Shown: positions 1 to 53,930 of the stretch, one piece after another | Numbering within the stretch: the stretch's first letter is position 1 | Layout of the letters: every line of letters starts with the position of its first letter | Source: Bacteroidaceae bacterium | Lineage (GTDB): Bacteria; Bacteroidota; Bacteroidia; Bacteroidales; Bacteroidaceae | NCBI GenBank assembly: GCA_024398495.1 | Contig: JAKSJA010000010.1 | Location: 1-53,930 of the forward strand | Reading direction: 5' to 3' | Length of the DNA stretch: 53,930 nt | Notes under the pieces: generated by a model | The model's database searches: none | What the model was told of the DNA's origin: nothing | What the model saw: the letters and a program-made list of their open reading frames with translations, nothing else | Program-made: the position numbers and the translations under genes

Positions 1-190
1 GCATCATAACAAGTTATATGCTTGCCAAACATAAAATTCTAAAATAATTGCATTAACTTTGACCTTCGGTCGAACTTAAGCGGCATTAAGACAAAAACAA
101 AAAAACTGCGTTTTTACGACTTTCATGTTTTGCCAGCATCATAACAAGTTATATGCTTGCCAAACATAAAATTCTAAAATAATTGCATTA
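1..190. repeat. 55-bp direct repeat upstream of rpmB
   Basis: Bases 1-55 and 136-190 are identical over 55 bp. Downstream of copy 2 the sequence runs through a full promoter. Copy 1 instead jumps from the first TTGCATTA straight to ACTTTG, as if the ~29 bp lying between two TTGCATTA motifs (in copy 2, at 183-190 and 212-219) had been lost. Copy 1 therefore keeps a -7-like box without its -33 element. The 80 bp between the copies (56-135) hold no gene I can see. Confidence 0.85.
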
Positions 191-226
191 TTTTTTGTTT
201 TTGTGCTGAATTTGCATTAACTTTGC
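176..226 (+). promoter_or_regulatory. Bacteroidota-type promoter for rpmB operon
   Basis: The -7 box TAACTTTGC is at 218-226, with TTTG at 194-197 about 20 bp upstream. Further upstream an A/T palindrome (AATAAT-TGC-ATTATT) begins at 178. The same layout, almost base for base, occurs before the secreted-protein gene at 15289 and the TlpA-like gene at 22745. Confidence 0.75.
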
Positions 227-258
227 ACCCCGAAATTAACGATAAAGTAAAAAATAAT

Positions 259-522
259 ATGTCTAAGGTTTGTCAAATCACAGGTAAGAAGGCTATGATC
301 GGGAACAATGTTTCCCATTCTAAGCATCGTACAAAACGCAGTTTTGACATCAACCTCTTCCAAAAGAAGTTCTACTATGTAGAAGAAGGTTGCTGGATTA
401 GTCTCAAGCTTTGCGCTCAGGGGCTTCGTATGATCAACAAGGTTGGTCTTGACGCTGCTCTGAAAAATGCTGTAGAGAAAGGTTACTGCGATTGGAAAGA
501 TATTAAAGTAATAGGAGAATAA
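259..522 (+). CDS. rpmB: 50S ribosomal protein L28
   Basis: This 87-aa protein is bL28 of the large ribosomal subunit. It starts [20 protein letters not shown], the usual L28 opening, and is basic throughout. The frame stays open upstream to 223, but that extension overlaps the -7 promoter box, so the ATG at 259 is chosen; this leaves an untranslated leader of about 25-30 nt. rpmG starts 4 bp after its stop, so the two are surely cotranscribed. Confidence 0.97.
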
Positions 523-526
523 CACT

Positions 527-715
527 ATGGCAAAGAAAGCAAAAGGCGATAGAATTCAGGTCATCCTTGAATGTACGGAGATAAAGAACAGCGGTCTCCC
601 AGGAACAAGCCGGTATATTACAACAAAGAACCGCAAGAACACTCCTGAAAGATTAGAGTTGATGAAATATAACCCTATAATGAAGAAGATGACTCTTCAC
701 AAGGAGATTAAATAA
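527..715 (+). CDS. rpmG: 50S ribosomal protein L33
   Basis: A 62-aa bL33 of the large subunit, recognised from ILECTE near the N-terminus followed by [21 protein letters not shown]. The zinc-binding CxxC pairs of some L33 proteins are absent, so this is the cysteine-poor form (one Cys, in ECTE). It is the second gene of the rpmB-rpmG-DUF4295 group that is conserved in Bacteroidales. Confidence 0.97.
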
Positions 716-739
716 TATTTTTAAGAAAGGAACTTAAAG

Positions 740-892
740 ATGGCAAAAAAAACCGTTGCAACCCTCCAGACAGGTAATGAAGGACGTACTTACAGTAAGG
801 TCATCAAGATGATAAAGAGTCCTAAGACAGGTGCTTACTGTTTCGAAGAGAAAATGGTGCCTAACGATGACGTGAAGGCATATTTCAAATAA
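740..892 (+). CDS. DUF4295 small basic protein
   Basis: A 50-aa protein beginning MAKKTVATLQTGNEGR and ending VPNDDVKAYFK. It matches my memory of the DUF4295 family, a short Bacteroidota protein encoded directly after rpmG. The fixed position behind two ribosomal genes and the basic composition suggest a ribosome-associated role, which is inference. It starts 24 bp after rpmG, and a strong hairpin terminator follows its stop codon. Confidence 0.85.
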   Translation: MAKKTVATLQTGNEGRTYSKVIKMIKSPKTGAYCFEEKMVPNDDVKAYFK

Positions 893-912
893 GGAAATTT
901 CAGAATCACACG

Positions 913-946
913 AAAAGAGTTCGGAACAAATCCGAACTCTTTTTTT
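913..946 (+). terminator. Bidirectional terminator, rpmB operon and rng
   Basis: A perfect 10-bp stem (AGAGTTCGGA at 916-925 with TCCGAACTCT at 931-940) has a 5-nt loop and is followed by a run of T. On the other strand the stem is also followed by T (TCTTTTCG). It lies between convergent genes and touches the stop codon of rng, so it can serve both directions. Confidence 0.85.
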
Positions 947-2531
947 AGGCTTCTTCCACTTCCTCTGTTTTTTCGATTTCCGTGTTTATAAGTTTCTTGT
1001 TCACGTCACGGAATTCAAACTGCAGGAAAGTGAGTTTCTGTGACTGGACTACTCTTATTCCCAGTCCATACTTAAATTGCCATTTGCGCTTTATGGAAAC
1101 AAGTCCCTTATTGATATATGCATATATATAAGGATGCACATAGAGAACAAATTTCCGTTGCTTCAATACGTTAACTACATAGTCAATTTTTTCTTCAAGC
1201 TTATCAACGAAGAAGATGCTTCCTCCAATCTTTCCTGTGCCCATACATACGGGACATTTCTCATCTGCGTTGAAGTCTATCACTGGACGCACCCTCTGGC
1301 GCGTGATTTGCATGAGTCCGAACTTGGTCAGCGGCAGGATATTATGTTTTGCCCTGTCTGCTTCCATGTTCTCACACATGCGTTCATACAAAGTCTGTCG
1401 GTCTTCCGCCAAGTCCATGTCGATGAAATCCACGACGATTATTCCTCCCATATCACGCAGTCGCAACTGATGTGCCAACTCATCGGCTGCCATGAGGTTT
1501 ACTTCCAGAGCATTTGCCTCATGCCCATCCTTCGACTGCGTTCTTATTCCACTGTTGACGTCCACCACATGCAGTGCCTCCGTGTGTTCAACAACGAGAT
1601 ATGCGCCTTTCTTGACACTTACAATTCTGCTAAACGATGATTTGATTTGCCTTGTCACATCGAATTTGTCGAAGATTGGCTCCAATTCGGAATAGTAACT
1701 GACGATGCCCTTCTTCTTCGGCTCTATCAGGGACACATATTCCCGAACCTCTTCAGCAACATTCTTGTCATTAACATAGATACTCTCAAATGAAGAATTG
1801 AAAATATCACGCAACATTGATACCACCCTGTGCCTTTCTTCATAGACAAGCGTTGGAAACGAGTCCGACTTATGGACATTCTCAATGATTGTTTTCCACC
1901 TTGCCATAAGCCTCTTGAGTTCTGCATCAAGGTCTGCCACTTTCTTTCCTTCAGCAGCAGTACGGATTATTATCCCGACATTTTGCGGAAGTATGCTTGA
2001 GACAAGATGTCTTAGGCGCGTTTTCTCTTGTTTGTCTGCGATTTTAGAAGATACGGTTATCCTGTTCCCAAATGGGAGTAATATCAGATAACGCCCGGTC
2101 AGAGATATCTCTCCCGAGACACGCGGCCCCTTTGTCGATATTGACTCTTTGGTAATCTGTACCAACACTTCCTGGTCTTTCTCCAAGAAATTCTGAATCA
2201 AGCCGTCTTTAGGTGTATCCATTTCCCTTTTTGCCTTTGCAAAAGGGGGTATCCTCTTCCTGTCGCTGATGACTTGTTTAAGATACTTTGTATGTGAAAT
2301 AAATTGACTACCTAAGTCTGGATAATGAAGAAAGGCATCCTTTTCGGAGCCTATGTTTATAAAGCTGGCATTCAATCCCGGCATCAGTTTCTTAACCTTT
2401 GCCACATAGATGTTACCAACAGAAAATGATTCTGCTGCCTTCTCTTTTTGAACTTCAACTAGTTTTCCGTCTTCGAGAAGTGCTATTGAGATTTCTTCCT
2501 GTTGGACATCAATAACAACTTCATTTTTCAT
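945..2531 (-). CDS. rng: Ribonuclease G (Rne/Rng family)
   Basis: A 528-aa endoribonuclease of the RNase E/G family, which trims the 5' end of 16S rRNA and cuts mRNA at 5'-monophosphate ends. An S1-like domain spans roughly residues 38-140. The catalytic aspartates sit in VVDVNSG (D324) and VVDFIDM (D368), and the zinc link is CPVC at 426-429. The length fits RNase G; the long C-terminal degradosome scaffold of RNase E is missing. It is the last gene of an HU-small protein-rng operon, with a hairpin just upstream of its start. Confidence 0.95.
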   Translation of the reverse strand: MKNEVVIDVQQEEISIALLEDGKLVEVQKEKAAESFSVGNIYVAKVKKLMPGLNASFINIGSEKDAFLHYPDLGSQFISHTKYLKQVISDRKRIPPFAKAKREMDTPKDGLIQNFLEKDQEVLVQITKESISTKGPRVSGEISLTGRYLILLPFGNRITVSSKIADKQEKTRLRHLVSSILPQNVGIIIRTAAEGKKVADLDAELKRLMARWKTIIENVHKSDSFPTLVYEERHRVVSMLRDIFNSSFESIYVNDKNVAEEVREYVSLIEPKKKGIVSYYSELEPIFDKFDVTRQIKSSFSRIVSVKKGAYLVVEHTEALHVVDVNSGIRTQSKDGHEANALEVNLMAADELAHQLRLRDMGGIIVVDFIDMDLAEDRQTLYERMCENMEADRAKHNILPLTKFGLMQITRQRVRPVIDFNADEKCPVCMGTGKIGGSIFFVDKLEEKIDYVVNVLKQRKFVLYVHPYIYAYINKGLVSIKRKWQFKYGLGIRVVQSQKLTFLQFEFRDVNKKLINTEIEKTEEVEEA

Positions 2532-2556
2532 TTCTCTTACTTAAGGTATTAGCGAA

Positions 2557-2580
2557 AGAGCAAGTACTCTTACTTGCTCT
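2557..2580 (-). promoter_or_regulatory. Intercistronic hairpin before rng
   Basis: A perfect 10-bp inverted repeat (AGAGCAAGTA / TACTTGCTCT) with a 4-nt loop covers the stop codon of the 29-aa gene, 26 nt before the rng start. No T-run follows in the transcribed direction, so it looks more like a processing or regulatory stem than a terminator. Confidence 0.6.
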
Positions 2581-2659
2581 TATGTCTGTTCTTTCTCAGT
2601 CTTTTTTTACGCTTATGCGTAGCCATCTTGTGGCCTTTTTTCTTTTTTCCGTTAGGCAT
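2570..2659 (-). CDS. 29-aa Lys/Arg-rich ribosomal-type protein
   Basis: This reading frame opens with ATG at 2659 and encodes MPNGKKKKGHKMATHKRKK..., ending RKNRHKSK; more than half of its residues are Lys, Arg or His. It resembles the very small AURKAIP1/COX24-like (mS38/bS22-type) ribosomal proteins, but that link is from memory of composition and motif, not from a comparison. It lies between HU and rng (29-bp and 38-bp gaps), an arrangement I associate with Bacteroidales generally. Its stop codon is inside the 2557-2580 hairpin. Confidence 0.7.
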   Translation of the reverse strand: MPNGKKKKGHKMATHKRKKRLRKNRHKSK

Positions 2660-2688
2660 ATCTGTAAATATTTAAAAATTATACATTA

Positions 2689-2967
2689 TCATATTTCCTC
2701 TACCTGTCCCGCAAATGTCTTGCATGCCTTGAAAACCGGTATGTCATGTGCAGGAACAATGATTGTAGTATTTCTTGAGATATTACGTGCAGTCTTCTCT
2801 GCACGGCGTTTCAGAAGGAATGTTCCAAAACCGCGAAGATAGACATTTTCTTTATTCTTCATCGCAGCCTTTATTTCTTCCATAGTAGCTTCAACGATTA
2901 CAAGAGCCGTCTTCTTGTCAACCCCCGTACGCAGTGAAATGTTATTGACCAATTCTGCTTTTGTCAT
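2689..2967 (-). CDS. HU-family DNA-binding protein
   Basis: A 92-aa nucleoid protein of the HU/IHF family. It opens MTKAELVNNISLRTGVDKK, and the central V.LRGFGTF motif marks the start of the DNA-binding arm. It forms dimers that bend DNA. The arm region (KTARNISRNTTIIVPAHDIPVFK) reads as HU/IHF type; the assignment to HU rather than IHF is not certain. A Bacteroidota-type promoter lies 35-65 bp upstream, and it heads the operon ending in rng. Confidence 0.93.
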   Translation of the reverse strand: MTKAELVNNISLRTGVDKKTALVIVEATMEEIKAAMKNKENVYLRGFGTFLLKRRAEKTARNISRNTTIIVPAHDIPVFKACKTFAGQVEEI

Positions 2968-3001
2968 ATCCTTTTATGTTTCTATATTTCGAAAAAACGC
3001 T

Positions 3002-3032
3002 ACAAAGATAGTAATAATTAGTCTGTTACAAA
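3002..3032 (-). promoter_or_regulatory. Promoter of the HU-rng operon
   Basis: Read on the minus strand, TTTG (3029-3032) is followed after 18 bp by TATCTTTGT (3002-3010). This fits the Bacteroidota -33/-7 pattern and leaves a leader of roughly 30 nt before the HU start. Confidence 0.65.
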
Positions 3033-3041
3033 AATTTTGCG

Positions 3042-4007
3042 TCAAAAATTTTGCAATGTCACCTTATTGAAGCCATCTATCATTTCTGCAATAATACCGC
3101 CAGCAGTCTTTATTTCCTTTATATGCGATACTATCTGTCCTATCTCCAGTTCACCTTCCACAAGGTCTCCGTCATAGATTCCAAGCTTCGGTCTGCCAGC
3201 TCCGATTATTTCCAGTAGTTCCTCTGCACTTGCACCTCTGTTCTCCGCTTCAAGAATACGCTGGAAAAACTCATTTTTCACAAGTCGTGTCGGCGACAGT
3301 TTCTTCAGTACCAGCATGGTATCACCTTCTTGAAGGTTGAGACAATATTTTTTGAATGCTTCACATGCTCCACTTTCTTCACACAATGCAAAGGCTGTTC
3401 CCACCTGCACACCTTCCGCTCCAAGTGCAAAGGCTGCTGCCATAGCCCTACTGGAAGCTATGCCACCGGCAGCGATGACAGGTATTGCAGGACTTGCTGT
3501 TGCATTTAAGGCATCCACCACTTGCGGTATGAGAGTCATTGTCGTGGTCTCCTCCCGTCCGTTGTGTCCGCCGGCCTCAAAGCCTTCTGCGACAACAGCG
3601 TCAACACCTGCCTCCTGACATTTAAGTGCAAACTTGCTGCTTGAGACGACATGTCCCACCTTGATGCCAAGAGAATGAAACATCTCTGTATATTTTTTCG
3701 GATTTCCTGCAGATGTGAACACTATCGGTGGAAGCTCTTCCTTTATGACATCCACAAGTTCTTCTATATTGGGTTTCATCATCGGAAGATTCACACCCCA
3801 ATTGCCATTTGCATCCGAATCAGAGAGCGACTCTCTAAGTTTCCCGATATGTTCACGAAGAATATCAGCCGTCATGCTGCCTGCACCGATGAGTCCCAGT
3901 CCGCCTGCCCTGCACACTGCTGACGCAAGACGCCAACCGGAACACCACACCATGCCACCGGCGATGATGGGATAACGAAGTCCGAAGATATCACAAACTC
4001 TGTTCAT
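3042..4007 (-). CDS. FMN-dependent nitronate monooxygenase / FabK-like
   Basis: A 321-aa TIM-barrel flavoprotein of the nitronate monooxygenase / 2-nitropropane dioxygenase / FabK superfamily. Visible marks are the opening RYPIIAGGMVW, the phosphate-binding AAGGIASSRAMAAAFALGAEGVQVGTAF, and EGFEAGGHNG with its histidine. FabK enzymes reduce enoyl-ACP in fatty acid synthesis and nitronate monooxygenases oxidise alkyl nitronates; the sequence alone does not separate these. It is the last gene of the arabinose/pentose phosphate operon, 8 bp after rpiB, with no obvious tie to that pathway. Confidence 0.8.
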   Translation of the reverse strand: MNRVCDIFGLRYPIIAGGMVWCSGWRLASAVCRAGGLGLIGAGSMTADILREHIGKLRESLSDSDANGNWGVNLPMMKPNIEELVDVIKEELPPIVFTSAGNPKKYTEMFHSLGIKVGHVVSSSKFALKCQEAGVDAVVAEGFEAGGHNGREETTTMTLIPQVVDALNATASPAIPVIAAGGIASSRAMAAAFALGAEGVQVGTAFALCEESGACEAFKKYCLNLQEGDTMLVLKKLSPTRLVKNEFFQRILEAENRGASAEELLEIIGAGRPKLGIYDGDLVEGELEIGQIVSHIKEIKTAGGIIAEMIDGFNKVTLQNF

Positions 4008-4015
4008 ATTAAATG

Positions 4016-4459
4016 TTATTTACTTTTATTCTGGACAGGAATTGCATCAATACGTGTCTGATGACGTCCACCCTCGAAATCTGTGGCAAAGAACTCATCC
4101 ATGATCTCACGTGCTACATCCGTGGATACAAACCGTCCCGGCATGACGAGTACATTGGCATCATTATGCTGACGTATGAGATGAGCAATTTCAGGTATCC
4201 ATGCCAAACCGGCACGGATAGCCTGATGCTTATTGAGTGTCATAGAGATACCTTCTCCACTGCCACATATGGCTATACCCGGATAGACTTCCCCATGTTC
4301 AATGCCCTCTGCAAGTTTATGCCCGAACTCAGCATAATTGCAACTGGCATCTGTATATGTGCCATAATCTTTGTATGCCAGTCCTTTTTCGTCCAGATAT
4401 TTTTTGACAAACTGTTTCAGTTCAAACCCTGCATGGTCACTTGCAATTCCTATGGTCAT
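4016..4459 (-). CDS. rpiB: Ribose-5-phosphate isomerase B
   Basis: A 147-aa cytoplasmic isomerase that interconverts ribose 5-phosphate and ribulose 5-phosphate. Family marks are the opening IGIASDHAGFELK, the catalytic-loop CGSGEGISMTLNKHQAIRAGL, and HNDANVLVMPGRF. Its ATG overlaps the tkt stop codon (ATGA), so translation is probably coupled. Placed after araA/araD/kinase/tkt, it supplies the non-oxidative pentose phosphate branch for arabinose carbon. Confidence 0.95.
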   Translation of the reverse strand: MTIGIASDHAGFELKQFVKKYLDEKGLAYKDYGTYTDASCNYAEFGHKLAEGIEHGEVYPGIAICGSGEGISMTLNKHQAIRAGLAWIPEIAHLIRQHNDANVLVMPGRFVSTDVAREIMDEFFATDFEGGRHQTRIDAIPVQNKSK

Positions 4460-6477
4460 TTCAAAAGTTCTTTTACCTGATTATATACATTTTCTCCAGT
4501 GTAGCCGAGTTTCTCATCCAGCACTTTGTATGGTGCAGAGAAACCGAAGCTACGCATACCCCAGATTTTTCCGCAACATGCAGGGACGAGTCCTTCGAGT
4601 GTCACAGGCAAACCTGCCGTCATGCCAAATCGTTTGACGCCACATGGCAAAACCTCTTTCTGGTATGCCTCGGGCTGATTACGGAACAGTCCCTCTGACG
4701 GTGCACTGACAATACTGCATTTGATGCCATCCTTACGTAACAGTTCTGCACCGGCGACAAGTGTGCTTACCTCAGAACCAGAAGCAACAAGAACAACATC
4801 AGGATTTGTGTCAGAGCCGGCAACAACATAAGCACCCTTCTTTGCCAGAGAGTAGTCATTACCTGCTGGCAGGTCGTTGATACCCTGACGAGAGAAGATG
4901 AGGGCTGTAGGCGTTGTAGTATTTTCCATTGCCATCTGCCAAGCCACCGTTGTCTCCTTTGCATCAGCAGGACGCAAGACAAGCATGGAATTATGTCCGT
5001 GATGATTCTGTAACTTCTCCATAAGACGTATCTGTGCCTCCTGTTCTACAGGCTCATGCGTAGGGCCATCTTCTCCTACACGGAAAGCATCGTGAGTCCA
5101 TATAAACTTTACAGGTAATTCCATGAGTGCAGCCATACGTACAGCAGGTTTCATATAATCGGAAAATACGAAGAATGTGCCACATGCCGGTATAACGCCA
5201 CCATGCAGAGCCATACCAATACAACAACATGCCATCGTAATCTCAGCAACACCAGCCTGGAAGAATGCACCACTGAAATCATTAGCAGCAAACGATGTTG
5301 TCTGTTTGAGAAATCCGTCTGTCTTATCAGAATTGGACAAGTCAGCAGAAGCACATATCATGTTAGGCACTTGCTGTGCCAACTGTGCGAGTACCGTAGC
5401 ACTTGCGCTGCGTGTAGCATCGTTCTCCTTCTGGACCACCTTATTCCAATCAATGGAAGGGACTTTACCGCTGAACCATTCCTCCAACTGAGCAGCCTTA
5501 TCATGGTTGGCTCTCTCCCATGCATTTTCTTCCGCATAGCGTTCTGCACATATCTTCTTCAAGTCTGTCGCACGCTGCGCATACAACTGTTTCACATCAT
5601 CAAAGATCTGGAACGGTGATTCTGGGTTGCCACCAAGATTTTCTATTGTTTTCACAAAGTTTCCTCCACCGAGCGGAGCACCATGTGTCTTGCAATTTGC
5701 CTCATAAGAAGAACCATCTTCCTTACGTGCACCCTTACCCATGATACATTTTCCTATGATAAGAGCAGGACTTCCCTTGACAGCTTTTGCCCACTCTATT
5801 GCCTCACGTATCTGCAAAACATCATTACCGTCAATCTCTTTAACCTTCCAACCCCATGCCATATATTTGGCAGCGGTATTTTCCTGCATTACCACTTTCA
5901 CTTCTGTTGAAAGTTGTATGTCATTGGAGTCATAGAACATCACAAGGTTATCAAGGCCGAGAATACCAGCAATGCGTCCTGCACCCTGTGAGATTTCCTC
6001 CTCCACTCCACCATCTGAGATGTAAGCATAGATAGTTTCTTTCGAAAAAGAAGGGTTTCCAGTATGGGCAGCCAAGAACTTCGCTGCGATGGCAGCACCA
6101 ACAGCGTAAGTATGTCCCTGCCCAAGAGGACCGGATGTATTCTCTATACCACGAGCGATATTAAACTCAGGATGTCCCGTTGTAGGAGAACCCCACTGAC
6201 GCAGGTTTGCGAGTTCGTCAAGCGAATACTTACCTGCGAGACAGAGTTGTGCATACAACATCGGCGCCATATGCCCCGGGTCAAGGAAGAAACGGTCGCG
6301 AGCCTTCCATGATGGATTCTCAGGGTCGTAAATAAGATATTCCGAATACAATACATTTATAAAATCTGCACCACCCATAGCACCGCCCGGATGGCCACTT
6401 TTTGCTTTTTCAACCATTGATGCAGCAAGAATACGGATGTTGTCTGCCGCACGATTAAGTGTCTTAATGTCGTTCAT
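4456..6477 (-). CDS. tkt: Transketolase
   Basis: A 673-aa thiamine-diphosphate enzyme that moves two-carbon units between sugar phosphates. It has the SGHPGGAMGGADF opening, GPLGQG, the ThDP-binding stretch around ISDGGVEEEISQGAG, a central pyrimidine-binding half and the C-terminal transketolase domain (SGSEVSTLVAGAELL), all of normal length. It starts 33 bp after the FGGY kinase and overlaps rpiB. Together they take xylulose/ribulose 5-phosphate from arabinose into glycolysis. Confidence 0.95.
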   Translation of the reverse strand: MNDIKTLNRAADNIRILAASMVEKAKSGHPGGAMGGADFINVLYSEYLIYDPENPSWKARDRFFLDPGHMAPMLYAQLCLAGKYSLDELANLRQWGSPTTGHPEFNIARGIENTSGPLGQGHTYAVGAAIAAKFLAAHTGNPSFSKETIYAYISDGGVEEEISQGAGRIAGILGLDNLVMFYDSNDIQLSTEVKVVMQENTAAKYMAWGWKVKEIDGNDVLQIREAIEWAKAVKGSPALIIGKCIMGKGARKEDGSSYEANCKTHGAPLGGGNFVKTIENLGGNPESPFQIFDDVKQLYAQRATDLKKICAERYAEENAWERANHDKAAQLEEWFSGKVPSIDWNKVVQKENDATRSASATVLAQLAQQVPNMICASADLSNSDKTDGFLKQTTSFAANDFSGAFFQAGVAEITMACCCIGMALHGGVIPACGTFFVFSDYMKPAVRMAALMELPVKFIWTHDAFRVGEDGPTHEPVEQEAQIRLMEKLQNHHGHNSMLVLRPADAKETTVAWQMAMENTTTPTALIFSRQGINDLPAGNDYSLAKKGAYVVAGSDTNPDVVLVASGSEVSTLVAGAELLRKDGIKCSIVSAPSEGLFRNQPEAYQKEVLPCGVKRFGMTAGLPVTLEGLVPACCGKIWGMRSFGFSAPYKVLDEKLGYTGENVYNQVKELLK

Positions 6478-6510
6478 TTTATCGTTGTTAATGAATTGAA
6501 TGTCTATAAT

Positions 6511-8100
6511 TTATTTTTTGGATTCCACAGCGGCATGTTCAATAGGAAGACACGCCTTGTAATTATCCAGATAGCGATTGAAACCTTCCACCTCCTCATC
6601 TGTAGGTGCTATCTCTGTTCCAGTATTGCCCGCAAACACAACATCTTCAAGATAGTCGGCAAGATTTTTACCTTCCGACTTAATGAGATATGCTGCCAAT
6701 AGTGCGATACCCCAAGCGCCACCTTCACCAGCGGTTTCCATGACGGAAATTGGAGAATTCAAAGCGGCAGCAAGCATCTTCTGTCCCACGACAGGAGTTG
6801 TAAAATATCCACCATGCCCCGTTATTCTGTCAACACGTACATGTTCATCCTTGATGAGGATGTCATTACCTATCTTCAAAGCACATACGGCAGCATAAAG
6901 ATTGGCGCGCATGAAATTGGCAAGGGAGAATTTGTCATTTGCAGAACGGACAACCAAAGGTCTGCCCTCTGCAAGTCCCGTAATAGGCTCACCTGAGATA
7001 TAGTTGTATGAAACCAATCCTCCACAATCAGCGTCACCACGCAGAGCCTCGTTGAAGAGCTTCACATAAATCTGATACATATCGACAGGGACACCTATCA
7101 ATTCCTGATATTCTTTGAAGATATTAACCCAAGCATTGATATCGGATGTACAGTTATTGCAATGTACCATTGCTACAGGACTACCGTCAGGAGTGGTCAC
7201 CATATCTATTGCCTCATACGGGCGGGACAGCTCTTTTTCCAAGACAAGCATGGAGAAAGAGGACGTACCTGCAGACACATTACCCGTACGCTGTTTGACA
7301 GCATTCGTTGCAACCATTCCAGTACCCGCATCACCTTCCGGAGGACAGAGTGGTATGCCTGCATTCAAGTGTCCACTAACATCAAGCCGAGCAGCACCTT
7401 CTGCCGTAAGCATTCCAGCATCTTCTCCTGCCACAAGCACCTTTGGAAGAATATCCAGTAATGTCCATCCATATCCCTTTGGAGCAATGAGATTGTTAAA
7501 CTTCTCAACCATAGATGCAGAATAATCTTTTGTTGTGGAATCTATTGGCAACATACCCGAAGCATCGCCTATACCCAACACCTTACATCCAGTCAGTTGC
7601 CAATGTATGTAGCCAGAAAGTGTTGTAAGATATTTTATATCTTTTACATGGTCGTTACCTTCCAAGATACATTGATACAGATGGGATATACTCCACCTGA
7701 GAGGTATGTTAAAGTTGAAAAGTTTCGACAATTCTGATGCCGCCTTACCTGTATTGGTATTTCGCCACGTACGGAAAGGAACGAGGATTTTTTCTTCGTC
7801 ATTGAAAGCCATATAGCCGTGCATCATTGCGCTGATACCTATTGCGGCAAGATTTTCAATTTCCACGCCATACTGTTTCTTCACATCGTCACGCAAACTA
7901 CCATAGCAGCTCTGCAATCCGCTCCACACTTCATCAATACTATAGGTCCAAAGATTATCAATAAGTAGATTTTCCCATGTATGACTCCCCTGTGCGATAG
8001 GTTTATTCTCATCATCAATGAGCACTGCCTTTATTCTCGTCGAACCAAATTCGATGCCAAGAACAGCCTTGCCCGCCTGTATTATTTCTTTTGCTGTCAT
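6511..8100 (-). CDS. araB: FGGY-family pentulose kinase, likely ribulokinase
   Basis: A 529-aa ATP-dependent sugar kinase of the FGGY family. The N-terminal phosphate loop is [16 protein letters not shown], and a second nucleotide-binding stretch is [14 protein letters not shown]. By sequence type it could be called xylulokinase, but lying directly between araA and tkt it is best read as the Bacteroides-type AraB that phosphorylates L-ribulose. It is 13 bp downstream of araA. The symbol rests on context. Confidence 0.78.
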
Positions 8101-8113
8101 ATAATTATCTATT

Positions 8114-9655
8114 TTATTTAAGTGCCTTATTCAGCATATAATAGACCTCATTCATACGGAGTTCTTTCTTGAACTCAGGTATGGTAGTGTCCTTGTTAAT
8201 CTGAACATATTCTATACCTGCCATCTCTGCGAAGTCATCCCAGTACTCTGCTGTAATATCGTAAGAGAAGGCACTATGGTGTGTACCTCCGGCGAGAATC
8301 CATGCGGCAGCACCAACCTCAAACGATGGCTGTGGTACCCATAAAGCAGACGCTACAGGTAAGTTTGGCATTGGTTTCGGTTCGATACATTCCACTTCTT
8401 GAGTGATAAGACGGAAACGGTTACCCAAATCAACGACCGTAGCCTTGATACCCTTGCCCACCTTGGAGGTAAATACCAGACGGGCTGTCTGTTGTTTACG
8501 AACACCAATACCGAGGAAATGCACTTCAAGTGTAGGCTTGTCAGTTGAGATGAGCGGACACACTTCAAGCATGTGCGATTGAAGGATAGAACTTCTGTCG
8601 CCGGCAAAGTTAAGTGTATAATCTTCGAGAAAAGAACAGCCGGTTGGCATTCCCTGTTGAATAACCCACAGGCTACGATACAGGCATGCTGTTTTCCAAT
8701 CGCCTTCTGCTCCGAATCCAATACCTTCTGCCATGAGACGTTGGGATGCAAGTCCCGGGATCTGGTCGAAACCAACAAAATTCGGATTATCAATATCAGC
8801 ATCACCAAGGTCATCAAAGTTGGTAGTAAAGGCTGTCGCACCCTCGTCTTGCAAGACACGACGGAGAGCGATCTCTGCTTTTGCAGCATTCCGAACTTTC
8901 TCCCAATACACATCTTCACCAGATTCGTCAATCTTGATCTTATATTCTTTCTTATACTGCTCAACAAGTTCCCCAACTTCTGCATCTGTCACCTTTTTGA
9001 AATACTCCATTAATGATGATACAGGATAGTAATCGACATGATAACCCAGACGTTGTTCAAATTCCACGCGGTCTCCATCTGTTACAGCTACATTGTTCAT
9101 GTTCATACCAAACATAAGACAACGCACATTCTTTGAATCAGCAATACCAGCAGCGACACGTGCCCAAACAGCAATCTTCTTCTGGGCATCTTCGCTCTTC
9201 CAATATCCTACAACGACTTTTCTTGGTACGCGCATGCGAGTACAAATATGTCCAAACTCAATATCTCCATGAGCACTCTGGTTCAGGTTCATAAAGTCCA
9301 TATCCATTGTATCCCATGGAATTTCCGAGTTGTATTGTGTATGGAAATGCAATAACGGTTTCTGCAGAGCCTGCAAACCCTTTATCCACATCTTGGCAGG
9401 TGAGAATGTATGCATCCATGTTATGATACCGATGCATTTCTCTTCATTGTTGGCAGCCTTCATTACCTCTTCCACTTCTTTGGAAGAGTTGGCTGTACCC
9501 TTATACACCACCTTAACAGGTATATTTCCTGACTCGTTGAGCCCGTTTACCATTTCCTTTGAATGACCATCAACAATCCTTACGGTTTCGCCACCATAAA
9601 GCAACTGTGCACCGGTAACCCACCAAACTTCTAAATTTGCAAAATTTTTAATCAT
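8114..9655 (-). CDS. araA: L-arabinose isomerase
   Basis: A 513-aa cytoplasmic isomerase converting L-arabinose to L-ribulose. It begins with the family signature [17 protein letters not shown] and carries [39 protein letters not shown] and a C-terminal [13 protein letters not shown] with a conserved histidine pair. The length is normal. It lies 11 bp after araD and 13 bp before the kinase. Confidence 0.96.
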
Positions 9656-9666
9656 AATATGTAATT

Positions 9667-10362
9667 TTAAATTGTTTTCTTTTGACCATAATAAGCATTT
9701 GGGCCATGTTTGCGACTAAAATGTTTCTCTACAAGCAATGGATTCATTGTCGTATTAGGATTTAACGTATAAGAAATATAGGCCATCTTGGCACACTGTT
9801 CCATGACAGTAGCATGATAAACAGCCTCAGCAGGATCTTTACCCCATGCAAAAGGACCATGATTCTTTACCAACACACCCGGATTGTGAATATAATTGAG
9901 TTTTGAGAAACGTTCCACAATGACGACACCTGTCTCTTTCTCATACTCATCCATCTGTTCCTTACGCATATCAGCAGTACACGGTATCTCATCATGGAAA
10001 TAATCTGCATGAGTAGTACCAATGTTCTTAATATCCATCCCTGCCTGTGCCCAAGCGGTGGCATAGGTAGAATGGGTATGAACAATACCACCAATATTCG
10101 GGAATGCCTTATACAAAACAAGATGTGTCGGTGTGTCGGAAGACGGATTAAGATCGCCTTCTACGACCTTTCCTGTTTCCAAATCCACAACAACCATATC
10201 GGAAACCTTCATGGCATCATAACTGACGCCAGAAGGTTTTATTACGACAAGTCCTTTTTCACGATCAATACCTGAGACATTTCCCCATGTAAAAATCACA
10301 AGACCATGTTTTACCAAATCAAGATTTGCCTTGAAAACTTTTTCTTTTAGTTCTTCTAACAT
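9667..10362 (-). CDS. araD: L-ribulose-5-phosphate 4-epimerase
   Basis: A 231-aa class II aldolase-fold epimerase that makes D-xylulose 5-phosphate from L-ribulose 5-phosphate. The zinc-binding [14 protein letters not shown] and the later [12 protein letters not shown] histidine region are present, as is the N-terminal [10 protein letters not shown]. It completes the arabinose pathway with the flanking araA and kinase genes, and lies 13 bp after the symporter gene. Confidence 0.95.
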
Positions 10363-10375
10363 TATAATATATTTT

Positions 10376-12316
10376 TTACCACAACCAGATATACAGAACG
10401 GCTAAAATTGCTATTACAGCAACAGCCCCCCAATTAAATGCCTTGTCCGTCTTGAATATATCCAAATCTATTGCTACACGTTTAGGATCCTGTACTTTAT
10501 CTTTTGCATTTGAACGCAGATAGATGGACAATACAAGGAACAACACAGCAAGGAAGAATACAGACTCAAATCCAAGTGCACGCATTCCCGGTTCCACGAC
10601 ACCTACAATACCTATTGCAAAGCATATTATTGCAAGCACAAAGAAAATACGGGAGTATTTAATCTGCATCTTTATCTCTTTATCTGTAAGCGCATCTGCT
10701 GTTTCCGTCTTCTTGCTCATCAATGACATTGTAACAAATATTGCCACCAAGCAGAAGAATACATATCCCATACGAATGAGGAACGGTGTATCCGGCATAA
10801 TGAACTTGAACAGGATTGAGAATGCAAACGTACCTATTGCAGCAGCAACAGCAGCGGCACCTGAAGCACGTTTCCACAGAAGTCCAAGGCCAAATATTAC
10901 CACTATACCCGGATATACAAAGCCAGAATATTCCTGTATAATCTGGAATGCCTGGTCAGCACCACCCATGATTGGATATACTGCTATCAACGCAATGACA
11001 AGAGCACAGAAAGACGTCAGACGTCCTACACCTACCAGTTTCTTCTCCGATGCCTTCTTATTGATGTATTGTTTATAGATATCCATAGTGAATATCGTGG
11101 AAGTGGAGTTAAACATTGATGCCAAAGACGATATTACAGCCGCAGCAAGAGCAGCAAAAGAAAGTCCCTTGACGAATACTGGCGTAAAGTTACGAATGAG
11201 GAACGGATAGGCATCATCCGAACGGTCAATAGAGCCAAACAGAGTCGCCTTTAAATCAGCACATTCCGGAGAGTTCATGATATAGAAAGCACATACACCA
11301 GGGATGCAAACAATGAAAGGAATCAATATCTTGAGGAATGCAGCGAATATCATACCCTTCTTTGCTTCAGACAATGACTTTGCCGCCAATCCTTTCTGAA
11401 TGATATACTGGTTGAATCCCCAATAACCTGTATTTGTCAGCCACATTGCACCAACTACAAGAGCTATACCAGGAAGTGTGAAATATGGGTCATCTGTAAT
11501 ATTCGGGAACAATGTTTCATTACGTGTTACGACAAGATTAAAATGATGGTCGCCAGTCTGTGATGCACACCAGTTACCAATATGTCCCAATGCACCTAAC
11601 GCACCACCGGCAATATCCATCTTATCAGCGATGACATCAAGAGCAGCATATGCTGTGATGAGTCCACCACCTACTAGGAATGTCACCTGCATTACGTCTG
11701 TCCATGCTACAGAACTCAAACCACCATAGATTGAATAGATACCTGCCACAACAAAAAGGAACAATATCAAAACAATAAGTGTCCAGTCCACATTCATTCC
11801 CATCAAGACACCAGGAACAGCTGGCAAACCAAGAATCTGCTTGATGGCAAGAGCACCTAACCATGATACTGATGTAAGATTGATGAACACATAAAGGAAC
11901 AACCAGAAGATAGAGAAAGCTATACCCACACCACCATTGTAACGATCACGCAGGAATTGAGGTATAGTAAAAATTTTCTTTTCTATCATCAATGGTAACA
12001 AGAACTTACCGACAATGAGCAGTGTTGCCGCTGCCATAAGTTCGTATGCCGCAATGGCAATTCCGGAAGCAAAGGCAGAACCTGACATTCCGATAAATTG
12101 TTCTGCAGAGATATTGGCGGCAATAAGCGATGCACCAACCGCCCACCATGTGAGAGTATTACCTGCGAGGAAGTAATCTGTTGAATTCTTTTCCTGTCCC
12201 TTTTTACCCTTTGAAAGGAACAACCCCAGACAAATAAGTAACACAATATAGCAACCAAAGACGATATAGTCAATAGTTGCGAAACCGTTATTCTGTAAAG
12301 CTTCTATTATCTTCAT
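10376..12316 (-). CDS. Sodium:solute symporter (SSS family), arabinose uptake
   Basis: An inner-membrane symporter of about 646 aa with roughly 14 hydrophobic segments. The [25 protein letters not shown] stretch and [25 protein letters not shown] are typical of SSS sugar transporters. The start [18 protein letters not shown] at 12316 is chosen because family members begin this way; an ATG at 12343 that overlaps the galM stop is the alternative. Context makes L-arabinose the likely substrate. Confidence 0.88.
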
Positions 12317-12339
12317 AATTAAATATTTTTTGTTATTTA

Positions 12340-13512
12340 TCATTTTGTCAATTTCTCTGCAACAGAAAACTTATATGCACAATGGCTGTGATATATTTCC
12401 CCTGCTTTCAACAATGCTGCCGGCCAATTTGGTTTGTTCGGAGTATCTGGATATTTCTGCGTTTCAAGACAAATTGCAGCACGCTTATCATAAACCTTCC
12501 CATATTTTCCCGTGACACTTCCGTCAAGGAAATTGCCAGTATAAACCTGCACTCCAGGTTCGTTAGTATATACATCCAAACGGATGCCGGTTATCGGAGA
12601 CCACAGACTTACTGCAATTTCACCATTTTCAACATCAGCACTTCCGCTATATGTGTTCAAGCACCAGTTATGGTCATATCCCATACCGAATTTCAACTGC
12701 TGATTGTCTGCATTTATATCCTTGCCAATCGCCTTTGGAGTTCGGAAGTCAAAAGGAGTATCTTTTACACTTATTATCTCTCCCGTTGTCATGAACGTAC
12801 TATCAACAGGTGTCATATAGTCGGCATTGATATACAGTTCACAGTTCTCAATGTTTCTTGAAGGATCTCCATTCAGATTAAAGTAGCTATGATTAGTCAT
12901 ATTAATGACTGTTGTAGCAGTTGTTGTTGCAGTATAATCAACATCTATTGTATTGTCCGCTTTAAGAGTATAGACAACAGATGCCGTCACCTCGCCTGGG
13001 AAGTTGGAGTCACCGTCTGGAGACACAAGCGTCATCTTTACCACCGAATCATTAACTTGTTCGCCATCATATACAGCATACTGCCACCCCTGAGGACCAC
13101 CATGCAAACAATGTCCATAGTTATTCACAGGCAACTGAATATCCCTTCCTTCAACAACAATATGTCCTTTGTTTATTCTATTTGCATACCTACCAATGGC
13201 TGCTCCAAAGTCACTGCCGCCATAGGTGGCTGTATCTGCATACTGTTTGATGTTATCATAACCAAGAACAACATCTTGCAATTTTCCATCTTTATCCGCG
13301 ACAAGAATCTGTACGATGCGAGCACCAAAATTCGTAATGCTCACACTCATACCATTTTCATTGACAATGGTAAACAATTTTACAGCCTTGTCATTAACTA
13401 CAGTATCAAACTTCGCCTCATCAAGAGACAAGTCATTTTCCGCACAAGCAAACAAAGAAACAACCATACTTACGCCCAAAATATACTGGACCGATTTTAA
13501 TAACTTTTTCAT
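12340..13512 (-). CDS. galM: Galactose mutarotase lipoprotein (aldose 1-epimerase)
   Basis: A 390-aa aldose 1-epimerase that interconverts sugar anomers. Mature-domain marks are ITNFGARIVQ, NYGHCLHGGPQGW, NMTNHSYFNL, and GMGYDHNWCL. The N-terminus MKKLLKSVQY... ends in a lipobox (SLFAC, Cys23), so it should be lipid-anchored in the cell envelope. The frame stays open to 13605, but the promoter lies inside that extension, so the ATG at 13512 is used. First gene of the arabinose operon. Confidence 0.93.
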   Translation of the reverse strand: MKKLLKSVQYILGVSMVVSLFACAENDLSLDEAKFDTVVNDKAVKLFTIVNENGMSVSITNFGARIVQILVADKDGKLQDVVLGYDNIKQYADTATYGGSDFGAAIGRYANRINKGHIVVEGRDIQLPVNNYGHCLHGGPQGWQYAVYDGEQVNDSVVKMTLVSPDGDSNFPGEVTASVVYTLKADNTIDVDYTATTTATTVINMTNHSYFNLNGDPSRNIENCELYINADYMTPVDSTFMTTGEIISVKDTPFDFRTPKAIGKDINADNQQLKFGMGYDHNWCLNTYSGSADVENGEIAVSLWSPITGIRLDVYTNEPGVQVYTGNFLDGSVTGKYGKVYDKRAAICLETQKYPDTPNKPNWPAALLKAGEIYHSHCAYKFSVAEKLTK

Positions 13513-13552
13513 AACAATAGATATTTTAGTTTGTAATCTTCCGTAAAACGGT

Positions 13553-13584
13553 GTAAAGTTACATTTTTTTTCACACGCAACAAA
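13553..13584 (-). promoter_or_regulatory. Promoter of the arabinose operon
   Basis: On the minus strand TTTG (plus 13581-13584) is followed after 19 bp by TAACTTTAC (plus 13553-13561), about 40 bp before galM. The -7 box has A where the consensus has G, which may mean a weak or activated promoter. The T-run of the upstream terminator overlaps the -33 box. Confidence 0.65.
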
Positions 13585-13617
13585 GAAAAAAGCCAAGATT
13601 TTCATCTCGGCTTTTTG
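13585..13617 (-). terminator. Terminator of the secreted-protein gene
   Basis: Read on the minus strand, AGCCGAGA pairs with TCTTGGCT (one G-U pair) across a 6-nt loop, flanked by A-run and T-run. On the plus strand the G-U pair becomes an A-C mismatch, so the minus direction is the working one. Confidence 0.7.
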
Positions 13618-13639
13618 TATGTATAAATATGGATTTCAG

Positions 13640-15289
13640 TTATTGCTTTATGTATTTTTTACCTTGACGCAAAACAATACCGCGATAGCCTTCATTTACT
13701 CTAACGCCTTGCACATTATAGATAATATCGTGCTTTGCACTTTGTACTTCGTTAATTGCTTTGATATCCGTTGTTGTTGTTATTGAATAGTCGTCAATTA
13801 GAACGTCGCAGGCTGTAGCTTTATCTGATGTCTTAGGATTCATAACAACGAGGCAGATTATTGTCTCTTCAGGAAGTTCGAATGTATAAGATACTTCTGT
13901 CCATCCTTTGTTATTCACATCAACATACTCATCATACTTATAAGTGCCTGCTTTTCCGTCAACAACAGGAACGTAGCCTGGACGAACTTGTGATGCATCT
14001 TGAGTGGCACTGTTGGTTTTTGCATAGAACTTAACGGCATACCATCCAGCAGGGAGTTTCATCTCCTTGAACGCAAGACGAACATTGCTTGAAGCATTAC
14101 ACTTTACGTTTACGGCATAACTTCCTCCATGAGCATCTGTGCTTTGCTCAAGAGTTGCATTTGATGCAGTACATGCAGACTTCCAACTCTTCGGCAAGTT
14201 ATTTACCCAAGTTTCAAAATCACCATTCTCAAATGTCTCAAGACCACCGATTGGTGTTGGAGCTGTTCCGTTTGTGATATCATTCCAGTTGACAAGAGCG
14301 ATTTCTGGCTGACCATTATAGTCTTTATAGACTCCCTTGCAAGTACCACTAAGAAGATCGCCTATCATCCAGTGTGAAGGAACACCGTTGGCATAGAGTT
14401 CAAGATTCTTTTCACCCACTTTGCGAGTGAGGAATACACCATTTACATTACCACTTGCATTTGTAGCGAAATCGTCTATCTCTTCATCTTTGATAGGCAC
14501 GATTACAGGCCATCCTTCAGTTGTTGGAGTCTCTTTCAAGAGATCGTCAAGACCTGCATAAGTTTTTGCCATCTGATAAGTTTCCGAACTGATAGCGCTC
14601 TTCTTGCCGTCTTTTTCTGCATAAGCAGATATCGTTGTAGTCTGATCTACTGTGATAGCAGATTTATATTCGTTGTAATTTACGCCATCAATAGAGTAGT
14701 AAATCTTACCAGCCTCTGCTGTAAGTTCAACTTTTTGTGTTTCGTAGAACACACCACCCTTTATACTGAATTTAGGTGCCGTAAGACTGCCTGCAAAGTA
14801 GATGTTTATTTTCGTAATTTGGGTGTTGTGCTCAGATGTTACCTGAAGCTGATAGATTGTACCCGCAGCCTGATATTTAGAGTCAATAGCATAACTATTT
14901 GTAACATCCTTGGCTCCTGTTGTCTCTGTGCTGACTGCTACGGTTTCGTCACCATTTACAGCAAAAATGTTTTGCTTAACTGCTGTAGAAGCACTAGATG
15001 TACCTACAACTTCAATCTTTGTTACCGCAGATTTGAAAGCAGAAAAAGTAAGAGTAGAACCTTTCTTACCTAACATCAAATAACCTTGCGTGTTGAAATA
15101 ATAAGCGTTTGATGCAGCCAAAGTAATAGAATAAGTCCCATCAAAGAATGTCTTCTCCTCTTTCAGCCCAGCACCAGAACCTACAGGTAATCCCCACTTT
15201 TCATTAGTGGTAAAGTCTAAAACTATGTCCTGTGCAAAAGATGTTGCAGAAATCACAATTGCACATACAAAAAGTAAAAGTTTTTTCAT
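13640..15289 (-). CDS. Secreted multidomain protein with chitobiase-like domain
   Basis: A 549-aa exported protein. The signal peptide is MKKLLLFVCAIVISATSFAQ, cut after Ala/Gln. Residues ~170-245 (APKFSIKGGVFYETQKVEL...IYYSIDGVNY) resemble the chitobiase/beta-hexosaminidase C-terminal domain. The section around 345-500 (GDFETWVNNLPKSWKS...) looks like a carbohydrate-binding beta-sandwich. The end (IIYNVQGVRVNEGYRGIVLR) resembles the short C-terminal beta segment common on secreted Prevotella proteins. No catalytic motif was recognised. It has its own terminator and two promoters in duplicated 56-bp elements. Confidence 0.75.
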   Translation of the reverse strand: MKKLLLFVCAIVISATSFAQDIVLDFTTNEKWGLPVGSGAGLKEEKTFFDGTYSITLAASNAYYFNTQGYLMLGKKGSTLTFSAFKSAVTKIEVVGTSSASTAVKQNIFAVNGDETVAVSTETTGAKDVTNSYAIDSKYQAAGTIYQLQVTSEHNTQITKINIYFAGSLTAPKFSIKGGVFYETQKVELTAEAGKIYYSIDGVNYNEYKSAITVDQTTTISAYAEKDGKKSAISSETYQMAKTYAGLDDLLKETPTTEGWPVIVPIKDEEIDDFATNASGNVNGVFLTRKVGEKNLELYANGVPSHWMIGDLLSGTCKGVYKDYNGQPEIALVNWNDITNGTAPTPIGGLETFENGDFETWVNNLPKSWKSACTASNATLEQSTDAHGGSYAVNVKCNASSNVRLAFKEMKLPAGWYAVKFYAKTNSATQDASQVRPGYVPVVDGKAGTYKYDEYVDVNNKGWTEVSYTFELPEETIICLVVMNPKTSDKATACDVLIDDYSITTTTDIKAINEVQSAKHDIIYNVQGVRVNEGYRGIVLRQGKKYIKQ

Positions 15290-15330
15290 AAGTGTTTTTG
15301 TTTAAAAAATTAAATTATTCCGATTTGCTC

Positions 15331-15381
15331 GCAAAGTTACAACAAACCGAGCACAGAAACAAAAATAATTTGAATTATTTT
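15331..15381 (-). promoter_or_regulatory. Proximal promoter of the secreted-protein gene
   Basis: Minus strand: AAAATAATT palindromic upstream part (plus 15366-15381), TTTG (plus 15360-15363), 20 bp, TAACTTTGC (plus 15331-15339). It matches the rpmB promoter nearly base for base over the same 51-bp length. Confidence 0.75.
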
Positions 15382-15549
15382 AGATTTTATTTATAGAAAG
15401 CATAGAGTTCTACTCTAATGATTTCGAAAATGAAAAATCATTAAAACGCAGTTTTTTGTTTATGTTGAGGTGCCGTGTAAGTTCACCAAAGGTAAAGTTA
15501 CAAAAAACCGAGCACAGAAACAAAAATAATTTGAATTATTTTAGATTTT
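15333..15549. repeat. 56-bp promoter-bearing direct repeat, two copies
   Basis: Copies at 15333-15388 and 15494-15549 differ at one base. Each contains the upstream A/T palindrome, the TTTG box and most of the -7 box. The 105 bp between them hold two small inverted repeats (TAGAGT/ACTCTA and AATGATT/AATCATT) but no gene. Confidence 0.85.
15492..15524 (-). promoter_or_regulatory. Distal promoter of the secreted-protein gene
   Basis: In the second repeat copy, TTTG (plus 15521-15524) precedes TAACTTTAC (plus 15492-15500) by 20 bp on the minus strand. The -7 box has A instead of G, so this copy may be weaker. It would give a leader of about 200 nt. Confidence 0.5.
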
Positions 15550-15601
15550 CCTTATCGAAAACAAAAAAATCATTTTCTGAGACTCTTTTTCTGTTTTTTT
15601 G

Positions 15602-15626
15602 TAACTTTGCACGCATAACTTATGCG
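15602..15626 (+). promoter_or_regulatory. truA -7 box and start-codon palindrome
   Basis: TAACTTTGC is at 15602-15610; no good TTTG lies at the usual distance. The truA ATG is only 12 bp downstream, so the mRNA must be nearly leaderless. A perfect inverted repeat CGCATAA-C-TTATGCG (15612-15626) spans the start codon. Confidence 0.6.
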
Positions 15627-16353
15627 TTATTTCATCACACTTCAATACGACGGAAAGAATTATCACGGTTGGCAGATACAACCAAATGCCATTACCGTAG
15701 AGGAGACTGTTGAGAAAGCACTCGCAACAATTTTCCGGCAGTCCATTGACATTGTTGGTGCTGGGCGTACTGATACCGGTGTCCATGCGTCAATGATGGT
15801 TTGTCATTTCGATACGCCACATCCAATAGAAGATTGCGGTCAACTGACATATAAACTAAACAAGATTCTGCCAAATGACGTATGCATAAACAAGATTGAA
15901 CATGTTGATGATGACATGCATGCCCGATTTTCTGCAAAAAAGAGGACATACCACTATCATATCCACACGCGAAAGGACGCTTTTCTTAGAGATTATTCGT
16001 ATTACCTCACCTACCCTCTTGATTTTGGGAAAATGAACGAAGCCTGCAACATATTGATTGAACAAACTGACTTCAGGGCATTTTGCAAAGCTGGCAGCGA
16101 CACGAAGACAACAGAATGCACCATTTATGAAGCAAAATGGGAAAAGACTCACGAAAACAGTTTCACGTTCATCATCACTGCCAACCGTTTTCTGAGAAAT
16201 ATGGTGCGTGCCATAGTAGGCACCCTCATCGAGGTGGGAAGGGGAAAGATAACGCTCAGCGAGTTCCAAGGCATCATCCAAAACGGTTCGCGCAACGATG
16301 CCGGCGACTCCGTGCCAGCACACGCTTTATTCCTGACGAATATAGAGTATTGA
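15622..16353 (+). CDS. truA: tRNA pseudouridine(38-40) synthase
   Basis: A 243-aa pseudouridine synthase that modifies positions 38-40 of the tRNA anticodon arm. The catalytic aspartate is D51 in GAGRTDTGVHA. RYFITLQYDGKNYHGWQIQ and NRFLRNMVRAIVGTLIEVGRGK are further TruA marks, and the length is normal. It has its own promoter and is followed by the separately promoted S6 operon. The predicted transcript has almost no leader. Confidence 0.96.
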   Translation: MRYFITLQYDGKNYHGWQIQPNAITVEETVEKALATIFRQSIDIVGAGRTDTGVHASMMVCHFDTPHPIEDCGQLTYKLNKILPNDVCINKIEHVDDDMHARFSAKKRTYHYHIHTRKDAFLRDYSYYLTYPLDFGKMNEACNILIEQTDFRAFCKAGSDTKTTECTIYEAKWEKTHENSFTFIITANRFLRNMVRAIVGTLIEVGRGKITLSEFQGIIQNGSRNDAGDSVPAHALFLTNIEY

Positions 16354-16370
16354 AAATAAATATAAATTTA

Positions 16371-16403
16371 TTTGGTAGTGTTTTCAGTTTATTGTAACTT
16401 TGC
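16371..16403 (+). promoter_or_regulatory. Promoter of rpsF-rpsR-rplI
   Basis: TTTG (16371-16374), 20 bp, TAACTTTGC (16395-16403): a near-perfect Bacteroidota promoter. It gives a leader of about 50 nt that begins with the hairpin at 16408-16422. Confidence 0.78.
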
Positions 16404-16407
16404 ATCC

Positions 16408-16422
16408 GCATTTTGAAAATGC
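16408..16422 (+). promoter_or_regulatory. Small leader hairpin of the S6 operon
   Basis: GCATTTT-G-AAAATGC forms an inverted repeat close to the predicted 5' end of the rpsF mRNA. S6:S18 binds leader RNA of this operon in other bacteria; whether this stem takes part is unknown. Confidence 0.35.
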
Positions 16423-16462
16423 ATTAAAAAATTTATAAACAATTAAAAAACAAAAACGCATT

Positions 16463-16855
16463 ATGCAACATTATGAAACCGTTTTCATTTTGACTCCCGT
16501 TTTATCTGATGCTCAGATGAAGGAAACGGTCGCTAAGTTCAAAAAGGTTCTCACAGACAGCGAGGCAAAGATTTTGAACGAAGAGGCTTGGGGTCTTAAA
16601 AAAATGGCTTATGCTATTGACAAGAAGACAACAGGTTTTTACAATCTGTTTGAATTTACAGCTGAGCCTGACGTAGTAAACAAATTGGAAATTGCTTTCC
16701 GCCGTGATGAGAAAGTTCTTCGTTTCATCACTGTAAAACTCGACAAGTATGCTATTGAGTATGCTGAAAAACGTCGCAAGAAGTACAGCAACAAGAGCGA
16801 AGAGAAACCGGCAGAAAAAAAGATTGTTGAACCAGAAACATTTGAGGAGGAATAA
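16463..16855 (+). CDS. rpsF: 30S ribosomal protein S6
   Basis: A 130-aa bS6 of the small subunit, which pairs with S18 on the platform. It starts [16 protein letters not shown] and has the ferredoxin-like S6 core to about residue 95. A charged tail ([15 protein letters not shown]...EEE) follows, longer than in the shortest homologues. The stop is 2 bp before the rpsR start. Confidence 0.97.
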
Positions 16856-16857
16856 TT

Positions 16858-17124
16858 ATGGCACAGAATAGTGAAGTAAGATATCTGACTCCTGTAGCAG
16901 TCGATAACAAAAAGAAGAAATACTGTCGTTTCAAGAAAAGCGGCATCAAATATATAGACTATAAAGATGCTGAATTCTTGAAAAAATTCCTCAACGAGCA
17001 AGGCAAGATTCTTCCTCGCCGTATCACAGGAAACTCTCTCAAATACCAGCGTCGCGTAGCACAGGCTGTAAAGCGTGCACGCCAACTCGCTCTTCTTCCT
17101 TATGTAACTGATATGATGAAATAA
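16858..17124 (+). CDS. rpsR: 30S ribosomal protein S18
   Basis: An 88-aa bS18, recognised by [40 protein letters not shown] and the basic ending [20 protein letters not shown]. It binds S6 on the 30S platform. Middle gene of rpsF-rpsR-rplI with very short gaps. Confidence 0.97.
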
Positions 17125-17139
17125 ATCGGAGGCTGAACT

Positions 17140-17739
17140 ATGGAAATTATATTAAAAGAAGATATTCTGGGCTTAGGCTACAAGAATGACATCGTGAATG
17201 TAAAACCTGGTTACGGTCGTAACTATCTTATCCCTACAGGAAAAGGTGTTATTGCCTCTCCGACTGCAAAGAAGATTCTCGCAGAGAACATCAAACAGCA
17301 GGCACGCAAACTTGAGGCTATCAAGCTTGAGGCTCAGAAGAAAGGCGACGCTCTGCAGGGTGCAAGTGTTGAAATACCAGTAAAAGTTAGTGCAAATGGC
17401 GTAGCATACGGCTCAGTAGGTGTAACTCAAGTTATTGAAGCACTGAAAGCACAAGGTTTTGATATTGACCGCAAGATTGTCACTATGCGTGATGTGAAGA
17501 AAGTTGGCGATTTCGTTGCCCTGGTTCATTTCCACAAGGAAGTTGTTGTTGAGATACCTGTAAAGGTCATCGCTGAAAACGCAGAAGAACTGGCAGCAGA
17601 GGCAAGAGCTCGCAAGGCAGAACTGCAGGCAAAGAAAGACGCAGCAAAGGCTGCCGAGAACGGTATTGACGAAGCAACAGAAGCTGAAGACGAGAAAGAA
17701 GCACTCGAAGAAATGGGTGTTGCTGACAAAGAAGCTTAA
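17140..17739 (+). CDS. rplI: 50S ribosomal protein L9 with long acidic tail
   Basis: A 199-aa bL9. The N-terminal domain (MEIILKEDILGLGYKNDIVNVKPGYGRNYL) and the C-terminal domain ending near residue 148 (FHKEVVVEIPVKVI) are normal. About 50 extra residues follow, rich in Ala, Glu, Lys and Asp, ending EEMGVADKEA; typical L9 is near 150 aa. The tail has simple composition and is probably unstructured or helical. Confidence 0.95.
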   Translation: MEIILKEDILGLGYKNDIVNVKPGYGRNYLIPTGKGVIASPTAKKILAENIKQQARKLEAIKLEAQKKGDALQGASVEIPVKVSANGVAYGSVGVTQVIEALKAQGFDIDRKIVTMRDVKKVGDFVALVHFHKEVVVEIPVKVIAENAEELAAEARARKAELQAKKDAAKAAENGIDEATEAEDEKEALEEMGVADKEA

Positions 17740-17759
17740 CCGTAAATATCATATTGTTA

Positions 17760-17798
17760 AAGAATCCTCAACTATTCAAGGTTGGGGATTCTTGTTTT
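17760..17798 (+). terminator. Terminator of the S6 operon
   Basis: A 13-bp stem (17760-17772 with 17781-17793, one G-T wobble) has an 8-nt loop and is followed by GTTTT. It lies 20 bp after the rplI stop. Confidence 0.85.
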
Positions 17799-17807
17799 AA
17801 TCAAAAC

Positions 17808-17841
17808 CTTGCATAAAGACACTAACTTTTTGTATCTTTGC
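17808..17841 (+). promoter_or_regulatory. Promoter of the GHMP kinase operon
   Basis: CTTG (17808-17811), 21 bp, TATCTTTGC (17833-17841). The kinase ATG at 17865 is about 24 bp downstream, the short leader usual in this window. Confidence 0.6.
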
Positions 17842-17864
17842 AAAGAATTTATACTCTTATCAAT

Positions 17865-19046
17865 ATGAGTAACATCAAAGAAAGCTACAAGACGTTTTAT
17901 GGCAACGAACCACAGTATGTCATTTTCGCGCCATATCGGGTTTGCCCGCTTGGAGCACATGTTGACCACCAACATGGCATAGTTACCGGCTTCGCCTTTG
18001 ACAAAGGTGTACATCTCGCGTTCTCACCTACCGAAGACGGTACTGTAGAATTGCACAGCCTTTCCTTTGAAGGCGACATCAACTTCAACGTACAGATCCC
18101 CACACAGGTTAAGCATGGTAATTGGGGAGACTATGCACGTGGTGCCAAGTTTGCTTTGAGACAACGGTTCACACTCAAAAAGGGCATAAAAGGTGTACTA
18201 AAAGGCACGTTACCTATAGGAGGTCTTTCATCATCAGCAGCAGTGTTGGTTGCATACGTAATGGCACTTGCAAAGGCTAATGACATAGAACTGACGAAGA
18301 TGGAAATCGTCAACATCGCATCACAGGCAGAGAGAGAGTACATCGGTCTAAACAATGGTATTCTTGACCAAAGTTGTATCGTACTGTCAGAAAAAGACTC
18401 TTTGCTTTTCCTTGACACAGATACGGAAGACTATCGCGTCATAAAGAAAAATCCAAAGATGCCAGACTTCCATTTAGGTATTTTCTTCTCTGGTCTGACA
18501 CGTTCATTAGTAGGCAGCGACTACAATCTCCGTGTTGCAGAATGCAAGACAGCAGCATGGAACATGTTGGCATATACCGACCAGCCGTTGAAAAAACTCG
18601 ACAAGACATATCTGCGTGACATTCCAAGAGAAACATATGAGAATACATGCGATATGATGCCAAAACGCTTTGCAAAACGTGCTGAACATTTCTATACAGA
18701 ATACCGTCGCGTACGACAGGGGGTGACAGCATGGGAAAGCGGCAATATTCAACTATTCGGCAAACTGTCGTTTGAGAGTTGCGAAAGCAGTATCCACAAC
18801 TACGAATGCGGTTCACCTGAGTTGATTGCAATATACAATATCATGCGTAGCCTTGACGGCATCTATGGAGGAAGATTTTCCGGTGCTGGCTTCAAGGGGG
18901 CTTGTATCGCCATGGTAAATCCTGAGAAAGAAGACAAAATACGAGAACAGCTGACAAACCGTTATTTGGAGCAATTCCCAGAATATGAAGGAACCTTCGA
19001 GGTTCATTTCTGTAAAATTGATGACGGGGCAAGGTTCATTAACTAA
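17865..19046 (+). CDS. Galacturonokinase-like GHMP sugar kinase
   Basis: A 393-aa GHMP-superfamily kinase. The ATP loop is LPIGGLSSSAAV (about residues 116-127) and the C-terminal motif is GGRFSGAGFKG. The sugar-binding N-terminal motif is PYRVCPLGAHVDHQHG (23-38). Ordinary galactokinase has GRVNLIGEHTDYNGG there; the form here is what I recall from plant galacturonokinase (PYRICPLGAHIDHQ). It would then make galacturonate 1-phosphate. The two cotranscribed genes encode a nucleotidyltransferase and a UDP-uronate epimerase-like protein, which supports this. The upstream start at 17838 overlaps the promoter, so 17865 is used. Confidence 0.65.
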   Translation: MSNIKESYKTFYGNEPQYVIFAPYRVCPLGAHVDHQHGIVTGFAFDKGVHLAFSPTEDGTVELHSLSFEGDINFNVQIPTQVKHGNWGDYARGAKFALRQRFTLKKGIKGVLKGTLPIGGLSSSAAVLVAYVMALAKANDIELTKMEIVNIASQAEREYIGLNNGILDQSCIVLSEKDSLLFLDTDTEDYRVIKKNPKMPDFHLGIFFSGLTRSLVGSDYNLRVAECKTAAWNMLAYTDQPLKKLDKTYLRDIPRETYENTCDMMPKRFAKRAEHFYTEYRRVRQGVTAWESGNIQLFGKLSFESCESSIHNYECGSPELIAIYNIMRSLDGIYGGRFSGAGFKGACIAMVNPEKEDKIREQLTNRYLEQFPEYEGTFEVHFCKIDDGARFIN

Positions 19047-19055
19047 TATACTACA

Positions 19056-19787
19056 ATGATAAATATCATTTTGGCTGCAGGGTATGCCACAAGAATGTAT
19101 CCGCTGACAGAGAATTATCCGAAACCTCTCCTGAAGATTGGTGGTACCAGCATATTGGACAGACTCATGGCTGACGTAGATGAGCTTGAAGACATCTCTG
19201 CACATATCCTCGTAACAAATGCAAAGTTCACCCACATATTTGAGGAGTGGAAAGAGAAATCATCTTATAAGAAACCTATAACCATTATCAACGACGGTTC
19301 AACCAATAATGACAATCGTATCGGTGCTGTCAAAGATTTATTATTGGCATTGAGCAATATCTATCAGTCCCAAGAAGACGTATTAGTATTAGCCGCTGAC
19401 AACATTCTGGATTTTTCCTTGAAAGGTTTCATAAAATTCTTCCATGAGAAGAAAACATCGCTGATAATGTGTCATCATGAAGAAAGCATCCCTGCCCTAC
19501 AACGTACCGGAGTGGTATGTCTTGACGACAACAACAAGGTGTTGCTGATGGAAGAAAAGCCACAGGAGCCGAAATCACATTGGGCAGTACCTCCTTTTTA
19601 TATATACGCGCGCGAGGATTTCAACATAATACAACATTGCATTGAAAACGGATGCGGTTATGACGCCCCCGGCAATCTGGCTCATTATCTTTGCGACAAA
19701 TCCATCGTTCATGCATGGGAAATGCCTGGCAAACGTTATGACATCGGGAATCTTGAAATATACGAAAAATACAAAAACGGAATATAA
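19056..19787 (+). CDS. Sugar-1-phosphate nucleotidyltransferase
   Basis: A 243-aa nucleotidyltransferase of the NTP-transferase fold. The opening IILAAGYATRMYPLTENYPKPLLKIGG is the nucleotide-binding signature with its conserved Arg and Lys; VLVLAADNILDF carries the metal-binding aspartate. It adds a nucleotide to a sugar 1-phosphate. It starts 9 bp after the GHMP kinase, so its substrate is probably that kinase's product (galacturonate 1-phosphate to UDP-galacturonate, by inference). No left-handed beta-helix acyltransferase domain is attached. Confidence 0.8.
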   Translation: MINIILAAGYATRMYPLTENYPKPLLKIGGTSILDRLMADVDELEDISAHILVTNAKFTHIFEEWKEKSSYKKPITIINDGSTNNDNRIGAVKDLLLALSNIYQSQEDVLVLAADNILDFSLKGFIKFFHEKKTSLIMCHHEESIPALQRTGVVCLDDNNKVLLMEEKPQEPKSHWAVPPFYIYAREDFNIIQHCIENGCGYDAPGNLAHYLCDKSIVHAWEMPGKRYDIGNLEIYEKYKNGI

Positions 19788-19814
19788 TCATATTCATAAC
19801 AGAACATACAATAT

Positions 19815-20831
19815 ATGAAAATATTAGTAACGGGAGCAGCTGGCTTCATAGGAATGCATCTAACAAAATGGCTTTTGGAGCGTGGAGATGAAGTTGTAGG
19901 ATTGGACAATATCAACAATTACTATCCACAGAAGTTAAAATATGCACGGCTGGAAGAGTTGGGCATAACAAATCTACAAGAGAATGAAAAGCACCAGTCA
20001 TCAACCTATGAGCGGTTTTCCTTCATCTACGGAGATATTGCAGACAGAAAATTACTGCCTATGCTTTTTGAGAGTGAACATTTTGACATTGTTGTCAATC
20101 TCGCAGCACAGGCTGGTGTACGCTACTCTATTGAAAACCCATTCGCATACATAGAGGCAAATCTCGTAGGTTTCGCGAACATACTGGAATGTTGCCGTCA
20201 TAATCCTGTCAAACATCTTGTATATGCTTCATCAAGTAGTGTATATGGTGGAAACACAAAGACGCCATTCTCAGAAGATGACAAAGTAGATAATCCCGTA
20301 TCACTGTATGCCGCAACAAAAAAATCTAACGAACTGATGGCAAGTTGTTACAGCAAGTTGTACGACATTCCTGCAACAGGTTTGAGATTTTTCACCGTTT
20401 ACGGACCTTGGGGAAGACCAGACATGGCACCTATGCTGTTTGCCCACGCCATCTCAAACGGACAACCGATAAAAGTATTCAACCATGGAGATATGATGCG
20501 AGACTTTACATATGTTGAGGATATTGTCAATGGTATTATACGAGTCATCGACAATCCACCTGCATCAGACAATCAGACTCCGCATACTGTATATAACATA
20601 GGTTGCAGTAATCCAGTAAAACTAATGGACTTTATCTCTACCATTGAGACTGCGATAGGAAAGGATGCGGAAAAGATAATGCTCCCTATGCAGCCAGGGG
20701 ATGTCTATCAAACCTATGCTGACACATCAAAATTAGAGCATGATATGGGATATAAGCCATCAACATCTTTGAAAGAAGGTATTGCTCATTTCATCTACTG
20801 GTATAAAAGCGAAAAAAATCCACTGAAATAA
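19815..20831 (+). CDS. NAD-dependent epimerase, UDP-glucuronate 4-epimerase-like
   Basis: A 338-aa short-chain dehydrogenase/reductase with the Rossmann motif VTGAAGFIGMHL, catalytic YAATKKSNE (Tyr-x3-Lys) and SSSSVYG. The segment NLAAQAGVRYSIENPFAYIEANLVGF and the early DNINNYY are typical of UDP-glucuronate 4-epimerases. It would interconvert UDP-galacturonate and UDP-glucuronate. It is third in the kinase-nucleotidyltransferase-epimerase operon, with a 27-bp gap. Confidence 0.82.
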   Translation: MKILVTGAAGFIGMHLTKWLLERGDEVVGLDNINNYYPQKLKYARLEELGITNLQENEKHQSSTYERFSFIYGDIADRKLLPMLFESEHFDIVVNLAAQAGVRYSIENPFAYIEANLVGFANILECCRHNPVKHLVYASSSSVYGGNTKTPFSEDDKVDNPVSLYAATKKSNELMASCYSKLYDIPATGLRFFTVYGPWGRPDMAPMLFAHAISNGQPIKVFNHGDMMRDFTYVEDIVNGIIRVIDNPPASDNQTPHTVYNIGCSNPVKLMDFISTIETAIGKDAEKIMLPMQPGDVYQTYADTSKLEHDMGYKPSTSLKEGIAHFIYWYKSEKNPLK

Positions 20832-20852
20832 GTGTATTTTTTAGTTTTTTTC

Positions 20853-20861
20853 TAATTTTGC
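20853..20861 (+). promoter_or_regulatory. nagB promoter -7 box
   Basis: TAATTTTGC lies 52 bp before the nagB start and just after the epimerase stop. No clean TTTG is at the usual distance; the upstream stretch is T-rich. Confidence 0.5.
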
Positions 20862-20913
20862 ACACAAATAAATTAAATACAATTAGTATAATAAACATTA
20901 AATTTCAATAACT

Positions 20914-21732
20914 ATGAGAGTGATTATTGCTGAAGACTATGAGAAAATGTCTATCTGGGCAGCAAATTATGTTGCTGAAAAAATAATTGAAGCTAATCCT
21001 ACCCCAGAAAAGCCATTTGTTCTTGGTTGTCCCACAGGAAGTTCGCCTTTAGGACTTTACAAGCAACTCATCAAACTGAATAAAGAAGGCAAAATAAGTT
21101 TCAAGAATGTCATCACATTCAATATGGACGAATATGTTGGACTTCCTGAATCGCATCCAGAAAGTTACCATAGTTTCATGTGGACGAACTTCTTCAACCA
21201 TATTGACATTAAAAAAGAAAATGTGCATATCTTGAACGGCAATGCCAAAGACCTCATGAAAGAATGTGAAGACTACGAAAAAGCCATAGAAAAAGCCGGT
21301 GGCATAGATCTTTTCATGGGTGGAATAGGTCCTGACGGACACATCGCATTCAATGAACCAGGCAGTTCACTTGGCAGCAAAACAAGGGTAAAGACTTTAA
21401 CCACAAATACTATTCAAGCAAACAGTCGTTTCTTTGACAACGACATCAACAAAGTGCCCAAGCAGGCACTCACGGTTGGTGTTGCTACTGTGATGGCAGC
21501 AAAAGAGGTGCTTATCGTATGCAATGGTCCTCAGAAGTCACGCGCCCTTCATCACATCATCGACTACGGAATAAATCACATGTGGACAGCCTCTGCATTA
21601 CAGATGCACCCTCATGGAAACATCGTCTGTGATGAAGATGCAACCGTTGACCTTAAGTTGTCAACATACCAGTATTTCAAAGACAAACAACAACTGGAAG
21701 GTATCGTAGAGAAATATCTCAATCGTTTCTAA
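20914..21732 (+). CDS. nagB: Glucosamine-6-phosphate deaminase
   Basis: A 272-aa enzyme converting glucosamine 6-phosphate to fructose 6-phosphate and ammonia. Marks: LGCPTGSSPLGLYKQL (phosphate loop), TFNMDEYVGL (catalytic Asp region), GGIGPDGHIAFNEPGSS and SRALHHIIDYGINHMW. The length is that of the catalytic domain alone. It appears to be single-gene, converging on the TlpA-like gene with 14 bp between stops and no hairpin terminator there. Confidence 0.95.
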   Translation: MRVIIAEDYEKMSIWAANYVAEKIIEANPTPEKPFVLGCPTGSSPLGLYKQLIKLNKEGKISFKNVITFNMDEYVGLPESHPESYHSFMWTNFFNHIDIKKENVHILNGNAKDLMKECEDYEKAIEKAGGIDLFMGGIGPDGHIAFNEPGSSLGSKTRVKTLTTNTIQANSRFFDNDINKVPKQALTVGVATVMAAKEVLIVCNGPQKSRALHHIIDYGINHMWTASALQMHPHGNIVCDEDATVDLKLSTYQYFKDKQQLEGIVEKYLNRF

Positions 21733-21746
21733 CGATAGTTTTTCCC

Positions 21747-22745
21747 TTACATTCCTATCATTTGTTTTATTTGGGTTTCATCTATATTTCTACCCAATAT
21801 TGTACCGTCTGGTGCAAAGAGAATCACAAACGGAATGCCTTCGAAGCCATACACATCACGTATGCTCGTTGGCATTCCGTCGTCTGATAGTACTGTCCAC
21901 GGTATCTGCAATTCATTTATTGCATCTCTCGTATTCTTAAGTTTATCACGGGTTGCCACACCGATGATGTCAAACGTTTTTTGCTGTTGACTCAAGTAAA
22001 TATCTTTTAGTTTTGAGATCAAAGCTCTGCATGGCGGACACCAACTTGCCCAGCAATCCATGATGACATATTTGCCCTTGCCTACATAATTGGACAGTTC
22101 AACCTCCTTACCATCAACTGTCAGCAGTGTTACATCAGAAAACATCTGCCCAACATCTGTCTGCTTCTCACGTTCAATGTTCTTTTTCACCATCTTGAAA
22201 AGTACATCATCCTTAATGTCCTCACCAGCAGTCTGGTACAGAGAATCAACGAACTGGGCACCAAGAGAATATATGGCGACAGACGTAACATACGCACCCA
22301 ACGCATCATCATTGTGTTTGTTCCAACAGTCTATTGTCAATTGTTTAATCTCATCTTTGTTTTTATTTTCATCCAAAGAGTCAAGTGCCTCAAACAAAGA
22401 TTTCAGTTCCGCATTCAGTCCACCACCGACAGCGTAGTCAACAGTATCTGACAACAACATTTCTCCACCTTCCAGCACAAACAGCCATCCGCCATGCGAC
22501 ACGTCGCTACTGACAGTAACCATCACTGGAGTTTCCACAGAGCCTTCAAACAAGAAATGATGATTTTCCACCACTGCTGAATCCAGAATTTTATCACTTT
22601 TATAGACTTTGAGATACATCATCTGCCCAACATCATCAACAGCAGTCTTTCCTTCTATTCTATAGCAAGGAGCATCGGAGCAAGCACCAAAAATGATAGC
22701 CACCAAAAATGTGGCGGCTACCGTCATTATATCATTTATTTTCAT
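21747..22745 (-). CDS. TlpA/ResA-like thioredoxin-fold lipoprotein
   Basis: A 332-aa envelope protein. The signal MKINDIMTVAATFLVAIIFGAC ends in a lipobox cysteine. The first half (YRIEGKTAVDDVGQMMYLKVY...) resembles the DUF4369 domain, and the second half is a thioredoxin fold with the redox motif WASWCPPCRALISKL. Such proteins reduce or exchange disulfides in the periplasm. The frame extends upstream to 22811, but the promoter lies within it, so 22745 is used. Confidence 0.88.
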   Translation of the reverse strand: MKINDIMTVAATFLVAIIFGACSDAPCYRIEGKTAVDDVGQMMYLKVYKSDKILDSAVVENHHFLFEGSVETPVMVTVSSDVSHGGWLFVLEGGEMLLSDTVDYAVGGGLNAELKSLFEALDSLDENKNKDEIKQLTIDCWNKHNDDALGAYVTSVAIYSLGAQFVDSLYQTAGEDIKDDVLFKMVKKNIEREKQTDVGQMFSDVTLLTVDGKEVELSNYVGKGKYVIMDCWASWCPPCRALISKLKDIYLSQQQKTFDIIGVATRDKLKNTRDAINELQIPWTVLSDDGMPTSIRDVYGFEGIPFVILFAPDGTILGRNIDETQIKQMIGM

Positions 22746-22780
22746 TTTCGTAGAATGTAGATTAAAAAATACTTTCGTGA

Positions 22781-22830
22781 GCAAAGTTAATGCAACTGAA
22801 ACGAAAAACAAAAAATAACAAAATTATTTT
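22781..22830 (-). promoter_or_regulatory. Promoter of the TlpA-like gene
   Basis: Minus strand: AAAATAATT (plus 22822-22830), TTTG (plus 22809-22812), 19 bp, TAACTTTGC (plus 22781-22789). Its far end overlaps the -33 box of the divergent plus-strand promoter. Confidence 0.75.
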
Positions 22831-22861
22831 GTCTATTTTGAAGAAAATAACATTATCTTTG
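22828..22861 (+). promoter_or_regulatory. Promoter of the DUF975 gene
   Basis: TTTG (22828-22831), 22 bp, TATCTTTG (22854-22861). It is divergent from, and overlaps, the TlpA-like promoter, so the two genes may compete or be co-regulated. Confidence 0.55.
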
Positions 22862-22898
22862 TGCACAATAAAAATATTTCATCTAAAAAAATTCAATT

Positions 22899-23549
22899 AT
22901 GACACCATTAAGATTCTACAAAAGAGAAGCAAAAAAGAGTTTGGAAAACAATTGGGGCGATGCAGCAATCGCAACATTGGTATTTCTCATAACCACTATC
23001 TTACTGACATTGGCAGTACAAGGCATTTTCACATTATGTGGCATTAACCATACAATCTCATTTACGGAAAACTTCAAATCAGACTGGGCAAGCACCATTG
23101 CATCAATCATTGCATTACCTTTAGTATGGGGTTTCTATGTCGTCTTTCTAGGCTTATGCAGAGGAGAGAAAATTTCTATCTCAAAAATTTTTGACGGCTA
23201 TAGAGGAAACGAATTTGTGAGGATATTCACCACATTATTTATATATTGCATCGGTGTTATAATAGGGCTTATTTTGTTCATCATCCCTGGCATTATTCTA
23301 TCTCTTTGCTGGTGCATGGTACCGTTTGTATTAAAGGATCATCCTGAACTGAAAAACATGGCAGCCCTAAAAGAGAGTGCAAGAATAATGAACGGTCACA
23401 AAATGCGTCTTTTCTTATTGAGTCTCAGCTTTATTGGATGGCTAATAATCGGTATCATCACTTTCGGCATTGGTTTTATATGGATAGAGCCTTATATGAT
23501 GACTACCCTTGCAAAATTCTACGAAGACATCACGAAAAGTGAAGCATAA
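22899..23549 (+). CDS. DUF975-like integral membrane protein
   Basis: A 216-aa membrane protein with about five hydrophobic segments (near 24-47, 65-88, 110-135, 140-150, 172-196). The layout fits DUF975: short basic N-terminus KREAKKSLENNWGDAA, a KISISKIFDGYRG loop, IIPGIILSLCWCMVPFVLKDHPEL, then ALKESARIMNGHKMRLFLL. Family function is unknown. Single gene with its own promoter and terminator. Confidence 0.75.
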   Translation: MTPLRFYKREAKKSLENNWGDAAIATLVFLITTILLTLAVQGIFTLCGINHTISFTENFKSDWASTIASIIALPLVWGFYVVFLGLCRGEKISISKIFDGYRGNEFVRIFTTLFIYCIGVIIGLILFIIPGIILSLCWCMVPFVLKDHPELKNMAALKESARIMNGHKMRLFLLSLSFIGWLIIGIITFGIGFIWIEPYMMTTLAKFYEDITKSEA

Positions 23550-23556
23550 AATATAA

Positions 23557-23584
23557 AAAGGTCAATTCCCATTGACCTTTTTTT
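23557..23584 (+). terminator. Bidirectional terminator, DUF975 gene and rodA
   Basis: A perfect 10-bp stem AAAGGTCAAT / ATTGACCTTT with a 4-nt loop, T-run on the plus side and AAAAAG-derived T-run on the minus side. It is between convergent genes. Confidence 0.88.
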
Positions 23585-23587
23585 GTA

Positions 23588-25078
23588 TCATATCTTTGAT
23601 GATATTTTGCGTTCTGCATCAAGTCGCAGGAAAATAAAGAGCAGAATAGTAAATCCCCACAATGAAGAGCCACCATAAGAGAAGAACGGCAGCGGAATTC
23701 CTATCACGGGCGTTATGCCCAACACCATACCTATATTGATAAGTAGGTGGAAGATAAATATACTTGCCACACAATATCCATAGACTCGTGCAAAACGCGT
23801 CACCTGCCGCTCCGCCAAGAAGATAAGCCGCAATATAAAACCAAGGAAAAGCAACAATACAAAAGTACATCCAAGGAAACCTTCTTCCTCACCTATTGTA
23901 CAATATATGAAATCAGTATCCTGTTCTGGTACATATTTCAGTTTTGTCTGCGTACCTTTCAGAAAGCCCTTACCTACCACTCCTCCGGAACCAATAGCAA
24001 TCTTGCTCTGATGTACATTATAGCCCACACCGGCAAGGTCTTCTTCCAAGCCGACAAGAACGTTGATACGTGCTTTCTGATATGGTTTCATCACATCATT
24101 GAGGACATAGTTTGCCGAACCATAAAATCCCAATGATACGACAATAAATCCTGTAATGACAAGACAGTGTTTATACCCATCTTTTATTCCTTTGTAGGCA
24201 AAATAAATTATAGCGGCAATGATGAGCAACAACAATACTATATTAACATTAAAAGGAGCGATATAACATGACACGATTATCGATATTGGCACGATTGCGA
24301 CTATTATCATCTTGACAAGTGTATTGGACACGTAATGTGTATGATGTTTCTCAGCTGTCTGTTTACCATACATATACTCCATAGTTGCTGTAAATATGAG
24401 TATGCCGAGATACACAAGGAATGTACCCAACCTTGTTGATTCATTCCAAAGCAAAACGTCTTGGTATTTAATGCCTACGACAAAATAGAATATCAATGCT
24501 ATACCCGTAAACAAGACAACTCCTGTCATCCCCTCACGGTAGAACATAAGGAAAAATGCAAGGTATACCAACGCAGAACCTGTCTCTTTCTGCATTATGA
24601 TGAGCAACATCGGGAATACGACAATGGCAACAGGCACGAACCAGTGTTTGACATGGGAAGAATTGAAACCATACGAGTTCATGAATTTTGCCACCGCCAA
24701 TGCCGTAACGAACTTGGCGAACTCTGCCGGCTGTACCTGCACGGGACCCAACACCAACCATGACCGCGAGCCATGAATCTGTTTCGGATTGAAAATTGTG
24801 ATAAACAGTATAAACATCATCACGCCATACAAGACATACGACGCGGAATCAAGAGAATCGTAGTCAATGAGCAATATCACGAAGGCCAATATCAATGCTG
24901 TCCCTATCCATACCAACTGCATGCCGGAGCGGGAAGAGAAACTGAATATCTCTGTTTCCTCCGTATAACTGGCCCCGCAGACTGCAAACAAGCCACAAAT
25001 GAGCATCGCGATAAACAGGCCCATTATCCATGGGTCTAAAGCCTGAAATACAGTTGGTCGTTTATTACCGGAAATCAT
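23588..25078 (-). CDS. rodA: Rod shape-determining glycosyltransferase RodA
   Basis: A 496-aa polytopic SEDS protein that polymerises glycan strands during elongation together with PBP2. It carries the SEDS pieces QPAEFAKF, HQSKIAIGSGGVVGKGFLKGTQTKLKYVPEQDTDFI and the signature NIGMVLGITPVIGIPLPFFSYGGSS. It has extra transmembrane sequence in the middle (about 235-330) compared with E. coli RodA (370 aa), as is common in Bacteroidales. Last gene of mreBCD-mrdA-rodA, 4 bp after mrdA. Confidence 0.93.
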   Translation of the reverse strand: MISGNKRPTVFQALDPWIMGLFIAMLICGLFAVCGASYTEETEIFSFSSRSGMQLVWIGTALILAFVILLIDYDSLDSASYVLYGVMMFILFITIFNPKQIHGSRSWLVLGPVQVQPAEFAKFVTALAVAKFMNSYGFNSSHVKHWFVPVAIVVFPMLLIIMQKETGSALVYLAFFLMFYREGMTGVVLFTGIALIFYFVVGIKYQDVLLWNESTRLGTFLVYLGILIFTATMEYMYGKQTAEKHHTHYVSNTLVKMIIVAIVPISIIVSCYIAPFNVNIVLLLLIIAAIIYFAYKGIKDGYKHCLVITGFIVVSLGFYGSANYVLNDVMKPYQKARINVLVGLEEDLAGVGYNVHQSKIAIGSGGVVGKGFLKGTQTKLKYVPEQDTDFIYCTIGEEEGFLGCTFVLLLFLGFILRLIFLAERQVTRFARVYGYCVASIFIFHLLINIGMVLGITPVIGIPLPFFSYGGSSLWGFTILLFIFLRLDAERKISSKI

Positions 25079-25082
25079 TTTT

Positions 25083-26924
25083 TTACACTTTTACTGTTAA
25101 GCTATCTGGCTGTTTGATTTTTTGCCTCACTCTATTTGTTCCGTGCTTTTGAACATTCAGATACTTTGTAAACAACTGCCTTGCCATTGGGACGGCAGTC
25201 CTTGCACCGAAGCCACCATTTTCCACATATATGGCGATAGCGATACGCGGATTCTGCCGAGGTGCAAACCCCATGAACACCGAATGGTCACTGCCACGGT
25301 TCTGTGCAGTTCCTGTCTTACCGCACACCTCCACGCCCGGAATGTTAGTGCCCACGCATGTTCCACGCAGCACGGCTGAACGCATACCCTGCACGACATG
25401 TTCATAATTCCGTCTGTCCACCATAGTATAATGGCGTTCCTTATATTTCTTGTCTATCTCTTCTCCTGAGATTCCTTTTACCATGTGAGGTACGATGTAA
25501 TATCCCCTATTGGCGATTGTCGCTGCCTGATTTGCTATCTGCAATGGTGTATTGGTAACCTCCCCCTGCCCTATGGAGATAGAGATTACTGTCAGCGGAT
25601 TCCAATGTTCATTGTATGCCTTGTCATAAAATTCCGCATTCGGTATCATTCCTCTCTTCTCTCCCGGCAGGTCTATGCCAAGAGTATATCCGAAACCCAT
25701 GCTGACCATATAGTCACGCCATTTCGACATGGCACTGTGAAGAGAAGAATAATGATGTCTGTTGTTGAGCATGTTATACAGCCCCCAACAGAAATATCCG
25801 TTACATGACGTGGATATCGCTTGCCGCAACCGCAGAGGAGAGGCATGGCCATGACACCCCACCTTCATACGTTTGTAACGAAATCCGTGATGGCAAGGGT
25901 AACTGGTAAGCGTGTCTATAATACCTTCCTGAAGGAATGCAAGAGCCTGTGACGGTTTGAACGTACTGCCCGGAGGATATGTTCCCATGATAGCACGGTT
26001 CACAAGCGGTTTCCTTTCATCGTTCTGCAACTGTCTCACATACTTTGCACGTTGTTTCGTATTCAATATCCTCAAATCATAAGACGGTGCCGACACCATA
26101 CACAGAACTTCGCCAGTCGATGGCTCTATGGCAACAATACTTCCACGATGTCCCACCATAAGACTTTCTGCCAACAGTTGCAAATCCAGGTCAAGAGAAA
26201 GCGTGAGGTCTTTGCCCGGATGCGGAGCCACATCGTACCTTCCACCCTCATACTGTCCGCGTACCCTTCCGTGTGAATCACGGAGAAGAATATTGACGCC
26301 TTTCTTACCACGCAGCTGCTGTTCGTAGGAACATTCTATTCCAATCTTCCCTTTATACTCACCCGACTGATAATAGTCATCTTCAAGAATATCATCTGAA
26401 TTAACTTCGCCAACCTCACCAAGCACGTGAGCGGCACAATTCTTTGCATATTGACGCACATAACGTCTCTGGACGCTGAATCCCGGAAAACGGAATTTCT
26501 TTTCTTCAAATATATTGAAGTCTTCTGCTGTCAACTGAGGGAACACCACCTGTTGGGTATATCTCGAATAAGCAGGATTCTTGGAATAGTCTTTTATTTC
26601 TTCGATGCGCTGAATGAAATCCTCTTTTGACACACCGAGAGTACGGCACAAGTCGAGGGTATCCATATTTGGATTTACCTCATTCATCACGACCATAAGG
26701 TCGTAGGTCTTGCTGTTATACACAAGCAGTTTCTTATGACGGTCCTTTATCACGCCACGTGCAGGGAGAGCCGTCTTCTTCAGCAAGGCAATGGACTCTG
26801 CCGACTTCTTGTAGTCTGGCGACAAAATCTGCAATGTGAACAGACGGGAAATGAAGATGATGACAATGACGACAGCAATGCCGGCAATAACAAAACATCT
26901 CTGTGACAATCTCTGTTCTGTCAT
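25083..26924 (-). CDS. mrdA: Penicillin-binding protein 2 (elongation transpeptidase)
   Basis: A 613-aa class B PBP, the transpeptidase partner of RodA. There is one N-terminal membrane segment (about 8-28), a dimerisation domain, then the catalytic domain with PPGSTFKPSQ (active serine), STSCNGYF (SxN) and CGKTGTAQN (KTG). The longer frame to 26972 runs into mreD; the start MTEQRLSQRC at 26924 gives an ATGA overlap with the mreD stop and is the better choice. Confidence 0.94.
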   Translation of the reverse strand: MTEQRLSQRCFVIAGIAVVIVIIFISRLFTLQILSPDYKKSAESIALLKKTALPARGVIKDRHKKLLVYNSKTYDLMVVMNEVNPNMDTLDLCRTLGVSKEDFIQRIEEIKDYSKNPAYSRYTQQVVFPQLTAEDFNIFEEKKFRFPGFSVQRRYVRQYAKNCAAHVLGEVGEVNSDDILEDDYYQSGEYKGKIGIECSYEQQLRGKKGVNILLRDSHGRVRGQYEGGRYDVAPHPGKDLTLSLDLDLQLLAESLMVGHRGSIVAIEPSTGEVLCMVSAPSYDLRILNTKQRAKYVRQLQNDERKPLVNRAIMGTYPPGSTFKPSQALAFLQEGIIDTLTSYPCHHGFRYKRMKVGCHGHASPLRLRQAISTSCNGYFCWGLYNMLNNRHHYSSLHSAMSKWRDYMVSMGFGYTLGIDLPGEKRGMIPNAEFYDKAYNEHWNPLTVISISIGQGEVTNTPLQIANQAATIANRGYYIVPHMVKGISGEEIDKKYKERHYTMVDRRNYEHVVQGMRSAVLRGTCVGTNIPGVEVCGKTGTAQNRGSDHSVFMGFAPRQNPRIAIAIYVENGGFGARTAVPMARQLFTKYLNVQKHGTNRVRQKIKQPDSLTVKV

Positions 26925-27415
26925 CGTTTGAAATTTTCGAAGACAAGGATAAGGACAACCGTCACAAACCAACTTGTCACGACTCTCAGTATCCAGTCTG
27001 CAAAATTAAACAGATTGAATGATTCGAATGTAAAGAACAGTAAGCAGAATATCAATACTGCCAACGAAGCATATATCACATAGTTCAGCACAGGCATTGA
27101 CTTCACGGACGGGTTTCTCCTGTCATTGGCATCTTTTGGATAAAAGGCGTAGAGAAGATATGGCTGTATCAAGCCCATTATCGTCAATGAGGCTGATGCT
27201 ACGCCCGGAGTATTGGTAAAGACATCTATTACCAACCCCATGAGGAAGCCCCACACAATGGCACCCCAACGAGGATAGTTCAATGGAATCTGCAGGATGA
27301 AATATACGAATAGTAACGGAATTGCCACCCCAAACAGATGGATACGGCTGAAAATCACCACCTGTGCCAGTACAAAGATGATAAACGTTACAGTTCTTTT
27401 GAATAAATCTTCCAT
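26921..27415 (-). CDS. mreD: Rod shape-determining protein MreD
   Basis: A 164-aa very hydrophobic inner-membrane protein with about five membrane segments and the motif ...LNYPRWGAIVWGFLMGLVIDVF, which is typical of MreD. It connects MreC with the elongation machinery. Identification rests on size, hydrophobicity and its position between mreC and mrdA. Confidence 0.88.
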   Translation of the reverse strand: MEDLFKRTVTFIIFVLAQVVIFSRIHLFGVAIPLLFVYFILQIPLNYPRWGAIVWGFLMGLVIDVFTNTPGVASASLTIMGLIQPYLLYAFYPKDANDRRNPSVKSMPVLNYVIYASLAVLIFCLLFFTFESFNLFNFADWILRVVTSWFVTVVLILVFENFKR

Positions 27416-27430
27416 TTCCGTTTCCTAATG

Positions 27431-28273
27431 TTATCTACCCAGACTATCTGCAGAAAGGGTTTCAAGGCTTCTGCGTTCTGCCCATTGACTGTTTTTCAGC
27501 ACACGCACATCACACAGCCTTGTGAAGTCTGTCATCAGTTTTATCTTCACCTGACATGAAAATCCGTCAGGAGCCTTGTATGCTTCCACCACTGTCCCCA
27601 CAGGTATCCCCTTTGGGAAGATGGTAGAATATCCACTCGTTATCATCGTATCTCCGGCATTGAAGCGGATGTGCATCGGTATGTCTTCCACATAAGCCAT
27701 ATCCCACTCCTTGCCACGCCAGTGGAACATCCCGAACACACCACGATGTTTTATCATACACGACAGACGCGTACGGGAGTTGAGCAACGACAATACCGTG
27801 CAATAATGGTCCGACACCAGATATACTACACCCACTACACCATTGCCGTCAACGACACCCATATTTTCACGGATACCGTCTTTGTAACCCTTGTTCAGAG
27901 TTATGATGTTGTTACGTTCATGTAGGGAATTGGTAATCACCTTTGCTGGAATGGAGACATCACGTTTGTCTGCAGGGATACATTGTTTTGAGTTCAGTCC
28001 TTTTGCTTTCAGGCAAGACCGCAAATACTCATTTTCCTGTTGGAGTTCCACATTACGCTGTGTAAGCTCCGTATTTATCGAAGCCTGCGTAAAAAAAGAC
28101 TCAACAAAAGATGTCGCCTCATTCAGACTACCGCTGATAGAATTGGCAGAAGAAAACCAGACACTACCATGATAGCCATTGTAAGAAAACAACAACACAA
28201 GACTAATCACCTCCAAAACAACAAACAGAATCCAATGACTGATTTGTCTGAGGAGGTCGATTAGATTTCCCAT
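27431..28273 (-). CDS. mreC: Rod shape-determining protein MreC
   Basis: A 280-aa protein with one N-terminal membrane segment (about 12-32), a coiled-coil stretch (about 60-95, TQRNVELQQENEYLRSCL) and the periplasmic beta domain (INKGYKDGI-type segment LNKGYKDGIRENMGVVDGNGVVG...SGYSTIFPKGIPVGTV). It scaffolds the elongasome in the periplasm. 27 bp after mreB. Confidence 0.93.
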   Translation of the reverse strand: MGNLIDLLRQISHWILFVVLEVISLVLLFSYNGYHGSVWFSSANSISGSLNEATSFVESFFTQASINTELTQRNVELQQENEYLRSCLKAKGLNSKQCIPADKRDVSIPAKVITNSLHERNNIITLNKGYKDGIRENMGVVDGNGVVGVVYLVSDHYCTVLSLLNSRTRLSCMIKHRGVFGMFHWRGKEWDMAYVEDIPMHIRFNAGDTMITSGYSTIFPKGIPVGTVVEAYKAPDGFSCQVKIKLMTDFTRLCDVRVLKNSQWAERRSLETLSADSLGR

Positions 28274-28300
28274 AATAGAATTTCGAAGTTTAAGAGACGG

Positions 28301-29323
28301 TTATCTCATCAAGAATTGGAATCGGTCAATGTTCTTCAATGCTATACCGACACCTTCTGCCACACTATGCAATGGGTCGTCTGCCACATGGAAAGGAATC
28401 TTTATCTTGTCAGAAAGACGCTTATCAAGACCACGCAGCAGAGCACCGCCACCAGTAAGGTAGATACCGTTTCTGATGATATCAGCGTACAGTTCTGGTG
28501 GAGTCTCTTCCAGAGCAGCAAGTATGGCATTTTCCAATTTTGTAACCGTATGGTCAATGCAATGGGCGATCTCCTGATAAGTAACAGGAATACTGATAGG
28601 AAGACCAGTGATACGGTTAGGTCCGTCCACAACATAATCTTCTGGAGCCTCATCGCCCAAATCGGTAAGCGCACTACCCAGATTTATCTTTATACGTTCA
28701 GCCATACGCTCAGAAATACGCATATTGTGCTGACGAGCCATATACTCACGGATATCTTGAGAAAGGTCATCACCTGCCACGCGAATGGAAGAGTCTGTGA
28801 TTATACCTCCGAGCGAGATGACAGCAATTTCCGTAGTACCTCCACCTATATCGACAACCATATTACCTTCCGGAGCCTCGACATCAAGACCTATACCGAG
28901 GGCGGCAGCCATAGGTTCGAACAGAAGATAGACATCACGGCCGTTGGCATGTTCCGCAGCATCACGAACAGCACGCAGTTCCACTTCCGTAGAGCCGGAA
29001 GGAACACCGATGACCATTCGCAGAGACGGAGAGAAAAACCAACCTTTCGTATATGCCATACGGATGAATCCGCGAATCATCTTTTCACAAGCAGAGAAGT
29101 CACTGATGACACCGTCACGGAGAGGGCGTACTGCAATGACGTTTTTATTAGTCTTCTCATACATCATCTTTGCGCTGTCACCGACAGCAATCATCTTCTC
29201 CGTACGAGAGTCCAAGGCAACAACAGAAGGCTGGTCAACCACAATCTTATCATTCCTGATGATAATAGTATTGGCTGTACCCAAGTCCATTGCGATTTCA
29301 TGTACCAACGAAAATATTCCCAT
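28301..29323 (-). CDS. mreB: Rod shape-determining actin MreB
   Basis: A 340-aa bacterial actin that directs sidewall peptidoglycan synthesis. Nucleotide-binding marks: AMDLGTANTIII (phosphate 1), VVDIGGGTTEIAVISLGG (phosphate 2) and GIYLTGGGALLRGLDKRL (adenosine). First gene of the rod-shape cluster, with a clear promoter and a 5' hairpin in the leader. Confidence 0.97.
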   Translation of the reverse strand: MGIFSLVHEIAMDLGTANTIIIRNDKIVVDQPSVVALDSRTEKMIAVGDSAKMMYEKTNKNVIAVRPLRDGVISDFSACEKMIRGFIRMAYTKGWFFSPSLRMVIGVPSGSTEVELRAVRDAAEHANGRDVYLLFEPMAAALGIGLDVEAPEGNMVVDIGGGTTEIAVISLGGIITDSSIRVAGDDLSQDIREYMARQHNMRISERMAERIKINLGSALTDLGDEAPEDYVVDGPNRITGLPISIPVTYQEIAHCIDHTVTKLENAILAALEETPPELYADIIRNGIYLTGGGALLRGLDKRLSDKIKIPFHVADDPLHSVAEGVGIALKNIDRFQFLMR

Positions 29324-29348
29324 AATATATTATTGCTTTTATTATCTC

Positions 29349-29364
29349 ACACATTTTAATGTGT
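29349..29364 (-). promoter_or_regulatory. 5' leader hairpin of mreB
   Basis: ACACATT-TT-AATGTGT inverted repeat starts a few bases after the predicted transcription start. A stem so near the 5' end often protects mRNA; regulation is possible but not shown. Confidence 0.45.
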
Positions 29365-29366
29365 CT

Positions 29367-29399
29367 GCAAAATTAATGCAAATCGAAAACATAAACAAA
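29367..29399 (-). promoter_or_regulatory. Promoter of mreBCD-mrdA-rodA
   Basis: Minus strand: TTTG (plus 29396-29399), 20 bp, TAATTTTGC (plus 29367-29375). Confidence 0.75.
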
Positions 29400-29642
29400 A
29401 AAAACTCAAAAAAACTACCAACTCTAAACTTTCGACTCTAAACATTAAAACCTCTCACAAATAAAATTTAACCTCTCGCAGAGTAACAACGGGAATACAG
29501 TTGGTAGCTCTGTCAAATGTGATAGTAACTATTGTAAAATCTCTGCACGGCAATCACAGATTGCGTACTCCTCTGGAGAGATAGCCCTCTCTTTATCGCA
29601 AGCAAAAGAACATTTAGTACTTTTGCCTCTGCAAGGAACAAA
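29400..29642. repeat. Intergenic stretch with repeat-like remnants
   Basis: No gene is recognisable here. 29403-29450 is rich in ACTCTAAA-type words, related to the AAAGTCTAAAAGTC words inside the gene at 46460-46540. On the minus strand a start-less open stretch runs from about 29650 to a stop at 29529 (translating to ...CDKERAISPEEYAICDCRAEILQ), and another frame is open from about 29535 to 29465 (FDRATNCIPVVTLREVKFYL). I recall similar translated strings from Bacteroidales intergenic repeats, so this looks like a repeated element rather than a gene. Confidence 0.4.
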
Positions 29643-29680
29643 AAAAGCAAGACAGCCCCTTCGCGTGAAGGGGCTGTCTT
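29643..29680 (-). terminator. Terminator of the pectate lyase gene
   Basis: A 14-bp GC-rich perfect stem (29649-29662 with 29667-29680) with a 4-nt loop, followed on the minus strand by GCTTTTTTTG. It lies 21 bp after the pectate lyase stop. Confidence 0.9.
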
Positions 29681-29701
29681 ATTATCGTATGCATTATCGT
29701 T

Positions 29702-31420
29702 TTAGAACAATGCCTTTGTAAGAGTCTCGTGATTGTTCTTCAAGTCTGTCCAATCAACTTTCTCTTTCGTACTTATGCCATTGATATATTTTTCAATATT
29801 TGTATATCCGTCACCAGTGCAGTCCTTGTTTGCATCTGAAGCATCGTTAGGGTTAAGGCCATTGGCAGTCTCCCATGCATCTGGCATTCCGTCCAAGTCG
29901 GTATCCTTGTAAGGTTTTCCCTTATATTCAGGATAGCCACCCATCTGGCATGGATGAGTGATGATGCCCTGCTTGTAAGAATCCTTCGGCAGACGACGAT
30001 ACTTGAAGAAACCTTCTTCGTTCATTGATTTTGGAGAAAGTCCTGTCATGTCGCCATAAGGGTTCTTCTTCGGCAGTTTATTCTCATAATAAACTTCGCC
30101 AGTCTTTACTTCGTTGATGACACGCTCGTCGATGATGTCACGCTTAGGGAACAGTGCGCCTACGTTATCAATCACGTAGTTGTAAGCCTCCTGTGCAGGC
30201 ATGATTGTGAGGTAAGGCATAGCGTATGGTTCGTTAGAGTGCATGAACGGTTCATTCTCGCCACAATCAGGACGTGATTCTACTTGAATACCACCTGCCC
30301 AGTTGTCGTTAGTGACAGTCTCATTGCCTTCTATCACATTGCCTGCAGCATATACACGACCATACTGCTTGTACGGCAGTTTGCTGCGGCCAGACTCTGG
30401 CTTGAGAATACGGTGTCCTATAGGAGCATCCACATCTGTCAGAGGACCTGGCTTGAAATAGTTATTTATCATATTGAACATTGCCGTGTAATCGCCACCA
30501 TCAACAGAACGGTGAACCCAGTTGTAAAGCACGTTGTTTACGAAGTTGAATACGCCGTTCCAACCTACAGAAGGGTTACGACCGCAGTTGTCAGCCCAGA
30601 GGTTGCGTATGAATGAGCAGTTTTCGCCACCGAGTGTACTGCCGAATGAGTGGTTCCAAGTGTCGAGAGCCTTGGCAGATATAGTGTTCTGAATTGTCAC
30701 GTTGACCGTAGGAGACTTTCTTGCCTTGTTGCCATCGCCTGGGTCATACATGTGACGATAGAATGAGATATTTTCATCGAGTCCCCACTCGCAAGAGCAA
30801 TGGTCAATCATGATGTTTCCTATTGGGTTTCCACCGAAACTGTCATCACGGCGCATCACATTTGTCTCACCACGGCGGAAGCGCATGTGACGTACGATGA
30901 CATCATGAGTATCTACCCAGAAAGACTCGCCTGCTATACAGATACCGTCACCGGGGGCAGTCTGTCCTGCTATAGTGATATACGGAGCGCGTACGGAGAT
31001 AGGGCTCTTAAGACGGATGATGCCGGATACGTTGAACACTACGATACGTGCTCCACCCTGTTCACAAGCCCAACGGAATGAGCCGGGACCATCGTCATTG
31101 AGGTTTGTGACTGTCAGCACCTTGCCGCCACGGCCACCGAAAGTAAACATACCGCCACCTTCAGCACCCGGGAATGCAGGAATCTTTGCCTGTGGAAGGT
31201 CATAAGGACGTGATGCCCAAGGAATATAAGGACGGCCTTCCTTTGCCTCCTGAGCAACAACGAGTTTTGCTATTTCCCAAGCAGAGTCATTGTGTGCCTT
31301 TACTGCCATGCCATACTCCGCAGCCTGCTTTGCCGCCTCACTTGTCAGCTGTGGATACTGAGCATTTGCTGCGAGGGCAAAACAAGCACTAAATACAAAA
31401 ATGATAATTTTTTTCTTCAT
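29702..31420 (-). CDS. Secreted pectate lyase, PL1 family
   Basis: A 572-aa exported lyase that cleaves polygalacturonate by beta-elimination. Signal peptide MKKKIIIFVFSACFALAANAQ. The parallel beta-helix begins at AFPGAEGGGMFTFGGRGGKVLTVTNLNDDGPGSFRWACEQ, with YITIAGQTAPGDGICI, VIVRHMRFRRGE and IMIDHCSCEWGLDENIS, all typical of Bacteroides PL1. The C-terminal segment DTDLDGMPDAWETANGLNPNDASDANKDCTGDG looks like a calcium-binding dockerin/thrombospondin-3-type loop. The start at 31420 is preferred to 31447 because it begins the signal peptide cleanly. Divergent from the pectin operon. Confidence 0.9.
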   Translation of the reverse strand: MKKKIIIFVFSACFALAANAQYPQLTSEAAKQAAEYGMAVKAHNDSAWEIAKLVVAQEAKEGRPYIPWASRPYDLPQAKIPAFPGAEGGGMFTFGGRGGKVLTVTNLNDDGPGSFRWACEQGGARIVVFNVSGIIRLKSPISVRAPYITIAGQTAPGDGICIAGESFWVDTHDVIVRHMRFRRGETNVMRRDDSFGGNPIGNIMIDHCSCEWGLDENISFYRHMYDPGDGNKARKSPTVNVTIQNTISAKALDTWNHSFGSTLGGENCSFIRNLWADNCGRNPSVGWNGVFNFVNNVLYNWVHRSVDGGDYTAMFNMINNYFKPGPLTDVDAPIGHRILKPESGRSKLPYKQYGRVYAAGNVIEGNETVTNDNWAGGIQVESRPDCGENEPFMHSNEPYAMPYLTIMPAQEAYNYVIDNVGALFPKRDIIDERVINEVKTGEVYYENKLPKKNPYGDMTGLSPKSMNEEGFFKYRRLPKDSYKQGIITHPCQMGGYPEYKGKPYKDTDLDGMPDAWETANGLNPNDASDANKDCTGDGYTNIEKYINGISTKEKVDWTDLKNNHETLTKALF

Positions 31421-31471
31421 TTTTTTTAAAAGTTTAACTGTTTTCACGATGCAAAATTGGATACTTTTTTT

Positions 31472-31480
31472 TAACTTTGC
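31472..31480 (+). promoter_or_regulatory. -7 box of the pectin operon promoter
   Basis: TAACTTTGC lies 45 bp before the first gene of the plus-strand operon. No TTTG is found at the usual distance, so this promoter may need an activator. The 104-bp gap to the pectate lyase gene shows no convincing minus-strand promoter. Confidence 0.5.
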
Positions 31481-31524
31481 ATACAGATAACTTTATTTAA
31501 CAATAAAATTAAGCAAAATTAACT

Positions 31525-32940
31525 ATGAGACGTTTCTTTTTTACTCACAAAAGCATTTTTTTGTTTTTCATCATCGTTATTTACACCTTGACCGTATCAG
31601 CGGAGATTAAAGTGGGCGTTGCCGACTGGATGGTGCTGAAACGGCAGAAGCCCGGAGCCTTCACATTGGCAAAGCACGTCTGCGCAGACGGTCTGGAACT
31701 GGATATGGGAGGACTCGGCAAACGTGACTCCTTTGACAACAAGTTGCGCAACGATTATGAGGTACAGAAATTCCTCAAGATGGCGGACAGCACGAAGATA
31801 GAGATAGGTGCCATTGCCATGAGTGGTTTCTACGGACAGAACTTCGGAGAAAAGCCCACTTACCGATGGCTCATAGAGGACTGTCTGAACACTATGGACA
31901 AGATGAACAATGTAAAAGTTGCCTTCCTGCCTCTCGGCGGATGCGGCAAGGACTGGACAACAAACCAGAAGAAACTGAAGGTAATAATAAAACGTCTGCA
32001 TGAGGTAGGAAATATGGCTGCAAAACGTGGGAAGGTAATAGGTATCGATACTCCTCTGGACGCTGCAGGAAATCTGAAACTGCTGAAAAAGATAAATTCA
32101 AAGGGTATAAAGATTTTCTACAAGTGGCAGACGGCAACAGAAAATGGTTACGATATCTGTGCTGAGATAAAGACACTTGGTAAAGACAACATCTGTGCAT
32201 TCCATGCCAGCAACCCTGACGGCGTATGGCTGAAAAACGACACTACCATAGACCTGAAAGCCATCCGTAAGGTGCTGACGGAAATTGGCTGGGAAGGATG
32301 GATGTTCGTAGAACGCAGCAGAGACACCACGATGGTGAGAAACGTAAAGAGAAACTTCGGGGAGAACGTAAGATACCTGAAAGACGTATTCGCACCAGTA
32401 CGTTTCCAACTCGACGATACAACAGGTTTTGAAGAAGCGTATATCAACACCATACTGAACCGTTCACAGAAGATTACGGACGAACTGAACATCACGGGAA
32501 CATCAAAGGGTGACAACGTGAAGAACATTCTGGCAAATCATTATTTCTTTTTGAATAAGGTATATGAGGAAAACAAGGATGTAAAGGCAAAACTTTACGA
32601 CCATCACTTCGACTTCATCGCAAACCTCAATGCAGTATGCACGCCAGCAGAGGTTGACATGATAAAAGACCTCATGACATACAATGTGAGAAACGTCAAA
32701 TATGAGGCACAGTTGGAGATGATACCTACCCTGAACATTGAGGAACGCGAATATCTGATGAACTTGCTGAATGAGGCACGCGAATATGCCATTGATGCAA
32801 AGGGTTCGAAAGAGAAACACGCCCTGTTCAAGAAATATATGGGACGATACACCATCTGGTTGAGTCAGAGGGGGTACGATTTGAAGAAAGAACGCCAAAA
32901 CTGGGGCGCAAGAGTTAAAGCAAAAGGAGGAAAACTATGA
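31525..32940 (+). CDS. Secreted TIM-barrel / DUF3826 fusion protein
   Basis: A 471-aa exported protein (signal MRRFFFTHKSIFLFFIIVIYTLTVSA). Residues ~30-285 resemble sugar phosphate isomerase/epimerase TIM barrels: GLELDMGG, MSGFYGQNF, VAFLPLGG, GIDTPLD, CAFHASNPDG, GWMFVERSR. Residues ~300-465 (ITDELNITGTSKGDNVKNIL...WLSQRGYDLKKERQNWG) match my memory of DUF3826, a domain seen in Bacteroidetes pectin loci. The function of the fusion is unknown. First gene of the operon; its stop overlaps the GH127 start (ATGA). Confidence 0.7.
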   Translation: MRRFFFTHKSIFLFFIIVIYTLTVSAEIKVGVADWMVLKRQKPGAFTLAKHVCADGLELDMGGLGKRDSFDNKLRNDYEVQKFLKMADSTKIEIGAIAMSGFYGQNFGEKPTYRWLIEDCLNTMDKMNNVKVAFLPLGGCGKDWTTNQKKLKVIIKRLHEVGNMAAKRGKVIGIDTPLDAAGNLKLLKKINSKGIKIFYKWQTATENGYDICAEIKTLGKDNICAFHASNPDGVWLKNDTTIDLKAIRKVLTEIGWEGWMFVERSRDTTMVRNVKRNFGENVRYLKDVFAPVRFQLDDTTGFEEAYINTILNRSQKITDELNITGTSKGDNVKNILANHYFFLNKVYEENKDVKAKLYDHHFDFIANLNAVCTPAEVDMIKDLMTYNVRNVKYEAQLEMIPTLNIEEREYLMNLLNEAREYAIDAKGSKEKHALFKKYMGRYTIWLSQRGYDLKKERQNWGARVKAKGGKL

Positions 32941-35018
32941 AAAGAGTTGTTTTTATTGCACTTGTAATAATCATTGCCTCATCATGCAAGGCACAAATCA
33001 CAGACACACGCCATAGCACGTATGCTGTGACGTCTGCCACGCCTGTTGATGCAGTAATATGGACAGGAGGTTTCTGGGGAGAGCGTTTCAAGGTATTCAG
33101 CGAAACATCCGTACAGAGCATGTGGGAGACATGGCAGTCGGACCGTTCACATGGTTTCCATAACTTCCTCGTTGCGTCGGGGGAGAAGAAAGGCAAACAC
33201 CACGGTCCTCCGTTCCATGACGGCGATATGTACAAATGGCTGGAAGCAGTAGCATCGGTGTACGCCATAACAAAAGACAAGGAACTGGACAAGATTATGG
33301 ACCGTTTCATCGGATGTGTTGCGAAATCGCAGATGCCGAATGGCTATATACACACTCCTGTCGTGATAGTGGAACTGAACAAGAGGCTAAAATCTCAGGC
33401 AGAAGGAAACCAGACGGACAACACCGTTGTAGGAACTGCAGTCGGCACAGGCAATGACGGAGCATTCGGTAACAAACTGAACTTTGAGACATATAACCTC
33501 GGTCATCTGATAACGGCAAGCATCATCCACAAGAGAGCAACGGGAAAGACCACGTTCTTCGATTGTGGCGTGAAGGCGGCAGACTTCCTCTACGATTTCT
33601 GTATGAAGAATCCGGATGAGTTGGCACGCAATGCCGTCTGTCCGTCACATTATATGGCTGCCGCAGAAATGTACCGTGAAACAGAGAACAAAAAATATCT
33701 GGAACTGGCACAAAAACTCATTGACATACGCGGAAGTGTCGATGGCGGTACTGACGACAATCAAGACCGCAACCCTTTCCGTGAGCAATACAATGCTATG
33801 GGGCATGCCGTAAGAGCAAACTACCTCTATGCCGGTGTCGCAGACTTGTACATGGAGACAGGCGAGGAACAGTTGATGAAAAACCTCACAGCAATATGGA
33901 CAGACATCGTAACAAGAAAGATGTATATCAACGGAGCTTGTGGAGCGCTCTATGACGGAACATCGCCTGACGGTACCTGCTACAAACCAGACTCCATACA
34001 GAAGGTGCACCAAAGCTACGGACGTCCTTACCAACTGCCACAGTCAACAGCACACAATGAGACTTGTGCAAACATTGGAAACATGTTACTGAACTGGCGA
34101 CTGTTCGAGGCTACCGGTGACGGCAAATATACTGACTTGGTGGAAAACTGTTTCTTCAACAGCATACTGTGCGGCATAAGTCTTGACGGAAAGAAGTATT
34201 TCTACACAAACCCTCTCAGGGTGTCAGACAACCTGCCATACAAACTGCGTTGGCCGAAAGAAAGAAAAGAATACATCAGCTGTTTCTGCTGTCCGCCAAA
34301 CACCCTCCGCACACTGTGTGAAGTACAGGACTATGCCTATTCCGTAAGCAAAGACGGTATATATGTAAACCTCTACGGTGAGAATGAACTGAACACGTCA
34401 ATAGAGGGCATAGGTAATGTCGGCATAAAACAGACAACAGAATATCCGTGGGACGGTGACATAAAATTGGAATTCATCGGAAAGAAATTGAGCAAAAAAG
34501 AGTTTTCCATTAAACTGAGGATTCCTGCTTGGTGTGAGAAATACGACCTTACCATAAACGGAAAACAGGCAGTGCCAATATATAAAGATGGTTATGCAAG
34601 CATCTCCAGAAAGTGGAAACGTGGTGACATCATCGAACTGTCACTGGATATGCAGACGAAACTCATAGAAGCGAATCCGTTGGTAGAGGAAGCACGCGGA
34701 CAAGTGGCAGTGCAGAGAGGTCCAGTGATATACTGTCTGGAAAGTCAGGACTTACAGGGACACAGCATTGATGATATAATGATTCCGTGTGACGCAACAT
34801 TCAATGTGGTAGATGCACACATCGCAGACAGTCATATCAAGGCTCTTGAGACGGAAGCCATCTACAGACACGACAGCACATACAATGGTAAGCAGTATCT
34901 CTATCGTGAACTGAACAAGAAGAAAGAAAAAGTCAAAATCCGCCTCATACCATATTATGCTTGGGGAAACAGAGGCAAGGGAGAGATGACAGTATGGATT
35001 CCCGTAACATTTAATTGA
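32937..35018 (+). CDS. GH127-type glycoside hydrolase (DUF1680)
   Basis: A 693-aa exported enzyme of the DUF1680 clan (GH127/GH146). Known members remove beta-L-arabinofuranose; one B. thetaiotaomicron member in the RG-II system (BT1003, from memory) releases aceric acid. The zinc/nucleophile set of GH127 is intact: Glu375 and Cys377 in AHNETCANIGN, and Cys451-Cys452 in SCFCCPPNTLR, with spacing close to that of the studied arabinofuranosidase. The N-terminus MKRVVFIALVIIIASSCKAQ could be a lipoprotein signal (Cys17) or a normal signal peptide. Next to a GH141-like gene. Confidence 0.85.
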   Translation: MKRVVFIALVIIIASSCKAQITDTRHSTYAVTSATPVDAVIWTGGFWGERFKVFSETSVQSMWETWQSDRSHGFHNFLVASGEKKGKHHGPPFHDGDMYKWLEAVASVYAITKDKELDKIMDRFIGCVAKSQMPNGYIHTPVVIVELNKRLKSQAEGNQTDNTVVGTAVGTGNDGAFGNKLNFETYNLGHLITASIIHKRATGKTTFFDCGVKAADFLYDFCMKNPDELARNAVCPSHYMAAAEMYRETENKKYLELAQKLIDIRGSVDGGTDDNQDRNPFREQYNAMGHAVRANYLYAGVADLYMETGEEQLMKNLTAIWTDIVTRKMYINGACGALYDGTSPDGTCYKPDSIQKVHQSYGRPYQLPQSTAHNETCANIGNMLLNWRLFEATGDGKYTDLVENCFFNSILCGISLDGKKYFYTNPLRVSDNLPYKLRWPKERKEYISCFCCPPNTLRTLCEVQDYAYSVSKDGIYVNLYGENELNTSIEGIGNVGIKQTTEYPWDGDIKLEFIGKKLSKKEFSIKLRIPAWCEKYDLTINGKQAVPIYKDGYASISRKWKRGDIIELSLDMQTKLIEANPLVEEARGQVAVQRGPVIYCLESQDLQGHSIDDIMIPCDATFNVVDAHIADSHIKALETEAIYRHDSTYNGKQYLYRELNKKKEKVKIRLIPYYAWGNRGKGEMTVWIPVTFN

Positions 35019-35024
35019 TAATTC

Positions 35025-36776
35025 ATGCACAGAACACTTTTATACATCTTCTGTCTTGCCATCGGGACACTTGCACAGGCAAAAGACTATCACGTCAATC
35101 CTGCTGACGGGGAGTTCGCAATAGAAAAGGCATTGCAACAGTCGCGTCTCGACAGAATACACGAGGGCATAACGGACGTACATCTGAAATTGCAGAAAGG
35201 AACATTCCGAATCTCCCAACCCATCATCATCCGTCCTGAAGACAATGGGATGACGATGGAAGGTGTGGAAGGTACTGTGATAAGCGGGGGAATAAAGATA
35301 GAAGGATGGAAAAAACACGGACAACTGTTTGTAGCACCGCAACCTACATTCAACGGAAGACCGCTGGAGTTCCGTCAACTATATATAAACGGCAAAAAAG
35401 CCACCCGGGCGCGCGACATGGAAGACTTTGAAAAGATGTTCCGTATCATATCTGTGGATAAGAAAAAAGAATGTCTGTATGTTCCTTCCACAGCTGTAAG
35501 AAAGTTGGTAAAAGAGCATAAGCATTGCTACGATGCTGAATTGGTACTACATGAAATGTGGTGTGTGGCAAACCTGCGTATCAAAGACATTGTGATGATG
35601 GGCGACAGTGCTGCTGTCTTCTTCCACCAACCGGAAAGTCACATACATTTCATGCATCCATGGCCATCGCCAATGGTGACAAAAGACGGACATAACTCGG
35701 CATTCTATATAATGTCAAAGACATTCCTCGACACGCCAGGAGAATGGTGGTTGGATGACTATAATCATCTCGTCTATTATTACCCGAAGGAAGGCGACAC
35801 AACAGATGACATCGAAGTACCAGCAATAGAGACATTATTGAAAGTGGAAGGTACACCCGATGAGCCGGTGAAAAATGTAAGAATTTCCAATATCACGTTT
35901 GAGGAGTCCACGTGGCTGCGACCTTCAAAAGAAGGGCATGCACCATTGCAGGCAGGGATGTATATGATTGAAGCATACAAGGTAAAACCGAAGATAGAAC
36001 GTGTTGACGACCATAAACTGGACAATCAAGGATGGGTAGGAAGACCATCTGCTGCCATACTGCTCAATAGTGCCGAGAACGTATCATTTACACATTGCAC
36101 CATTCAGCATACTGGTGCGACAGGCATCGACTACCATCGCTACACCAAAGATGGGAGCATCACCAATTGCACGTTTACAGACATTGCCGGAAGTGCAATC
36201 GTTGCTGGCAGTTTCGGGGAAGAAAATCACGAAGCTCATCTACCTTACAACCCATCTGACGGGCGTGAGATATGCGATGGACTTGTCATCGACAACAACT
36301 ACATCAATGATGTTGCCAATGAGGACTGGGGATGCATAGGCATCGCAGCCGGTTTCGTCAAGAACACAAAGATAACACACAACGAGATTTCAGATGTGTC
36401 ATATACAGGAATATCATTAGGCTGGGGATGGAACAGACAACCATGTGCGATGAAAAACAATCTTGTTCATGCAAACCTCATCCATCACTATGCAAAGCAC
36501 ATGTACGATACCGCCGGAGTATATACGTTAGGGAATCAGCCTAACACATTTATTACCGAAAACGTAGTAAGAGACATCTATACACCAGGGTATGCACACG
36601 ATCCACAGCATTGGTTCTACCTATATACAGATGAAGGCAGTTCCAACATTACCGTAAAAGACAACTGGACACCAGAAGAAAAATATCTGCAGAATGCCAA
36701 CGGACCGGGAAACATCTGGGAAAACAACGGTCCGAAGGTGGCAGAGGCAATAAAAGCACAAGCCGGAAGAAGATAA
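35025..36776 (+). CDS. Secreted right-handed beta-helix protein, GH141-like
   Basis: A 583-aa exported protein, signal MHRTLLYIFCLAIGTLAQA. The body is a parallel beta-helix (repeats such as VRISNITFEES, VSFTHCTIQHTGATGIDYH, GSITNCTFTDIAGSAIVAGS, TKITHNEISDVSYTGISLGWGW). An early domain has GVEGTVISGGIKIEGWKKHG and FRQLYINGKKATRARD. This architecture matches GH141, whose B. thetaiotaomicron member BT1002 acts on (2-O-methyl-)fucose of RG-II as I recall. Catalytic residues could not be assigned. GH127 neighbour in the same order as BT1003-BT1002. Confidence 0.65.
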   Translation: MHRTLLYIFCLAIGTLAQAKDYHVNPADGEFAIEKALQQSRLDRIHEGITDVHLKLQKGTFRISQPIIIRPEDNGMTMEGVEGTVISGGIKIEGWKKHGQLFVAPQPTFNGRPLEFRQLYINGKKATRARDMEDFEKMFRIISVDKKKECLYVPSTAVRKLVKEHKHCYDAELVLHEMWCVANLRIKDIVMMGDSAAVFFHQPESHIHFMHPWPSPMVTKDGHNSAFYIMSKTFLDTPGEWWLDDYNHLVYYYPKEGDTTDDIEVPAIETLLKVEGTPDEPVKNVRISNITFEESTWLRPSKEGHAPLQAGMYMIEAYKVKPKIERVDDHKLDNQGWVGRPSAAILLNSAENVSFTHCTIQHTGATGIDYHRYTKDGSITNCTFTDIAGSAIVAGSFGEENHEAHLPYNPSDGREICDGLVIDNNYINDVANEDWGCIGIAAGFVKNTKITHNEISDVSYTGISLGWGWNRQPCAMKNNLVHANLIHHYAKHMYDTAGVYTLGNQPNTFITENVVRDIYTPGYAHDPQHWFYLYTDEGSSNITVKDNWTPEEKYLQNANGPGNIWENNGPKVAEAIKAQAGRR

Positions 36777-36819
36777 AAGAAACAAGATAAAAAACAGCAA
36801 TTAACAAAAAAACATAACC

Positions 36820-38178
36820 ATGAGCAAAAGAAAAGGAAGTCTTAAATCGACAATTACAGTTTCATTAACCAATTATCTTGATGCAGGAGCTATCGTTGCA
36901 GGAGCAAGCGGACTAACCCTGTGGAAAGACTATCTCGGTTTGACCGAAGGACATCTCGGTTGGCTGAATGCAATAAGTGCAAACTGCCTTGGGGCAGCCG
37001 TAGGTGCAATAATAGGTGGTATCCTTGCAGACAAATACGGTAGAAAACTCATATACTCTTACAACATGTTGATATATATGCTGGGAGTATTACTGATGAT
37101 GTGTTCCGTAAACTTCCCGATGCTCCTTGCAGGTTTTCTGATTACAGGAATATCGGTAGGCGTGGGAGTACCTGCATCATGGACATACATATCCGAAAAC
37201 TCCGAAACTGGTAACAGAGGACGTAACATTGCAATATCGCAGATGGCTTGGGGCATTGGTCCCACGATAATACTCGTTTTGGGAACACTCTTGGCACCTC
37301 CTACTGGAGGACAGGAGGGAGGAGTATGCTTTGATGTCGTACAGGGCATTGCCACCCTCATCACCGGAGGTACAGCAGTGGGGGCGTCACTTAATGTCTT
37401 TACCAGTCGTATTGTCTTTGCATCATTGTTCATCGTTGCATTCATTGCATGGCTTCTGCAACGTCGTCTTGACGAATCAGAAGAATGGAAGAACAATAAG
37501 GAAAAAGATGAGACCGTGATGGCGAAAAGCATATTCTCATCTTTTGGAGAACTGCTCACAAACAAGATAAACATCAAAGCCATCTGCTTCCTTGCCGGTA
37601 TGTATCTCACTTGGAATCTCGTCAGTTCTGTAATGGGTTTCTTCCAACCACATATCTATGAAACTGCCGGAGGACTTTCCAATGAATATGCCAACATGCT
37701 TACACTGGGGCAATGGTTGATAATAATTCTCGCTACATTCCTGTTCTCTCTCATCGTGGACAAAGTAAACCAGCGTGGTCTCTATGCCATCGGTGTCGGC
37801 TTCGCCATCGCAGCATGGGTGATAGTCATCTATGTAGGTATAAGCGGTATTGCCGGATTGGTTGTCTTCACTCTTCTGTGGGCATTGCAAGGAGGTATAT
37901 CCGTCCAGACATTCTATGCACTGTGGGCATCAGAACTGTTCCCTGTAAAATACCGTGCTGCAGCACAAGGACTGATGTTCTTTATCGTGCGAGGTCTTTC
38001 AGCTGTTTGGGGACTGTGCTTTGTATATATCTACGGAGAGAACGGTGACGGCTTTACCACAGCAGCATATATCATGATGATATTGCTCATCATATCATTC
38101 CTAATCGGAGTGATAGGAGCACCGAAGACACGAGGAAAATCTCTTGAAGAAATCACAAAAGAAAGATATGGCGAATAA
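36820..38178 (+). CDS. MFS sugar transporter
   Basis: A 452-aa inner-membrane permease of the major facilitator superfamily with about 12 hydrophobic segments. The loop motif GGILADKYGRKLIY between helices 2 and 3 and LFPVKYRAAAQG late in the protein fit the sugar porter subgroup. It lies between the GH141-like and GH78 genes, so its substrate is probably a pectin-derived mono- or oligosaccharide. The GH78 start overlaps its last codons. Confidence 0.85.
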   Translation: MSKRKGSLKSTITVSLTNYLDAGAIVAGASGLTLWKDYLGLTEGHLGWLNAISANCLGAAVGAIIGGILADKYGRKLIYSYNMLIYMLGVLLMMCSVNFPMLLAGFLITGISVGVGVPASWTYISENSETGNRGRNIAISQMAWGIGPTIILVLGTLLAPPTGGQEGGVCFDVVQGIATLITGGTAVGASLNVFTSRIVFASLFIVAFIAWLLQRRLDESEEWKNNKEKDETVMAKSIFSSFGELLTNKINIKAICFLAGMYLTWNLVSSVMGFFQPHIYETAGGLSNEYANMLTLGQWLIIILATFLFSLIVDKVNQRGLYAIGVGFAIAAWVIVIYVGISGIAGLVVFTLLWALQGGISVQTFYALWASELFPVKYRAAAQGLMFFIVRGLSAVWGLCFVYIYGENGDGFTTAAYIMMILLIISFLIGVIGAPKTRGKSLEEITKERYGE

Positions 38179-40288
38179 GTCAGCAGCAACATGGATATGG
38201 TATCCCGGCGACTTCGAGATATGGCTTGGGAACAAGTTCAATAACCTCCGCTCGGAACGTGGTGCTCTATCACCTACATTCTGGAAACAGGACAGCCACT
38301 ATCCTATGGTTGAATTCAGCAGGGAGACAACACTCCAAGAGGCTGAAACTATAGAGATTGCAGTCGAGGGAGATTATAATGTAGCCATTGACGGGGAGAA
38401 AGTCTTTGGAATGCCAAAGTCTGTTACTGTCCCCGCAGGTAAGCATAAGATAAACATCAAGGTAATAAACCAATCCTGTCCACCAGCATTATTCGTACAG
38501 AGCAAGTCAGTAAAATCTGACGAGTCATGGTTGGCAACATTTGAAGACAAGATATGGATTGATGAAAATGGCGATGCACATGGCTCTGGGATATATGTTC
38601 CTGCGGGACACTGGAACTTCAACAGTATCACCACCCCACCGTCTGCATTCCGCTTGCAGACTGAGGAAAAGAAATACGATAAGCATACAGCACTTGAAAA
38701 CAGCCATATCCTGTACGACTTTGGCGTAGAAACAATCGGATATGTCATACTGAAAGGAATAAAAGGCGACGGGACAATACATATCTATTACGGTGAAAGT
38801 GCAGAAGAGGCACAGGACAAGTGGCATTGCGAGACTCTTGACAGAATCCTTGTCGAAACATCAGCAGACAGCATTACTGACCTTGGACATAACATCACCG
38901 ACTGCATTACATCGCTAAAAGGTGGCAATGACAGTTTTGACTACACCCTGCGTTATTCCAAGGCATTCCGTTACGTGATGATAGAATGTGAAGGTGACAT
39001 CACCGTCAAGGATATTTCCATTTTGTATGAATATCTGCCGGAAGAATCGCGTGGCAGTTTCCGATGTAATGACAATGAAATAAACAGGATTTGGGATGTT
39101 GCACAATACACAATGCAACTGACTACGAGGGAGTTCTTCATGGATGGGATAAAACGCGACCGTTGGGTATGGAGTGGCGATGCCATCCAGAGTTTCCTGA
39201 TGAACTACTACCTGTTCTTCGATACAGAATGTGTAAAACGCACCATACGTCTTCTGCGTGGGAAAGACCCTGTCACGGCACACATAAATACCATAATGGA
39301 CTATACATTCTATTGGTTCAAAGGTATCTATGACTACTACCTCTATACCAATGATGGTGACTTTGTCAAAGAGATGTATCCGAAGATGCAGACATTGATG
39401 GATTATTGTCTTGGAAGAACAGACAAAAATGGTATGGCAGAAGGACAACCCGATGACTGGATTTTTGTTGATTGGGTGGATTTCCCTATGCACAAACGTG
39501 GTGTAATGTGTTTTGAGCAGATATTGTTCTGCAAGTCTTTGGAGACAATGAAGTTATGTGCTGACATTTGCGGACATGATGACGATGCCAAAAGATACGA
39601 CACACTGGCACAGAGACTGAACAATACATTTACAGAAACATTCTGGGACAATGAGAAACATGCTTTTCTGCACAACATTGAAGATGGGCACATCAACGAT
39701 ATGGTGACGAAATTTCCGAATATCTTTGCCATCATATATGGTTATGCCGATGAAAAACGGAAGGAAGAAATCAAAGAACACGTACTGTTAAACCCTGATG
39801 TTGAAGCCATCACCACACCATATATGCGTTTCTATGAACTGGAAGCATTATGCTCTATGGGAATGCAAGATAAAGTACTGACAGAAATAAAATCCTATTG
39901 GGGAGGAATGCTCCATGAAGGAGCCACTTCTTTTTGGGAGAAATACGTCCCAACAGAAAAGGGCAGACAACATCTGGCAATGTACGGACGGCCGTATGGG
40001 AAGAGTCTCTGTCACGCATGGGGAGCAAGTCCCATCTATCTCTTAGGAAGATATTATCTTGGCGTAAGACCGCTTGCCGCAGGATACAGCCAGTATGAAA
40101 TCAAACCTTCACTCGGAGGGTTGGAATGGATGGAAGGCACCGTCCCTACTCCTTTCGGGGGTATCTATATAAAGATGGACAGACAACACATACATATAAA
40201 AAGTGACGGTGGAGACGGCACTTTGATATTGAAAAATAAAACAATTAAAATAACACCTCATGAAGAATTTGACATTCCGATCAACTGA
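38168..40288 (+). CDS. Alpha-L-rhamnosidase, GH78 family, no signal peptide
   Basis: A 706-aa (alpha/alpha)6-barrel enzyme. The opening SAATWIWYPGDFEIWLGNKF and the jelly-roll region precede the catalytic domain with REFFMDGIKRDRWVWSGDA, DDWIFVDWVD, EATSFWEKY-type (HEGATSFWEKYVP) and SLCHAWGASPIYLL, all GH78 marks. It begins MANKSAATWIW with no signal, so it should act in the cytoplasm on imported oligosaccharides. The start at 38168 overlaps the MFS stop by 11 bp; a start at 38144 adds eight residues and is less likely. Confidence 0.85.
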   Translation: MANKSAATWIWYPGDFEIWLGNKFNNLRSERGALSPTFWKQDSHYPMVEFSRETTLQEAETIEIAVEGDYNVAIDGEKVFGMPKSVTVPAGKHKINIKVINQSCPPALFVQSKSVKSDESWLATFEDKIWIDENGDAHGSGIYVPAGHWNFNSITTPPSAFRLQTEEKKYDKHTALENSHILYDFGVETIGYVILKGIKGDGTIHIYYGESAEEAQDKWHCETLDRILVETSADSITDLGHNITDCITSLKGGNDSFDYTLRYSKAFRYVMIECEGDITVKDISILYEYLPEESRGSFRCNDNEINRIWDVAQYTMQLTTREFFMDGIKRDRWVWSGDAIQSFLMNYYLFFDTECVKRTIRLLRGKDPVTAHINTIMDYTFYWFKGIYDYYLYTNDGDFVKEMYPKMQTLMDYCLGRTDKNGMAEGQPDDWIFVDWVDFPMHKRGVMCFEQILFCKSLETMKLCADICGHDDDAKRYDTLAQRLNNTFTETFWDNEKHAFLHNIEDGHINDMVTKFPNIFAIIYGYADEKRKEEIKEHVLLNPDVEAITTPYMRFYELEALCSMGMQDKVLTEIKSYWGGMLHEGATSFWEKYVPTEKGRQHLAMYGRPYGKSLCHAWGASPIYLLGRYYLGVRPLAAGYSQYEIKPSLGGLEWMEGTVPTPFGGIYIKMDRQHIHIKSDGGDGTLILKNKTIKITPHEEFDIPIN

Positions 40289-42941
40289 CGACAAGAGTTA
40301 TTTTATCAGATATCTCGCAGTCTTGTTGTTTTTCTGCAGTTTGTCAGCAGAGTCATTGGCAAAGATAATCATCAAATCGCACTCCCCACAAACGGAGTAT
40401 GCCGCAACAATAGTCAAGGACATCCCCGGCAACATCATAATACAGCAGGATGCAAAAAACACAGGCAACATTCCAGAGGCTTTTACTATACAGCGTAAAG
40501 GCAAGAAGGTCATCCTTACTGGTAACGACGGTAACGGATGTATCTATGCTGCAAACAAACTGAAAGAGTATTTTAACATTCATGGCAATATAGACATCAA
40601 AGAGGCTATATCGGAAAAGCCGGGTATGAAACTGCGTGGAACGTGTCTTGGATTGCAGAAGACTGTATATCTGCCAGGACACAGAGTATATGAGTACCCA
40701 TATACACCGGAGAACTTCCCTTGGTTTTATGATAAGGAATTGTGGATTGAATATCTGGACATGCTGGCAGCAGACAACTTCAACGCTGTTTATCTATGGA
40801 ACGGTCATCCGTTTGCTTCACTTGTTAAACTGAATGACTATCCATTTGCTCCTGAAGTTGATGATGCTACAATGCAGAAGAATCAGGAAATGTTTTCTTT
40901 CATCACTACTGAGGCATCCCGACGGGGTATCATGGTGATACAGATGTTCTACAATATCATCGTCTCAAAACCTTTTGCTGACCATTACGGCATCAAGACA
41001 CAGGACCGCAACCGTCCTATCACCCCTCTCATTGCCGACTATACGCGCAAAAGCATCGCAGCCTTCATTGAGAAATACCCTAACGTGGGACTGCTCATCT
41101 GCCTTGGAGAGGCGATGAACGGCATTGACACAGACATACAATGGATGACGGAAACCATCATCCCTGCCATAAAAGACGGACTCAAAGCATCCAACCGTAC
41201 TGATGAGCCACCTATCATCTTGAGGGCTCACGACACAGACGGACCAAGAGTATTGGCAGCGTCATTGCCTTTGTATAAGAACATTTATACTATGTCAAAA
41301 TATACCGGTGAGAGCCTTACCACCTATGAGCCTCGCGGCCCTTGGGCAGAGACACACCGCAAACTGGCTGCCGCTGCACCTATTCACATAAGCAATGTGC
41401 ATATACTTGCAAACCTCGAACCATGGAGATGGAGTTCTCCTGTCTTTGTACAGAAAACGGTAAAGGCAATGCACAGCGTGCATCATGCCAATGGTCTTCA
41501 TCTCTACCCACAGGCTTCTTATTGGGACTGGCCTTACTCTGCCGATAGGGTTGGAGACGGACGACTGTTACAAGTTGACCGCGACTGGATGTGGTACAAG
41601 GCATGGGGACGTTATTCATGGAATGAAAACCGTAATGCTGACGACTATGATTTCTGGGTGAACACTCTGCAAGAGTATTATGGTTGTGATGCCGCTACCG
41701 CACGCAACATCCTCGTTGCTTACGATGAGTGCGGAGAGATTGCACCTAAACTGATTCGCCGTTTTGGTATCACAGAAGGCAACCGTCAGACTCTCCTCTT
41801 AGGAATGAAGATGAGCGAACTGGTAAACCCATACAAATACACCATCTATTCCGGTTTCTATGAGAGTTGTGGTCCTGAGGGAGAGAAACTCATCGAATAT
41901 GTAGAAAAGGAGTGGAAACAGAAACAGGCTGGAAATGAAAACAGCGAAGAATATAAACACGTTGGCGAACTTCCATTAGACATTGTTGAGCAATGTGTCG
42001 CTCATGGTACTAAGGCTGTCAATGCTGTCATACAGGCAAGAAAAGGTGTCACAAAGAACGCAGATGAATTTTCTCGTTTGGCAAACGACATGAATTGCTA
42101 CAAGGAGTTTGCCATCGCCTTCCGATTCAAGGTATTGGCAGCACAGGAAGTACTTAATTACAAATGGAGCAAGGACACCAAATATCTTGAAAAAGCCATC
42201 CCTCTGTTGGAAAAGAGTAATGATGCATGGCGACGTCTTGTGGCATTGACAAAAGACACCTATCTCTATGCTAATTCCATGCAGACAGCACAGAGGCGCA
42301 TACCTGTTGGTGGCGACAACGGTAAGTTCAAGACGTGGGAAGAGATGTTGCCTGTCTATGAAGAAGAACTTGCCAATCTGAAGAAAAATCTCGCCTCACT
42401 AAACAATGCTTCCACATCACAGCAGCCTGTAAAGATAATAAAAGCAAAAAATGCTGATGTCGTCATATCTGGAAAGCCTTATACGTTAATACCTCTGTGC
42501 AAGGATGCACATCTTTTCGAAGGACGTCCTGAACGTATCGACTCTGTTGCACCGGAACTGGAAGGATTGAAAGCATTATTGCTCAATCGGGATACGACGA
42601 GAGAACGCGGAGTTACCGTCGAGTTCTCCTGCAAGCAGAACACGCAGATGCTCGTGGGCTTCTTTGTCGATGATCAAAAGAAATTTGCATCTCCACCAAA
42701 ACTGGAAATAGATGCTACAGGCAACGAATATGGTCAGGCAGAACCTGTCATCACCAATGCAATCTCTATGACGGGTATGCCTATTGTAAACATACATTCT
42801 TATCATTTCAAACCGGGACATCATGTCATCAACCTGCCACGAGGCATCATCATGGTTGCAGGATTCACGACAACGGATCTACAACACCGTGACGCAGGTT
42901 TGAACGGAAGAAATGAAGAAGTAGATTGGCTTTTCATGTAA
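40260..42941 (+). CDS. Secreted 893-aa TIM-barrel protein, family unassigned
   Basis: I do not recognise a characterised family. The export signal is near residues 15-36 (YFIRYLAVLLFFCSLSAESLA). Residues ~37-115 look like the small alpha/beta domain found before GH20/GH67/GH115 barrels (TEYAATIVKDIPGNIIIQQ...GCIYAANKLKEYF). A TIM barrel follows: MKLRGTCLGLQKTVYLPG, FNAVYLWNGHPFASLVKL, RRGIMVIQMFYN, VGLLICLGEAMNG (Glu284 a candidate catalytic residue), HISNVHILANLEPWRWSS. The C-terminus (~730-890) resembles a beta-sandwich. Context suggests a pectin glycosidase, perhaps an alpha-uronidase. It overlaps GH78 by 29 bp. Confidence 0.6.
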   Translation: MKNLTFRSTDDKSYFIRYLAVLLFFCSLSAESLAKIIIKSHSPQTEYAATIVKDIPGNIIIQQDAKNTGNIPEAFTIQRKGKKVILTGNDGNGCIYAANKLKEYFNIHGNIDIKEAISEKPGMKLRGTCLGLQKTVYLPGHRVYEYPYTPENFPWFYDKELWIEYLDMLAADNFNAVYLWNGHPFASLVKLNDYPFAPEVDDATMQKNQEMFSFITTEASRRGIMVIQMFYNIIVSKPFADHYGIKTQDRNRPITPLIADYTRKSIAAFIEKYPNVGLLICLGEAMNGIDTDIQWMTETIIPAIKDGLKASNRTDEPPIILRAHDTDGPRVLAASLPLYKNIYTMSKYTGESLTTYEPRGPWAETHRKLAAAAPIHISNVHILANLEPWRWSSPVFVQKTVKAMHSVHHANGLHLYPQASYWDWPYSADRVGDGRLLQVDRDWMWYKAWGRYSWNENRNADDYDFWVNTLQEYYGCDAATARNILVAYDECGEIAPKLIRRFGITEGNRQTLLLGMKMSELVNPYKYTIYSGFYESCGPEGEKLIEYVEKEWKQKQAGNENSEEYKHVGELPLDIVEQCVAHGTKAVNAVIQARKGVTKNADEFSRLANDMNCYKEFAIAFRFKVLAAQEVLNYKWSKDTKYLEKAIPLLEKSNDAWRRLVALTKDTYLYANSMQTAQRRIPVGGDNGKFKTWEEMLPVYEEELANLKKNLASLNNASTSQQPVKIIKAKNADVVISGKPYTLIPLCKDAHLFEGRPERIDSVAPELEGLKALLLNRDTTRERGVTVEFSCKQNTQMLVGFFVDDQKKFASPPKLEIDATGNEYGQAEPVITNAISMTGMPIVNIHSYHFKPGHHVINLPRGIIMVAGFTTTDLQHRDAGLNGRNEEVDWLFM

Positions 42942-42947
42942 TACTCT

Positions 42948-45900
42948 ATGAACAGAATACGTATTCTTTTCCTCTGCTGTCTGTGGGCAATAAGCCTGTC
43001 GGCACAAGTCGTGGACCATCAACGTATGGAACGTATCTACGAGGAAGCAAAGACTCCTTATAAATATGGTCTTGTCATTGCACCGCAGGACAACAAACAT
43101 AAATACGACTGTCCTACCGTCTTCCGCGAGAAGGACAAATGGTATATGACCTTTGTCTGTTACGATGGTAAGGGAGGTAACGATGGCAGAGGGTATGAGA
43201 CATGGTTGGCAGAAAGTGACGACCTTCTACATTGGAACATCTTGGGACGTATTCTTGAATTTCCTTCTACCCCATCAACATTATGGGATGCCAACCAACG
43301 TGGTGGTTTCCCTGCACTCATCGATTATGAATGGAATGGCTCGTACAAGATGGGGAAGTACAAAGGTGCGCATTGGATGACGTACATTGGAGGCAACGGA
43401 ACTGGCTATGAGGCTGTGCAGTCGCCTTTGAGCGTAGGATTGGCATCAACGAAGAAAGACATAACAAAACCGCATCCATGGCAATGTCTTCCACATCCTG
43501 TCATCAGTTATGCTGACGATGATGCACAATGGTGGGAACAACTGACACAGTACAAGAGTACTATATATAAAGTAGATAAGAAATACTTTGGTCATCCTTT
43601 CGTCATGTTCTACAACGCTGGAGGAAAGGATGCAACGCATCCAAAGGGTGAACGTATTGGGATTGCCTTGTCTGACGACATGCTTCATTGGACTCGTTTC
43701 AAGGGCAACCCTGTCTTTGCACACGATTCTGACGGTACGATAACTGGCGATGCACAGATTGTACGGATGGGAGACATCTTTGTAATGTTTTATTTCTCTG
43801 CTTTCAACCCAACAAGGAAATATAACGCTTACAATACGTTTGCAGCAAGTCACGACCTTATTCATTGGACAGACTGGGATGGTGATGACCTCATAATACC
43901 GTCCAAGCCGTATGACGAGATGTTTGCACACAAGAGTTATGTTGTCAAGCATGATGGCATAGTATATCATTTCTATTGTGCCGTCAATAATGATGGTCAG
44001 AGGGGTATCGCCGTTGCCACCAGCCGACATCTCGGCAAAAGCGAGGTATCCTTCCCTACCCCTGACCCTACCGGACATCGCATCACGATGTCGCTCGACA
44101 AGGACTGGGAGATAATTTCCGACAATCCTGCTATCAATAATAATGGTCTCCTACACGGGAAAAACATGGTCGATGTACCTTTCAACCTTGACGACTACTT
44201 CGGAGCATTACAGAAAGAACATGGCAACCTGCATGGCTCCGTCACATGTCGAAAAGAGTTTTTCCTTGAAGGCACTGACAACAAGGAGTATTTTATAAAC
44301 TTCGAAGGAGTCGGCACGTATGCAGCCATAGAACTAAACGGACATAATCTCGGTACTTACGACATAGGACGAACTTGTGAGTGCATTGACATCACGAAAT
44401 TCGTTCATCTCAACGACACGAACACAATCATTCTCAACATCTCTCATCCTGAAGGCATCACCGACATGCCGTGGGTATGTGGCGGATGCAGTAGCGAATG
44501 GGGGTTCTCAGAAGGGTCACAACCTTTCGGCATCTTCCGTCCTGTCACCCTCGAAGTCACAGACAAGGTACGCATCGAACCATTTGGAGTTCATGTGTGG
44601 AGCAACAACAATTGCGACAGCCTGTTCATTGAAACCGAGATAAAAAACTATGACAGTAAGGAAATAATTTCATCACTTGTAACAAAACTTTCTGACGCTA
44701 CAGGCAGACAGGTAATACGTCTCACTGATGAATTTTCACTACTACCCGGCGAGACGAAGATCATCCGTCAGCAGGCTTCTTTAACCAACAACAACCTCTC
44801 AGTTCTCAGCTCTCAGCTCTCAGCTCTCACCCCAATACATCTATGGTCTGTTGCAGAGCCATACCTTTACAAGGTAAACAGCATCATCAAGCGTAATGGT
44901 AAGGCTACTGACAGTCAGGACACACCATTTGGTTTCAGGACTGTCTCATGGCCTAAGTCCAGCATACGGCAGACATCAGACGATAAACGTTTTCTGCTGA
45001 ACAACAAACCTGTATTCATCAATGGAGTATGCGAATATGAACATATCTTTGGACAAAGTCATGCCTTCACTCACGAACAGATAGAGACACGAATCAAAGA
45101 AGTGCAGCAAGCTGGTTTCAATGCTTTTAGAGATGCCCACCAGCCACACAATCTGCACTACAAGACACTTCTCGACAGGGAAGGCATACTATGGTGGGCA
45201 CAGTTCTCTGCCCATATATGGTACGACACCCCGAAGTTCCGCGAGAGTTTCAAAAGACACTTACGCCAATGGGTGAAAGAACGCAGGAACTCACCATCAT
45301 TGGTACTGTGGGGATTACAGAATGAAAGCACCCTGCCGAAAGACTTTGCAGAGGAGTGTACTCAGATAATACGCGATATGGACCCAACCTGTGGCAGTCA
45401 GCGTCTCGTCACCACCTGCAACGGTGGCGAGGGCACGGATTGGAATGTGGTACAAAACTGGAGTGGCACATACGGTGGCGACATCGAAAAATATGCTACC
45501 GAACTAAAACAAGACGAGCAGTTGCTTAACGGCGAATATGGTGCATGGCGCACCATAGGCAACCATACCGGTGAGGGTTATACCGAAGAAAAATATCTCA
45601 ACATCTTGAAGAGAAAGGTAGAACTGGCAGAGTGTGCCAAGGACAGTGTATGCGGGCAATTCTTGTGGTTGCTCAACAGTCATGACAATCCGGGACGCAG
45701 ACAACCAGACGAAGCACTTCGACGCATTGACAAGGTTGGACCATTCAACTACAAAGGACTATTTACCATCTGGGAACAACCAGTAGATGCATTCTATTGG
45801 TATAAAGAGAGAGAAGACTCAACCATAACCGTACAACCGTACAACCGTATAACCGCAAAACCTCATAACCGCAAAAAAGTCCTCTACCGTGTCAACTGCG

Positions 45901-47030
45901 GTGGCGATGAATATATCGATGACGACGGCAACCGTTGGGAACAAGACCACTCCAAGAGAAAAGCCTACCCCCAGCCCCTCCCAAAAGGAGGGGAGCAGAA
46001 AGTCCTTTCCTTCGGGGAGGATTTAGGAGAGGCTCCTCATTCTTTCTACAGCCACTCATGGGGCGACAGGTTCGATGGAGTCAGCTCATATCAATGTTCA
46101 CAGACTTACAACCCAGAACTACCATTGTCACCATTGTTCCAGAGAAGTCGTTTCGGACGTCATGAACTCTATTACCATTTCGATGCACCTCGCGGAGACT
46201 ATCAGATAGAACTCTATTTCACCGAGCCATGGTACAAAGGCACTATTGACGACTCCGACTATGAAGGATGGCGACTGTTTGATGTAGCTGTCAACGACAG
46301 TACTGTATTGCACGACATAGATATATGGTCACAAGTGGGCTACGGGCGCGTCTATAAGCATATAATAAACTTTCATAACGATACTGACCATATAAAGATT
46401 TCATTCCCGAAAGTTAAATCCGGACAGGCGATAATCTCAGCAATAGCAATAGCCAATCTCAAAAAGTCAAAGAGTTTAAAAGTCAAAGAGTCTAAAAGTC
46501 AAAGAGTCAAAAAGTCTAAAAGTCTAAGAGTCGAAAACTCACAGACCCCTCAGACCCCTCAGACCTCACAGACCCCTCAGACCTCTCAGACCCCTCAGAC
46601 TCTCAGCTCTCAGCTCTCCTGGTCCTCTTTCGACAACGACATCCTCGTCAAGACACCAGACTCACTCCTGCCACCAAAGACATCCAAAGCCATCGAAGTG
46701 GAAGCCTCAAGGCCTCTCACCTCTCACCTCTCACCTCTCAGCTCTCAGCTCTCTTGGACCTTCTCTGTCGGCGTAGCAAAGATATACTCCCTGCGATTCA
46801 AATACTGGAATGGTGAGAAACCACGCAAACTGCATGTCACCATCACCGACCAGAATGGAGTCCGTTATGTCGATGACGACATCAGTTTTCTTCAAACACA
46901 GGCAGCAAAGAAAAAACGCAAGACGACAAGTATCACCACAGGTGGCTATGTCAATGCAGGAACATACCATGTCACCCTCACTGGCGAAGGTATAGACAAG
47001 ATGATTTTTGACAAACTTACGATAGAATGA
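42948..47030 (+). CDS. GH137-GH2-like fusion with malectin domain and in-frame repeats
   Basis: A 1360-aa exported protein (signal MNRIRILFLCCLWAISLSA). Residues ~20-362 form a five-bladed propeller (YDCPTVFREKDKWYMTFVCYDG...) like GH43/GH137. Residues ~385-945 are a GH2 enzyme: sugar-binding domain, Ig-like domain, and a barrel with acid/base Glu793 (WGLQNESTLP) and nucleophile Glu863 (LNGEYGAW). A malectin-like domain spans ~978-1168, then a C-terminal beta domain. The order matches BT0996, remembered as GH137 arabinofuranosidase plus GH2 glucuronidase in RG-II breakdown. Six low-complexity segments, all resembling intergenic repeats, interrupt the coding sequence in frame. Confidence 0.75.
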   Translation: MNRIRILFLCCLWAISLSAQVVDHQRMERIYEEAKTPYKYGLVIAPQDNKHKYDCPTVFREKDKWYMTFVCYDGKGGNDGRGYETWLAESDDLLHWNILGRILEFPSTPSTLWDANQRGGFPALIDYEWNGSYKMGKYKGAHWMTYIGGNGTGYEAVQSPLSVGLASTKKDITKPHPWQCLPHPVISYADDDAQWWEQLTQYKSTIYKVDKKYFGHPFVMFYNAGGKDATHPKGERIGIALSDDMLHWTRFKGNPVFAHDSDGTITGDAQIVRMGDIFVMFYFSAFNPTRKYNAYNTFAASHDLIHWTDWDGDDLIIPSKPYDEMFAHKSYVVKHDGIVYHFYCAVNNDGQRGIAVATSRHLGKSEVSFPTPDPTGHRITMSLDKDWEIISDNPAINNNGLLHGKNMVDVPFNLDDYFGALQKEHGNLHGSVTCRKEFFLEGTDNKEYFINFEGVGTYAAIELNGHNLGTYDIGRTCECIDITKFVHLNDTNTIILNISHPEGITDMPWVCGGCSSEWGFSEGSQPFGIFRPVTLEVTDKVRIEPFGVHVWSNNNCDSLFIETEIKNYDSKEIISSLVTKLSDATGRQVIRLTDEFSLLPGETKIIRQQASLTNNNLSVLSSQLSALTPIHLWSVAEPYLYKVNSIIKRNGKATDSQDTPFGFRTVSWPKSSIRQTSDDKRFLLNNKPVFINGVCEYEHIFGQSHAFTHEQIETRIKEVQQAGFNAFRDAHQPHNLHYKTLLDREGILWWAQFSAHIWYDTPKFRESFKRHLRQWVKERRNSPSLVLWGLQNESTLPKDFAEECTQIIRDMDPTCGSQRLVTTCNGGEGTDWNVVQNWSGTYGGDIEKYATELKQDEQLLNGEYGAWRTIGNHTGEGYTEEKYLNILKRKVELAECAKDSVCGQFLWLLNSHDNPGRRQPDEALRRIDKVGPFNYKGLFTIWEQPVDAFYWYKEREDSTITVQPYNRITAKPHNRKKVLYRVNCGGDEYIDDDGNRWEQDHSKRKAYPQPLPKGGEQKVLSFGEDLGEAPHSFYSHSWGDRFDGVSSYQCSQTYNPELPLSPLFQRSRFGRHELYYHFDAPRGDYQIELYFTEPWYKGTIDDSDYEGWRLFDVAVNDSTVLHDIDIWSQVGYGRVYKHIINFHNDTDHIKISFPKVKSGQAIISAIAIANLKKSKSLKVKESKSQRVKKSKSLRVENSQTPQTPQTSQTPQTSQTPQTLSSQLSWSSFDNDILVKTPDSLLPPKTSKAIEVEASRPLTSHLSPLSSQLSWTFSVGVAKIYSLRFKYWNGEKPRKLHVTITDQNGVRYVDDDISFLQTQAAKKKRKTTSITTGGYVNAGTYHVTLTGEGIDKMIFDKLTIE
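44794..44832 (+). repeat. In-frame CTCTCAG repeat, copy in GH2 Ig-like region
   Basis: Tandem CTCAGCT/CTCAG units code for SVLSSQLSALTP at residues ~616-629 of the GH137-GH2-like protein. The same word recurs at 46600-46618 and 46735-46754. Confidence 0.75.
45821..45876 (+). repeat. In-frame ACCGTACA-type repeat
   Basis: Units of AACCGTACAACCGTATAACCG type code for TVQPYNRITAKPHNRKK (residues ~958-977), just between the GH2 barrel and the malectin domain. The same words lie in non-coding DNA at 47878-47908 and 47974-47988. Confidence 0.78.
45962..46036 (+). repeat. In-frame REP-like palindromic element
   Basis: CCCCTCC-CAAAA-GGAGGGG forms a strong stem-loop, followed by a second G-rich part (TTCGGGGAGGATTTAGGAG). 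It codes for KAYPQPLPKGGEQKVLSFGE (residues ~1005-1030) and splits the malectin-like domain. I recall near-identical palindromic elements as common intergenic repeats in Bacteroidota. Confidence 0.75.
46460..46618 (+). repeat. In-frame AAGTCTAAAAGTC and CAGACCCCT repeats
   Basis: 46460-46540 repeats AAAGAGTCTAAAAGTC-type words (KSKSLKVKESKSQRVKKSKS); 46541-46618 repeats CAGACCCCT/CAGACCTCT words (TPQTPQTSQTPQT) and ends in CTCTCAG units. Both lie at residues ~1171-1224 between the malectin and the last domain. Confidence 0.78.
46712..46754 (+). repeat. In-frame CTCTCACCT/CTCTCAG repeat
   Basis: CTCTCACCT units then CTCTCAGCT units code for RPLTSHLSPLSSQLSW, residues ~1255-1269. The SSQLSW ending duplicates that at residue ~1223. 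Confidence 0.75.
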
Positions 47031-47824
47031 ACCTGAAATTCATATCATGGAATGTAAACGGACTGCGAGCCATTGTAAACAAAGGGTTCGTAGAATCTTT
47101 CCGACAGTTGGACGCCGACTTCTTCTGCCTACAGGAGACGAAGATGCAACAAGGACAGTTAGACCTCACCTTTGAAGGATATGAGAGTTATTGGAACTAT
47201 GCCGAGAGGAAAGGCTATTCCGGCACAGCCATATACACAAAACATCATCCGCTGCAGGTCACATACGGCTGTCGTATTGACAACGAAAAGATAACAGATA
47301 CCGATGACGAGTATCTGCGTATGCACACCGAAGGACGTGTCATCACACTCGAGATGGAACATTTCTATCTCGTCACCTGCTACACTCCCAACTCACAGGA
47401 CGGACTCAAACGTCTGCAACAGAGGGTGAAGTGGGAAAAGCATTTCCTCAGATACCTGCAGTCATTGGAAAAACAGAAACCCGTCATCGTCTGTGGCGAC
47501 CTCAACGTAGCACACAAAGACATAGACCTCCGCAACCCAAAGACAAACCATGGCAACCCCGGCTTCACAGACGAAGAACGGGAGCAGATGACAAAGATGC
47601 AGGCAGCAGGATTCATCGATACATTCCGATTCTTCTATCCTGACAAGGAAAACATCTATTCATGGTGGTCATACCGTTTCCACGCAAGGGAGAAAAACAT
47701 CGGTTGGCGTATCGACTATTTCCTCACGTCGCAGTCGTTGAAGGACAACCTCACCGATGCCAAGATACTCACCGACTACGAAGGCTCCGACCACTGCCCA
47801 GTAGAACTGGATATAAATATCTAA
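47027..47824 (+). CDS. xth: Exodeoxyribonuclease III
   Basis: A 265-aa AP endonuclease/3'-5' exonuclease of base excision repair. Marks: FISWNVNGLRAIVNKGF, CLQETKMQ (metal Glu), TCYTPNSQDGLKRL, CGDLNVAHKDIDL, and the C-terminal GSDHCPVEL. Length is normal. Its ATG overlaps the stop of the GH137-GH2-like gene (ATGA), which puts a repair gene at the end of a polysaccharide operon. Confidence 0.96.
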   Translation: MNLKFISWNVNGLRAIVNKGFVESFRQLDADFFCLQETKMQQGQLDLTFEGYESYWNYAERKGYSGTAIYTKHHPLQVTYGCRIDNEKITDTDDEYLRMHTEGRVITLEMEHFYLVTCYTPNSQDGLKRLQQRVKWEKHFLRYLQSLEKQKPVIVCGDLNVAHKDIDLRNPKTNHGNPGFTDEEREQMTKMQAAGFIDTFRFFYPDKENIYSWWSYRFHAREKNIGWRIDYFLTSQSLKDNLTDAKILTDYEGSDHCPVELDINI

Positions 47825-48018
47825 AGCTGAGAGGAGGCTTCGCCTACGATAACGATACGCTGACGCTACGATAACGAAAACCGTACAACCGCAAAACCGC
47901 ACAACCGACGCCAAACCGAGAGCAATCAAGTAAACTTGAATTGCCGAGGTGCGAAGGAGGAAGACCGAAAGGTCAACCGTATAACCGTAATACTCACGTT
48001 CGGATTTTTTCAAATGAA
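47825..48018. repeat. Intergenic cluster of short repeat families
   Basis: No gene. It holds CTACGATAACGATACG-type words around AGGCTTCGCCT (47836-47873), ACCGTACAACCGCAAAACCG words (47878-47908), a CAAGT-AA-ACTTG stem (47927-47938), a GACC-GAAA-GGTC tetraloop stem (47962-47973), and CAACCGTATAACCG (47974-47987). The ACCG words match those inside the coding sequence at 45821-45876. Confidence 0.6.
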
Positions 48019-48051
48019 TTTGGCAAATCGCTCACTTAATCGTACTTTTGC
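48019..48051 (+). promoter_or_regulatory. Promoter of the lipocalin-like lipoprotein gene
   Basis: TTTG (48019-48022), 20 bp, TACTTTTGC (48043-48051), 22 bp before the ATG at 48074. Confidence 0.72.
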
Positions 48052-48073
48052 ATCGTATAAATTAATAACTCTT

Positions 48074-48862
48074 ATGAAGAAAATACTTAAACTGGCTGTT
48101 TACAGCATCGTAGCAATGGTTGCACTTTCATCCTGCTCAGATAGCGATGACTACCCATCACAAAAGGATATCGAGACGAAGATTATCGGAAAGTGGAAAG
48201 AGATAGTAAATGATGGAATGGAAGTCTTAACAAATGATAGATTGGTAAAAACATTTATCACCAAACAAGAAGGAACCTATTCTACCTCTCGTTGTTTTGA
48301 GGGTGAACACGTATGGCAAAACAAACTCATGTTCAAATATGAGGTTAAAGAAAACAATCTGTACGAAAGTTTTGTGTATGAGGATGAACCATCTAAAATC
48401 AAATCAAAGATAACATCCATTGACGAAAATAAATTATGTGAAAATGATTACGAATACTTAATTGATGGAGAATATGTCCCTGTTAAAATGAGTAATACCT
48501 TCCAGAAAGTCACCGTTGATTATTCCAAAGACATCATCGGCATGTGGGAAGGCGTGGAGATGACTGGAGAAGAGACATTTGGAGACATAAACCACCGCAT
48601 CGAATATAAGGCAGACGGGACATATACATACTATGACAAGGACGGTGACAGTTGGAAACCGAGTACAGATGTGGATAACGAATACAACATTGACGGCGAT
48701 TGGCTCACTTCCCGATGGCGTGTAATGCCAGGAGCAGATTACGATTACGAGAGTTGGGACATCATCCAAATGAAGAACGGCATAATGAAATGGTCTGGAC
48801 TCCGCGAAAAAACAGATCATACACGCTACACCGCCACATTCACTTGGAAGAAAGTGCAGTAA
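48074..48862 (+). CDS. Lipocalin-like lipoprotein
   Basis: A 262-aa envelope lipoprotein: signal MKKILKLAVYSIVAMVALSSC with the lipobox cysteine. The rest contains two similar units, each opening with a I(I)GxW word (KIIGKWKEIVNDGM near 45 and DIIGMWEGVEMTG near 158), as in lipocalin-like domains of Bacteroidetes. Ligand and role unknown. The frame is open upstream to 47936, but that part is repeat and promoter sequence, so 48074 is the start. Confidence 0.75.
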   Translation: MKKILKLAVYSIVAMVALSSCSDSDDYPSQKDIETKIIGKWKEIVNDGMEVLTNDRLVKTFITKQEGTYSTSRCFEGEHVWQNKLMFKYEVKENNLYESFVYEDEPSKIKSKITSIDENKLCENDYEYLIDGEYVPVKMSNTFQKVTVDYSKDIIGMWEGVEMTGEETFGDINHRIEYKADGTYTYYDKDGDSWKPSTDVDNEYNIDGDWLTSRWRVMPGADYDYESWDIIQMKNGIMKWSGLREKTDHTRYTATFTWKKVQ

Positions 48863-48877
48863 TGATTTTGTAAATAG

Positions 48878-49008
48878 TAACATATTAACATATCACGCAC
48901 ATTTACTATGGCTAACAAAAAAAACAACACACCGAAATAAACTTTTTATAACAACAAACAGAAATAACAGAAAGAATAACATATTAACAAATAACGCGCA
49001 TTGACTAT
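48878..49008. repeat. 32-bp imperfect direct repeat
   Basis: 48878-48909 and 48977-49008 share 27 of 32 bases (both open TAACATATTAACA and end GACTAT/TACTAT). The second copy ends 5 bp before the structured RNA. The DNA between them is A-rich with no gene. Confidence 0.65.
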
Positions 49009-49013
49009 TATTT

Positions 49014-49226
49014 GCGTTCTCCTGAATTCGTCCGGAAAACTGATTTGAGATAAGAACACAAAGAATAGTGGTTAGGCAACTTCTACGGAAGAGTTGTGCC
49101 TTATCCCTCAATATAAGAGTTCAATGTTTACGCTTTGGGCGTGGACATTTCTTATTGGGGGATGAGGTCTCAACTTCCGGACGAAGCCTCGGAGAACGCA
49201 TAAGAAGGTTCATGCCTTTCTTGTGC
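49014..49226 (+). ncRNA. Structured non-coding RNA candidate
   Basis: Long-range pairing closes a ~186-nt unit: GCGTTCTCC (49014-49022) with GGAGAACGC (49191-49199), and TTCGTCCGGAA (49027-49037) with TTCCGGACGAA (49175-49185). Inside, TTGAGA/TCTCAA and TAAGAA/TTCTTA continue the stem, leaving TTGGGGGATGAGG unpaired on the 3' side. Two hairpins follow inside (GGCAACT...AGTTGTGCC; AATGTTTACGC...GCGTGGACATT). A third (GCATAAGAAGG with CTTTCTTGTGC) comes after. G-U pairs favour the plus strand. It could belong to the 6S-like or Bacteroidales-1 class, or be a leader of mod; unresolved. Confidence 0.6.
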
Positions 49227-49279
49227 GATAAGGTAAATGGTAGATCAATGCACCAATTGTTTTGCAACGATTTACTACT

Positions 49280-50905
49280 ATGGCAGAGAATAACATTACA
49301 GCTACTCGCGAAAGTCTTATCGCAGAGATTCAACGACGTGTTGATGACAAAATACTTGAGCAGACAAATGCCGACTTACTTACCAAGCTTATACGTAATG
49401 CAGACACATTGGACGAGGCAATGGCTATCGCCCAGTTGGGAACAACATACAAACGTACAGGTCTTCATTATGACAAACGATTGGAAAAACAACGTGGAAA
49501 CACCATCAAGTATTTTAAGAAGAATGAACAGCTGAGTTTCAGCGATGGGTCCGATTCCCCACACCATAAACTGATCATTGGTGATAATTACGATGCTTTA
49601 CAGAATCTTCTTATCCAGTATCGCGGTAAAGTTGATGTTATTTACATTGACCCGCCATACGGAAAGGATAGTATGGGCGAGTTTGCCCAAACCAACTATG
49701 ATAATGCAATAACGAGAGATAATCTTTTGTCAATGCTACATCCGAGATTGAATTTATCAAAACAGATATTGGCCAAAGAAGGTGTAATATTTTGTAGCAT
49801 AGATGACAAGAATTATGCTTACGTCAAATTGTTAATGGACGAAGTATTTGGAGAAAAGAACTATATTGCAACTTATTTGTGGAAAAAAACAGACACTCCT
49901 CCTGCATTGTCGAATAAGGTTAGAAAGAAATACGAGTATGTCCTTTGCTATGGATTGGATGTCCCTAAATCGTATAAGTTTGCTCAAGGTCATATAGATG
50001 GTGGTGATGCGCCGTTATTAAATGAATCTAATTCTTTAGGGACCTTGACATTTCCTATAGGAAGTGTTTTATTTAACATCCCAGATGGAGAATATTCTGA
50101 TGACGAAACAAAAAAGATCAGGTTACTCAGTAAGGTGATAGTATGTGACGGACGAAATGCAAACGAGTTCTCCGCAGAAGCTCATTGGAAATGGAGTCAA
50201 GAGAACTTGAAGAATGAAGTAGCCAACGGAACATATTTTTTGATAAAATCTAAAAAATTTTCACCCCGATACCAAAAGATTGGAGAGATGGCTCTGAAGA
50301 CCCCTCAAAATAATATTGATTCTTCATTAGGTGTAGGAACAAATGAGGAAGGTACAAGTATTTTAGATTCTATTCTAAAGCCTGATGTTTTCGACAATCC
50401 GAAGCCTACGACACTAATAGAGTATTTAATTAATATGGTTAATAAAGATGAAGATATCACCATATTAGATTTCTTTGCGGGTTCTGGCACTACCCTTCAT
50501 GCAACCTTAAATCTAAATAGGGACGAAGGGAAAAGGTGTTGTATATTATGTACAAATAATGAAATTACAGAAAAGAATCCTAATGGCATAGCCTTAGATG
50601 CGACGACTCCTCGTCTGAAAAGAATAATGACGGGCTCTTGCTACAAACAATCAGAAAAATATCCATTCTACACAGGATGTAACGATTTTGCGTGGTTGAA
50701 AGACAACGAACCATTTGGTGGTAGCCTTGATGTTTACGAGATCGAATCTGTCTCTAATGCGGAACACGTCTGTGGTAAGACTCCTTTCGATGTGATTGAC
50801 GAAACGCTTTACGGCAAAGAGAAATTTGAATCGTTGGAAGATAAAATACGCTGGGTGTGCGAAAACTTTGAAGCAACACAGGACAAGCTTGTAGAAAAAG
50901 AATAA
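49280..50905 (+). CDS. mod: Type III restriction-modification methyltransferase (Mod)
   Basis: A 541-aa beta-class DNA adenine methyltransferase. The catalytic motif is DPPY at residues 124-127 (VDVIYIDPPYGKD) and the AdoMet-binding motif FFAGSGTT is at 398-405. This order with a long target-recognition region between them is that of type III Mod proteins. It methylates one strand of an asymmetric site and gives specificity to Res, encoded 12 bp downstream. Start chosen at the ATG of MAENNITATRES; a TTG at 49262 in frame is less likely. No simple-repeat tract for phase variation was seen. Confidence 0.9.
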   Translation: MAENNITATRESLIAEIQRRVDDKILEQTNADLLTKLIRNADTLDEAMAIAQLGTTYKRTGLHYDKRLEKQRGNTIKYFKKNEQLSFSDGSDSPHHKLIIGDNYDALQNLLIQYRGKVDVIYIDPPYGKDSMGEFAQTNYDNAITRDNLLSMLHPRLNLSKQILAKEGVIFCSIDDKNYAYVKLLMDEVFGEKNYIATYLWKKTDTPPALSNKVRKKYEYVLCYGLDVPKSYKFAQGHIDGGDAPLLNESNSLGTLTFPIGSVLFNIPDGEYSDDETKKIRLLSKVIVCDGRNANEFSAEAHWKWSQENLKNEVANGTYFLIKSKKFSPRYQKIGEMALKTPQNNIDSSLGVGTNEEGTSILDSILKPDVFDNPKPTTLIEYLINMVNKDEDITILDFFAGSGTTLHATLNLNRDEGKRCCILCTNNEITEKNPNGIALDATTPRLKRIMTGSCYKQSEKYPFYTGCNDFAWLKDNEPFGGSLDVYEIESVSNAEHVCGKTPFDVIDETLYGKEKFESLEDKIRWVCENFEATQDKLVEKE

Positions 50906-50917
50906 GGAAAAGCGATT

Positions 50918-53131
50918 ATGCTACAGGAAATCATACAACTCCACGATGAAGCTGTAACCGCTCTCGTCGATAAAATATCACAGAAGAACGTCATCACTTT
51001 CAAGTCGCCTACAGGTAGTGGCAAGACCTATATGATGGCAGACCTTATGGATAGGGTACTGAGCGAAAGGAATGATGTGGTCTTTCTCGTATCGTCACTC
51101 TCAAAGAGTGAACTGGCGAAACAAAACTACGACAAATTTTGTGAGTACAAGGAGCATGGAGAGTTTCCTCATTTAAACCCCTATATGATTTCCAGTGATG
51201 TCTCAGGCGAAGAAAGTGTTTTCGTACCGATTGACTACAATGTCTATGTTCTGCCACGCGACTTGTATAAGAAAGGGGGACGACTGATGCAGGGTGCAAT
51301 GGACAACTTTCTGCAAACCATTACCAGCAATCTGTTCGGCAATGGTATGAACAAGCAGGTCTATCTGATAAAGGATGAGTGTCATCAGGCGACCAACAAT
51401 CTTGATACAATTTCAGATGATTACTTTTCCAAGACCATCAACATTTCCGCTACACCAAAGCTGAACCGAGGACAAGTACCTGATGTGGAAGTAACAGAAG
51501 AGACCGCCATCAACGCAAAACTCATCAAGACCGTAGAATGGAATGAAAATGACAGCGATGTGGCAGAAGCCATTGAGAAGTTGGAAGAGATAAAAAAGGA
51601 TTATCGAAACTTACTGGACGTAAATCCTTGTCTGATCATCCAGATCTCTAACAAGAATAAGGCTAATGATGACTTAGCCCGCATTTACGATGTGCTTGAT
51701 AAACCAGAACATAAGGATTTGAAATGGATGCTTATCGTTGATAAGGACAAGGATTGCAATACTAACGATGTTTTCAAGGCAAAGAAACTGCCAGTCTCGA
51801 AATGGAAAGATTATGCAAAGAGCAAGGAATCGACCATTGATATCATAATTTTCAAGATGGTCATTACTGAGGGATGGGATATTCCTCGCGCATGCATGTT
51901 GTACCAAATGCGACCTACTCAGAGTGACCAGTTGGACGAGCAGGTCGTAGGACGTGTAAGACGTAATCCGCGACTCCTTGACTATGAGCGTTTGTTGCCC
52001 GAAGCTCAGGAACTAGCAATGAAGGCATGGGTGTGGGGCGTCAGAAAGAAGGAACAACAAAAGATGTTCTATGCCACTCTTTTTGACGAACCTACGGATA
52101 TTACCGACAAGATAAGAATTCGTACGACAAAACTGAAGACGCTATCTCTAAGGCATGGTTTCGACATTCATAAATTTATGGATGAGCAGACAGACGATAA
52201 CAGATATGCCGACATCTTTACTTTGTATAGGAAATACAAAAAGGCAGAACCTGAAGTGCGACAGTTAGCTTTCAATTATGCTGACAGACCTTGCAAATGG
52301 TTGAAGTTTGCAGAAAACATTGATGCTGTAATCAAAGAAAGTTCAAAATACATATGTAATTATGCAGAAAGTATGGAACTCACCACTGATGAAAATGGGG
52401 AAATAAAAGACGTGTCTTTCCCTGTTGAGTCAACCTATACAGATAACGGAAATAACGTAACCATAGATGACTGGGTATGGAAACATAAGGTGGCGAAAGG
52501 GAGTAACTTTGCCTTTGATAGTGATGCGGAAAAAGAATGGGCAAGCATTATCCAGAATTTAGCAAAGGATGATACGGACGAACAAGAACCAAGGCGTGTT
52601 GCAGAGCGAGTGCTAGTAGGCAAAACTAATCCATTGGCAGGAGAACGCAATATTGATGGTACAGTTGAACCCGACAAAATCAATCCTTCAAAAAAATATC
52701 TGTGGGGAAAGAACTTCATTGCTAATTCTGAAATCAAATACGAATATTGCCTTGATGGCATACATACATCTTATCCAGATTTCGTCATGGAGGATTGCTT
52801 CGGTCGAATACACATCTTTGAAGTAAAAAGTGTCAATATCTCTAACGCAACACCTGCAGCATTTGATAGTGAAGCATATAAGAGAAAAATGAATGAATTG
52901 ATACGTTGCTATAAGCAAGCATCTATCATTACAAATCACGTATTCTACTTACCAGTACGAAAGGATGAAGAATGGTACATCACTCGTTTACTATGTGGAG
53001 AACAGGACACGTTGACTTTAGATCAGTTTAAGGTTTACGTCAAAACAAAACCTTGTCAAGAGGAGGTAACGAAAGATAAAGAGTCCATTCGTAAAGTTGA
53101 CTCTCCCGATATTCCTACTCCGTCCGCTTAA
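50918..53131 (+). CDS. res: Type III restriction enzyme Res (helicase-nuclease)
   Basis: A 737-aa superfamily 2 helicase with nuclease. Walker A is TGSGKT (residues 32-37), the Walker B box is DECH (153-156), ISATPK is motif III-like and EQVVGRVRRNP is motif VI. The PD-(D/E)xK nuclease is visible as YPDF (P620, D621) and FEVKS (E635, K637). With Mod it cleaves DNA between unmethylated sites. The reading frame after the stop appears to continue the protein in another frame for ~30 codons, so the C-terminus may be truncated. Confidence 0.9.
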   Translation: MLQEIIQLHDEAVTALVDKISQKNVITFKSPTGSGKTYMMADLMDRVLSERNDVVFLVSSLSKSELAKQNYDKFCEYKEHGEFPHLNPYMISSDVSGEESVFVPIDYNVYVLPRDLYKKGGRLMQGAMDNFLQTITSNLFGNGMNKQVYLIKDECHQATNNLDTISDDYFSKTINISATPKLNRGQVPDVEVTEETAINAKLIKTVEWNENDSDVAEAIEKLEEIKKDYRNLLDVNPCLIIQISNKNKANDDLARIYDVLDKPEHKDLKWMLIVDKDKDCNTNDVFKAKKLPVSKWKDYAKSKESTIDIIIFKMVITEGWDIPRACMLYQMRPTQSDQLDEQVVGRVRRNPRLLDYERLLPEAQELAMKAWVWGVRKKEQQKMFYATLFDEPTDITDKIRIRTTKLKTLSLRHGFDIHKFMDEQTDDNRYADIFTLYRKYKKAEPEVRQLAFNYADRPCKWLKFAENIDAVIKESSKYICNYAESMELTTDENGEIKDVSFPVESTYTDNGNNVTIDDWVWKHKVAKGSNFAFDSDAEKEWASIIQNLAKDDTDEQEPRRVAERVLVGKTNPLAGERNIDGTVEPDKINPSKKYLWGKNFIANSEIKYEYCLDGIHTSYPDFVMEDCFGRIHIFEVKSVNISNATPAAFDSEAYKRKMNELIRCYKQASIITNHVFYLPVRKDEEWYITRLLCGEQDTLTLDQFKVYVKTKPCQEEVTKDKESIRKVDSPDIPTPSA

Positions 53132-53219
53132 CCAAGACCCTCAATACAAGGTGATTGACGTTGAGGATGAAGATGGAGAGCTAAGAATTGTAGCCACCTT
53201 GAAGCAAGTATTGAACTAA
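53127..53219 (+). pseudogene. Out-of-frame C-terminal remnant of res
   Basis: One base out of phase with res, an open stretch translates to LNQDPQYKVIDVEDEDGE... and ends ATLKQVLN before TAA at 53217-53219. Its composition is protein-like and it has no start of its own. Removing one base just before 53127 would join it to res. It may be a true frameshift or a sequence error. Confidence 0.5.
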
Positions 53220-53238
53220 AATCAAAAAAAGACAAGCA

Positions 53239-53502
53239 ACCGCAATTGCAGATGTTAGTACCCCTAAATGCTGATGTCAGCAGCTGCAAATGTTGATGTT
53301 AGCTACCGCAATTGATGATGTGTACAACCACTATTGGAAATACGAATGTACATAGTTGGAAGTACGACCAACCACTGTTGGAAATACGAATGTGCATAGT
53401 TGGAAGTACGACCAACCACTATTGAAAATACAAATGACCATTGTTGGTCGTTTATGTGTACTTAGTTGAAAGTACGAGTGCACCAAGTTGACTTTATCAT
53501 TG
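53239..53502. repeat. 22-bp phased repeat array, twelve units
   Basis: Twelve successive units, each 22 bp (the first counted from 53239), all with (A/T)TG at positions 8-10. Units 1-4 continue with GATGT-type words; units 5-12 mostly with GGAA.TACGA. Two alternating variants occur (ACCACTATTGGAAATACGA... and TACATAGTTGGAAGTACGA...), giving a near-perfect 44-bp period at 53327-53414. No spacers and, as 22 is not a multiple of 3, not coding. Confidence 0.85.
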
Positions 53503-53767
53503 ACACAAGAACTCGTGTAAAGAATGTTTATCTTATCCGCCACCAAAAACTCTGCGTAGCACCGACAAGTTGCGCCTCTGCCCTCTGCGTACAAAATTTA
53601 TGAATCTGCGTCAGCAGTCGTGAAGAAGAACAGATATCAATAATAAATGTATTTACATTATTGTGGCTGTTATTATTCACGGAAGTTCATAGAACCATAA
53701 ATTTTGCTCTGCGAGAGACTTAACACCTTGCGAGCAGATTTCGATTTCAACACTTCATATAGTTTTT
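53503..53767. other. Non-coding stretch between the two 22-bp arrays
   Basis: No gene seen. It contains CTCTGCGT words repeated near 53548-53615 and a near-perfect inverted repeat AATAAATGTA-TT-TACATTATT (53643-53662). Otherwise A/T-rich without clear promoter or terminator. Confidence 0.4.
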
Positions 53768-53930
53768 GTCAAAACGACGTGAAGATGTTGTTGAAATGAC
53801 GCGTTGACAAATTCTTTATGAAGATGTGGATAAAACTACGTGAAGAGTTACTAAAAACTTTATGAAGAGTTGGACAATTCTTTATGAAGAGTTGACCATT
53901 TCTTTGTGACGAGTTTGTCACTTCTTTTTG
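53768..53930. repeat. Second 22-bp phased array, running off the window
   Basis: TGAAG (or TGACG) recurs at 53819, 53841, 53863, 53885 and 53907, exactly 22 bp apart, inside units like ACAATTCTTTATGAAGAGTTG. A diverged unit with TGAAG at 53780 lies out of phase upstream. Sequence differs from the first array but the period is the same. The array is cut by the window end. Confidence 0.82.

Follow-up and report, generated by a model that had tools for sequence, protein, structure and literature searches.

The DNA analysed here (hereafter the window) is a stretch of 53,930 nucleotides that makes up an entire contig (C2) of a Bacteroidaceae metagenome-assembled genome (MAG) of 1.43 Mb in 37 contigs, 62.7% complete. 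Its forward strand carries, at 42948..47030, a glycoside hydrolase (GH) gene with Pfam GH2 and Malectin domains, and residues 2-373 of its 1360-residue product match PDB 5mt2; from this match we take this part to be a GH137 domain. The frame of 1360 codons has no internal stop and stays open across every repeat segment within it. TRF located arrays in the gene at 44796-44829 (CTCTCAG), 45827-45876 (AACCGTAN), 46462-46532 (AAGTC unit), 46542-46606 (CAGACCCCT), 46594-46618 and 46713-46753 (CTCTCA). The segments that they mark, all on the forward strand, are a CTCTCAG heptad insert of 15 residues (44790..44834), a AACCGTAN octad segment at the linker near residue 955 (45821..45882), a succession of AAGTC, CAGACCCCT and CTCTCAG arrays at the 1171 linker (46459..46620) and CTCTCA heptads at the 1257 linker (46711..46754). 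A palindromic element of 30 residues, which we call R1, lies within the malectin domain (45957..46046, forward strand; model match 45960-46036). The original prediction that repeats of several families share one open frame, and that one of them splits the malectin domain, is thus confirmed.

The words concerned are far above chance in the window. CTCTCANCTCTCA, allowing at most one mismatch, occurs 11 times, always within the GH gene (mean 0.32 and maximum 3 in 100 shuffles), and ACCGNANAACCG occurs 7 times (shuffle mean 0.06, maximum 2), three of them in the gene and four at 47880-47987. Copies in nearby non-coding DNA had been claimed at two places. The four ACCGNANAACCG matches support the first, where TRF also reports units of ACGATACG type mixed with AACCGNAN in one intergenic block (47844..47907, forward strand); the second, at 29403-29450, is a degenerate stretch with no clean copy of a family from the GH gene.

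We compared the protein with its homologues, the nearest of which in a named GH search is from Candidatus Equicola stercoris (L076; best segment 92%), a name that suggests a horse-gut origin. The CTCTCAG segment (residues ~615-629) and the 30-residue palindrome segment (~1004-1033) both fall in gaps in all 25 aligned homologues, three of which (L026-L028) have an unrelated 6-residue insert at the palindrome position. The absence of R1 was read from this alignment, from part of the rows of a 57-locus set (L108 being left out as short) and from four further rows. At ~955 the repeat occupies the place of a segment of ~100 residues that is present in many homologues, and at ~1257 many have a longer unrelated segment. 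Because many homologues carry longer unrelated segments at these two positions, we regard them as cases of linker replacement or shift and not of simple insertion. The ~100-residue segment, which follows the GH2 barrel and is missing at 45820-45885 of the window (residues ~955-980), is also missing from L006, L011 and L013. The linker at ~1171 is short in most homologues, and in some it holds other repeat-like peptides, namely palindrome-like ones in L006, L077 and L094, AACACTC heptads in L088, AAAGACCCT nonads in L092 and L109 and AATTCACA in L130; thus the GH linkers gather different repeats in different lineages.

The comparison with L076 is closer, since its DNA is 93.3% identical to the window gene over the aligned part. 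The alignment has four gaps (51, 30, 36 and 3 nt); every length is a multiple of three, and each gap lies within a repeat segment or at its edge. The 36 nt are a copy-number difference at the 1171 linker. The two species share the CTCTCAG insert, and the malectin R1 is letter-for-letter identical over the stretch compared. At the 955 linker the window has AACCGTAN and L076 has half a palindrome, CTCTCAG and CAGACCTCT, and at the 1257 linker CTCTCA in the window faces AACCG units in L076. Outside the repeats the two genes differ at 190 of 1229 codons; 151 of these changes are synonymous and 39 nonsynonymous, so that the GH gene looks maintained. Inside the repeats the differences number 35 in 117 aligned codons, with 31 nonsynonymous, a count that includes the swapped, non-homologous segments. 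It had been expected that other species would lack the segments at the same places: the distant homologues do lack the two clearest ones, but the sister species shares several, which we take as common descent.

To place these arrays in the context of the MAG, we surveyed 442 kb of it (the window and 20 further stretches), 82% of which was coding by a codon-score gene caller. TRF returned 133 arrays, and rough word matching assigned 46 of them to short-unit families, a few 22-nt arrays being included by chance. Twenty-four of the 46 are intergenic, 16 lie in called genes and 6 at gene edges, counts that are rough inasmuch as the caller missed a PrmC frame found by eye. The words do occur between genes. 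Five of the 16 genic arrays are in the GH gene, and the hosts of the other 11 include NAD kinase, a TamB-like gene with two arrays, an OmpA/PD40/TPR gene with two, an ATP-grasp gene, an epimerase-family gene, three genes that carry the array near their C-termini, and pheT. The last was rejected as an array insertion because its relatives have a loop of about equal length (rows L239, L244 and L248 of this alignment were wrong-frame picks and were ignored).

The same families, CTCTCAN, AACCGNAN, GTCAACN, AAGTC and CAGACCCCT, recur both between genes and in frame within genes, also as composite blocks. A composite related to that at 47844..47907 is in frame in a TamB-like gene (L171), and CTCTCAG-related arrays are intergenic at L174:5042 and L162:16921, clean CTCTCAG being absent from the non-coding DNA of the window. 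Across the genus CTCTCANCTCTCANCTCTC was found in 34 of 80 genomes; the reversed pattern is uninformative as a control for this count, because it matches the same heptads. With one locus taken per genome and our own excluded, 15 of 29 loci are flanked in the open frame by 80 or more residues on either side; among the hosts are relatives of MnmA and TatD with loops longer than in the solved homologues. The orientation of CTCTCA arrays was rejected as evidence, since the open-frame criterion itself forces the orientation of arrays of at least 21 nt. Two further kinds of array were observed. In three different proteins (L163:6752-6780, L166:15802-15830 and L174:2527-2555) GTCAACN heptads encode a short linker that ends 26-28 residues from the C-terminus, in each case directly upstream of a similar YNLQG-type tail. 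The other kind is intergenic, has a repeat period of 22 (or 44) nt with many different unit sequences and is often near contig ends; such arrays were seen in the window at 53235-53930 and at L156:754-899, L158:13631-14101, L159:162-279 and 798-1255, L166:12205-12937 and L172:18108-18495.

A second dispersed element, R2, is intergenic in the window (47902..47980, forward strand) and occurs at three places in the MAG with 99% identity over 76-79 nt, the others being G000:C5:9136-9211 and G000:C12:19324-19402. The last copy is in frame in NAD kinase, which has 37 residues between two aligned blocks where PDB 2an1 has 8, and the DNA of this insert includes the 79-nt R2 stretch. The recurrence of the arrays in composites and beside palindromes suggests that they spread by the copying of blocks, and tandem arrays may possibly have arisen by slippage together with the copying of composite repeat blocks. 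It is quite improbable that replication slippage alone built the repeats in place, with no movement at all. Arrays of period 7 to 9 are indeed prone to slippage, and the sisters have unequal numbers of CAGACCCCT units, a difference of 36 nt, but slippage yields neither R1, R2 and the DUF559 copies described below nor identical unit families at unlinked places, and it leaves the exchange of families at one linker unexplained.

R1 is ~80 nt long, with ends AAGCC..GGCTT and two hairpins beneath an outer stem. We built a covariance model from six copies, among them the malectin copy itself, which the model matches with an E value of 1.4e-18. Run against the MAG with an E threshold of 1, the model found 46 matches counting both strands, and BLAST with R1 alone found 12 at the same threshold, several of them chance-like. 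Among the stronger model matches we examined 18 distinct sites (L176-L193), and found 6 in frame in genes and 12 outside genes. The in-frame hosts are the GH gene (L185), an OmpA/PD40/TPR gene (L178), PrmC (L187) and CapF (L193), and, as named by eye, an ApbE/UPF0280-like gene (L188) and a sugar-phosphate-isomerase-like gene (L190) with R1 just after the N-terminus. PrmC has 35 residues where PDB 4dzr has 11, although the first aligned block is by itself not significant. On average 36% of the six frames of an R1 copy are stop-free. Neither movement nor excision nor a duplicated target site was observed; for the last, the malectin site was compared by eye with homologues of 60-70% identity, which are too distant to serve as a close pair of filled and empty sites. 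Within the genus, 13 of 60 genomes have R1 at E up to 1e-6 with this narrow model, and most genomes have no match.

The R1 match in CapF proved to be the end of a larger relative of the palindrome, which the original prediction had missed. This element is ~420-690 nt long, its ends are the R1-type palindrome in inverted order, and its centre codes for a DUF559 domain (PF04480) of ~105 residues; in CapF two palindrome ends bracket the domain. DUF559 is a family of unknown function of the PD-(D/E)XK/Vsr-like endonuclease type, and its assignment here to the nucleases draws on a match to PDB 3hrl, an 'Endonuclease-Like Protein'. PADLOC returned weak matches only (DpdF), and the free-standing copy L195 also matched a homing endonuclease model (E 2.4e-5). 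DUF559 was found in 36 of 60 genomes of the genus and in 126 of 296 genomes sampled across the phylum, where single genomes have up to 8 matches. Considering as full-length those matches with E of 1.3e-26 or better (65 of the 77 rows of the genus table), 28 of 65 lie in frames of more than 250 residues.

We examined the flanks of DUF559 and found that inverted repeats within 250 nt on either side beat all 20 shuffles at 25 of 30 genus loci (one per genome); in a phylum sample inverted repeats beat 15 shuffles at 22 of 30. A score of at least 18 was reached at 20 of the 30 genus loci as against 2 of 570 random windows from other loci (Fisher p 6e-28), so that 10 of 30 score below 18, and 5 of 30 fail to beat the shuffles. 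Of the 30 DUF559 loci of the genus the R1 model matches 16, and at 30 pheT loci it finds nothing. One end of the DUF559 element at L211 matches the right half, and the other the left half, of R1 copies from this MAG, with 94.7% identity over 38 nt and 94.4% over 36 nt. The terminal inverted repeats of R1 are thus common to a larger coding element, as those of a MITE are, and R1 may be this element with its central part lost, or the element may be R1 that has taken up a gene. The two are weakly associated by genome, DUF559 being present in 11 of 13 genomes with R1 and in 25 of 47 others (p 0.056); the remaining 2 R1 genomes have no DUF559 match, and this partial MAG has one alongside its many R1 copies.

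An alternative is that DUF559 frames and palindromes are independent residents that pile up in permissive places such as intergenic gaps and protein linkers. Unrelated repeats do pile up, for instance in the L076 linker, at L174:5000-5116 and at L307, where GIY-YIG accompanies DUF559. We nevertheless consider this unlikely, because paired inverted palindromes stand right at both edges of the DUF559 frame in 20 of 30 cases against 2 of 570, and because the two ends at L211 match the two halves of R1. At L206:1273-2757 a palindrome-derived peptide, PLPLGGxGVG, is repeated several times between DUF559 and an amino-acid-kinase domain, as if the ends of the element had been duplicated in tandem.

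Pfam analysis of the genus revealed DUF559 in one frame with domains of ABC ATPase, AAA helicase, the amino-acid kinase family, RNase H, IspF, epimerase, guanylate kinase, LeuRS and CapF, and that of the phylum revealed fusions with LeuRS, HsdR, HsdM, type ISP and N6/N4 methylases, MetH and GATase_5; at the phylum locus L288 it gave DUF559 alone. In the guanylate kinase and RNase H frames DUF559 precedes the enzyme domain. In CapF the homology to PDB 2zkl is interrupted at one residue; the insert is absent from four relatives that we fetched, and a further one, G792, carries DUF559 at the identical codon. In LeuRS an R1-like copy (L214) stands at the junction where L287 and, by eye, L290 carry DUF559, and L214 has a DUF559 element at a second site, its gene being interrupted relative to the solved homologue. 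Common descent or the tolerance of a loop may each account for the shared CapF codon and LeuRS junction. No splicing element was apparent around DUF559 in the frames that we read. In an HsdR frame at L307:175-3315 the region from HSDR_N to SWI2/SNF2 contains GIY-YIG as well as DUF559, a hint that further small nucleases may spread as DUF559 does. An assembly error might be suspected because the window belongs to a fragmented metagenome bin (37 contigs, 62.7% complete); this is very improbable, since the separate MAG record L076 has the identical R1 insert over the stretch compared, the frames are open, and in-frame DUF559 also occurs in genomes listed as one contig and 99-100% complete (G314, G478 and G610).

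It is known that short paired palindromes can be dispersed by a RAYT, an IS200-like Y1 transposase, and R1 could accordingly be a classical REP/REPIN with DUF559 as a passenger between two palindromes. PF01797 is indeed present in 22 of 60 genus genomes, this MAG included, and 17 of 30 PF01797 loci have strong inverted repeats of their own. These palindromes, however, differ from R1, many being by eye of a GCCCAGGGC..GCCCTGGGC type; the R1 model, applied with an E threshold of 0.01, matched none of the 30 loci; and PF01797 occurs in 4 of 13 genomes with R1 and in 18 of 47 others (p 0.75). The MAG's own PF01797 locus, L319, runs into a contig end, which leaves only one of its flanks visible. 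With neither model matches nor a genome association, a RAYT as the mover of R1 is disfavoured, and we hold it to be about as unlikely as the independent accumulation considered above. RAYT-like genes between long inverted palindromes of their own kinds were observed at L320, L324, L326, L327 and L339.

We therefore favour, with a probability of roughly 0.6, the reading that R1 is a non-autonomous, MITE- or REPIN-like form of the DUF559 element, that the arrays arise by slippage and block copying, and that a frame filter keeps both. That DUF559 confers mobility and that the inserts are translated are inferences, the candidate role of the nuclease being deduced from its position, its family and its recurring sites. 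The nuclease would drive the spread by cutting at the palindrome or at a target, followed by copying through repair, and R1 would move in trans. Insertions that break a gene would be lost, and those that are stop-free and a multiple of three in length would survive in a loop, a linker or an N-terminus and be translated. Arrays produced by slippage and block copying would be retained by the same frame filter. It is, on balance and by a small margin over even odds, probable that these elements represent a mobile class found throughout the Bacteroidota, a small DUF559 endonuclease gene between inverted palindromic ends together with short non-autonomous derivatives, which enters genes that are conserved and probably essential (LeuRS, guanylate kinase, IspF, MetH) and persists there, unspliced, by read-through translation as part of the host protein. 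The starting observation is confirmed, and its earlier interpretation is partly supported. The core of it, that dispersed repeats entered coding DNA in frame and were kept as tolerated peptide, has support from this gene, from other genes of the MAG and from the genus, while mobility of the arrays goes beyond the evidence.

If this reading is true, the gut Bacteroidota would provide a second and widespread home for coding palindromes, with a candidate mobility enzyme, and a role would be on offer for DUF559. The swapping of repeat families by carbohydrate-active enzyme linkers between sister species bears on the gain of disordered segments in bacterial proteins, and the in-frame copies bear on the annotation of fused 'endonuclease' proteins. 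Our survey of titles and abstract openings, covering few subscription journals, returned nothing linking DUF559 to palindromes and nothing on in-frame repeats in Prevotella. We know of coding palindromes mainly from Rickettsia, and a candidate mobility enzyme for them would, to our knowledge, be the first.

REP/REPIN systems with a RAYT combine short paired palindromes dispersed in a genome with a gene bounded by such palindromes, and the DUF559 element and R1 share both features. They differ in that the gene encodes a DUF559 nuclease, the palindromes are unlike the RAYT-associated ones of the genus, and copies occur in coding sequence. Homing endonucleases, including Vsr-like ones, reside in inteins and introns. 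DUF559 resembles them in being a small nuclease lodged in conserved genes, at sites that may recur (CapF, LeuRS), but we saw no splicing element around it in the frames examined, and the nuclease appears to add residues to the host protein. Within the Bacteroidales, the MITE BrickBuilt of Porphyromonas gingivalis is reported to be always intergenic and to contain a minisatellite (PMC4596501). R1 is likewise non-autonomous with inverted ends, but is shorter and occurs in genes. The Rickettsia palindromic elements (Ogata et al. 2000, 2002), as described in a review (PMC10969869), are dispersed palindromes of ~150 bp found in frame in unrelated genes and also outside genes. R1 differs from these in its length of ~80 nt, in phylum, in having a larger form with a nuclease frame and probably in sequence; like them it is a dispersed palindrome that sits in frame in several unrelated genes, with one reading frame often used repeatedly, as well as outside genes, and it is absent from homologues of the GH protein (25 of 25) and of CapF (4). 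By this analogy R1 would work like the Rickettsia palindromic elements, with a candidate enzyme of its own.
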